39,938 bases of DNA from Gammaproteobacteria bacterium (GTDB taxonomy: Bacteria > Pseudomonadota > Gammaproteobacteria > GCA-001735895): contig JASJCI010000011.1 of NCBI GenBank assembly GCA_030066085.1, forward strand, positions 1 to 39,938, given 5' to 3'. Under the pieces are notes generated by a model that searched no databases, was not told the DNA's origin, and saw nothing but the letters and a program-made list of their open reading frames with translations. Both the position numbers and the translations under genes were made by a program. Below, piece by piece: positions 1 through 39,938 of this stretch (its first letter is position 1; each line of letters starts with the position of its first letter).

Positions 1-292
1 ACCAGCTATGGATCGTCGCCTTGGTAGGCCATTACCCCACCAACAAGCTAATCCAACGCGGGCTCATCTAATAGCGTGAGGTCCGAAGATCCCCCACTTT
101 GCTCCGTAGAGATTATGCGGTATTAATCCGGATTTCTCCGGGCTATCCCCCACTACAAGGTAGATTCCCACGCGTTACGCACCCGTCCGCCACTCGTCGC
201 CAGAGAGCAAGCTCTCCGCGTTACCGTTCGACTTGCATGTGTTAAGCATGCCGCCAGCGTTCAATCTGAGCCAGGATCAAACTCTTCAGTTT
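1..292 (-). rRNA. rrs: 16S ribosomal RNA, 5' part (truncated by window edge)
   Basis: The minus strand reads GAAGAGTTTGATCCTGGCTC (the universal 27F region) at about 286-267, followed by the conserved ATTGAACGCTGGCGGCATGC stretch and the variable V1/V2 loops. Aligning the GAAGAG motif to E. coli numbering puts nucleotide 1 at about position 292. Only the first ~290 nt are present; the rest lies left of the window. The sequence looks gammaproteobacterial, but the fragment is too short for me to name a family. Confidence 0.97.
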
Positions 293-437
293 AAAACTAT
301 TTACGGATAGCTCCGTGTAACAGGTTTATGAAGAGAGTAACCTTGACTATTAACGTAAGTTAAAGTTTTGGTCACTCAAATCACAATGATACGAGATCAT
401 CGATGACGTGAGTGCCCACACAAATTACCTGATCAAT

Positions 438-449
438 TGTTAAAGATCT
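438..449 (-). promoter_or_regulatory. rrn leader boxA antitermination element
   Basis: The minus strand reads AGATCTTTAACA followed by ATTGATCAG, closely matching the E. coli rrn boxA core (GCTCTTTAACA) and its downstream text. It lies about 150 nt upstream of the 16S 5' end, where the NusB/NusE antitermination site is expected. Confidence 0.8.
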
Positions 450-550
450 GTTTGCCGGGGAACGCCCAGCAAAAACGGGCCTTGTAGTGGCCCACCTCGC
501 ATCGCCGGAATTCGTCGAACTCCGGCATATTTCTTGCAGCGAGGGCGGGC

Positions 551-578
551 ATTATAGTCCCTTTTTCGACCGCGTCAA
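551..578 (-). promoter_or_regulatory. rrn promoter, proximal (P2-like)
   Basis: On the minus strand TTGACG and TATAAT are separated by 16 bp, about 260 nt upstream of the 16S 5' end. This is a near-consensus sigma-70 promoter. It matches the distal promoter at 712-739 in both hexamers and in spacer length. Confidence 0.85.
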
Positions 579-711
579 CGCCTTCGACGGCATTTCTTGT
601 CAGTTATGCCGAATCAATGCTATCTGCCTGAATCGAGGGAGCTTTTAATGCCCATCCGGAACAGGCTGCTGCGGTCCTGCCGCATCGGCCTGATCACCGG
701 ACGAGGCGCGC

Positions 712-739
712 ATTATAGGGACCAAAAACCTCACGTCAA
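712..739 (-). promoter_or_regulatory. rrn promoter, distal (P1-like)
   Basis: On the minus strand TTGACG and TATAAT are separated by 16 bp, 161 bp upstream of the proximal promoter. A T/A-rich stretch with AATAGTC lies directly upstream and could act as an UP element. Tandem strong promoters are typical of rRNA operons. Confidence 0.8.
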
Positions 740-927
740 GACTATTTTTCGACAATCGATCGATCCGGCTTAACAGCCGCCGAAAATCCAGTGGCGGCGC
801 GGATTTCAGTGCGTTACCGATCGCACCCAGAACGCAATCTGGCCAGCCCGCAACATCGCCACTAGACGCATCTCGACAGTCCACGGCCAACAGCTGTTCG
901 CCGCCCGCGCGGACCGAAATTGACCTG

Positions 928-971
928 TGTCAATCTATATTGTCGCTGTTATATGTAATATAATATTGACA
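928..971 (+). promoter_or_regulatory. Paired PpsR/CrtJ boxes upstream of bchE
   Basis: The box at 954-971 reads TGTAATATAATATTGACA, a perfect TGT-N12-ACA. A weaker box at 928-945 (TGTCAATCTATATTGTCG) keeps the left half TGTCA but ends in TCG. The gap is 8 bp, as described for cooperative CrtJ sites at bchC in Rhodobacter. A TATAAT (959-964) lies inside the good box, so binding could block RNA polymerase. The boxes end 28 bp before the bchE start. Confidence 0.75.
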
Positions 972-999
972 ATAATCGGCGTCACGGGGAGAGACCACG

Positions 1000-2697
1000 A
1001 TGCGTATCCTGCTGATTCATCCGAATTACCATTCCGGTGGCGCCGAGATTGCCGGCAACTGGCCGCCTGCCTGGGTCGCTTACCTCGCCGGCCCGCTCAA
1101 GGCCGCCGGATTCGAAGTCGAATTCATCGACGCAATGACTAACCACCTGTCCGACGAGGATCTCGCCGCCCGGCTTGCCGCCGCTGATTTCGATATCGTC
1201 GGTGCAACCGCAATCACACCGTCGATTTACAAGGCGCAGCGTGCGCTGGAGATCGCCAAGCAGGTCAAGCCTGAAGCGGTGGCGGTGCTCGGCGGGGTAC
1301 ATGCCACCTTCATGTACAACCAGGTCCTGGCGGAAGCGCCCTGGATCGATGCGATCGTGCGCGGTGAGGGTGAGCAGATCTTTCTCGAACTGGTCCGCAG
1401 CGTCGCCGAGGGCCGCTGGCCCGCAGCACGCGAGGAAATAAAGGGCATCGCCTACCGCGAAGACGGCGAGATCCTGGCCACACCCGCGGCACCGACCATC
1501 AGCGATATCGACTCGATTACGCCGGACTGGTCGCTGCTCGAATGGGAAAAATACATCTACATCCCGCTGGGTAAACGCGTGGCGATACCCAACCTCGCGC
1601 GCGGCTGCCCGTTTACCTGCTCGTTCTGTTCGCAGTGGAAGTTCTGGCGCGACTACCGCGTGCGCGACCCGAAAGCCGTGGTCGACGAAATCGAGGAGCT
1701 GGTCGAAAAACACAACGTCGGGTTTTTCATCCTCGCCGACGAAGAACCGACTATCAACCGCAAGAAGTTCATCCAGTTTTGCGAGGAACTGATCGCTCGC
1801 GACCTGCCCGAGCGGGTGCAGTGGGGTATCAATACGCGCGTCACCGATATCATGCGCGACGTCGAATACCTGCCGCTTTACCGCAAGGCCGGCCTGGTGC
1901 ACGTATCGCTCGGCACCGAGGCAGCCGCGCAGATGAAACTCGACCTGTTCAACAAGGAAACCAAGGTCGAGGAAAACCGCCGCGCGATCGAGCTGCTGCG
2001 CGAGGCCGATATTTTTACCGAGGCGCAGTTTATCGTCGGCCTCGACAACGAGACCGAGGAAACCCTGGAAGAAACCTATCGCTTCGCGCGCGAGTGGAAT
2101 CCGGACCTGGCGAACTGGTCGATGTATACGCCCTGGCCGTTTTCGCCGTTGTTCAAGGAACTCGGCGACAAGGTCGAGGTATTCGACTACGACAAGTACA
2201 ACTTCGTCACCCCGATCATGAAACCGGCGGCGATGGATCGCGCGACCCTGCTGGACCGGGTCATGCACAACTACCGCCGGTTCTACATGAACAAGGCGCT
2301 GTTCCACTACCCGTGGCGCGGCACCGGCTACCGCCGGCGCTACCTGCTGGGATGCCTCAAGGCTTTCCTCAAGGCGGGCGTGCAGCGCACCTTCTACGAC
2401 CTCGGCAAGGTCGGTTACTGGGGCCCGCAATCGAAGGAAGCGGTTGATTTTCACTTCGACGACACCCGCCAGAGCGTATCGGCGCAAGTGGCCGACTGGG
2501 AAGCGCTTGCCGAGCGTCAGCAAAAGGAACGCGAACGCAAGGCCGCGGTGCGCGACCAGGTCAGGCAGCGCAAGGCCGCCGAACGCATGGCCGCGGTCAA
2601 GGCCTGCGGTGGCGCCGAGGGCCAGCTCTCGGAGCAGGAGCTCGATCGCATAGCCGCCCGGTCATCGGCCCGCAGCGAGACGCCCGTAGCGGGCTAG
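1000..2697 (+). CDS. bchE: Anaerobic Mg-protoporphyrin IX monomethyl ester cyclase (BchE)
   Basis: This 565-residue protein is the oxygen-independent cyclase that forms the fifth (E) ring of bacteriochlorophyll, a cobalamin-dependent radical SAM enzyme. The N-terminal ~150 residues are a B12-binding fold ([12 protein letters not shown] start, GGVHATFM near residue 100). The radical SAM cluster motif is C203-x3-C207-x2-C210 (GCPFTCSFC). The C-terminal ~80 residues are highly charged and probably helical. The start is supported by GGGGAG at 987-992. It begins the plus-strand unit bchE-bchJ-BLUF and follows PpsR-type boxes. No oxygen-dependent cyclase (acsF) is in the window. Confidence 0.95.
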
Positions 2698-2711
2698 TCG
2701 CGTTGGCGGCA

Positions 2712-3341
2712 ATGACCTCGACCGCAACCATGGGTGACGCGCGCGGCGAACTTGCCGGCGAGTCGCACCGTATAGGTCCCAATGCCATCACGCAACTCGC
2801 AGCCGCCATCGAATCGCATCGCGACGGTGATGCCCTGTACCGCGTGTTCAAGGATGCGGGAATCGTCGACTACCTGGACACACCCCCCGGCGAGATGGTC
2901 GACGAGCACGAAGTTTGCCGACTGCATCACGCGCTGCGCAACCGCGTCGGATACGCAAGCTATCGCGGCATCGCCCGGCTGGCGGGCAACCTGACCGGGG
3001 ACTACCTGCTCGCCAATCGAATTCCGGGATTTGCCCGCCAGGCGCTGCCGCGTATGCCTCGAACCCTGGCATCGCGCATTTTGACTCGCGCCATCGAGCG
3101 CAATTCATGGACTTTCGTCGGCAGCGGACGATTTCACTGGCTGATCAAGCAAGGCAGCCCGGTACTGATCATCGAAGACTCACCGCTGGCACGCGGCTGC
3201 AGCCTGCCCGGCCCCGCCTGCGATTATTATGCCGGGACCTTCGAGCGCCTCTATCGGCAGCTGAGCAGCCACCAGGGGACGCTGCAGGAGACATCCTGCA
3301 TTGCCAACGGCGCGGAGGTATGCCGCTTCGAGTTCGACTGA
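2712..3341 (+). CDS. bchJ: BchJ, V4R-domain protein of bacteriochlorophyll synthesis
   Basis: About 209 residues matching the BchJ/V4R (4-vinyl reductase) family. The C-terminal half carries the typical small-molecule-binding V4R pattern, with GSPVLIIEDSPLARG and a final ETSCIANGAEVCRFEF. BchJ was first assigned 8-vinyl reduction. Later work points to an accessory role, perhaps presenting porphyrin substrate to the cyclase, which fits its place directly behind bchE. ATG 2712 is preferred; an in-frame TTG at 2703 would add three residues. The gap to bchE is only 14 bp, so the two are co-transcribed. Confidence 0.88.
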   Translation: MTSTATMGDARGELAGESHRIGPNAITQLAAAIESHRDGDALYRVFKDAGIVDYLDTPPGEMVDEHEVCRLHHALRNRVGYASYRGIARLAGNLTGDYLLANRIPGFARQALPRMPRTLASRILTRAIERNSWTFVGSGRFHWLIKQGSPVLIIEDSPLARGCSLPGPACDYYAGTFERLYRQLSSHQGTLQETSCIANGAEVCRFEFD

Positions 3342-3387
3342 GCGGCTTCGACCGCATCCGGTATCTCTCTCAGGGAAGACCATACAA

Positions 3388-4290
3388 ATGATTCAGATCA
3401 GCTACATCAGCACTCCCAGCAAAGCCTTCACCTCGGATGAGCTCAAGGATTTGCTCAACAGCTGCCGACGCTACAACCGGGACCACGGGGTCACCGGCAT
3501 GCTGCTCTACTACAACTCGATTTTCCTGCAGGTACTCGAGGGCGAGGAAGAAGAGATCGACTCACTGCTCGAGCGCATCAAGCAGGACGAGCGTCATACC
3601 GATCTCAAGCTGCTGCGCCGGCGAGAAATCGAGCAGCGCGAGTTTCCGGACTGGTCGATGGCCTTCAGACGATTGACCGGCGAGCACTTCAGCGCGATCC
3701 CGGAGCTGAGCATGGTCGATCCGTCCGAACTGATCGACAGCGCCGATCTCGACAACAGCGATGTGGTCGACAAGGTCGTCGAACACTTTCGCAAGGAACA
3801 GAAACGCGAGCTGGGCCAGGAAGACCTTTCGCTCGACGATCCCGACCCGCTGATCAACAGCCTGCACCGGATCATCCGCCACATGGTCCGGGTGGTTGCC
3901 GTGCTGATGGTATTCACGATTTTCTGGGGTGTCATCGACGTCGTTTACGTGCTCTACACGCGCGTGCTGAGTCCGGCGATCAACGAATTCGTCGTGCGCG
4001 ATATCATCATCGTGTTCGGCGCTTTTCTAACGGTGCTGATCGCGATCGAGATTTTTATGAACATCACGCTCTACCTGCGCGATGACGTGATTCACATACG
4101 CCTGGTCATCGTCACCGCGTTAATGGCGATCGCACGCAAGGTCATCATTCTCGATTTCGAAAAGGTCGAGCCGATGTACATGTTCGCCACCGCGGCTATC
4201 GTCGTAGCACTCGGCATCACTTACTGGCTGGTGGGCGGCAAGACCACCCTGGAACGCCTGTCGTCGCATACCGGCGGCCCCTCGAATTGA
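3388..4290 (+). CDS. BLUF photoreceptor fused to a PsiE-like membrane domain
   Basis: A 300-residue protein. Residues 1-95 are a BLUF blue-light FAD domain. Tyr6, Asn30, Gln48, Trp89 and Met91 each lie exactly 15 positions before AppA Tyr21, Asn45, Gln63, Trp104 and Met106, so the flavin-switch residues are intact. An acidic linker (about 105-155) follows. Residues ~160-285 hold four hydrophobic segments and resemble the phosphate-starvation protein PsiE (E. coli PsiE has ...[21 protein letters not shown]; here IHIRLVIVTALMAIARKVII). The start is ATG 3388 after CAGGGAAG; the frame is open further upstream but overlaps bchJ. Blue light probably acts on a membrane output; what that output does is unknown. 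It may be co-transcribed with bchE-bchJ. Confidence 0.88.
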   Translation: MIQISYISTPSKAFTSDELKDLLNSCRRYNRDHGVTGMLLYYNSIFLQVLEGEEEEIDSLLERIKQDERHTDLKLLRRREIEQREFPDWSMAFRRLTGEHFSAIPELSMVDPSELIDSADLDNSDVVDKVVEHFRKEQKRELGQEDLSLDDPDPLINSLHRIIRHMVRVVAVLMVFTIFWGVIDVVYVLYTRVLSPAINEFVVRDIIIVFGAFLTVLIAIEIFMNITLYLRDDVIHIRLVIVTALMAIARKVIILDFEKVEPMYMFATAAIVVALGITYWLVGGKTTLERLSSHTGGPSN

Positions 4291-4352
4291 TCTGAAGCGA
4301 CGGTCTGTCGACCGGGTTCGAAGCGGGGATTCGGCTGATTTTCGCGCGCTGG

Positions 4353-4883
4353 CTAAGCCGATTGCGTGGCGCGGATCTCGGCCGCGAGCCGCTGCCCTTT
4401 CCCGAGTTGGTACTTCGCGAGCAGGCGGCGAAACCACCAGAAACGGTCGATGATCAACTTGCCGTCGAGGTGATCGATTTCGTGCTGCAGGCATGCGGCG
4501 TGCATACCTGTAACGTCCTTTTCGAAGGCCTGCCCGTGGACGTCCTGGGCCGCAACCCGGACCCGGGTGAAGCGAATCACGTTACCCGCCACACCGGGCA
4601 CCGACAGGCAGCTCTCCTCGACGATACCCGGCGCCGACTTTGCCAGGATCCGCGGATTCACGTATGCCATGGGCCCGTATTCATCGTCTGGCACTCGTAC
4701 GATCGAAACCCTTTCGAGCCGACCGATCTGCGGCGCCGACAGGCCGATGCCGCTGGTTTGGTCCAGCGTTGCAAACAGGTCATCGATCAATGCGGACAGC
4801 GCTTCGTCGAAGCGCTCGACCGGCGGCGAAACCCGGGTTAGCACGCTTTCAGGATATTCGACAATCGAGATATCTTTACCCAT
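4353..4883 (-). CDS. def: Peptide deformylase
   Basis: A 176-residue metalloprotease that removes the N-terminal formyl group from new proteins. Three family motifs are present: GIGLSAPQ (45-52; the usual form is GxGLAAPQ), ESCLS with metal ligand Cys92 (the usual form is EGCLS), and HEIDH (134-138) with the two histidine ligands and catalytic Glu. The changes (Ser for Ala, Glu-Ser for Glu-Gly) suggest a type III or secondary def paralogue rather than the housekeeping copy; this is inference. It lies 25 bp behind pucC on the same strand, so it may be expressed with LH2. Its job in a photosynthesis cluster is unclear. Confidence 0.92.
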   Translation of the reverse strand: MGKDISIVEYPESVLTRVSPPVERFDEALSALIDDLFATLDQTSGIGLSAPQIGRLERVSIVRVPDDEYGPMAYVNPRILAKSAPGIVEESCLSVPGVAGNVIRFTRVRVAAQDVHGQAFEKDVTGMHAACLQHEIDHLDGKLIIDRFWWFRRLLAKYQLGKGQRLAAEIRATQSA

Positions 4884-4908
4884 TCAACATCATCTCCGCG
4901 CTCGCGCT

Positions 4909-6351
4909 CTAGGACCCCTCACTGCGCGACAAAACAGCTTCTCCACCACCTGCACCAGGCTTCGATTCGGCATGAATGAGCGGCAGCAGGACTACCACGG
5001 TCGCAATCAGCAGCGCCAGCTCGACCGAGTAGACGGACAGGTAGCCGTTCGCAACGTTGCCCGAGCCGGGCAGTAGCGCCGGCAGGGGCAAGGCATCGAA
5101 CAGGTCGCGAATTACACCGCTCGCCGCCATGCCGACACCGGCTGCCGTCGCCTGTACCGCGCCCCAGGCACCCAGCGCGAGCCCGGCCTGTTCGGCGGGC
5201 GCGCGATTCATGGTTGCGGTCAGGGTGCCATGGGCAAACAGGGCGCCGCCGAAACCGATCAGGAAATTGCCGAGCAGGAACAGGGCCGTAAGATCCAGCG
5301 GTGCCGAGGCGATAACACAGATGAAGGCCGGCAACCCGATCAGGGCGCCGTTACGCGCAACGAGGTATGCACTCGCGCCTTGCGCGGTCACGCGCGAGGC
5401 GTAGCCGAAACCGAGCAAACCGCCGATGGCGAGCAAGGCGGTCAGCTTGGTGGTTGCGGCAACGCTCAAATTCAGAATATGGCCCCCGAAGGGTTCGAGG
5501 ATCACGTCGGCCATGCCGAAAGCCATCGTGCCCAGGCCAATGATGGTAAGTCGACGCAGCGCGTGATCACCGGCACAAAAGCGCGACCAGGCCTCGCGAA
5601 AACTCGGGTCAGCCGCTGCCGGCGAGCGGGCTTGCGCCGAATGCCGGGTCTCCTGCTGCCACATGGCCACACAATTCAATGCCAGGGTCAGCAGGGCGAC
5701 GGTCTGGATCACCTGGATGAGCCGACCATTACTGAAATCCCACAGCGCGGCGCCGAAGGCCAGCGAACTGGCGATCATACCGAGCAGCAGCATGACGTAC
5801 ATCAGGCCGACTACTTTCGGGTGGGATTTTTGTGGCGTAAGGTCGGTAGCCAGCGCAAGCCCGGCGGTTTGTACCGTGTGCACGCCGGCACCAACCAGCA
5901 GAAAGGATAACGCGGCCGAAACCTGGCCGATCCAGACCGGCAGGTTACCCGACTCGCCCCTGCCCGCCAGTACGAGTAACGCGAACGGCATGATCGCGAA
6001 ACCACCGAACTGGGCGAGCGAACCGCGCCAGATAAAAGGCACCCGACGCCAGCCGAGCGCACAGCGATGATGATCGGAACGAAATCCGATCAGCGCGCGA
6101 AACGGCGCAAACAACAATGGCAGCGCCAGCATGATGGCAACGATCGACGCGGGAACGTCGAGCTCGACGATCATGACGCGATTGAGCGTGCCGACCAGCA
6201 GCACCAGCGCCATGCCGACCGAGACCTGGAAGAGCGACAGGCGCAGCAGTCGGCCCAGGGGCAGATCGGGCGTCGCGACATCCGCAAACGGCAGATAACG
6301 CGGACCCAGCTCGGTCCACTGTTTCATCAAGCTGCGACTGAGTCTGTTCAT
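4909..6351 (-). CDS. pucC: PucC-type light-harvesting assembly protein (BCD family, MFS fold)
   Basis: A 480-residue polytopic membrane protein of the PucC/LhaA/Bch2 branch of the major facilitator superfamily, with about 12 hydrophobic segments. Family signatures include LPLGRLLRLSLFQVSVGMALVL at the start, RSDHHRCALGWRRVPFIWRG near residue 95 and ADVILEPFGGHILNLSV near 280. PucC proteins assist assembly of LH2, perhaps by delivering bacteriochlorophyll. It lies downstream of pucBA across a strong hairpin. That is the classic pucBAC order, so I assign it to LH2 rather than LH1. Confidence 0.93.
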   Translation of the reverse strand: MNRLSRSLMKQWTELGPRYLPFADVATPDLPLGRLLRLSLFQVSVGMALVLLVGTLNRVMIVELDVPASIVAIMLALPLLFAPFRALIGFRSDHHRCALGWRRVPFIWRGSLAQFGGFAIMPFALLVLAGRGESGNLPVWIGQVSAALSFLLVGAGVHTVQTAGLALATDLTPQKSHPKVVGLMYVMLLLGMIASSLAFGAALWDFSNGRLIQVIQTVALLTLALNCVAMWQQETRHSAQARSPAAADPSFREAWSRFCAGDHALRRLTIIGLGTMAFGMADVILEPFGGHILNLSVAATTKLTALLAIGGLLGFGYASRVTAQGASAYLVARNGALIGLPAFICVIASAPLDLTALFLLGNFLIGFGGALFAHGTLTATMNRAPAEQAGLALGAWGAVQATAAGVGMAASGVIRDLFDALPLPALLPGSGNVANGYLSVYSVELALLIATVVVLLPLIHAESKPGAGGGEAVLSRSEGS

Positions 6352-6379
6352 GCGCTAGCAGGCCACAGAATCAAAGAAT

Positions 6380-6410
6380 CCGGTTCGGAAGAAAAATCCT
6401 TCCGAACCGG
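6380..6410 (-). terminator. Strong hairpin between pucA and pucC
   Basis: CCGGTTCGGAAG at 6380-6391 pairs perfectly with CTTCCGAACCGG at 6399-6410: a 12-bp stem with a 7-nt loop. On the minus strand it follows pucA by 27 bp and precedes pucC by 28 bp. There is no clear U-run, so it may protect the abundant pucBA mRNA from 3' decay and reduce read-through into pucC, as known for puc and puf operons in Rhodobacter. Confidence 0.75.
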
Positions 6411-6436
6411 TTCCAGTTACTAAACCGAACCTGAAC

Positions 6437-6583
6437 TCAACCGCCCGCCATAAACTTGGCGAACCAGTCGACGTTGTTCAGAACGGCAAAGTGGATCACG
6501 AATGAAATAAGAGCCACCGCACCCAGAAACAGCGGTAACCCTACGGTCGGGTGGACAACACACCAAATTCTACCTTGGTTCAT
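6437..6583 (-). CDS. pucA: LH2 alpha subunit (PucA) with B820-like residues
   Basis: A 48-residue antenna polypeptide beginning [10 protein letters not shown]. It aligns without gaps to the LH2 alpha chain of Rhodopseudomonas acidophila: Trp7, Pro12, Gly15, Pro17, His31 (ligand of the B850 bacteriochlorophyll), Trp40, Gly47-Gly48. One membrane helix spans about residues 14-37. Positions 44 and 45, Tyr and Trp in B800-850 complexes, are Phe and Met here. In B800-820 (LH3) proteins these are Phe/Leu, and losing the hydrogen bonds shifts absorbance to the blue. The start is decided by TAAGGAGG, which overlaps the pucB stop, 6 nt before ATG. Confidence 0.93.
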
Positions 6584-6593
6584 TTGTTCCTCC

Positions 6594-6758
6594 TTACCCG
6601 AGCCACGGGGTTAAAGTGTAAACGAGTGCGTGCGCGATCAGCGATATCAGGAAGAACACGCGCGAACCGTCAATGACGTGCTTGTGCAATTCTTCCGACT
6701 CCCTGATCGTGAGCCCTGTCGGCCAGACGCGATCCGGATCGTCTATATCATTTGCCAT
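6594..6758 (-). CDS. pucB: LH2 beta subunit (PucB)
   Basis: A 54-residue antenna polypeptide beginning [12 protein letters not shown]. It shows the beta-chain pattern: a charged N-terminus, [15 protein letters not shown] (with the histidine near the B800 site), one membrane helix (about 34-48) containing the bacteriochlorophyll-ligating His in LIAHALVY, and the ending TPWLG. A GGAG lies 6 nt upstream of ATG. It is followed 10 bp later by pucA. Only this one pucBA pair is in the window. Confidence 0.92.
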
Positions 6759-6923
6759 TTTTCGCTCCAAAAGTACTAGTAACGTCGGGTAAAACCACCT
6801 GCCTGGAACCGCTACAGCGCGATAACCGGAGCAACAGCCGACACAACCTCGAGGGTTCCAAACCCTCTCCGATGGATGGCCACGGGATTCTAACGCGCAA
6901 CCCCGGCAGCTTTACCGTCACCC

Positions 6924-6993
6924 TGTAGGTTATTGTGGACACATTAAATTGTCAAGTTATATTAGCACTTGACTGTGTCAATTTATCCTTACA
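6924..6993 (-). promoter_or_regulatory. Triple PpsR/CrtJ boxes upstream of pucBA
   Basis: Three 18-bp boxes repeat with a 26-bp period, 8 bp between each: 6924-6941 TGTAGGTTATTGTGGACA (perfect TGT-N12-ACA), 6950-6967 TGTCAAGTTATATTAGCA (one mismatch, GCA), and 6976-6993 TGTCAATTTATCCTTACA (perfect). The regular phasing supports the middle degenerate box. They should mediate aerobic and light repression of LH2 by the PpsR encoded at 36225-37580. Confidence 0.8.
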
Positions 6994-7042
6994 CAAGGTG
7001 ACAAACGGCAGCTCTGGAAGACTACCGATGGGCTGAATGAAA

Positions 7043-7077
7043 TTCGCCGGAACCGATCTAGTTCCGGTTCCGGCGAA
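7043..7077 (-). terminator. Inverted repeat downstream of the LSS-repeat gene
   Basis: TTCGCCGGAACC (7043-7054) and GGTTCCGGCGAA (7066-7077) form a perfect 12-bp stem with an 11-nt loop. It starts 21 bp after the stop codon of the repeat-protein gene on the minus strand. A short T-containing stretch (TTTCATTC) follows. It probably ends that transcript before the puc promoter. Confidence 0.65.
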
Positions 7078-7097
7078 CGAGGCAGGGATTTGCGCGC

Positions 7098-8243
7098 CTA
7101 CAGGCCGCGGTAAAAGTCTGTCAGCACTGGCAAGCCTAGCGCCGAAGACAGTGGTGTTGGATTCTTCGACAGCAGCGGTAATCCGAGCAAACTACCCTCG
7201 TTCGGCTTGTCCTTCAAAACCTTCAGGTTCAGCAGCGAGGACAGGGGTGCCGGGTTGCTGCTCAACAGCCCCATGCCGAACTTCGACGACAGGGTCCAGT
7301 CATGCCGCATCAGTGGTGCGAACATGCTCGACAGGAAACTCAGGCCGCTCGACAGCACTCCCAGCCCGAACAGGCTCGACAGTGGTGCCGCCCGGTTTCG
7401 AATCACCCGCCGATGTTTGAGCGGTGCATAATCCCGGCTGTCGTTACGTCCGCTGATCAGCGGTATGCCGAAAAAACCGGACAGCGGCGCAGCATTGTCG
7501 GACAACATGCGAAATCCCATCGAGCGCGTCCAACCCGCTCCGGATTTGCCCGATTTGGTCGACAGGCCGATCATCGACGACAGCGGCGCCGGGTTCGACG
7601 ACAGCATTCCCATGCCGAATTTCGACGACAGGCTGTAGTGCGGATCACCCAGTTCGCCAAACATGCGCGCCAGGAAACTGTGCCCGCTACTCAGCGTCTT
7701 CAGGCCCAGGGCCGAGGACAGTCCGGAGCGATGATTGCTGAGCACGCCAAGTCCCAGCGCCGACGACAGCGGCGTGGCCTGCTTACTGATCGGAACGAAC
7801 TCGAGATCTGGCCGGGATGCCTGCATTGAATCATCGAGTTTGAGCGGCGTAAATGCGTCCATTACCTGGATCGCCTTCATTGCCGCGCCGAATGCCGGGC
7901 TTACCGCCAGCAGCGCGTAGCCCTGGTCAACGTAATCCAGGTAATACCGGGCGTCGGCACCAATGATTGCTCCCGCCTTCACTGCTGAAGACAGGTCATC
8001 TCGCGAGAGATTTGTGGTACCGGCATCTGCAGACGCCGCCGCGGGAGTTTCTCCCGCCGGAGCCATGCCCGGCGCCTGGTAGGCCGAAATCTCACTGCCA
8101 TAGGTTGGCGCCGGGGCCGGTTCGGGTTTGCTTTCGGGAATCAGCAACGCGATTATGCTTTTGCTGAAATTCTTGTCGACCAGCGCCTGGTAGGCTTCAC
8201 GCGCTCGGTCCCCATCCTCATATATTCTAACGACTGCTGCCAT
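7098..8243 (-). CDS. LSS-repeat protein of unknown function upstream of LH2 genes
   Basis: A 381-residue protein I do not recognise as a named family. Residues ~2-36 (AAVVRIYEDGDRAREAYQAL) and ~88-132 (AGAIIGADARYYLDYVDQGY) together resemble the two halves of the general-stress 17M/YflT domain, split by a Pro/Ala-rich insert (37-80). Residues 156-381 are about ten copies of a motif like PLSS-x-x-G-L-x-x-LSS, at 158, 174, 204, 220, 253, 287, 317, 333, 350 and 364. Residues 174-227 and 287-340 are an ungapped 54-residue duplication (about 34 identities by eye). There is no signal peptide or long membrane span. The start is ATG 8243 with GGAGG 6 nt upstream; the frame is open for 14 more codons. 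Between idi and pucBA it could be an antenna-associated scaffold, but this is inference. Confidence 0.85.
   Translation of the reverse strand: MAAVVRIYEDGDRAREAYQALVDKNFSKSIIALLIPESKPEPAPAPTYGSEISAYQAPGMAPAGETPAAASADAGTTNLSRDDLSSAVKAGAIIGADARYYLDYVDQGYALLAVSPAFGAAMKAIQVMDAFTPLKLDDSMQASRPDLEFVPISKQATPLSSALGLGVLSNHRSGLSSALGLKTLSSGHSFLARMFGELGDPHYSLSSKFGMGMLSSNPAPLSSMIGLSTKSGKSGAGWTRSMGFRMLSDNAAPLSGFFGIPLISGRNDSRDYAPLKHRRVIRNRAAPLSSLFGLGVLSSGLSFLSSMFAPLMRHDWTLSSKFGMGLLSSNPAPLSSLLNLKVLKDKPNEGSLLGLPLLSKNPTPLSSALGLPVLTDFYRGL
7224..7385 (-). repeat. 54-codon internal repeat, copy 2 (residues 287-340)
   Basis: Encodes PLSSLFGLGVLSSG... through ...NPAPLSSLLNL. It aligns without gaps to the copy at 7563-7724. 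The best conserved block is LSSKFGMG(L/M)LSSNPAPLSS. The copies differ mostly in the linker (FLSSMFAPLMRHDWT versus FLARMFGELGDPHYS). Confidence 0.8.
7563..7724 (-). repeat. 54-codon internal repeat, copy 1 (residues 174-227)
   Basis: Encodes GLSSALGLKTLSSG... through ...NPAPLSSMIGL and pairs with 7224-7385. Two shorter, more diverged motif copies separate the long copies, so the array probably grew by duplication of a multi-motif block. Confidence 0.8.
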
Positions 8244-8370
8244 AGCGTCCTCCGCTTGCGAGTCTGCCCTTCCGGGTTCCGGCATTATGCCAGGACCGGC
8301 AAGAACATTCGTTTCGAAATCTTATTTCAACTAATCCCATGAAGTTCGCCGCCCCACTTTTGCCGGTTTT

Positions 8371-9003
8371 TCAGCCCGCCGCCCGGGAGCGGCGATCCCG
8401 GTCGATGACCCATCTGAAATCCCGATATTCGTCCTGCCTGAACCGCTCCCATTCGAGCAACATCCAGGGTGTGAACTGTTCAGGTTGCCGATCGATGCGA
8501 GTTTCGATCTCATCGATTGCCACCCACTCCCAGTCCTCGACCTCATTCGGGTTGGCCACCACCGGGTAGTCCAGCGGTACACAACCAGCGAATACTTTAC
8601 ACAACTCGTTTTCACTACCCACGTCTTCGAAACTGGCGGAGTAGATGAACTCGTAAAGCAGACTGAGTTCCGCTTTGACGCCAAGCTCTTCATCGAGGCG
8701 TCGATGCACGGCGGTATCGGCCTGCTCACCACGGCGCGGGTGACTGCAAACGCTGTTACTCCAGTAAAGCGGCCACAGCGGCTTTTGCGCACTGCGTTTT
8801 TGTAGCAGCACACGGAAACAGGGCGATACCAGGAAGATCGAAAACGCACGATGCAATCGGCCTGCACCCCGATGCACATTGATCTTGGTATCGTAGCCGG
8901 TGATATTGTCCTCGCCATCGACCAGTATCAACAGCTCATCGTCGGAGGAGACCTCGCGGCGGTGCAGCTCGGTCGGGCCCGGCGAAAGTTGCTTGTCATT
9001 CAT
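8371..9003 (-). CDS. idi: Isopentenyl-diphosphate delta-isomerase, type I
   Basis: A 210-residue Nudix-fold enzyme that interconverts IPP and DMAPP, feeding carotenoid and phytyl synthesis. Features: NVHRGAGRLHRAFSIFL with a metal-binding His, SNSVCSHPRRGE with the catalytic Cys (of the family motif NTCCSHP), the Nudix segment HRRLDEELGVKAELS, and EDWEWV. It lies between the puf genes and the LSS-repeat gene. In Rhodobacter the homologue sits next to bchP, so its place is rearranged here. The ATG at 9003 lacks a strong ribosome site. Confidence 0.93.
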   Translation of the reverse strand: MNDKQLSPGPTELHRREVSSDDELLILVDGEDNITGYDTKINVHRGAGRLHRAFSIFLVSPCFRVLLQKRSAQKPLWPLYWSNSVCSHPRRGEQADTAVHRRLDEELGVKAELSLLYEFIYSASFEDVGSENELCKVFAGCVPLDYPVVANPNEVEDWEWVAIDEIETRIDRQPEQFTPWMLLEWERFRQDEYRDFRWVIDRDRRSRAAG

Positions 9004-9057
9004 CGTTCAATCCGTCTCGGATTCATCTAGCGCCAAACAGCGTCCACACATAAGTTA

Positions 9058-9105
9058 CGGTGACAGGAAGCTTTCGGTTTGCATACCGCCCGCCTCCTGC
9101 CACCG
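9058..9105 (-). terminator. Possible hairpin at the 3' end of the puf operon
   Basis: CGGTGACAGGA (9058-9068) and TCCTGCCACCG (9095-9105) pair over 11 bp with one A-C mismatch around a 26-nt loop. It lies 28 bp downstream of the pufA stop and upstream of idi. No U-run is seen, so it may be an mRNA-stabilising structure rather than a terminator. Confidence 0.4.
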
Positions 9106-9133
9106 GAAGGTTATATACACCTCAAACTCTTGA

Positions 9134-9334
9134 CTAACTATTATTGTCCCGCTTGGTCGCCGGCAAGGGCGCCAGGTGAGACATAGAAGTCGAAGATTCA
9201 ACTGATCCTTCAATCCAGTTGTACTTTTCGGTGCTCAGGAGGATGAAATGAATCAACAATGCCAACACGAACAGGAACGCGAATAACGCGACCAGAGTCC
9301 GTCTCGGATCGAAGATCATCCAGACTTTATACAT
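9134..9334 (-). CDS. pufA: LH1 alpha subunit (PufA)
   Basis: A 66-residue antenna polypeptide with the classic LH1 alpha pattern [20 protein letters not shown], the bacteriochlorophyll-ligating His in LLIHFILLS, and aromatic Tyr/Trp in EKYNWIEG. One membrane helix. The C-terminal tail of about 20 residues ([10 protein letters not shown]...) is polar and may be trimmed after synthesis. ATG 9334 is chosen because GGAG lies 7 nt upstream and the family starts there. It is the last puf gene, after pufB. Confidence 0.95.
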
Positions 9335-9415
9335 GTCAAATCTCCTATAGTTTACGGGGCAGACATACGCCGGCTCCGCCAAGCAGATAAGGACACAAGG
9401 CAATCCGCCGGTCGC

Positions 9416-9562
9416 TTAGAACCAGGGACGCCATGCCCATGCAAGGATATGAGCAACCACGGCGACAGCGGTAAAACCGAGGAAGCTGCGCATGAAAATT
9501 TCATGGAACTCCTTTGCCTCACCGTCCGTAAGCCCCGATAGGCTCCGGTTATCGTCAGACAT
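9416..9562 (-). CDS. pufB: LH1 beta subunit (PufB)
   Basis: A 48-residue antenna polypeptide, [20 protein letters not shown] onward. It has the beta-type motif [10 protein letters not shown], a membrane helix with the pigment-ligating His in [10 protein letters not shown], and the family ending WRPWF. The start at 9562 fits the family length; a weak GAGG lies upstream. It follows pufC after a 278-bp spacer and precedes pufA by 81 bp. Confidence 0.94.
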
Positions 9563-9840
9563 ATTACCATCCTCTACTTGCGCATCAGGCCACGGTGCAT
9601 CGAACCGCAGGCGATTCTGCACACCACTACTGCTACCAGCCCGATGACCGCCTCGGCGGAAATCGGACCCGTTTTCCGATCGCCAGCAGCCGCCTGATGC
9701 ACCGGCTGCACGCGAACCCGGAACTGGTTAAGCGGACCCCGGGTGTCCGCGAAAAACATACGATGCGCCGATTGTTGCGCGGCGCCAACTCGTCACCGTC
9801 GAGTCTTCGTTAGGGTCGAACTCGTCGACCCGCGCGAAAA
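9563..9840 (-). other. Long pufC-pufB intercistronic region with hairpin
   Basis: This 278-bp spacer separates reaction-centre and LH1 genes. A hairpin at 9813-9831 (GGGTCGA and TCGACCC, 7-bp stem, 5-nt loop) follows pufC by 9 bp and could reduce read-through or protect the upstream mRNA. A 61-codon frame at 9574-9759 contains a hydrophobic run ([16 protein letters not shown]) but has no ribosome site. I do not call it a gene. No PpsR box or clear promoter was found. Confidence 0.55.
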
Positions 9841-10872
9841 TCACTCCCCGGTCTTGCCGGCAAGCGACGGATAATTCTCCAGCATCCTGGCACCCAGCAG
9901 CGGCTTGTTGACGCCCTGGTGACAGGTCATGCAATAGATTTTCAGGGGATCACCCAGCGGCCCCTTGCGACTGTCAGGCAATATGTCGGCGACATCCCAG
10001 ATCGTTTTGTTCATCTTGCGCACGTGGCGAATCGCGTGCCAGGCGTTTTGTCGCGCGTACGGACTTTGCTCCCATTCGGCAAACGCCCGGCTGTTGTGAC
10101 AGTAGGTGCAGTTGACGCCCAGCGAATCGGACATGTGCATCATCAGGCCATAGGTCCACTCGGCTTCCTTGATCGATTTGCGGCTGCCGGTGGGCAGCGC
10201 CGTATCCGAAATTACCCGAATCGGGTAAGAGTCATCGACATCGTCGAGATAGGGCGTGAACGGATCGAACGGCAGCGAGGAATAGGCCACCGACTCGGCC
10301 GCGGTGTTTTGCATCGCCGGCGTCAGCCGCGCGACGTGCTTCGGTCCCGGGTCCGTAGCCCAGACGTACTCCGGTATGTTTTTACCCCGGTGGCAGGTGT
10401 AACAGGTAACGCCGGTATCGCCGACATGATCCTGCCAGTTCTGGTTGGTATCGATGGTCATCAGCAGCATCGAGCGCGCCACGACCTTGGTGTAAACCTC
10501 GTCCGAGGCCAGGTTCTGCAGGTTGTGGCAGTAGCCGCAGCCCTGCTCGGGCGATATCCACTGGGTCATCGAAGCCATCAGGCGCGTGAACTGCGCAACG
10601 CTGAGATCGCCGAGTACCTGCACGTTCTGGTACACCGCGCCCGCCTTTGGACCGGTTGCCGGCAGCGGCGGTGTGCTCGGCGGAGCCTGGTTGGCGGCGA
10701 TGATTTTTTCCATGATCGTGGGATTAGTAACCGTTTCCATACCGGTACCGCGATAACCCTGCTGCGCGGTATCCATCGGCGGCATTTCGCAACCCACCAG
10801 CAGAATGGCCGCCAGCGTCAGAAATGCCAGCGAGTTGAAACAGTACAAAAACTTGATCTTGTCGGATTTCAT
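9841..10872 (-). CDS. pufC: Reaction-centre tetraheme cytochrome c subunit (PufC)
   Basis: A 343-residue periplasmic lipoprotein that re-reduces the photo-oxidised special pair. It has a lipobox (LLVGC28) after a hydrophobic signal segment and four CxxCH heme motifs: CGYCH (112-116), CYTCH (157-161), CTYCH (255-259) and CMTCH (314-318). Met-rich helices before each heme could supply axial ligands. The start at 10872 overlaps the pufM stop by 4 bp (ATGA), so the two are translationally coupled. The frame extends further upstream inside pufM without meaning. Confidence 0.96.
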
Positions 10873-11843
10873 TGGCTTGCTCCCGCCTCGGGATCGACGG
10901 CGCCGACGCCTTCGACCACCGGGTAAGCGGGTGCGACGCCGTGCTTGACCGCCCACAGGTACCAGTTGTCGACCACCGTGCCGGTCAGCAGGATACCGAT
11001 CCCGCCGGTAATGACGGTTAGCACCGCGAACCACCAGGCCCAGCGATGGATCGATTCCATCGTGGCGTTGAAACCCATGGTCCAGCGCCAGAACAGCGCC
11101 GCACGCTCGGAGGCGGTACCGCGGTCGACGATCTGGTCGATTTCACGGTCACCGCCATAGCGACTGACCGCCAGCACGGTGGCGCCGTGCATTGCGAACA
11201 GCAGCGTCGAGCCGTACAGGAACGCGATCGACAGCATGTGGAACGGGTTGTAGAACAGGTTGCCGTAACGAATCGAGAAGGCCGCGGTCCAGTCGAGATG
11301 CGGAAAGATGCCGAAGGGTACGGCCTCGGCCCAGCTGCCCATCAGCACCGGCCGGATCAGGCCGAGTACCAGGTAGAGCCAGATCGCGGCGGCAAATGCC
11401 CATGCGAGGTGCGAACCCATGCCGAGCGCCTTGGCCCGGTTGTAGGTGCGTACCCACCACAGCAGGATCGACGCGGTCAGGAAAAAGCCCGCCAGCAACC
11501 ACCAGCCCCCGTCATGTAATGGTGGAATCGACAGGCCGTACTGGGGCGGCGGCGGTTCGAGCGCGAGCCAGGGCAGCATGCGCACGAATTCGATCGGATC
11601 CCAGTTGACCGACGCCCACATGTTGAGACCGATGATTTCGATCGCGACGAATCCGCAGATCAGCGACAGGATGCCGGTAAAGCCGAGATAGATCGGCCCG
11701 ATTTGCGCGTCGCCGAGTTTTCCCGCCCAGTAGGAAAATCGAATCCCGCCGACCCGGTGTATGTTACCCCGACCGAGCGAGATGCCCGGCTCACCCGGCG
11801 TACGCACCTGTACGCTGGTAAAGATGTTTTGATATTCAGCCAT
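10869..11843 (-). CDS. pufM: Reaction-centre M subunit (PufM)
   Basis: A 324-residue membrane protein with five transmembrane helices that binds the special pair, bacteriopheophytin and quinone A with PufL. Recognisable regions: [13 protein letters not shown] start, [42 protein letters not shown] with ligand histidines, and [21 protein letters not shown] with the iron ligand His. It lies 22 bp behind pufL. Confidence 0.98.
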
Positions 11844-11865
11844 CGCAGTTCAAACCTATATTTGC

Positions 11866-12690
11866 CTATGACCAGATCGGCATTTGCAGCCACCAGTTCC
11901 ACCACTCCGGCCAGCCTCGTGTCCAGAAAGGTCCGCTGATCAGAATGCAGATCGCGCTCCAGAAACCCGCCGACAGCGCCAGGAACAGCCCCAGCCGGTG
12001 AATGCCCAGCGCGCCGATGGAGTAACCGATGTCGTCGCGGAAGAACGTGTTTTCGTGCTCGCCGGTCTTGACCGGCTCACCCTCTGCCGGGTTGGTCACG
12101 GCCAATATCAGGGAGCCGTGCATCGACAGCGCGAGCGTGGTGGTAAAGAAAAACGTAATCGCCAGCATGTGCGCCGGGTTGTAATGAAAATGCAGGTACT
12201 GGTAGCCGACGTTGGAGACCCAGTCGAGATGACTGAGGATGCCGTACGGGAAGCCATGGCCCCAGGCCCCGAGCAGCAATGGCCTGATGATCACCAGCGT
12301 GATGTAGGCAAACACTGCCACGCTGAACGCGACTGGAATATGCAGCCCCATGCCGAGCTTGCGCGCGATCTCGGCCTGGCGCAGGGCCCAGGAACAAAAC
12401 GCGATAGTGGCGCAAATCGTGATGATCTGCCACAGACCGCCCTCCTTCAACGGCGCAAACCCCAACCCGTACCTTAGATCCGGGGGCTCGATATTGATCT
12501 GCCACAGGTTCCAGGTCGGACCGATAGCCGCGCCATAAATGATCAGCAGAGTCCCGAGCACCGAAAAGAAAACCGTGGTCACGCCGAAAAAACCGACGTA
12601 AAAGGGGCCAACCCAGAAGTCGAACAGGTCGCCTCCCAGCAGGGTCCCGCCGCGAACGCGGTACTTTCTCTCAAAACTCAACATTGGCAT
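11866..12690 (-). CDS. pufL: Reaction-centre L subunit (PufL)
   Basis: A 274-residue partner of PufM. Family features: [21 protein letters not shown] near the start, [54 protein letters not shown] with chlorophyll-ligating histidines, and the IGIHR-like [16 protein letters not shown] region with the iron ligand. It is preceded by pufQ, with 118 bp between. It is the first structural gene of the pufLMC-BA unit. Confidence 0.98.
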
Positions 12691-12755
12691 GATCTATTCC
12701 TCTATCAGATCCATGACGCCGGCGGCTATGCTGGTGCGCCCGGGAGTATCAGGCA

Positions 12756-12771
12756 CGCGGCAACTGCCGCG
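12756..12771 (-). other. Small hairpin between pufQ and pufL
   Basis: CGCGGC (12756-12761) and GCCGCG (12766-12771) form a 6-bp GC stem with an AACT tetraloop inside the 118-bp pufQ-pufL spacer. It may be a processing or stability element. In such GC-rich DNA a 6-bp stem can arise by chance. Confidence 0.35.
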
Positions 12772-12808
12772 CCGCCTCCCTTACCTGCTGCGCTCCAACT
12801 ACCGGGGT

Positions 12809-13045
12809 TCACCCCATGTACGCAAATCCCATGACCGTGTGTGCCGCGCGCCGGGCCTCTTGCCAGACCGATTCGCCGCCTTGACAGGTAGACGCAAACG
12901 GCCGCAATGAACGCGGCAACAGCCGGCTCCAGAGCGAAACCCAGAAAAACACGAAGAAGATGACGCAGTAAACGCGCCGGTACTGCTGCTTCTCCGCCAG
13001 CCTGGTCTTTTCACATTCTTCGAAAACGCTTAGTGTTTTTTCCAT
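12809..13045 (-). CDS. pufQ: PufQ-like bacteriochlorophyll-synthesis protein
   Basis: A 78-residue protein with one membrane segment (YRRVYCVIFFVFFWVSLWSR) followed by RLLPRSLRP and a C-terminal stretch SVWQEARRAAHTVMGFAYMG. This arrangement (Tyr-Arg before the helix, RLLP after it, EAR..A....FA(F/Y)MG at the end) matches the PufQ family as I remember it. PufQ affects bacteriochlorophyll formation and may carry pigment intermediates. ATG 13045 with AGAGG 8 nt upstream is chosen over an ATG 14 codons earlier. It lies between bchZ and pufL, the usual PufQ position. Confidence 0.78.
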   Translation of the reverse strand: MEKTLSVFEECEKTRLAEKQQYRRVYCVIFFVFFWVSLWSRLLPRSLRPFASTCQGGESVWQEARRAAHTVMGFAYMG

Positions 13046-13176
13046 TTCAATTGCCTCTTTCTGACCCCGAATCAGCTCACCACCCATCTACCGGGAGCGA
13101 ACCATCGCCGACCGTCGCGAAGCTTGCTGTCCGCTGACGATCTTTCCCCAAAAAAATTTCTGCCAGTCTGCCCGGG

Positions 13177-14625
13177 TCATGCCCGCACTCCATCTGCCGC
13201 GCCGACGGGATTTCCCTCAACGTGGTCAGGCATGACCTCTCGCTCGCCGCTCTTGCGCGCGCGGCTCTCGGCCGAATCGCGCAGGCGCTTGGCCGCCGAT
13301 ATGCGCACCAGCACCGGTTCGGCCGCGACCAACCGCTCCAGTTTTGCGACCGCCTCGTCATTCCAGGGCAGCTCCTCGTGATGACGCACCGGCGTCGCTT
13401 CGCCGCGATCCATTTCGGTACCCAGCGGCAGGATATTGAACAGCGCATCGAACAGTGCGTTGCAAACCTCCTGGATCAGGTAGGTTGCGCCGGAGTAACC
13501 CATGAACGGCGTACCGGTGTGCCGACGCACGATGGCGCCCGGCAGCGATGCCGGAATATAAACCGCGCGCGCGCCGATTTCGCTCAGGTACATGCGTTCG
13601 TTGTAGCTGCCGAACATGACCAGCGGCGTTTTTTCCTGCACCGCCTTGCGCACCGCCTCGTTGTCGGGCTTGACACCGGCCTTGCGCGCGATGGCGAAGC
13701 TGCAGGGCAATCCCATCTCGTTCTCGAGGAAATTGCGCACCCCGCGGGTGTAGGTTTCGTTGGCCACGATCGCAAAGCTGGCGGTGGCGAAAAAATCCTG
13801 CGTCACCGAGCGCCACAGGTCCCACACCGGCTTGATCGTCGTGTGCTTCTCGCGCTCGATGAATTCGGTCGGGTCCAGCTCGAGCAATTCGCCGAGCTTG
13901 TGCAGGAACTTGGTCGTGCTGTGCAGCCCGATCGGCGCCTGCAGATAGGGCCGCTCCAGCGTCTCGCACAGCATGCGGCCATACTCGCGGTACATGCAGA
14001 TATTGACGTCGGCGTTGGCGAGTTTCGGTATATCCTCGAGGTGCGAACCCAGCGGGAAAACCATGTTGACCCGCGCACCGATACCCTCGACCAGTCGGCG
14101 AATCTCGGCCAGGTCGGACCAGGTGTTGAAGGTGCCGTAGATCGGGCCGATGATATTGACCGAGGGCGGTTCGTCGGGCTTGCGCTTCGGCTTGCGAATC
14201 CGCTTGGTGCCGTAGCGCGTCCACAGCCAGTTCATCGCCCGGTTGGCGCTCTGCCACTGGTCCTCGTCGATAGTGCGCGGCAGGAAGCGCTCGATGTTGG
14301 TACCTTCCGGGGTAACGCCGCCGCCAATCATCTCGGCGATCGAACCGGTTACGACCACGCTTGGCAAATCGGGATCGAGCGTGCTGTTGGCGCGGCGCAG
14401 CGCACCCTCGGTGCCGTGCTGACCCAGTTCTTCCTCGGCCAGCCCGGTGACCACGATTGGCAGTTCGTGGGGCGGCAGCGCATCAGTGTAATGCAGCACC
14501 GACGTCACCGGCAGGTTTTCGCAACCGACCGGACCGTCGATGATTACCTGCAGCCCCTTGATCGAGGTGAACACGTAAACCGAACCCCAGTAGCCGCCGG
14601 CGCGATCGTGATCGAGTACCAGCAT
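13177..14625 (-). CDS. bchZ: Chlorophyllide a reductase subunit BchZ
   Basis: A 482-residue NifK-like subunit of chlorophyllide oxidoreductase (BchXYZ), which reduces ring B to give the bacteriochlorin. Conserved text: [40 protein letters not shown] with cluster-ligand Cys, [19 protein letters not shown], and [20 protein letters not shown]. The C-terminal ~40 residues are charged and variable. Its ATG overlaps the bchY stop by one base (TGATG). Confidence 0.97.
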
Positions 14626-16172
14626 CAGACAGGCTCCTCGATATTCTGCTTGTGCAGCTTTTCCATGCGCGCGCGGTAACGCTGGCGAAACTGCGCATGA
14701 TCGGCGGGCACGTCTTCCCAGACACCGGCGCTGTCGGCCATGCCGACACCTTCGAAAAAATCGCGCATGCGATCGAAACGATGGCGATTGCCGATCGCAC
14801 CGTTGACGATTTGCGCCAGCGATCCCGCACCGCCGATACCCATGATGGGGCGCGCCGAGATCAGGTTGGTGTAGTACAGCCCCGGAATGGACCGCTCCTT
14901 GGCCTTTTGCACAACCGGCGTAGTACCCACGGCCAGGTCCGGCTCGAATTCATCCAGCGCCGCCAGGTCTTCCTCGAGCGATGCGCGGTAGCGGACCTCG
15001 ACGCCCCGGTCGGTGAGCCAGTCGCGGTCCTGCCGCGACCACGGCGTCTGCGGACACGCGGTGCCCACGTAGCGCAGGTCCGCCCCGCTCTCGACCAGCA
15101 AGCGACCGACCAGCAGTTCGGAGCCCTCGTAACCGGACAGCGTAATCCGCCCCTTGACCGGATTGTCCGTCAGCATCTTGCGAATCGGGGGCAGGATACC
15201 GTCGAGCGCGGCACCGATGCGCGCACGGCCTATTCCGCAGGCGGCGCCGATTCGCTTCAGCCATTCCGCGGTGCCCTCGTAACCCACCGGCGCCGAGCCG
15301 ACGCAGGGACGGCCCGCGGCTTCGAATTCACGGATCGAGGCGGTGTAGAACGGGTGCAGCGCGGCAACCGCACTGCCGTCGAGCGCGGCATAGAGTTCTC
15401 GCCACTCGCGCGTGGGTACTACCGGCCCGGCCGAGAGTCCGAGGGGCTCGAGCATACGACCAATCATGATCGCATCGACCGGAAAGATTTCGCCCAGCAG
15501 GGTAACCGCGGGACATTCCGCACGCCCGCCTGCGGGCTCGGCCACCGGCCCGGCCTCGGCTTCAGCGCGGGCATACTTGAGCATCGCTCCAGCCAGCACG
15601 TCCTTGGCCTCAGCATGGGTGGGAACGCCGAACCCGGGCACATCGATACCGATTACACGAACACCATTGATTTCTTTCGGCAACAGGTCCAGCGGTACAC
15701 CGGAGGCGGTCGGTACGCACAGGTTGATAATCACCACGGCGTCGTACAGGTCAGGATCGGCCAGCTGATGCACCGAATCGCGAATATCCTCGAACAGCTT
15801 GCCGGTCACCAGGGTCTCGGAGTCGAACGGCACGTAGCCGACGGTGCGACGCGCACCGTAAAAATGCGAGGTAAAAGTCAGGCCATAAACACAGCATGCG
15901 GAGCCGCTGAGCACGGTGGCGGTGCGCTTCATGCGCAGGCCGACACGCAACGAACCGAAGGCCGGGCACATGCTTTGCGGCTGATCGTGCGGCCCGCGCG
16001 GATAGTCACGCTGATATCGTTCCAGCGTCTCAGACTTGCCCGCCGCCTGGGCGGCCTGCCGCATCTGCTCACGACCGCCGTGACAGCCGTCGGCACGCGC
16101 ATGACGTCCGACCAGGTTGGCATCGATGCTGACCTCGTTGGATTTTGCCGGCTTGTTGAGCACTTCAGACAC
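14625..16172 (-). CDS. bchY: Chlorophyllide a reductase subunit BchY
   Basis: A 515-residue NifD-like partner of BchZ. Recognisable stretches: [57 protein letters not shown] with cluster-ligand Cys, and [21 protein letters not shown] place the start at GTG 16172, which overlaps the end of bchX by 8 bp and gives the usual BchY length (about 500 residues) and N-terminus. The frame stays open about 100 codons further upstream but runs inside bchX. Confidence 0.94.
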
Positions 16173-17181
16173 TGTCGTAAACAACCTCCAGCGAAGGTTT
16201 GACGATCGACTTCGAACCGCACATGTCCTCGAGACTGGCGGCCTCGAGGGTGAAATCGCGGCCGGTTTGTTCATCGTTGAACAGCTCCAGCAGCGCATCG
16301 TGGGTGAGCGGGCTCGGCCGATGCGGCGGCGCCGAGGCCACGTTTTCGGCCAGGTCGGCGAACAGCGGCCCCCACTGCCCTTCGGGATAGCCGATGATTT
16401 CGTAGGCGGCGCTCTTGCGTCGAATGTCTTCGTTGGCGGGGATTGCCGCCAGCTGCGGGATACCCACGGCCTTGCAGAACGCGGCTGCCTCACCGGTACC
16501 GTCGTCCTTGTTGGTCACCAGGCCGGCAACTCCGACGTTGCCGCCGAGCTTGCGAAAGTACTCGACTGCCGAGCAGACGTTGTTGGCGACATACAGTGAT
16601 TGCAGGTCGTTGGAGGCAACGACTATTACCTTCTGGCACATATCGCGCGCAATCGGCAGACCGAACCCGCCGCAGACCACGTCGCCGAGAAAATCGAGCA
16701 GTACGTAGTCGAAATCCCAGTCGTGAAAACCGAGTTTTTCCAGCGTTTCGAATCCGTGGATGATGCCGCGACCGCCGCAACCGCGCCCGACTTCGGGGCC
16801 GCCCAGTTCCATCGCGAACACGCCGTCGCGCTTGAAACAGACGTCGCCGATCGCGAGCTCTTCGCCAGCTTCCTTTTTTTGCGAAGAAGTCTGGATGATG
16901 GTTGGGGTCGCACGCCCGCCGAACAGTAGCGACGTGGTGTCGCTTTTCGGGTCACAGCCTATCAACAGTACTTTTTTACCCTGCTGCGCCATCATGTAGG
17001 ACAGGTTGGCCAGGGTGAAACTCTTGCCGATACCACCCTTGCCGTAGATCGCGACAATCTGTGTCTTGGGGACATCCGCCGGGTGCTTCAAACCGGAGGC
17101 ATCGATTTCCACCGAACCGCCGGTCTCCGGCGCCGAGGCTTTACTGCTGGCGGCTACGACACCAAGTGCATCGTTGGTCAT
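16165..17181 (-). CDS. bchX: Chlorophyllide a reductase iron protein BchX
   Basis: A 338-residue NifH-like ATPase that delivers electrons to BchYZ. It has the P-loop YGKGGIGKSFT, the switch region GCDPKSDTTSLLFGG, and the two 4Fe-4S cysteines in GRGCGGRG and GDVVCGGFG. ATG 17181 is taken as start because it sits in the ATGA overlap with the bchC stop and has GGAG upstream. The frame is open another 57 codons inside bchC. Confidence 0.96.
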   Translation of the reverse strand: MTNDALGVVAASSKASAPETGGSVEIDASGLKHPADVPKTQIVAIYGKGGIGKSFTLANLSYMMAQQGKKVLLIGCDPKSDTTSLLFGGRATPTIIQTSSQKKEAGEELAIGDVCFKRDGVFAMELGGPEVGRGCGGRGIIHGFETLEKLGFHDWDFDYVLLDFLGDVVCGGFGLPIARDMCQKVIVVASNDLQSLYVANNVCSAVEYFRKLGGNVGVAGLVTNKDDGTGEAAAFCKAVGIPQLAAIPANEDIRRKSAAYEIIGYPEGQWGPLFADLAENVASAPPHRPSPLTHDALLELFNDEQTGRDFTLEAASLEDMCGSKSIVKPSLEVVYDSV

Positions 17182-18125
17182 GAGGAATGTCTCCAGTCGA
17201 TAATCATTTTCAGGCACTCGCTGTCGCTGAATGCCGTGCGATAGGCCTCGACCGCGTGCCGCAGGCCCGCCCGGTGCGAGATCAATCCGTCCAGCGCAAG
17301 AGGGCCTCCGCGAATCAGCTCGAGCACCGCGGCGAGATCCTCCGGTTTCCATTCCGCCGCCACCAGGATCCGCGCTTCGCGCATGAAGGCGGCGGGAAAC
17401 TGGAAATGCAGCGCCTGGTCGTAGAAACCGGCGAGCAGGATGCCGCCGCCGGGTGCCAGCCGTGCAATCAGCGTATCGAGAATGTCGGCATCGCCGCTGA
17501 CGTCACAGATCAGCTCGTAATCGCGTCGCGGATCTTGTTCCGCATCGGTTACGGGATAACCGAAGTTGCCCGCTCGTCGGCCCGGATTTTGCTCCCAGAC
17601 AGTGGGCTGATCACCACCCAGCGCTACGATGAGGCGCGCGATCAGGCGCCCCAGCACCCCGTGACCGACTACCAGGTCCGGCAGGCGCCCGGGGTTAACC
17701 CGCAGCGCGTGGTAGGCAGTCGCCGCCAGCGCCGCGAGCGTACCCTCGACGCCGATATCATCGCCGAGCGAAACCAGCCGCTCAGCCGGCACGACGAGCC
17801 TTGCGGCGGCCCCGCCGAACAGTCCGCGCACATCCGAGAAACACTGCGCACCCGGCACGAAAACGCGCTCCCCGACCCTGAAGCCGGTTTCGTCACCCGC
17901 CTCGACGATGCGGCCGACCGATTCGTAGCCAGGCACCAGTGGATATCCCATACCGGGAAAATCGGGCATGCGCCCGGTCCATAACAGACGTTCGGTGCCG
18001 GAGCTGATACCGCTCCACTCGATTTCCACCACGCATTCGGCCACCGTGGCCTGATTCAGCCCGACTCGGCTGACCGTCAGTTTGCCGGGTTGTTGAAAAA
18101 CGATGGCGGTTGTTTCGTCGGTCAC
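17178..18125 (-). CDS. bchC: 3-hydroxyethyl bacteriochlorophyllide a dehydrogenase (BchC)
   Basis: A 315-residue medium-chain dehydrogenase/reductase-like enzyme that oxidises the C3 hydroxyethyl group to acetyl. Family text: IEWSGISSGTERLLWTGRMP, MGYPLVPGYESVGRIVEAG, VGHGVLGRLIARLIVALGG (nucleotide-binding loop) and CDVSGDADILDTLI. It starts with GTG, with AGAGGA about 10 nt upstream. It heads the bchCXYZ-puf superoperon and is divergent from crtC across a region with paired PpsR boxes. Confidence 0.94.
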   Translation of the reverse strand: MTDETTAIVFQQPGKLTVSRVGLNQATVAECVVEIEWSGISSGTERLLWTGRMPDFPGMGYPLVPGYESVGRIVEAGDETGFRVGERVFVPGAQCFSDVRGLFGGAAARLVVPAERLVSLGDDIGVEGTLAALAATAYHALRVNPGRLPDLVVGHGVLGRLIARLIVALGGDQPTVWEQNPGRRAGNFGYPVTDAEQDPRRDYELICDVSGDADILDTLIARLAPGGGILLAGFYDQALHFQFPAAFMREARILVAAEWKPEDLAAVLELIRGGPLALDGLISHRAGLRHAVEAYRTAFSDSECLKMIIDWRHSS

Positions 18126-18185
18126 CGTCCGGTTTCCTCTGGTTTATTGCGCCGGGCACGCCGCCCGGACACAGAATTTCGCTGG

Positions 18186-18229
18186 TGTCAGTTTAATTTA
18201 ACTACATTTTATGTCAAGATTTTTATACA
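18186..18229. promoter_or_regulatory. Paired PpsR/CrtJ boxes between bchC and crtC
   Basis: The box at 18212-18229 (TGTCAAGATTTTTATACA) is a perfect TGT-N12-ACA. The box at 18186-18203 (TGTCAGTTTAATTTAACT) differs in the last base. The gap is 8 bp, the same as at the Rhodobacter capsulatus bchC promoter where CrtJ binds cooperatively. It lies between divergent bchC (-) and crtC (+), so it probably controls both the bchCXYZ-puf superoperon and crtC. Confidence 0.8.
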
Positions 18230-18318
18230 CTCTGGAAAGGCGCTGTTCCCGGTTTTCGGACTGGCCTCCGAGACCCTGATCAGTAACGCAGATTTGCGCT
18301 CGAGGTAAGTAGAATCCC

Positions 18319-19332
18319 ATGAAAAAAACCCGACTCCCCGCTACCAGACCCGAGTTCGATCCGGTGGTCGAACCCGGCGGTTACCGCTGGTGGTACCTGG
18401 ACGCCATCAGCGATGACGGCGCCCACGCAATCACCTCGATCGTTTTCATCGGCAGCGTTTTTTCGCCCTACTACGCCTGGGCCCGGGCGCGCGGCGGCGC
18501 GCAGGCGCAAAACCATTGCGCGGTCAACGTTGCCCTCTACGGCCGTCGGGGAAAGCGCTGGGCGATGACCGAACGTGGTGCCGGTGCGCTCGCCACGGAG
18601 CGTGATCGGATCCGGATCGGTCCCAGTACGATGTGCTGGGCCGGCAGCGAGGTGGTGCTCGACGTGGACGAAGTTTCGGTGCCATTGCCGGCAAGAATAT
18701 GCGGTCGCATCCGGCTGATACCGGAAGTCGGCAACACGGCCGTGACTACGCTGGACGATGCCGGCCGCCATGCCTGGCAGCCCATTTTCCCGAGCGCGCG
18801 CATCGAGGTTCGCCTGCAGCGGCCGTCACTGTCATGGCGGGGTACGGCTTACTTCGATACCAATGCCGGTTCGGTGCCGCTGGAACAGGATTTCATCGAC
18901 TGGGACTGGAGTCGCGCACACCACGCCGACGGCAGTTCGGAAATCCTCTATGATCGCCGCCTGAGCTCGGGTGAGCGACGTTGCCTGATGCGACACTTCG
19001 CGCCTGACGGCACAGTGAGCGACCTGCCACTGGAACCCGAACAGACGCTGCCGACAACCCGCATCTGGCGCATACCCCGATCGACCCGGGGCACGCGGGA
19101 TTCAGCCGTGACCGCCCGGGTAAAAACCCTCGAGGACACGCCCTTCTATGCGCGCTCGCTGGTGACGAAACAAACCGGGGACCGGGCAGTGACAGAGATG
19201 CACGAAAGCCTGTCCATGACGCGCTTCACGCAGCCATGGGTGCAAGTGCTGCTGCCGTTCAGAATGCCGCGACTGGCCGGCTCGAGCAAGGGTGCGGGAC
19301 GCGCGCGCGCGGTTAATCGGCCCGGCTATTGA
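18319..19332 (+). CDS. crtC: Carotenoid 1,2-hydratase (hydroxyneurosporene synthase CrtC)
   Basis: A 337-residue enzyme that adds water across the terminal double bond of acyclic carotenoids such as neurosporene or lycopene. Family motifs: EPGGYRWWYLDAISDDG, IGSVFSPYYAWAR, NHCAVNVALYG, WRGTAYFDTNAGSVPLEQDF and WDWSRAH. It works with CrtD and CrtF, also in this window, in making methoxylated carotenoids (spheroidene or spirilloxanthin type). It overlaps the end of the convergent small gene at 19313 by 20 bp. Confidence 0.95.
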   Translation: MKKTRLPATRPEFDPVVEPGGYRWWYLDAISDDGAHAITSIVFIGSVFSPYYAWARARGGAQAQNHCAVNVALYGRRGKRWAMTERGAGALATERDRIRIGPSTMCWAGSEVVLDVDEVSVPLPARICGRIRLIPEVGNTAVTTLDDAGRHAWQPIFPSARIEVRLQRPSLSWRGTAYFDTNAGSVPLEQDFIDWDWSRAHHADGSSEILYDRRLSSGERRCLMRHFAPDGTVSDLPLEPEQTLPTTRIWRIPRSTRGTRDSAVTARVKTLEDTPFYARSLVTKQTGDRAVTEMHESLSMTRFTQPWVQVLLPFRMPRLAGSSKGAGRARAVNRPGY

Positions 19333-19510
19333 CTACCGGTTTATCACGCTTGTCGAGCAGCGCGGCGCGTGCGGTTTGGAGTTCACGTTCACGCCTGCGT
19401 TCGTCTTCGAGGCGATCACGCTTGAGACTGTTGATCTGGTAGAGGCAAAAAGCCATCACCAGGCCGAACCCGCCGATAATCTTCAGTAATCCGAGTGCAT
19501 CGCTTGACAT
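19313..19510 (-). CDS. Small single-span membrane protein, unknown function
   Basis: A 65-residue frame beginning MSSDALGLLKIIGGFGLVMA. One N-terminal membrane segment (about residues 7-25) is followed by a strongly charged, probably coiled-coil helix (NSLKRDRLEDERRRERELQT). It lies 61 bp behind crtB on the same strand and its 3' end overlaps crtC. The membrane anchor plus coiled coil looks protein-like rather than a chance frame, but I do not recognise a family. Confidence 0.5.
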   Translation of the reverse strand: MSSDALGLLKIIGGFGLVMAFCLYQINSLKRDRLEDERRRERELQTARAALLDKRDKPVVNSRAD

Positions 19511-19571
19511 GACATCCGGTATACGCCGGCAAGTCGGCGTCGGATTTAATCGACTGTCGCCAAACCCGGGG

Positions 19572-20651
19572 TCAGGAAGCTCCGCCACGCTTCATGGCGG
19601 GTACGAGCTCCGCGTTTTCCGTGTCGCGACGGTGTAATTCCTCGAATAACTCGAGTACCCACACGATGCCGTTTTCACCGGCCTTGACCGTGCTTGCGGG
19701 CTGTCCGTCAGCGAACTCTCCAACCTGGGCCGCGTCTATCAGGAACGCGGTTTCCGCCAGCGGCGGCGCATCCATTTGCGGCGCCGACATCAGGAAAATC
19801 CGCGGAATCCCGAACAGGATGCGCAACTTGCCCCTGCCCGGTACAACCGCCCGTGCGCTGATCGAATCGAACTCGCGTGCGGCAACCACACCACCGATGC
19901 CAGCGTAGAAACGGCGCGCCGCGTACATTGCCGGCCGGCAGCTTGCCGGCAGGCGCGCGAGCCCGCTATCGGCGCGCGCGTAGAGCGAATCGGCAACCGC
20001 CAGCAGGCGCGCGATTACCGTGCCGAGCGCCGGGCTGAAAGCCGGCTGACGCGCCAGGTCTTCCGGCTCGAGACCGGCTTCGCGCAGCCATTCGGCAGGC
20101 AGGTAAACCCGGCCCAGCGAGGCGTCCTCACCCACGTCGCGCGCAATATTGGTCAACTGCATCGCGACTCCGAGGTCAGCCGCGCGCGCCAGCATGCGCG
20201 GATCACGTACGCCCATCAACAGCGCCATCATGACCCCGACCGAGCCCGCCACGCGGGCGGAATAAGCCAGCACCTCGGAAAGATCGGCGTAGTGTCGTTC
20301 CTCGGCATCCCAGTGAAAGCCGTCGAGCAACGCATCCAGCAGCTCGCGCGGAATCCGGTGGCGCTGCACCACCTCGGTCAGTGCACGATCGCAGACGTAG
20401 TCCTGCGGTTCGCCGCGGTAAACCGAGTCGAGCCGGCAGTGCAGCTGTTCGAGCGCGCGGTCGGTGTCGCCCGGCCCGTCGATGAGATCGTCCGCCATGC
20501 GGCAGAACGCGTACAGCGCGGACGCCGGCTCACGGTAACGGGCCGGCAGCAGGAAAGCCGCGGCGTGAAACGAACGCGAACCGTTCTTCAGTTGCTTGCG
20601 ACAGTGCGCGGCCTGGGAGGCGCGACTGCTTTCAATTGTACTGGTTTGCAT
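19572..20651 (-). CDS. crtB: Phytoene synthase (CrtB)
   Basis: A 359-residue enzyme that condenses two geranylgeranyl diphosphates into phytoene. Substrate-binding motifs: YAFCRMADDLIDG and QLTNIARDVGEDASLGRVYL (both Asp-rich). SFHAAAFLLP near residue 27 is also typical. It is longer than many homologues by about 40 C-terminal residues containing an acidic, variable tail. The start overlaps the crtI end by 20 bp, indicating co-translation. Confidence 0.96.
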   Translation of the reverse strand: MQTSTIESSRASQAAHCRKQLKNGSRSFHAAAFLLPARYREPASALYAFCRMADDLIDGPGDTDRALEQLHCRLDSVYRGEPQDYVCDRALTEVVQRHRIPRELLDALLDGFHWDAEERHYADLSEVLAYSARVAGSVGVMMALLMGVRDPRMLARAADLGVAMQLTNIARDVGEDASLGRVYLPAEWLREAGLEPEDLARQPAFSPALGTVIARLLAVADSLYARADSGLARLPASCRPAMYAARRFYAGIGGVVAAREFDSISARAVVPGRGKLRILFGIPRIFLMSAPQMDAPPLAETAFLIDAAQVGEFADGQPASTVKAGENGIVWVLELFEELHRRDTENAELVPAMKRGGAS

Positions 20652-22161
20652 GGGGAATCACCGAATCGAGAACCTTGGCGGAAGACAGCACACCTGGAAT
20701 ACCGGCACCGGGATGAGTCCCCGCGCCAACGAAATAAAGACCCGCGATATCTTCGCTGCGGTTGTGTGGCCGGAAGTACGCGCTTTGCGTCAGCAGTGGT
20801 TGCAGGCTGAATCCTGCGCCACGATAGGCGCACAGATCGCGTTCGAAATCGACCGGTGTGCGCACGCTCGAACAGACCACGGCCTTGCCGAGCCCCGGCA
20901 ACAGCGTCCGCTCGAGGTGCCGCTCGATCGACTGCCGATAATCTTCGGCCACCGTCGGCCAGTCGACGTTGCCGTCGAGGTTGGGTACCGGCGAGAGCAC
21001 GTAAAAGGTATCGCAGCCCGCTGGCGCCACCGACGGATCCGTTGCGGTCGGCCGATGCAGGTACAGACTGAAGTCCGGCGCGAGACGCTGATGACGGAAG
21101 ATATCGTCGAGCAAACCGCGATAACGAGGCCCGAGTAAGATAGAGTGGTGCGCAACGTCCTCGTAGCGGCGGTCGGTACCGAAATACCAGAGAAACAGGC
21201 CGTTCGAATACTTCGCCCGCTGCAGGCGCCGGTCGGACCAGTTCTTGCGCGCCACCGCGGGAATCAAGTGACGATAGGTCCAGGCCGAATCCGCGTTGGA
21301 AACGACGATATCGGAACGCACGACCTCGCCCGACTTGAGTCGGGCACCGACCGCGCGGCCGTTTTCAATCTCGATGCGATCAACTTCGCAATCGAGACGG
21401 ATATCGGCGCCCTGGGAACGGGCGAGCGCGGCCATGCCCTCGACGATACTACCGGTACCGCCGACCGCCGAGTAAACCCCGTGGTTGCGCTCGAGGAAAG
21501 AAATCAGTGAATAAATGGAGGTCGCGGCAAACGGGTTGCCACCGATCAGCAGCGGATGGAAGCTCAGCACGATGCGCAAGCGCTCGTCACGCACGTACTT
21601 GCTGACCATCTGGTACACCGAGCGATAGCTCTTCAGTCGCAGCATCTCCGGCACGATACGCAGCATGTCCGTCCAGCTGTCGAACGGGACGTGGGCAAGC
21701 TGCTCGAAACCGACCCGGTAGATGGCTTCGCTTGCCGCCATGTAACGATCGTAACCGGCCACGTCAGCGGGCGAGAAGCGCGCGATTTCGCGCCGGGTCT
21801 TGTCGATGTCACCGCTATAGTCGAAGGTTTCGCCGTCGTCGAAGCGAATGCGGTAAAACGGCTCCATCAGCCTCAGGTCGATATCATCGCTGAGCTTGCG
21901 TCCGCATAGTGACCACAGCTCCTCTAGCAGGAAAGGCGCGGTGACGATGGTCGGCCCGGCGTCGAATACGAATCCCTGATCCTCGTGCACGCGCGCGCGA
22001 CCGCCGATGCGATCGAGTTTTTCCAGCAGGTTGACCCGGTAGCCGCGGGCACCGAGGCGAATGGCCGCAGCCAGACCACCCAGACCACTGCCGATAACCG
22101 TGGCCGACGGTGCCGATTCGCGCCGACGGTCGATGCCAACCACTGGAGCCTGTTTTGTCAC
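20632..22161 (-). CDS. crtI: Phytoene desaturase (CrtI)
   Basis: A 509-residue FAD-dependent desaturase that turns phytoene into neurosporene or lycopene. The dinucleotide-binding motif VIGSGLGGLAAAIRLGARGY is followed by LLEKLDRIGGRA. The C-terminal carotenoid-binding signature is GLYFVGAGTHPGAGIPGVL. The start is probably GTG 22161; no ATG or good ribosome site exists before the FAD motif. That GTG overlaps the upstream PpsR box, so a GTG six codons later is possible. Confidence 0.95.
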   Translation of the reverse strand: MTKQAPVVGIDRRRESAPSATVIGSGLGGLAAAIRLGARGYRVNLLEKLDRIGGRARVHEDQGFVFDAGPTIVTAPFLLEELWSLCGRKLSDDIDLRLMEPFYRIRFDDGETFDYSGDIDKTRREIARFSPADVAGYDRYMAASEAIYRVGFEQLAHVPFDSWTDMLRIVPEMLRLKSYRSVYQMVSKYVRDERLRIVLSFHPLLIGGNPFAATSIYSLISFLERNHGVYSAVGGTGSIVEGMAALARSQGADIRLDCEVDRIEIENGRAVGARLKSGEVVRSDIVVSNADSAWTYRHLIPAVARKNWSDRRLQRAKYSNGLFLWYFGTDRRYEDVAHHSILLGPRYRGLLDDIFRHQRLAPDFSLYLHRPTATDPSVAPAGCDTFYVLSPVPNLDGNVDWPTVAEDYRQSIERHLERTLLPGLGKAVVCSSVRTPVDFERDLCAYRGAGFSLQPLLTQSAYFRPHNRSEDIAGLYFVGAGTHPGAGIPGVLSSAKVLDSVIPHANQYN

Positions 22162-22199
22162 ATTTAGTTGTCAAATTATAATGTCACATAATTTTGACA
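22156..22199 (-). promoter_or_regulatory. Paired PpsR/CrtJ boxes upstream of crtI
   Basis: The box at 22182-22199 (TGTCACATAATTTTGACA) is a perfect, nearly symmetric TGT-N12-ACA. The box at 22156-22173 (TGTCACATTTAGTTGTCA) has a degenerate right half (TCA). The gap is 8 bp. They lie between the bchO stop and the crtI start, indicating a separate PpsR-controlled promoter for crtIB inside the longer minus-strand gene run. Confidence 0.75.
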
Positions 22200-22239
22200 C
22201 TTGTTGCGTCACATGTCCAGAATCGTCTGCGCCGGCAAG

Positions 22240-23139
22240 TCAGAGCTCGATGTCGACCTCGCGTGCGATTCGGCGCAACAGCGCGGCCACCCGCGCGGGA
22301 TCCTCTTCGTGCCCGAGGTGGCCAATGCCGGCGAGGCTATGCAGGCGCGCTACCGGCAGTTTTGCCGCGAGGCCCCGGGCCTGCGCCGGCGGAACCGCAC
22401 GATCGCGCTCGCAGGCGATCAACTCCAGCGGCACGCCGAGTTCGGGCATGCGGTGCGCTAGGCTGGACAGATCCCAGTTCGCCATCATCTCGAGCGCCGC
22501 CCCGATATGGCGCGGTGACCGCAGCAGCTCGACATAATCGTCGAGCTGCTCGGCAGTGAGCATCGACCCTACCTGCGCCACCAGCCGCGCGACCGCGCGG
22601 CGATTGGCGAGGCGCCATGAAGCCAGCCGAGGCACCAGCGGCGTTGCGGACAGCAACCGCGCCAGCGGTTCGAAAAGATGACTGGTCGCCCCGGCGAATG
22701 GCAGAAAGGCACCGTTCAGGCTAACGATTGCGCGCGGATCGAGACTCCGGTCGAGCGTCATCCTCGATAACACAGCAGCACCGGCGGAGTGGCCGATCGC
22801 AAACACCGGCCTGGCGTCGATGGCTTCGAGCAGCCTCGCCAGGCCCCGCGACATGGTATCGAGCGTCAGTCGCCGGCCGCGCGGCAAACCGCTGCGAGCA
22901 TGCCCGGGCAGATCGGGCATTAACAGGCGGCAGGAACCGGCCAGGTTCGGCAGCAAGGCATTCCAGGTATGCGATGACGATCCGGTACCGTGCAACAGGA
23001 GCACATCCGGCCCGGCACCCGATTCACACAGATACCAGGACATACCGTCGGACTCGATCCGGCGGCATTCGATCGCCGGCGCCCGCTTCCCGCCGCCTGT
23101 CGGCAGCTCGCCGTTATCGATGCCATCAAGCGAATTCAT
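22240..23139 (-). CDS. bchO: BchO, alpha/beta hydrolase linked to Mg-chelatase
   Basis: A 299-residue alpha/beta-hydrolase of the BchO group, found beside the Mg-chelatase genes. It shows the oxyanion motif LLHGTGSSSHTW, the nucleophile elbow GHSAGAA and the final His in GIGHLGHEE. The biochemical role of BchO is not settled; an auxiliary part in Mg insertion is assumed from context. It follows bchD by 42 bp. Confidence 0.93.
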   Translation of the reverse strand: MNSLDGIDNGELPTGGGKRAPAIECRRIESDGMSWYLCESGAGPDVLLLHGTGSSSHTWNALLPNLAGSCRLLMPDLPGHARSGLPRGRRLTLDTMSRGLARLLEAIDARPVFAIGHSAGAAVLSRMTLDRSLDPRAIVSLNGAFLPFAGATSHLFEPLARLLSATPLVPRLASWRLANRRAVARLVAQVGSMLTAEQLDDYVELLRSPRHIGAALEMMANWDLSSLAHRMPELGVPLELIACERDRAVPPAQARGLAAKLPVARLHSLAGIGHLGHEEDPARVAALLRRIAREVDIEL

Positions 23140-23181
23140 GGCGAAGATGCTCGCGCGCAGACTGCACTCGCTGGAGCGAGT

Positions 23182-24957
23182 CTAGGCCACTCCAGCATCT
23201 CGCCGCTCGTTGATCACGCGCGACAGCAAACCGGCATCGGCATGCGGTAACGGCAGGTAGATACCGCCCATCGCCTGCGCCAGTTCCTCGCCGTGCAGGT
23301 GTGGACGCACGGAGGTATCGACCACCATGCAGCGTGCACCCAGCAGCCGCAGCATGGCGGCACAATGGCGGGCATCCTCGAACGCGGCCTCGCGGCCGGT
23401 GCTGCCGTCCAGGCAAACGTTGGCCCGACCGTCGGTCAGCACCACCACGGTCGGGGTGCCACCCCGCCGGCGCACGCCATCGGTGAGCTCGGCGGCGGCC
23501 CGCAATCCCGCCGCCAGCGGTGTGCCGCCACCACCCGGTAGCGCAGTCAGCCGACGCTTGGCGCGTACCAGCGAGCGCGTCGGCGGCAACAGCAGCTCGG
23601 CATCGCGGCCGCGAAACGCGATCAGGGCCACCCGATCGCGGCGGACATAGCAGTCGGCGAGCAGCATTTCGACCGCGCCCTTGGCTTCGGCAAGGCGGTG
23701 CAGGGCCGCCGAGCCTGAGGCATCCACGACGAATATTACCGTCGACTCGCTGCGTTGTTTGTAGCGCCTGAGGCGAAAATCGTCCGCCCTTACGACCACC
23801 CCGCGTTGCGCCTGCTGTGTCGAGCGCGTGGCATCGCGCCTCAGTTTCTGCCACGGAGCCGCGCTGCGCAGCGTTGCGAGCAGATCGAGGCGACCGCGCT
23901 GGCGCGGATCACCCGGCACGCTGCCGACCGGCCGGCCGCGCAGGCCCGAATAGCGCAGCGCGCCGGATTTGCCGACGCCGCCCTGGCGTTGCCGCCGCGC
24001 GCGCTCCCGGGCGAGCGCCGTGAGCAGGCCGGGCGGTAACAGCGCCGCCGCCGCTTCGACGATTCGATCATCGAGCACGGTCGGGTCGTCCGCGCGCGGG
24101 TCGGACTCGTTCTCCGCCGGGTCTTCAGTCGTTGCCGATTCTTCCTCCGGCGGCGGCTCGGGGGCCGGTTCGGGTTCGGTAAAAGTGACCGGCGAGCGCG
24201 GCACCAGCACCAGCCGCACGGCCAGCGCCAGATCTTCCAGCTCGGCACGTTCGCGGCCCGCCAGCGCCGCGGCAATCCGCGCCGCGCGCACGGCGAACGT
24301 CGCCGGACGCAGCGACGTTACCGCCAGTGCGGCAGCCGCGGCGCATAGCTGCAGCTCGGCTTCGTCATCGAGTTCGACCTGCCGCCAGCTGCGACGCGCC
24401 TGTTCGATATCACGGGTGGAGATCGGGTCATCGTCGAGGTCCGCAATCCCGATGGCACGCAGGTCGGGCGCAAACGCGACCCGGTCCTGCAGCGCATCCG
24501 CGACCCGCTCGTCCTCGTCGATGCCCTCGTCCAGCGCGAGCACCGCGATGCGCGCCGGGTTGCGCGCGGAAAAGCCGTCGCGCTCGACCACCACCTCGCC
24601 ACGATCCAGCGCCGCACAGACCTGCGCAACGATAGCGCGGTCGGCCCGCTCCGCCATCGACAGCTGCACCAGGCCACCGTCGCTGGCGGTCAGCAGGCCG
24701 CGCATGAAAACCGGCTCGCCGAGCTGCAGCGTCGAAACCAGGTCGAGACCGCCGACCAGGCGACTTTCATTGATATGCAGCGGCAGCTTGTTCCAGGGGC
24801 GTTCGCGACCGAACAGGTCGCGCAGTCGTTCGAGCCACAGATCTCGTACCGGGCCGGGAAAGCCCTTCAGTACGGCGCCACCGAGACTCTCCGGTGCGAC
24901 CGCGAGCATCGCCGCAGCGGCCAGCGCATCGCGCCAGGTCTCTGCGCCATCCGGCAT
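23182..24957 (-). CDS. bchD: Magnesium chelatase subunit D (BchD)
   Basis: A 591-residue AAA+/VWA subunit. The N-terminal ~330 residues form a BchI-like but degenerate AAA+ domain without a Walker A. An acidic, proline-rich linker (PEPAPEPPPEEESATTEDP) follows. The C-terminal VWA domain carries the metal-site motif DASGS and TDGRAN. With BchI and BchH it inserts Mg into protoporphyrin IX. ATG 24957 is chosen because it overlaps the bchI stop (TGATG); the frame remains open more than 100 codons upstream inside bchI. Confidence 0.95.
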   Translation of the reverse strand: MPDGAETWRDALAAAAMLAVAPESLGGAVLKGFPGPVRDLWLERLRDLFGRERPWNKLPLHINESRLVGGLDLVSTLQLGEPVFMRGLLTASDGGLVQLSMAERADRAIVAQVCAALDRGEVVVERDGFSARNPARIAVLALDEGIDEDERVADALQDRVAFAPDLRAIGIADLDDDPISTRDIEQARRSWRQVELDDEAELQLCAAAAALAVTSLRPATFAVRAARIAAALAGRERAELEDLALAVRLVLVPRSPVTFTEPEPAPEPPPEEESATTEDPAENESDPRADDPTVLDDRIVEAAAALLPPGLLTALARERARRQRQGGVGKSGALRYSGLRGRPVGSVPGDPRQRGRLDLLATLRSAAPWQKLRRDATRSTQQAQRGVVVRADDFRLRRYKQRSESTVIFVVDASGSAALHRLAEAKGAVEMLLADCYVRRDRVALIAFRGRDAELLLPPTRSLVRAKRRLTALPGGGGTPLAAGLRAAAELTDGVRRRGGTPTVVVLTDGRANVCLDGSTGREAAFEDARHCAAMLRLLGARCMVVDTSVRPHLHGEELAQAMGGIYLPLPHADAGLLSRVINERRDAGVA

Positions 24958-25991
24958 CAGGCCCCGGCCCCGAAGACCTCTTCGACCGCGCGCTCGACCC
25001 GGGTCGCGGACGCCGTCTCGTCGAGCGGGTCGCGGCGCAGGCGATGACATAACGCCAGCGGCGCAACCGCGCGCAGCTCGGCAGATGAGACCTCGCTCTT
25101 GCCTTCCAGGCCCGCCAGCGCCCGGGCGGCCCGTATCAGCGTCAGCTCGCCGCGCAATCCGTCCGTGCCGAGTCGCAGGCAAAGTCCGGCCGCGAGTTCG
25201 ACGATCGTATCGGGCAGATCGATATCGTCGAGGTTCGCGCGAGCTTTTTCGACCCGGCGACGCAGCTGGCCATCGCGTCGCCGCCACTTGCGGCAAAACT
25301 CTTCCGGGTCGCGCTCGAAGCTGTCGCGCTGACGCACGATCTCGACCCGCGACTTCAGGTCGTCTGGCGTGGTGACTTCGACCGACAGACCGAAACGATC
25401 CAGCAGCTGTGGCCGCAGTTCGCCTTCTTCGGGGTTGCCGCTGCCGACCAGCACGAAACTCGCGGGATGGCGAATACTGAGCCCCTCGCGCTCGACCAGG
25501 TTCTCGCCCGACGCGGCCACGTCGAGCAGCGCATCGACCAGGTGATCCTCGAGCAGGTTGACTTCATCGATGTAGAGGAAGCCGCGGTGCGCGCGCGCCA
25601 GCAGACCGGGTTCGAAGGCCTTTTCTCCTTCGCGCAGCGCGCGTTCGAGATCCAGCGCACCGATCACGCGATCCTCGGTTGCGCCCAGCGGCAGGTCCAC
25701 CACGGGCCGGCCGACCGCGCGCGATTTCAGTTTATCCGGATCTCTCGCAATGCACTCCGGGCAGCTGAGCTCTTCGGGCTTGCTGTCCGGATCGCAGTTG
25801 TACGGGCAGTTCGTCACGACGCGGATCTTGGGCAGTAGCGACGCCAGCGCCCGAATCGCGGTCGACTTGCCGGTACCGCGGTCTCCGAATACCAGCACGC
25901 CCCCGACGCTGTGATCAACCGCCGCGATCAGCAGCGCGCGTTTCATGTCGTCCTGGCCGACGATGGCGGAAAACGGAAAGTTCATTGACAT
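24957..25991 (-). CDS. bchI: Magnesium chelatase ATPase subunit I (BchI)
   Basis: A 344-residue AAA+ ATPase. Walker A is GDRGTGKST, Walker B is FLYIDEVNLLED, and the arginine-finger region is NPEEGELRPQLLDRFGLSVE. The typical cysteine-rich insert (NCPYNCDPDSKPEELSCPEC) is present. ATG 25991 is used; ATG 25985 two codons later is equally possible. It heads the bchI-bchD-bchO unit. The subunit BchH is not in the window. Confidence 0.97.
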   Translation of the reverse strand: MSMNFPFSAIVGQDDMKRALLIAAVDHSVGGVLVFGDRGTGKSTAIRALASLLPKIRVVTNCPYNCDPDSKPEELSCPECIARDPDKLKSRAVGRPVVDLPLGATEDRVIGALDLERALREGEKAFEPGLLARAHRGFLYIDEVNLLEDHLVDALLDVAASGENLVEREGLSIRHPASFVLVGSGNPEEGELRPQLLDRFGLSVEVTTPDDLKSRVEIVRQRDSFERDPEEFCRKWRRRDGQLRRRVEKARANLDDIDLPDTIVELAAGLCLRLGTDGLRGELTLIRAARALAGLEGKSEVSSAELRAVAPLALCHRLRRDPLDETASATRVERAVEEVFGAGA

Positions 25992-26240
25992 ACTTCGCGG
26001 CTTGTTGCGGATAAAGTCCCGTCGTTGTTAGACTGCCTGCGTACAGGATCGAAAGTGGGCCGGGTCGCTTCTGACGCGCAGATCGCCTGGAACCGTCGCG
26101 CGCGGGGCATACCGCGATGGCCTGCGGGCATCAATCCCGCAACTCGCTGGCAATCGGAACGACCTTCGCCGGCATCGACAGCGATTCCGGCAACCGGTTT
26201 GGAACTTGAGGAAGCGTACCCCAACGCGTAAAAATCGTAC

Positions 26241-27143
26241 TTGACACAGTCGCATAATACAACCGGGTTGCCACCCGCCATCGATGCACCGCGCCAGCGC
26301 CTGCAGCTGCCGTCCGGCATCGGCATGGCCTGGTATGCGACCGAGGGCGGGGATGGCCCACCGCTGGTCCTGCTGCACAGCGTGAATGCCGCGCCCAGCG
26401 CTTTCGAAATGAAACCGCTGTTCGATCAATATCGCAGGAAACGGCAGGTACTGGCACCGGAGTTGCCCGGTTTCGGCGCCTCCGATCGACCCGATCTCGA
26501 ATACTCGCCGGAGTTTTATGCCGACGCCCTGTGCGCGTGGCTGACGGCCACGACCAGCGCCCCCGTGGACATGGTCGCGCTGTCGCTGAGCGCCGAATTC
26601 GCCGCGCGCGCGGCCCAGCGCGCGCCGGGCCTGTTTCGTTCCCTGACGCTGATATCGCCAACCGGTTTCGGGCATCGACAACCGCCCACCCCGAGCGCCA
26701 ACCGCCGGGTTGACCGCATGGTCCGTAACGGCGTGCTCGGGCCAGCCGTGTATCGGCTGCTGACCTCGCGCATCAGCATTCGTTACTTTCTCGATATGTC
26801 CTTCGTCGGACGCGCGCCCGCAGAAATGGTCGACTACGCATATGCTACCTCGCACCAGCCCGGCGCCCGCTTCGCGCCCTTCGCGTTCCTGACCTTCCGG
26901 CTGTTTACGCCCGATGCCCTGAACCAGCTGTATGCACCACTGCAGTTGCCGGTAACGGTGTTGTTCGACACCGATCCCAATATTTCCTTCGAGCGGCTGG
27001 ACGGGCTGGTCGATGAACGCAGCAACTGGACCGCGCACAGAATTTCGCCCTCCCGCGGATTGCCCCATTTCGATCAAACCGACCGGGTTATTTCCGTTCT
27101 GGATGAATTCTGGGGCGGGATATCGGCGGTCGTGCAGGCGTAA
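26241..27143 (+). CDS. Alpha/beta-fold hydrolase, unknown substrate
   Basis: About 300 residues with an alpha/beta-hydrolase fold: LVLLHSVNAAPSAFEM (oxyanion loop), PGFGASDRP, and a nucleophile elbow ALSLS with Ser115, where both glycines of the usual GxSxG are replaced. The late His is in GLPHFDQ. The start is uncertain: no ATG precedes the fold, and TTG 26241 or TTG 26268 must be used. It is convergent with crtD and overlaps its 3' end by 56 bp. Its position in the cluster suggests a pigment-related role, but I cannot name one. Confidence 0.75.
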   Translation: MTQSHNTTGLPPAIDAPRQRLQLPSGIGMAWYATEGGDGPPLVLLHSVNAAPSAFEMKPLFDQYRRKRQVLAPELPGFGASDRPDLEYSPEFYADALCAWLTATTSAPVDMVALSLSAEFAARAAQRAPGLFRSLTLISPTGFGHRQPPTPSANRRVDRMVRNGVLGPAVYRLLTSRISIRYFLDMSFVGRAPAEMVDYAYATSHQPGARFAPFAFLTFRLFTPDALNQLYAPLQLPVTVLFDTDPNISFERLDGLVDERSNWTAHRISPSRGLPHFDQTDRVISVLDEFWGGISAVVQA

Positions 27144-28668
27144 GCGCAAGCGGCCCGAGGCGGCTGCGTCGACTGGATGCCAGCAGGTCCTCAACCACTG
27201 CCGCGGCCGCCAGCCGACCTGACATCGCAGCCATCGGCACCCCCGGCCCCGGGTGTCCGCTGCCACCCGCGAGGTATAGCCCGGGCACGCGACTGCGCGA
27301 TCCGGGCCGACTGAAAGATGCTCGCCAACCGTGCGAAGCCTGTCCATAGAGAGCACCGCCGGTACCGGGGAACAGACCTTCGAAATCCGTCGGCGTCGTG
27401 ATCCGGCTGGCCTCTGGACTACGCGCTACGTCAAGCCCGCAACGCTCGAGCAGGGTAAAGGCGGCAGCCTCGCAGGCGGCCACTTCATCCGCGCCGAACG
27501 TACGTATATCTCCATCCGGCGGCGCGTTGACCAGGCACAGCAGTCTTTCCAGTCCACGCTGCGACGGGTTCATCGCGGCATCACGATCCTGCGCGCAAAC
27601 ATAGACCGTGGGGGCGGCCGGCAACCGTCGCCGACGCAGGATCGTATCAAACTCGTCGACGTAGTCGGCGGAAAAAAACACGTTGTGTCGCTGCAGCGCA
27701 AAACCCCGGGTTTCGGCTAACAGGTTCCAGGTCACCGCCGACAGCGATCGCAGTGCGCGGGGTGTCGGCCGCACTGCACGCTGCACGGCTTCGCCGAAGT
27801 AGCCCGCGGCCAGCGCGGCCGGGTCCGCATTGAGCACGACGGCATCGGCCGCGTAACGCTCCCCGTTGGCGGTGGTGACGCCATCGACTCGACCATGGCT
27901 GACGCTGATATCGTCGACTTCCGCCTGGAAGTGGATATCGACACCATGGGCCTCGGCAAGCTGCGTCATCACCTGCACCAGCCTGTGCATGCCGCCTCGA
28001 ACCAGCCAGACACCCTCCTGTTCGACATGCGCGACCAGCATCAGGGTTGCCGGCGCAACAAAAGGTGAAGAACCGCAGTAGGTCGCATATCGGCCGAACA
28101 GCTGTTGCAGGCGCGGATCGCGAAAGTATCCGCCGAGCGTTTGCCACAGGCGATTGAAAGGCTTTATCCGCCACAGATCGGCAAGCCCCGACAAACCGCC
28201 CGCGCGCACGAGGTCCAGCGGTCCGGGTCGCGGCGCGCAGATGAATGTCTGTTCCAGCGTGCGATACACGTCGCGCGCGTGCCGGCTGAAATGGAGAAAA
28301 TTCCTGGCCTCACTGGCGCCGGCAAAATCGCCGATGGCCGCGGCCGTACGCCCCAGGTCACTGAACAGGTCGAGCCGCTCGGATTCGCTCCAGGCATGGC
28401 GCGCGAGGATTTCCACCGGCTGCAGGTTCAACTGCGCCTCGAGGCTGGTACCGAGGTGATCGAACAGCGCATCGAAAACCCAGCGCATGGTGAACACGGT
28501 GGGACCAGCGTCGATCGCGGCGTTCCCGATGCTGACTTCGCGCATCTTGCCGCCCGGCGTCGCTGCACGTTCGAGCAGCGTTACCCGGAATCCCCTGGCG
28601 ACGAGATCCAGCGCTGTCGCAAGGCCGCCGACGCCGGCGCCAACGACGATGATCCGCTCACCGTTCAC
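27088..28668 (-). CDS. crtD: 1-hydroxy(methoxy)carotenoid 3,4-desaturase (CrtD)
   Basis: A 526-residue FAD oxidoreductase of the CrtI family that introduces the 3,4 double bond after hydration by CrtC. FAD motif: VVGAGVGGLATALDLVARGF; then DAGPTVFTMRWVFD, which separates CrtD from CrtI. The C-terminal signature is GLYLAGGSGHPGPGVPMAAMSG. A 30-residue basic tail (SRRSRLGPLALTPARPP) overlaps the convergent hydrolase gene. It follows dxs by 21 bp. Confidence 0.93.
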   Translation of the reverse strand: MNGERIIVVGAGVGGLATALDLVARGFRVTLLERAATPGGKMREVSIGNAAIDAGPTVFTMRWVFDALFDHLGTSLEAQLNLQPVEILARHAWSESERLDLFSDLGRTAAAIGDFAGASEARNFLHFSRHARDVYRTLEQTFICAPRPGPLDLVRAGGLSGLADLWRIKPFNRLWQTLGGYFRDPRLQQLFGRYATYCGSSPFVAPATLMLVAHVEQEGVWLVRGGMHRLVQVMTQLAEAHGVDIHFQAEVDDISVSHGRVDGVTTANGERYAADAVVLNADPAALAAGYFGEAVQRAVRPTPRALRSLSAVTWNLLAETRGFALQRHNVFFSADYVDEFDTILRRRRLPAAPTVYVCAQDRDAAMNPSQRGLERLLCLVNAPPDGDIRTFGADEVAACEAAAFTLLERCGLDVARSPEASRITTPTDFEGLFPGTGGALYGQASHGWRASFSRPGSRSRVPGLYLAGGSGHPGPGVPMAAMSGRLAAAAVVEDLLASSRRSRLGPLALTPARPPISRPRIHPERK

Positions 28669-28689
28669 GGCCGGCGGGAACCCTGACGG

Positions 28690-30510
28690 TCAGGCCTGTA
28701 CAGACGCCAGGCGGGCACGAAAGTCTTCGAGCGCGCGCAGGATACCGTCTTCATCGAGGCCACATTCTGCCAGCAGCTCGTCACGCGTGCCGTGGCCGAC
28801 GAAACGATCCGGCAGGCCGAGATTGAGCACCGGCGTTACCCTGCCCTGGGCCATCAGGAATTCGTTGACCGCGCTGCCGGCACCACCGGCGACGGCATTG
28901 TCTTCTATCGTCAGCAGTGTTTCGTGGTTATCCGCAAGTTGCAGCACCATGGCTTCGTCCAGCGGCTTGATGAAGCGCATGTCGACCAGCGTGGCGTCGA
29001 GCCAGTCAGCTGCTGCCTGCGCGGCCGGCAGGATACTGCCGAACGAGAGCAGCGCGACCTTGCGTCCCTGGCGCAGGGTGCGGGCCTTGCCGACAGGCAG
29101 CGGGCGCAACAGCTTTTCGACCGCGGCGCCGGGACCGCAGCCCCTGGGATAACGGACCGCGGCGGGACCATCGTGCTGCAAGCCGGTGGTCAGCATGCGC
29201 CGACATTCGTTTTCGTCGGCCGGCGCCATGATAATCATGTTGGGAATACAGCGCAGGAAACTCAGGTCGAAACTGCCGTGATGGGTGGCGCCGTCGGCAC
29301 CCGCGAGCCCGCCTCGATCGAGCGCAAACAGCACCGGCAGGTTTTGCAGCGCCACATCGTGGATCAACTGGTCATAGGCCCGCTGCAGGAAACTCGAGTA
29401 GATCGCCACCACCGGCTTGAGCCCCTCGCAGGCCAGCCCCGCGCCCAGCGTCACCGCGTGTTGCTCGGCGATCGCGGCATCGAAGTAGCGCTCGGGATGG
29501 CGCTTGGCGAAGGCGACCAGGCCTGATCCCTCGCGCATGGCCGGGGTGATCGCAACCAGGTCCGGTTCGCGCGCGGCCGTCTCACACAGCCAGTCGCTGA
29601 AAACCTGGGTGTAGGTTTGCTGTCCGCCGAGCTTGGCAACCGCGCCACCCGGTTGGCTTACCGCCGGCTTGATCCCGGTACGCGAATCGAAACTGCCGAC
29701 CCCGTGGTATTTGACCGGGTCGTCCTCCGCGGGCAGATAACCCTTGCCCTTGCAGGTCAGCACGTGCAGTACGCGGGGCTTGTCGCTCGGCAGCAGTCCA
29801 CGCAGGGCGCGCAACAGCGCGGGCAGGTCATGGCCATCGACCGGTCCGTGATAGTCGAGCCCGAGCGCACGGAAGAATCCGGCAGGATCCTCGACGGCTT
29901 CACCTTCATGTAAAGGCGAAAACCGCTCGCACAACGCGCCCACGTTGGGCGAAATCGACATGCCGTTGTCATTGAGCACCACCAGCACGTCACTCTGCAG
30001 ATGACCGAGTTGATTGAGTGCCTCGTAGGCCATGCCGGAGGTCAGGCCGCCGTCGCCGATCACCGCGACGGTCTTGCGCCCGCTCGCGTCGTGCGCGGCA
30101 CCGATCGCCATGCCGAGCGCGGCACTGATCGACGTACCCGCGTGCGCAACCCCGAACGTATCGTATTCGCTTTCCGAACGCAGCGGGAAACCGGACAGGC
30201 CACCGAACTTGCGAATCGTGTTCATCGCCGCGCGCCGGCCCGTCAACATCTTGTGCGGGTAAGCCTGGTGGCCGATGTCCCATACCAGGCGATCGTGCGG
30301 CGTCTGCAGCACCCGGTGCAGCGCCACGGTCAGTTCGACGGCGCCGAGACCCGCGGCGAGATGCCCGCCGCTGTCGGAAACCGTCTGGATCAATTCTTCG
30401 CGCAGCTCGTCCGCGAGTGGTTGCAACAACGATTCCGGTATGGCTCGCAGGGATGCCGGACTATCGATCGACTCCAGTAATGCTGCGCAATCGTTCGCGG
30501 TCAGGGCCAT
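28690..30510 (-). CDS. dxs: 1-deoxy-D-xylulose-5-phosphate synthase (Dxs)
   Basis: A 606-residue thiamine-diphosphate enzyme that starts the MEP isoprenoid pathway from pyruvate and glyceraldehyde 3-phosphate. Key regions: [14 protein letters not shown], the ThDP motif [15 protein letters not shown]..., [13 protein letters not shown], and [19 protein letters not shown] in the transketolase-like half. ATG 30510 has GGAGGAG just upstream. It lies divergent from crtE across paired PpsR boxes, so this copy is probably the photosynthesis-dedicated dxs. Confidence 0.96.
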
Positions 30511-30547
30511 TTTTGTTCTCCTCCGGCTTTGACTTGACGCCTACGAA

Positions 30548-30591
30548 TGTCTATTCTACATGACACAAGCTTGTGACAATAGTACTTTACA
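30548..30591. promoter_or_regulatory. Paired PpsR/CrtJ boxes between dxs and crtE
   Basis: The box at 30548-30565 (TGTCTATTCTACATGACA) is a perfect TGT-N12-ACA. The box at 30574-30591 (TGACAATAGTACTTTACA) has TGA in place of TGT. The gap is 8 bp. This 111-bp divergent spacer should control dxs-crtD to one side and crtE-crtF to the other, linking isoprenoid supply to the photosynthesis regulon. Confidence 0.8.
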
Positions 30592-30621
30592 GTAGAAAAA
30601 TCCGCAAATCCGGAGGCGGCC

Positions 30622-31494
30622 ATGTCAGACGTAAAGACCCGAATCGACCAAACCCTCGCAATTGCACTCAAACATGCACAGGGCGGGGATTGTCCGCCGC
30701 GGCTGGCCGAAGCGGTCGAATACGCGGTCTTTCCGGGGGGGGCGCGCGTCCGCCCGCAGCTATGCCTGGCCGTTGCCGGCGCCTGCGGCGCACGTGACTC
30801 GCGCGTTCCGCTCGCGGCCGCTGCCGCGATAGAACTGATGCACTGCGCATCGCTGGTTCACGACGACCTTCCCTGTTTCGACAACGCGCCGATCCGGCGC
30901 GGCAAGCCGAGCGTGCACGCTACCTACGGCGAACGCCTCGCGGTCCTGGCCGGCGACGCGCTGATTGTACTCGCGTTCGAAACGCTGGTGCGCGAAATCG
31001 AAACTGCGCCGAAGGCAGTAACCGAATGTCTGCGCATCCTTGGCCGCGGCGTCGGCATGCCGCACGGCATTTCCGCCGGCCAGGCCTGGGAATGCGAACC
31101 GCAGGTACCGCTGCGGGAATACCACCAGGCCAAGACGGGGGCACTGTTCGCCGCCGCGAGCATGGCCGGTGCGGCGGCCGTGGGCGAGGACATCGAACCC
31201 TGGCGCGACCTGGGTCAACGCCTCGGCGAAGCCTACCAGGTCGCGGACGACCTGCAGGACGTTGCCGGTAACGCCGAAAAGCTCGGCAAGCCGATTGCCC
31301 AGGACGTCCGTCTCGGCCGACCGAGCGCGGTCAGCAGCGACGGGATTCGCGGCGCAACCGAAAAGCTGCAGCGCCTGGTTACCCTGGCGGTGGAATCGAT
31401 TCCCGACTGCCCGGGAGCGACCGAGCTGAGGTTGCTGATAGCGCTCGAAGCCAAGCGCTTCGTGCCGGAGTCCCTGGCACAGCACGTGGCCTGA
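30622..31494 (+). CDS. crtE: Geranylgeranyl diphosphate synthase (CrtE)
   Basis: A 290-residue prenyltransferase. First Asp-rich motif DDLPCFDNAPIRRGKPSVH, second motif YQVADDLQDVAGN. Also GGARVRPQLCLAVAGACG near the start. The product feeds CrtB and, after reduction by BchP, the bacteriochlorophyll tail. The start is supported by GGAGG 6 nt before ATG. It begins the plus-strand crtE-crtF unit. Confidence 0.95.
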   Translation: MSDVKTRIDQTLAIALKHAQGGDCPPRLAEAVEYAVFPGGARVRPQLCLAVAGACGARDSRVPLAAAAAIELMHCASLVHDDLPCFDNAPIRRGKPSVHATYGERLAVLAGDALIVLAFETLVREIETAPKAVTECLRILGRGVGMPHGISAGQAWECEPQVPLREYHQAKTGALFAAASMAGAAAVGEDIEPWRDLGQRLGEAYQVADDLQDVAGNAEKLGKPIAQDVRLGRPSAVSSDGIRGATEKLQRLVTLAVESIPDCPGATELRLLIALEAKRFVPESLAQHVA

Positions 31495-31521
31495 GGCCTG
31501 GCGCGCTTGCGGACCCCGACG

Positions 31522-32658
31522 ATGGCAACGCTGCTCTGGCGAGATCAGGCGCGCGACCTGCGCAATCGATTGCTGACCAGTACTCGCTTTCAGCAATGGG
31601 CCGCGGCCTTCCCGCTCACGCGGCCGATCGCAAGGCGCCGCGCGCGCAAACTGTTCGATCTGTGTGCCGGCTTCGTCTACTCCCAGGTCCTGCTGGCCTG
31701 TGTGCGCCTGCGCTTGCTCGAAATTCTCGCCCAGCAGCCACAGACAGCCCTTGCGCTGTCCGAACGGATCGGTTTGACGACCGATGCGACGGAGCGTCTG
31801 TTACGTGCCGCGATGGCGCTCGAGTTGACCGAGGCCCGGCCCGGCGGACGTTATGCGCCGGGTCCGCTCGGGGCCGTGCTGCAGGGTACCCCGGGGCTTA
31901 CGGCGATGATCGAACACCACGCCCTGCTGTATGCCGACCTGGCCGATCCGGTCGGTTTGCTGCGCGATCATGACCGCAATTCGACCGAGCTGTCCAGGCA
32001 CTGGGCTTATGCAACCGGGGAGCAGCCCGACGGGCTGGCCGCCGAGCGGGTCGACGCCTACACCGACCTCATGGCGGCAACACAACCGATGATCGCGGCG
32101 CAGGTGCTCGACGCCTACCCGTTCGAAAAGCATGGTCACCGCAGCCTGCTCGATCTCGGCGGCGGCGACGGCAGCTTTATCGCCGCGGTCGCCCGGCAGA
32201 CGCGGCAGCTGGAAATGACGTTGTGCGATCTGCCCGCGGTGGCGGACCGGGCTCGCGCCCGTTTCGAACGCGACGGGTTGGCCGCGCGCGCGCGCGCGGT
32301 CGGCGCCGACATGCTCAGGGATGATCTGCCAACCGGCGCGGACATCGTCACCCTGGTGCGCGTGATTCACGACCACGACGACGACGCGGCACTCGAGATA
32401 CTGCGCGCTGCGCGACGCGCCCTGCCCGCGGACGGCACCCTGCTGATCGCCGAACCGCTGTCAGGCACCCGCGGCGCCGAACCGGTCGGCGATGCTTATT
32501 TCGGCTTTTACCTGCTGGCGATGGGCAGCGGCCGCCCACGTACCGTCGCCGAGCTGAAGCAAATGCTTCGGAGCGCCGGGTTCACCGATTGTCGCCAGCT
32601 GGCGACCCGCATGCCGATGTTGACCAGCGTGCTGCTGGCGCGGCCGGCGCGCGCTTAA
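31522..32658 (+). CDS. crtF: Carotenoid O-methyltransferase (CrtF)
   Basis: A 378-residue SAM-dependent enzyme that methylates the tertiary hydroxyl made by CrtC. An N-terminal dimerisation domain (DLCAGFVYSQVLLACVRLRL) precedes the methyltransferase domain, with SAM-binding LLDLGGGDGSFIAAVAR and the catalytic region RVIHDHDDDAALEIL. ATG 31522 is preferred; TTG 31507 would add five residues. It lies 27 bp behind crtE and ends 18 bp from the convergent BLUF gene. Confidence 0.94.
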   Translation: MATLLWRDQARDLRNRLLTSTRFQQWAAAFPLTRPIARRRARKLFDLCAGFVYSQVLLACVRLRLLEILAQQPQTALALSERIGLTTDATERLLRAAMALELTEARPGGRYAPGPLGAVLQGTPGLTAMIEHHALLYADLADPVGLLRDHDRNSTELSRHWAYATGEQPDGLAAERVDAYTDLMAATQPMIAAQVLDAYPFEKHGHRSLLDLGGGDGSFIAAVARQTRQLEMTLCDLPAVADRARARFERDGLAARARAVGADMLRDDLPTGADIVTLVRVIHDHDDDAALEILRAARRALPADGTLLIAEPLSGTRGAEPVGDAYFGFYLLAMGSGRPRTVAELKQMLRSAGFTDCRQLATRMPMLTSVLLARPARA

Positions 32659-32676
32659 ATCGGCTCGAGTACCGCT

Positions 32677-33096
32677 TCAGACCATCTCGCGAAACAGCGT
32701 CATCAACTGCCGCGTCTTCGACATTTCGTGAAACAGTTCGCGCGGGCCCAGTCCCTCCTCGAGAAAACGCGAAAATCCCGGCAGCCGGGCGACATCGATT
32801 TCGTCGAGCTGCACGAAGCCCATGCGCCAGTCTTCGAATTCCCGCGCTTCGATCGAACCCTCGAACAGGAGCTCGACCCGCTGATGGCGATCGTCTTTGC
32901 AAATACGGGTGAAAAGGTCACGCACAACCTGCTCCTCGCCTTCGAGCACCTGGAAAAAGGAGTGCTCGCGGTGCAGCAACAAACCGGTCAGGTCCTGCTG
33001 TTCGTTTTCCCTGCGCGCCGATTCGAGCAGTTCCAGCAATTCGGCACCCGGTAACGGGCGGGTTTCGGTACTGACATATCCCAGGTGAAACAGCAT
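32677..33096 (-). CDS. Short BLUF-domain blue-light photoreceptor
   Basis: A 139-residue stand-alone BLUF protein. Tyr7, Asn31, Gln49, Trp90 and Met92 all lie 14 positions before their AppA counterparts (Tyr21, Asn45, Gln63, Trp104, Met106), so the flavin photoswitch should work. The C-terminal ~40 residues are helical and carry no known output domain, as in BlrB/PixD-type proteins that act by protein contact. It is divergent from the heme oxygenase gene and shares its PpsR boxes. It may modulate PpsR as AppA does; this is inference. Confidence 0.9.
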   Translation of the reverse strand: MLFHLGYVSTETRPLPGAELLELLESARRENEQQDLTGLLLHREHSFFQVLEGEEQVVRDLFTRICKDDRHQRVELLFEGSIEAREFEDWRMGFVQLDEIDVARLPGFSRFLEEGLGPRELFHEMSKTRQLMTLFREMV

Positions 33097-33202
33097 GATG
33101 ATTATCCAGGGCTCCGTGCGGTTCGATGCGGCCGGATCGAGCCATCGAAAAATAAGGCTGGGATTCGATTACTACCGGGTGCAGGCTTGCCGGCATCGCA
33201 AC

Positions 33203-33245
33203 TGTCTTATATAGTTTACATGAAATGTGTGAGTTTTTCTTTACA
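33203..33245. promoter_or_regulatory. Paired PpsR/CrtJ boxes between BLUF and heme oxygenase genes
   Basis: Two perfect TGT-N12-ACA boxes: 33203-33220 (TGTCTTATATAGTTTACA) and 33228-33245 (TGTGAGTTTTTCTTTACA), 7 bp apart. They end 10 bp before the heme oxygenase ATG at 33256 and begin 106 bp upstream of the BLUF start. This is the only pair here with both boxes perfect. It places chromophore supply, and perhaps the BLUF gene, under PpsR. Confidence 0.78.
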
Positions 33246-33255
33246 TAATTCCATC

Positions 33256-34002
33256 ATGCCACTGGACACTCTCCCACACCGTGGCCGGCGCGAGTGCAAA
33301 GCCAGCCAAACAGGCCTGACCCGCCAACGCATCGGCGCCGCGAAAACGCTGGCCGCCGGCGAGGCAAGCCGCGAGCCGTCGCTTGCGGCGGCGCTCAAGC
33401 AGCACACCCGGGATGCACACAAGCGCGCCGAGACCAGCGGCATCATCCGTCAACTGGTGCGTCGCCAGGCGAGCCGAGCCGGCTATATCACCTACCTGGC
33501 TAACCTGCACCCGGTATACCTGGCGCTGGAACGGCGCTTCGTCGGACTGACGCGCCATCCCCCGTTCGACATCATTGCTCATCCCGCGCTGCATCGGCAG
33601 CACGCGGTCGAAAACGATCTCGATGCGTTGGCGAGCAACAGCTGGCGCTCGAGGGGTGCACTGCAACCGGCCACGCGGGCCTACATCCGCCGCATCGACA
33701 ACGCCGACGAAGCACAGCTGGCGGCACATGCCTACGTGCGCTACCTCGGCGACCTGAATGGCGGCGCTATCATCAAGCGCCTGTTGCGAGATTCGCTGGA
33801 GCTCGCCGAGGCCGAGCTGATGTTTTACGAATTCGGCGGGATTGCCGACCGTGCAGCCTTCTGTGACCAGTTCAGGGCTGCCCTCGACTCGCTACCGAGC
33901 AGGTATGACGCCGAACGTATTCTCGACGAGGCCCTGGTCGGATTTCGGCTGGCAACCGAGCAGTCGATCGAGGTCGAAGCGAGCACTGTTACCATCGCCT
34001 GA
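33256..34002 (+). CDS. Biliverdin-producing heme oxygenase
   Basis: About 248 residues. It opens heme to biliverdin, the chromophore of bacteriophytochromes. Family motifs: LKQHTRDAHKRAETSGI with the proximal His, AGYITYLANLHPVYLALE, and YVRYLGDLNGGAIIKRLL with the distal-helix glycines. I choose ATG 33256 because the upstream ATG 33220 lies inside the PpsR boxes and the first ~35 residues are already variable. It is convergent with the bacteriophytochrome gene (20-bp gap), which needs its product. Confidence 0.93.
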   Translation: MPLDTLPHRGRRECKASQTGLTRQRIGAAKTLAAGEASREPSLAAALKQHTRDAHKRAETSGIIRQLVRRQASRAGYITYLANLHPVYLALERRFVGLTRHPPFDIIAHPALHRQHAVENDLDALASNSWRSRGALQPATRAYIRRIDNADEAQLAAHAYVRYLGDLNGGAIIKRLLRDSLELAEAELMFYEFGGIADRAAFCDQFRAALDSLPSRYDAERILDEALVGFRLATEQSIEVEASTVTIA

Positions 34003-34022
34003 AAGCACCGCAGTCACGGCGG

Positions 34023-36200
34023 CTATTCCTCTTCCCGGCTCAGCTCCAGCAGTTTGTGCAGCAGCTCGCTGGTGTTCGAAACCGAGCTGCGAATCGAATC
34101 CAGCATTACCGGCAGCGACTCGACATCCATGTCGTCACTGACCTCCATCGCGGCCAGCTTGGCGTTATTGACCGCCGACGACAGCAGGTTGCGATACAGC
34201 AGCTCGCGCCGGGTGCTGGGCGCGTCCTGGCTGTCGGCAACGATAGCGACGATGCTATTCTGGAACTGTTTCTTGCCGAGCTCGATTTTCAGGCGGTCGG
34301 TAATATCGACGAAAAACAGCACGTAACCGAGGACCCGGCCCATTTCGGCAAACACCGGGTCGGCCCGCAACAACAGGGTATGCTGCTCGCTGCCCGAAGA
34401 CCTGATCTTCAGTTCGGCGCGCCCGGTATGCTGGTCGCGCAGCAGAATCTCGACCAGGTCGCGCATCTTGTCCTGGTTCTCGAACACCTGCGGCAAGTCG
34501 TACACGCTGCGCAACTCGGCGTGGTTTTCCGGCAGGACCTGGTAAAAGGCATCGTTGACCAGCAGCAGGCGCCCGGAACGATCGGCTACCACCACCGGCT
34601 GTTTCGCCTCGCGCACCTCGCTGGTGAGCTGACTGATCTGGTCCTGCGCAATCAACAGGCGCACGGCACGAAACTGGTAGACCATGTCTTCGATCGATTG
34701 TCCGACCCGGCGCGCGGCCATCAGTTCGGTCGTCGACCAGGCATCCGCAGTGCCCTCGACCATCTCGTACCAGCGGGCAAACGATCGCCGCGGCGATAAA
34801 TCCTCCGGGCTGTCACCGATCTCGTGCGGCTCGTTCGGATTACCGCCCCAGGCCACGGTATGGCGCCGCTCCGGGCGAAACCAGAACAGGTACTCGCCGC
34901 CGGAACGCGAAACCGGCACCGCGATCACGCCGCTCGCGACCGGGATCATCGAGCGGAATTCCGGCACATCGAGGCCCAGCGAGCGGGTCGAATACAGTCC
35001 GCCCGGCGAATGCTCGTCCATCCAGCGAATGAGGCCCTTGATATCCTGGGTAGCGGGCACTTCTCCGTCGGTATGAATCTGGCCCTCGAAGGCCAGTGCC
35101 GCACCGGTTGCATTGACCAGCTTGAGCAACTCCTGCGACTTGGAAAAGAGTGCGCTCTTCCATTCGCCCTCGCTGGCAATGGCCTCGATGATGCGCTTTT
35201 CGACCAGCCTGAGGAACACCTCGGTCTCCGACTTGGCATAACCTTCCAGCGCCGCGATACGGGTGGCCAGCATTTCGGCCAGCAGCACTGCGGCGGTACG
35301 CACCTCGATACTGACGTGGCGTTTGTCGTAATGGTGACAGGACACCAGCCCCCAGAGCTTGCCCCCCACCAGCAGCGATACCACGAGCGTAGACGCCACC
35401 CCCATGTTGCGCAGGTACTGCAGGTGTATCGGCGATACGCTGCGCAGCTGGCACAGCGACATGTCCAGTGCGCTGCCGTTTTGCGGCGATTGCGGCGGGG
35501 ATACCGGCACCGGCTGGTAATCGACGTCGACCAGCATCCGAATCCGGTTGACCTCGTACAGCCGTCGTGCCATCTGCGGAATATCGGTGGCGGGGTAGTG
35601 ATTGCCCAGGTAGGGTTCGAGATCGTCCCGGCGCCGCTCCGCAATGACCTGGCCGTGCCCGTCCTGGTCGAAGCGGTACAGCATGACCCGGTCGTAACCC
35701 GTAAGCTGCTCGAAGATCCGGGCACCGTCTTCGAACAGGTCCCGCAGGGTCAGGGCGGATACGATCGACTGGAACGAACGCTCGACGAAAGGCGTCAGGT
35801 CTCCCCCCGATCCGGCCGGCTCGAACTCGATTATAATTCCGGCAGGGCCGTCCGGATGTACGCAGATATCGAAGACTCGCGGCCGCTCGACACCGAGCTT
35901 GATTCGCAGCAATCGCGTCGAATTGCTGGCGCTGCCGTCACCGAGCCAGGCCTCCAGGTCGCGCGCGAGCCCAGCGCTGAGGTCGGCGAGCTGGCGCCGC
36001 GGTACGGCCGCGGGATTATCCAGTTCACGCGCGGCGTTGTCGCTCGCCTGCAGTATCTGCAGGTCGGTCGCGCGCACCACCAGCATACAGCCGTGCGGCT
36101 GAATCGAGCCCGGCAGGTGAATCTGCTCGCGCTCGCAGTTGGACAGCGTCGCTTCACCGAATGCGGGTGAGTCATCGGGATGCGCGGTGCTATCGGTCAT
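34023..36200 (-). CDS. bphP: Bacteriophytochrome with PAS output, no kinase domain
   Basis: A 725-residue red/far-red photoreceptor. Order: N-terminal extension with biliverdin-binding Cys22, PAS (about 25-125), GAF (about 140-310) with YPATDIPQMARRLY, PHY (about 330-510) with the tongue motif LSPRRSFARWYE, then a PAS domain (about 550-665) and a ~60-residue helical tail. There is no HATPase or His-kinase catalytic domain. This PAS-GAF-PHY-PAS layout recalls the Bradyrhizobium ORS278 BphP that relieves PpsR repression in far-red light. It lies 24 bp behind ppsR in one operon, which supports the same role here. Confidence 0.93.
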   Translation of the reverse strand: MTDSTAHPDDSPAFGEATLSNCEREQIHLPGSIQPHGCMLVVRATDLQILQASDNAARELDNPAAVPRRQLADLSAGLARDLEAWLGDGSASNSTRLLRIKLGVERPRVFDICVHPDGPAGIIIEFEPAGSGGDLTPFVERSFQSIVSALTLRDLFEDGARIFEQLTGYDRVMLYRFDQDGHGQVIAERRRDDLEPYLGNHYPATDIPQMARRLYEVNRIRMLVDVDYQPVPVSPPQSPQNGSALDMSLCQLRSVSPIHLQYLRNMGVASTLVVSLLVGGKLWGLVSCHHYDKRHVSIEVRTAAVLLAEMLATRIAALEGYAKSETEVFLRLVEKRIIEAIASEGEWKSALFSKSQELLKLVNATGAALAFEGQIHTDGEVPATQDIKGLIRWMDEHSPGGLYSTRSLGLDVPEFRSMIPVASGVIAVPVSRSGGEYLFWFRPERRHTVAWGGNPNEPHEIGDSPEDLSPRRSFARWYEMVEGTADAWSTTELMAARRVGQSIEDMVYQFRAVRLLIAQDQISQLTSEVREAKQPVVVADRSGRLLLVNDAFYQVLPENHAELRSVYDLPQVFENQDKMRDLVEILLRDQHTGRAELKIRSSGSEQHTLLLRADPVFAEMGRVLGYVLFFVDITDRLKIELGKKQFQNSIVAIVADSQDAPSTRRELLYRNLLSSAVNNAKLAAMEVSDDMDVESLPVMLDSIRSSVSNTSELLHKLLELSREEE

Positions 36201-36224
36201 GCGGGTTTGCCGGTATGCGAGCTG

Positions 36225-37580
36225 CTAGTCAGCGTCACGATGGGTGTCGATACCGTAACGCGCGAGCTTGTCGTAAAGCCCCTGGCGGCTCACGCCGAGC
36301 ATGCGCGCGGCGGCGGTGCGGTTATCGTCAGCCGCTTCCAGTGCAACCTCGATGTAGTAGCGTTCGACCAGGCCGACCGCGGTCGACACGATCTCCTTCA
36401 GCGATGCCTGTCCCAGCTGCGACGACATTTCGCGCAAAAACTGCAGCAGCATGCTCGCCTCGTCGGCCGACTCGAGTCGCCGATCGATATCGCGCGCGTA
36501 GAGCACGATAAAATCGCTGTCCGCGCGGGATTTCATCACCGCCGATATCTCGGCTCGCCTGCGGCTGCCCAGCTCGCCCCGAATCGTGGTCGGATACTGG
36601 CGCACCAGTCCGCACAGCCGCAAACTGTCGAGCAGCATTTTCCAGTCCCCGCCGGGACTGCCGATCCAGCGATTCATCGAGCTGCCGGCAACGGTTGCTA
36701 TCGTGGATTGTTCGATCAGGTCGAGAAAAGACTGGTTTGCGTCGAGCACGAGCCCGCGATCGTCGAGCAGGGCGATCCCGTCGGGCGCATACTCGAAAAC
36801 ATCGCTGATCGAGTAAGACACCTTGACCGTGCTGCCGTGCCTGATCGACGAATCGCCGGTCGACATCAGGTGCACCAGCAGCAGGTTTTTCTGCTCCTGC
36901 TCGAGCAGTCGGGCGCTCAACATGTAGCTCTCACCGCGATCGCCGACGCTGACCAGCATGCGCGGCGCGGTACCGTGCTCGCGCGCGCGCACCAGCGTCG
37001 CGGTGACCATCTCGCGCTCGCCCACGGTAATCGCCTCCAGCAGGCTCGAATCGAGCCCGCCCGACTCGCTGCCACCCGCCAGGTCCAGCACCAGGATGGC
37101 CGCAGGATTGGCCTCGGTCACGACAAAACACTGCGCATCCACCAGCAGCAGCGGATCGCTGGAAGCCTCGTACAGCGAACGGTAACGCGATTCGAGCTCA
37201 CGCATCTTCCAGTAGTCGCGCTCCATCGACTGCCGTGCCGCGGCCAGGCGGGACTGCAGGTTGGCAACCACGCGCACGTCGCGCCCCACCGCGACGACTT
37301 CATCGCTGTCCGGGCTGCGCACCATCAGGTATTCGAGCGGCGCCACCAGGCCGCTGGGAAAACGCTGGCTCAGGTGAAAAATCGGGGTGACGCCATCGAT
37401 GCCGGAACTGTGCACGAGCTCGGTCAGCGCGGCCTGGTCGATACCCGCCAGGGTTTCCGCCCAGGGTCGCCCGACCCAGTGGTCGACCGTCTCTTCCGAC
37501 AGCTCGTTGGCAGAGGTGGCTTCGCGCACGACACAATCGGAGTCGAGCACGATCCTGATGTCAGGGACCAGGGTGTTCAT
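36225..37580 (-). CDS. ppsR: Photosynthesis gene repressor PpsR/CrtJ
   Basis: A 451-residue transcription factor. A first PAS-like domain (about 1-115), a coiled linker (about 110-140, RQSMERDYWKMRELESRYRS), two further PAS domains (about 140-240 and 258-370), and a C-terminal Fis-type helix-turn-helix (DNRTAAARMLGVSRQGLYDK, 419-438). It binds TGT-N12-ACA sites such as those listed here. The only cysteines are 16, 151 and 323; none lies in the HTH, unlike the redox Cys420 of Rhodobacter CrtJ. ATG 37580 is chosen over an ATG 12 codons upstream. A 14-bp perfect palindrome (37592-37605) lies in its leader. Confidence 0.95.
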   Translation of the reverse strand: MNTLVPDIRIVLDSDCVVREATSANELSEETVDHWVGRPWAETLAGIDQAALTELVHSSGIDGVTPIFHLSQRFPSGLVAPLEYLMVRSPDSDEVVAVGRDVRVVANLQSRLAAARQSMERDYWKMRELESRYRSLYEASSDPLLLVDAQCFVVTEANPAAILVLDLAGGSESGGLDSSLLEAITVGEREMVTATLVRAREHGTAPRMLVSVGDRGESYMLSARLLEQEQKNLLLVHLMSTGDSSIRHGSTVKVSYSISDVFEYAPDGIALLDDRGLVLDANQSFLDLIEQSTIATVAGSSMNRWIGSPGGDWKMLLDSLRLCGLVRQYPTTIRGELGSRRRAEISAVMKSRADSDFIVLYARDIDRRLESADEASMLLQFLREMSSQLGQASLKEIVSTAVGLVERYYIEVALEAADDNRTAAARMLGVSRQGLYDKLARYGIDTHRDAD

Positions 37581-37680
37581 CGAAACCCGCTCGCCCGGCC
37601 GGGCGCAGCCGGGCATCGCGCCGGCCGGCGTCGATACGGTCGTCGCCCGACGCTTTGCAAAACGGTTGTTGGCACGCTGA

Positions 37681-37947
37681 TCATCGCTGCGGCTCGAAAC
37701 GCAGGCGCAGGTCGATCACGTGGGCCAGCAGCGCCAGGCCAAGCGCAGCCGCGACCCAGGTCCACGCCGCATCCGCGATGGCCAGTCGCAGGGCGACCAG
37801 TAACGCGGCGCCGGCGGCGATGTTCGGCAGCCAGAGTGTTACGCCCAGTCGCCGCACCCGCCCCAGCAACGCGAGCAGCCCGGCTTCGAGCACCAGCGCG
37901 AGCAGGATGATGTCGACGACCAGTCCGTTAGCCAGCCATTCATTCAT
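37681..37947 (-). CDS. Small membrane protein, unknown function
   Basis: An 88-residue protein with about three hydrophobic segments (LANGLVVDIILLALVLEAGL, LWLPNIAAGAALLVALRLAI, WVAAALGLALLAHVIDLRL) and a short charged tail. It lies between bchP and ppsR on the same strand, 100 bp upstream of ppsR. I do not recognise the family. Its good hydrophobic pattern and ATG start make it a likely real gene. Confidence 0.7.
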   Translation of the reverse strand: MNEWLANGLVVDIILLALVLEAGLLALLGRVRRLGVTLWLPNIAAGAALLVALRLAIADAAWTWVAAALGLALLAHVIDLRLRFEPQR

Positions 37948-38097
37948 AGCAGGCTCCGCTGCTCTGTGCCAGGCCGTTAAGCCGGCCCCGGCTCTCGGCG
38001 GTCAGGCAATTTATTCCGCGCGCATCGGCGCGGATGACGCGCCTCGAGCAACGATACTGGGCCGGGATCATGTGGAGCGCTCGCTCGGCATCGGTAA

Positions 38098-39291
38098 TCA
38101 GATGCGCGCAAATCCGAGCAGGTGCGCGAGATCCTTGACAAAGATTCGCAGGTGCGCGCCCGGCCGTGCCCGCACTAAGCGCTTGTGCATGTAGGCTTCC
38201 CAGGTCAGGTGCTGCACGTCCGGATCGGCACACATGCTGACGAAGCGCTCGCGGCGTTTATCGCTCGAGTACCAGAACTTCTGCATGATGCCGAGAATCC
38301 AGAACACCCGCCCGTGGGCGCGCATGAATCGACGCCGCGCCTGGGCCAGGGCCTTCGGCTTGCCACTGTGCAGGTATTCGAGCGAGGCTTCGGCCGCCAG
38401 TCGACCGCTTTCCATCGCGTAATAGATGCCCTCGCCGGAAGCCGGCGCCACTACCCCGGCGGCATCGCCGGCAAGCACCACGTTACGCCCGTCGTCCCAT
38501 TTCTTGCGCACCCGCAGCGGGATCGGCGCACCCTCGCAGCGAATGGTCTTCGAACCCTCCAGCGCCGCAGCGCTGCGCAGGTCCGCGACCGCACCGCGCA
38601 AAGAGAATCCCTTGTGCGCGCTGCCGGCGCCGACGCTGGTCTTGTCGCCGTGCGGGAAAACCCAGCCGTAAAAGTCCGGCGACAGGCGCCCCTGGTACCA
38701 GACATCGCAGCATTCGCCGTCGAAATCGTCTCGCTGCGGTGACTCGATAATTTCGTGGTAGGCCGCAACCGAAGGCGGCGGCGCTTCCTCCGGAATGGCT
38801 GCGCGGGCAACCGCCGAGCGCGCGCCGTCGGCGCCCACCAGTGCGCGCGCGAGGATGCTGAATTTCGGTCCCCTGGATTTTGCGGAAGTATCGCTGCACT
38901 CGATACGCACCAGGCCATCGTCCTGCTGCTCGAGAGACTCGAACCGCGCTCGCCGAACCTCGGCACCCGCGGCCGCGGCCCGCTCGCGCAGCCATGGATC
39001 GAACACTTCGCGATCGACCATACCGACAAAACCGCCATCGATCGGCATGTCGACCCGGCGGCCGCGCGGTGAAACGATGCACGCCGAGCGCGCCCGCGCC
39101 GCCAGCAGCGCGGGCGGTATGTGAAAGTCTTCGATCAGCCGCGGCGGAATGGCACCCCCGCAGGGTTTGATACGACCGCCGCGCTCGAGCAACAGGACTC
39201 GTTTGCCGCTGCGGGCTATTTCGGTCGCGGCGGTAGCACCGGCGGGGCCACCGCCGACCACGACAACATCGTAGACTGGTTCTGCCGACAT
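38098..39291 (-). CDS. bchP: Geranylgeranyl reductase (BchP)
   Basis: A 397-residue FAD-dependent reductase that saturates the geranylgeranyl tail of bacteriochlorophyll to phytyl. FAD motif VVVVGGGPAGATAATEIARS, then ERGGRIKPCGGAIPPRLIED, YGWVFPHGDKTSVGAGS, and the second FAD motif VVLAGDAAGVVAPASGEGIYYAM. Its ATG overlaps the stop of the upstream transporter gene by one base. A 150-bp spacer separates it from the small membrane protein downstream. Confidence 0.96.
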   Translation of the reverse strand: MSAEPVYDVVVVGGGPAGATAATEIARSGKRVLLLERGGRIKPCGGAIPPRLIEDFHIPPALLAARARSACIVSPRGRRVDMPIDGGFVGMVDREVFDPWLRERAAAAGAEVRRARFESLEQQDDGLVRIECSDTSAKSRGPKFSILARALVGADGARSAVARAAIPEEAPPPSVAAYHEIIESPQRDDFDGECCDVWYQGRLSPDFYGWVFPHGDKTSVGAGSAHKGFSLRGAVADLRSAAALEGSKTIRCEGAPIPLRVRKKWDDGRNVVLAGDAAGVVAPASGEGIYYAMESGRLAAEASLEYLHSGKPKALAQARRRFMRAHGRVFWILGIMQKFWYSSDKRRERFVSMCADPDVQHLTWEAYMHKRLVRARPGAHLRIFVKDLAHLLGFARI

Positions 39292-39938
39292 CAGGTTTTT
39301 CCTCGTGCCATTTGGACGAAGTCGGCATCACCGACCACGAGCGATTGAGATTGATTTGGAGAAGTCGCGCACAGCGCGCGGTTGACACCGACACCGAGCA
39401 ACGCCGCGGCAATGAACAGCAGTGCCTCGCCGCTGAAAACGGTGGCATAGGCAACCGCGGGATCCTGCACGAACACGCGCGTCAGGTCGATTGCAAGGGT
39501 GCCGATAAAACCGCCGAGGGCAAACGCAATCGCCTGCGCCGCACCCCAGAGCCCCATGCGCAGGCCTTCCCGGTTACCGCGCCCGCGGCCTGCGAGCGTC
39601 ATCATGGTCGCGATCGCGGCTACCGCAAACGCACCGTTGGCAACGCCCAGCGCGAAAACGATCGGTGTCAGCGGCCAGCTCGCCGCGTTCAGCCCACCAA
39701 ACGAGATGGTCAGCAACGCGGTCGCCGACGCCAGGCAACCGCCGACGGTCCACAGGCGCAACAGCTGGTTGCGGCGGGCTTTCAGCAGGCTGCCGCTGAG
39801 CGCGACCAGCAGCATTCCCATGAGCACCCCACCGTGCTGCACCCCCGACAGGCTCGTGGACTCGCCCGGCGTCATGCCGTACACGGTACCGGCAAATGGC
39901 TCGAGTATCAGGTCCTGCGCGCTGTAGGCGAGCATCGA
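39291..39938 (-). CDS. PucC/LhaA/Bch2-family transporter, C-terminal part (truncated by window edge)
   Basis: The last ~214 residues of a BCD-family membrane protein. It carries the family signature AQDLILEPFAGTVYGMTPGE, then about six membrane segments and GLRMGLWGAAQAIAFALGG. The N-terminal half lies beyond the right edge. Position just before bchP matches Bch2/Orf428 of Rhodobacter; LhaA is the other option. It is translationally coupled to bchP (TGATG). It is a clear paralogue of the pucC product at 4909-6351. Confidence 0.88.
   Translation of the reverse strand, partial: SMLAYSAQDLILEPFAGTVYGMTPGESTSLSGVQHGGVLMGMLLVALSGSLLKARRNQLLRLWTVGGCLASATALLTISFGGLNAASWPLTPIVFALGVANGAFAVAAIATMMTLAGRGRGNREGLRMGLWGAAQAIAFALGGFIGTLAIDLTRVFVQDPAVAYATVFSGEALLFIAAALLGVGVNRALCATSPNQSQSLVVGDADFVQMARGKT

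Follow-up and report, generated by a model that had tools for sequence, protein, structure and literature searches.

The window analyzed here, a stretch of DNA of 39,938 nucleotides, contained half of a photosynthesis gene cluster. Its genes followed the order bchE, puf, bchXYZ, crt, and bchIDO, then crtE, crtF, a BLUF gene, a heme oxygenase (HO) gene, bphP, ppsR, and bchP, where some of the gene names rest on gene order. The HO gene (33256 to 34002, forward strand) was divergent from the BLUF gene (32677 to 33096, reverse strand) across a common region of 159 bp delimited in the sequence (33097 to 33255), and the two genes thus use the same promoter region, as the earlier note had claimed. 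On its other side, HO was convergent with bphP (34023 to 36200, reverse strand), tail to tail, with their stop codons 20 bp apart. The bphP gene shared its strand with ppsR2 (36225 to 37580, reverse strand) and was separated from it by 24 bp, which bears out the claim that the phytochrome is encoded together with ppsR.

The HO product was assigned to the biliverdin-forming HO-1 type, with matches to the Pfam family PF01126 (E-value 1.5e-43) and to the Heme oxygenase 1 chain 1we1 (E-value 4.4e-32). Its proximal His and the GDLNGG sequence of its distal helix (GDxxGG) aligned with HO-1. Heme oxygenase turns heme into biliverdin, and the reaction requires oxygen. Downstream of 33256, the frame offered no ATG, GTG, or TTG before the conserved core (33376), and the GC fraction ahead of 33256 fell to about 0.23-0.33; the ATG at 33256 is the most likely start. 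A second, unlinked heme oxygenase, which the earlier note had named as evidence against its proposal, was not found in the 4.39-Mb genome by a search for PF01126 members, as distinct from HugZ- and IsdG-type enzymes; at a completeness of 96.6% in 85 contigs, a second HO could escape detection. The BLUF gene encoded a single-domain blue-light sensor of 139 aa (PF04940, E-value 6e-30), in which Tyr7, Asn31, Gln49, Trp90, and Met92 occupied the customary flavin-pocket positions as judged by eye.

The bphP product was an RpBphP1-type bacteriophytochrome of 725 aa (PHY domain E-value 4.1e-51). It contained the N-terminal Cys22 and the PAS-GAF-PHY-PAS9 arrangement followed by a two-helix tail, and it lacked a kinase. 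It shared a sequence identity of 51% with RpBphP1 and scored 660 bits against it, versus 332 bits against the next different solved phytochrome. The two-helix output tail was conserved when compared by eye with relatives. These features of the sequence support BphP as a true RpBphP1 relative with a predicted PpsR2-binding output tail and a bilin Cys. RpBphP1 binds RpPpsR2 under 760-nm light, and its two-helix tail was proposed as the contact to PpsR2 after such illumination (PMC6899989). By analogy, given the 51% identity, a Pfr ground state and a far-red-induced binding of PpsR2 would be expected for BphP. No second gene with a PHY domain was found in the 4.39-Mb genome.

Besides the ppsR2 gene, whose product scored 348.7 bits against TIGR02040 (cut-off 275.4), a second PpsR/CrtJ-type gene, ppsR1, was found between bchG and bchF on another contig (C32), with a higher score of 474.6 bits. 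This gene, located elsewhere in the genome, was missed in the first reading of the window. A quick tree separated bphP-linked from bchG-linked PpsR proteins with an SH-aLRT support of 100; the PpsR of the window fell in the bphP-linked group and that of C32 in the bchG-linked group, where the long branch of the former (1.89) makes its placement less sure than the split itself. A redox Cys near the helix-turn-helix (HTH) was kept in PpsR1 and replaced by Tyr in PpsR2. The contig of the window (C70) terminated inside a PUCC/MFS gene identified by Pfam (39291 to 39935), and positions 1 to 290 of C32 read as the N-terminal part of an MFS/PUCC gene. No sequence overlap was found between the end of C70 and the start of C32. 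Since each contig ends in apparently the same MFS/PUCC gene, they are probably neighbors, giving the order ppsR1-bchG-MFS-bchP-orf-ppsR2-bphP, and the alternative that C70 is a stray contig was weakened.

Two perfect TGT-N12-ACA palindromes were identified by pattern search and by a position weight matrix (PWM) in the region between BLUF and HO, which upheld the claim that two perfect PpsR boxes precede the heme oxygenase gene. Box 1 (TGTCTTATATAGTTTACA) spans 33203 to 33220 and box 2 (TGTGAGTTTTTCTTTACA), 7 bp past it, spans 33228 to 33245. The pair sits 11-53 bp ahead of the HO start codon; its distance to the start of BLUF is 107-149 bp. A perfect pair with a spacer of 6-10 bp never arose when the 159-bp region was dinucleotide-shuffled 20,000 times, and the window as a whole contained 11 TGT-N12-ACA matches versus 3.95 expected. 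The PWM was derived from the remaining boxes of the photosynthesis cluster in this genome, with the HO boxes left out. It gave the HO boxes scores of 20.1 and 19.1, the seventh and eleventh highest of the window and within the range of the bch, crt, and acsF promoters; outside promoter clusters, no score exceeded 12.3.

Across the genome, boxes were counted by pattern searches rather than by the PWM. The perfect pair with a 7-bp spacer (N7) occurred only once, ahead of HO, and was absent from the control. Pairs with an 8-bp spacer (N8) and at most one mismatch were found upstream of bchG and of an operon on contig C74 that includes an acsF-like gene, at four sites of the window (6924-6993, 18186, 22156, and 30548), and once on C32. 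By gene, they preceded bchG, crtC/bchC, crtI, crtE/dxs, and the acsF-like operon, or lay at the 6924-6993 cluster. The match on C32 (7664-7707) is GC-rich and lies inside a long frame taken as bchH from gene order, and it looks like a chance occurrence. As the N8 pairs otherwise fall at photosynthesis genes, the motif is specific to such genes in this genome. The pair on C74 is a perfect one (L103, 2121-2164), and the acsF-like call comes from a reading of the protein rather than a family search. Since this pair precedes an acsF-like operon on a separate contig, PpsR control probably extends past the main cluster. The 6924-6993 site forms an array of three boxes in 26-bp steps, located between a PUCC gene and two frames (7098-8285 and 8331-8918) with no Pfam match.

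A sigma-70-like promoter was predicted on the forward strand at 33187 to 33215, composed of TTGCCG (33187-33192), a 17-bp spacer, and TATAGT (33210-33215). It matches the consensus at 9 of 12 positions, a consensus match being its whole basis, and two other candidates were predicted in the same region. The predicted -10 element falls inside box 1, which fits the layout expected of a repressor that blocks the polymerase. Because of the above-chance tandem palindromes and their position over the predicted promoter, PpsR control of HO, as put forward in the earlier note, is very likely.

Scanning with an RpBphP1-type profile retrieved 80 loci from alpha-, beta-, and gammaproteobacteria. The ppsR2 gene preceded bphP in nearly all of them, and HO was found near bphP in 48, as in the window. 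The upstream neighbors of HO varied among these 48 loci: same-strand puf genes in 16, ppsR2 facing away in eight, bchF facing away at about 1.3 kb in ten loci of the Bradyrhizobium/Rhodopseudomonas type, bchZ and bchI in one each, and no assigned neighbor in the other 12. In two bchF-type loci that were read, an aerR-like gene of the B12-binding kind occupied the gap in the same orientation as HO. PpsR-like sites lay close to the start of this gene, and similar site pairs were located at the corresponding place in the remaining loci of this type. A search of the window's genome with a Bradyrhizobium aerR-like query returned no AerR, in a family that may diverge fast and with no positive control for the query.

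The strict search for perfect pairs upstream of HO in the relatives was supplemented by the PWM. A box scoring at least 12 within 350 bp upstream of HO was found in none of the 47 relatives with usable sequence, whereas such a box preceded ppsR2 in 28 of 75 relatives, versus 2.4% of background tiles; a PWM derived from the boxes of one genome may miss weaker or divergent sites in relatives, though it does detect theirs before ppsR2. The window showed the reverse, with a score of 20.1 before HO and about 0 before ppsR2. Boxes before HO were accordingly dropped as a conserved part of the module. The HO of the relatives may be placed under PpsR through read-through. The site pair of the window is thus real and specific, and it belongs to a known type of module with a wiring absent from 47 comparable loci.

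The closest parallels are RpBphP1-PpsR2 of Rhodopseudomonas palustris and BrBphP-PpsR2 of photosynthetic Bradyrhizobium, which likewise have two PpsR genes with the phytochrome beside ppsR2. They resemble the genome of the window in the order ppsR1-bchG-MFS-bchP-ppsR2-bphP, in the convergent HO beside bphP, and in the redox Cys described for PpsR1 only in most strains of both. In contrast, their HO follows the aerR-like gene with PpsR-like sites ahead of that gene, while the HO of the window is divergent from BLUF and is preceded by a tandem pair of boxes of its own. The analogy to Bradyrhizobium drawn in the earlier note was sustained in part: the gene order through ppsR2, bphP, and HO agrees, but since the Bradyrhizobium HO follows an aerR-like gene and lacks strong boxes of its own, the wiring from box to HO lies outside the conserved system. 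The HO boxes also resemble the tandem CrtJ/PpsR sites of purple bacteria, where two close TGT-N12-ACA palindromes lie at the predicted promoter, except that they are 7 bp apart, where the other pairs of the genome have a spacer of 8 bp. A spacer change from 8 to 9 bp alters the redox response in Rubrivivax (PMC4452267).

Taken together, we consider it rather probable that HO belongs directly to the PpsR regulon, that far-red-activated BphP relieves PpsR2, and that biliverdin loops back to the sensor. By occupying both boxes, PpsR would mask the -10 element and the transcription start and keep HO low. The enzyme would supply biliverdin, the chromophore of the only phytochrome found in the genome. 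Under far-red light, BphP would bind PpsR2 and lift the repression, as was shown for R. palustris, and HO would then rise together with the bch, crt, and acsF genes. With no box near ppsR2-bphP, feedback on the sensor would act mainly through chromophore supply, and in the light the sensor could contribute to its own assembly. Of these steps, regulation of HO by PpsR stands most firmly and the loop of light and chromophore is the least certain; relief of HO repression by far-red light is likely if PpsR2 is the PpsR that acts. Because HO needs oxygen, chromophore supply would require some of it, and this need may limit the loop. With bchE in the cluster and what appears to be the aerobic cyclase on C74, the genome has a combination that would be fitting where oxygen levels vary.

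The identity of the PpsR at work on HO bears directly on this reading. The recognition helices of the two proteins are nearly identical (GLSRQSLYSKL and GVSRQGLYDKL), so that by sequence either could act. HO may instead be controlled along with the cluster by the bchG-linked, probably redox-sensitive PpsR1, in a feed-forward with photosynthesis where BphP and PpsR2 play a minor part. PpsR1 is present, is the stronger family match, and has the Cys next to its HTH, and both PpsR proteins repress in R. palustris, while PpsR1 is an activator in Bradyrhizobium (PMC10569730). PpsR2, however, adjoins HO and bphP here and in most related clusters, and control by PpsR1 appears unlikely, though it is the most serious of the rival explanations.

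The purpose of the control may also differ. Heme and bacteriochlorophyll draw on common precursors, and a PpsR-controlled HO might adjust heme and so make tetrapyrrole flow and iron available to bacteriochlorophyll synthesis while the photosynthesis genes are expressed, with the chromophore as a side effect. The position of HO among photosynthesis operons, and after the puf genes in many relatives, would suit such a role. We regard it as improbable, as most relatives place HO next to bphP, an arrangement in favor of the chromophore role, and the genome yielded exactly one HO and one phytochrome. Least probable of all, and very unlikely in our judgment, is that the boxes act chiefly on the divergent BLUF gene or are the remnant of a rearrangement and do not influence HO. 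BLUF does use the same 159-bp region, and the relatives lack boxes at the corresponding place, but both boxes are perfect, agree with those at the cluster's remaining promoters, and lie over the HO-side promoter, at least 107 bp from the BLUF start.

Direct PpsR control of HO with feedback through biliverdin, if it works, would amount to a known module being rewired specifically in this lineage, because the HO of relatives lacks a strong box while their ppsR2-bphP is often boxed. A more elaborate version, which we hold as speculative, is that PpsR feedback was moved from ppsR2-bphP to biliverdin supply, where the 7-bp spacer may confer its own redox response or cooperativity and BLUF may add a blue-light input. 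To our knowledge, control of chromophore supply by the sensor's own circuit has rarely been established for bacterial phytochromes. With one HO, one phytochrome, and a clear site pair, this question is testable with few mutants. The locus also suggests that regulatory sites can shift between genes of one module while gene order is unchanged. Among the listings of open-access searches, no paper pointed to PpsR control of a heme oxygenase; an earlier description is possible.

Within the order, pufM was found in one of 41 genomes, and an HO above the cut-off likewise in one of 41. Searches with HO in the genus and the order revealed no photosynthesis cluster in the 40 other genomes, and the best match of a class-wide HO search (genome G286) lay outside any photosynthesis cluster; hence, no close relative was available for footprinting. 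This would reflect either a recent gain of the cluster here or its loss in the other genomes. In Congregibacter and other NOR5/OM60 clusters, a single-domain BLUF lies in or beside the photosynthesis cluster, near ppsR or acsF (PMC2654016, PMC3176799), and the paper on Congregibacter KT71 makes no mention of a phytochrome or heme oxygenase. Two further BLUF genes were observed in the genome of the window: a 329-aa frame near bchE (3301-4290, forward strand) that combines a BLUF domain (PF04940) with a PsiE-family domain (PF06146), and a third BLUF gene on contig C45.
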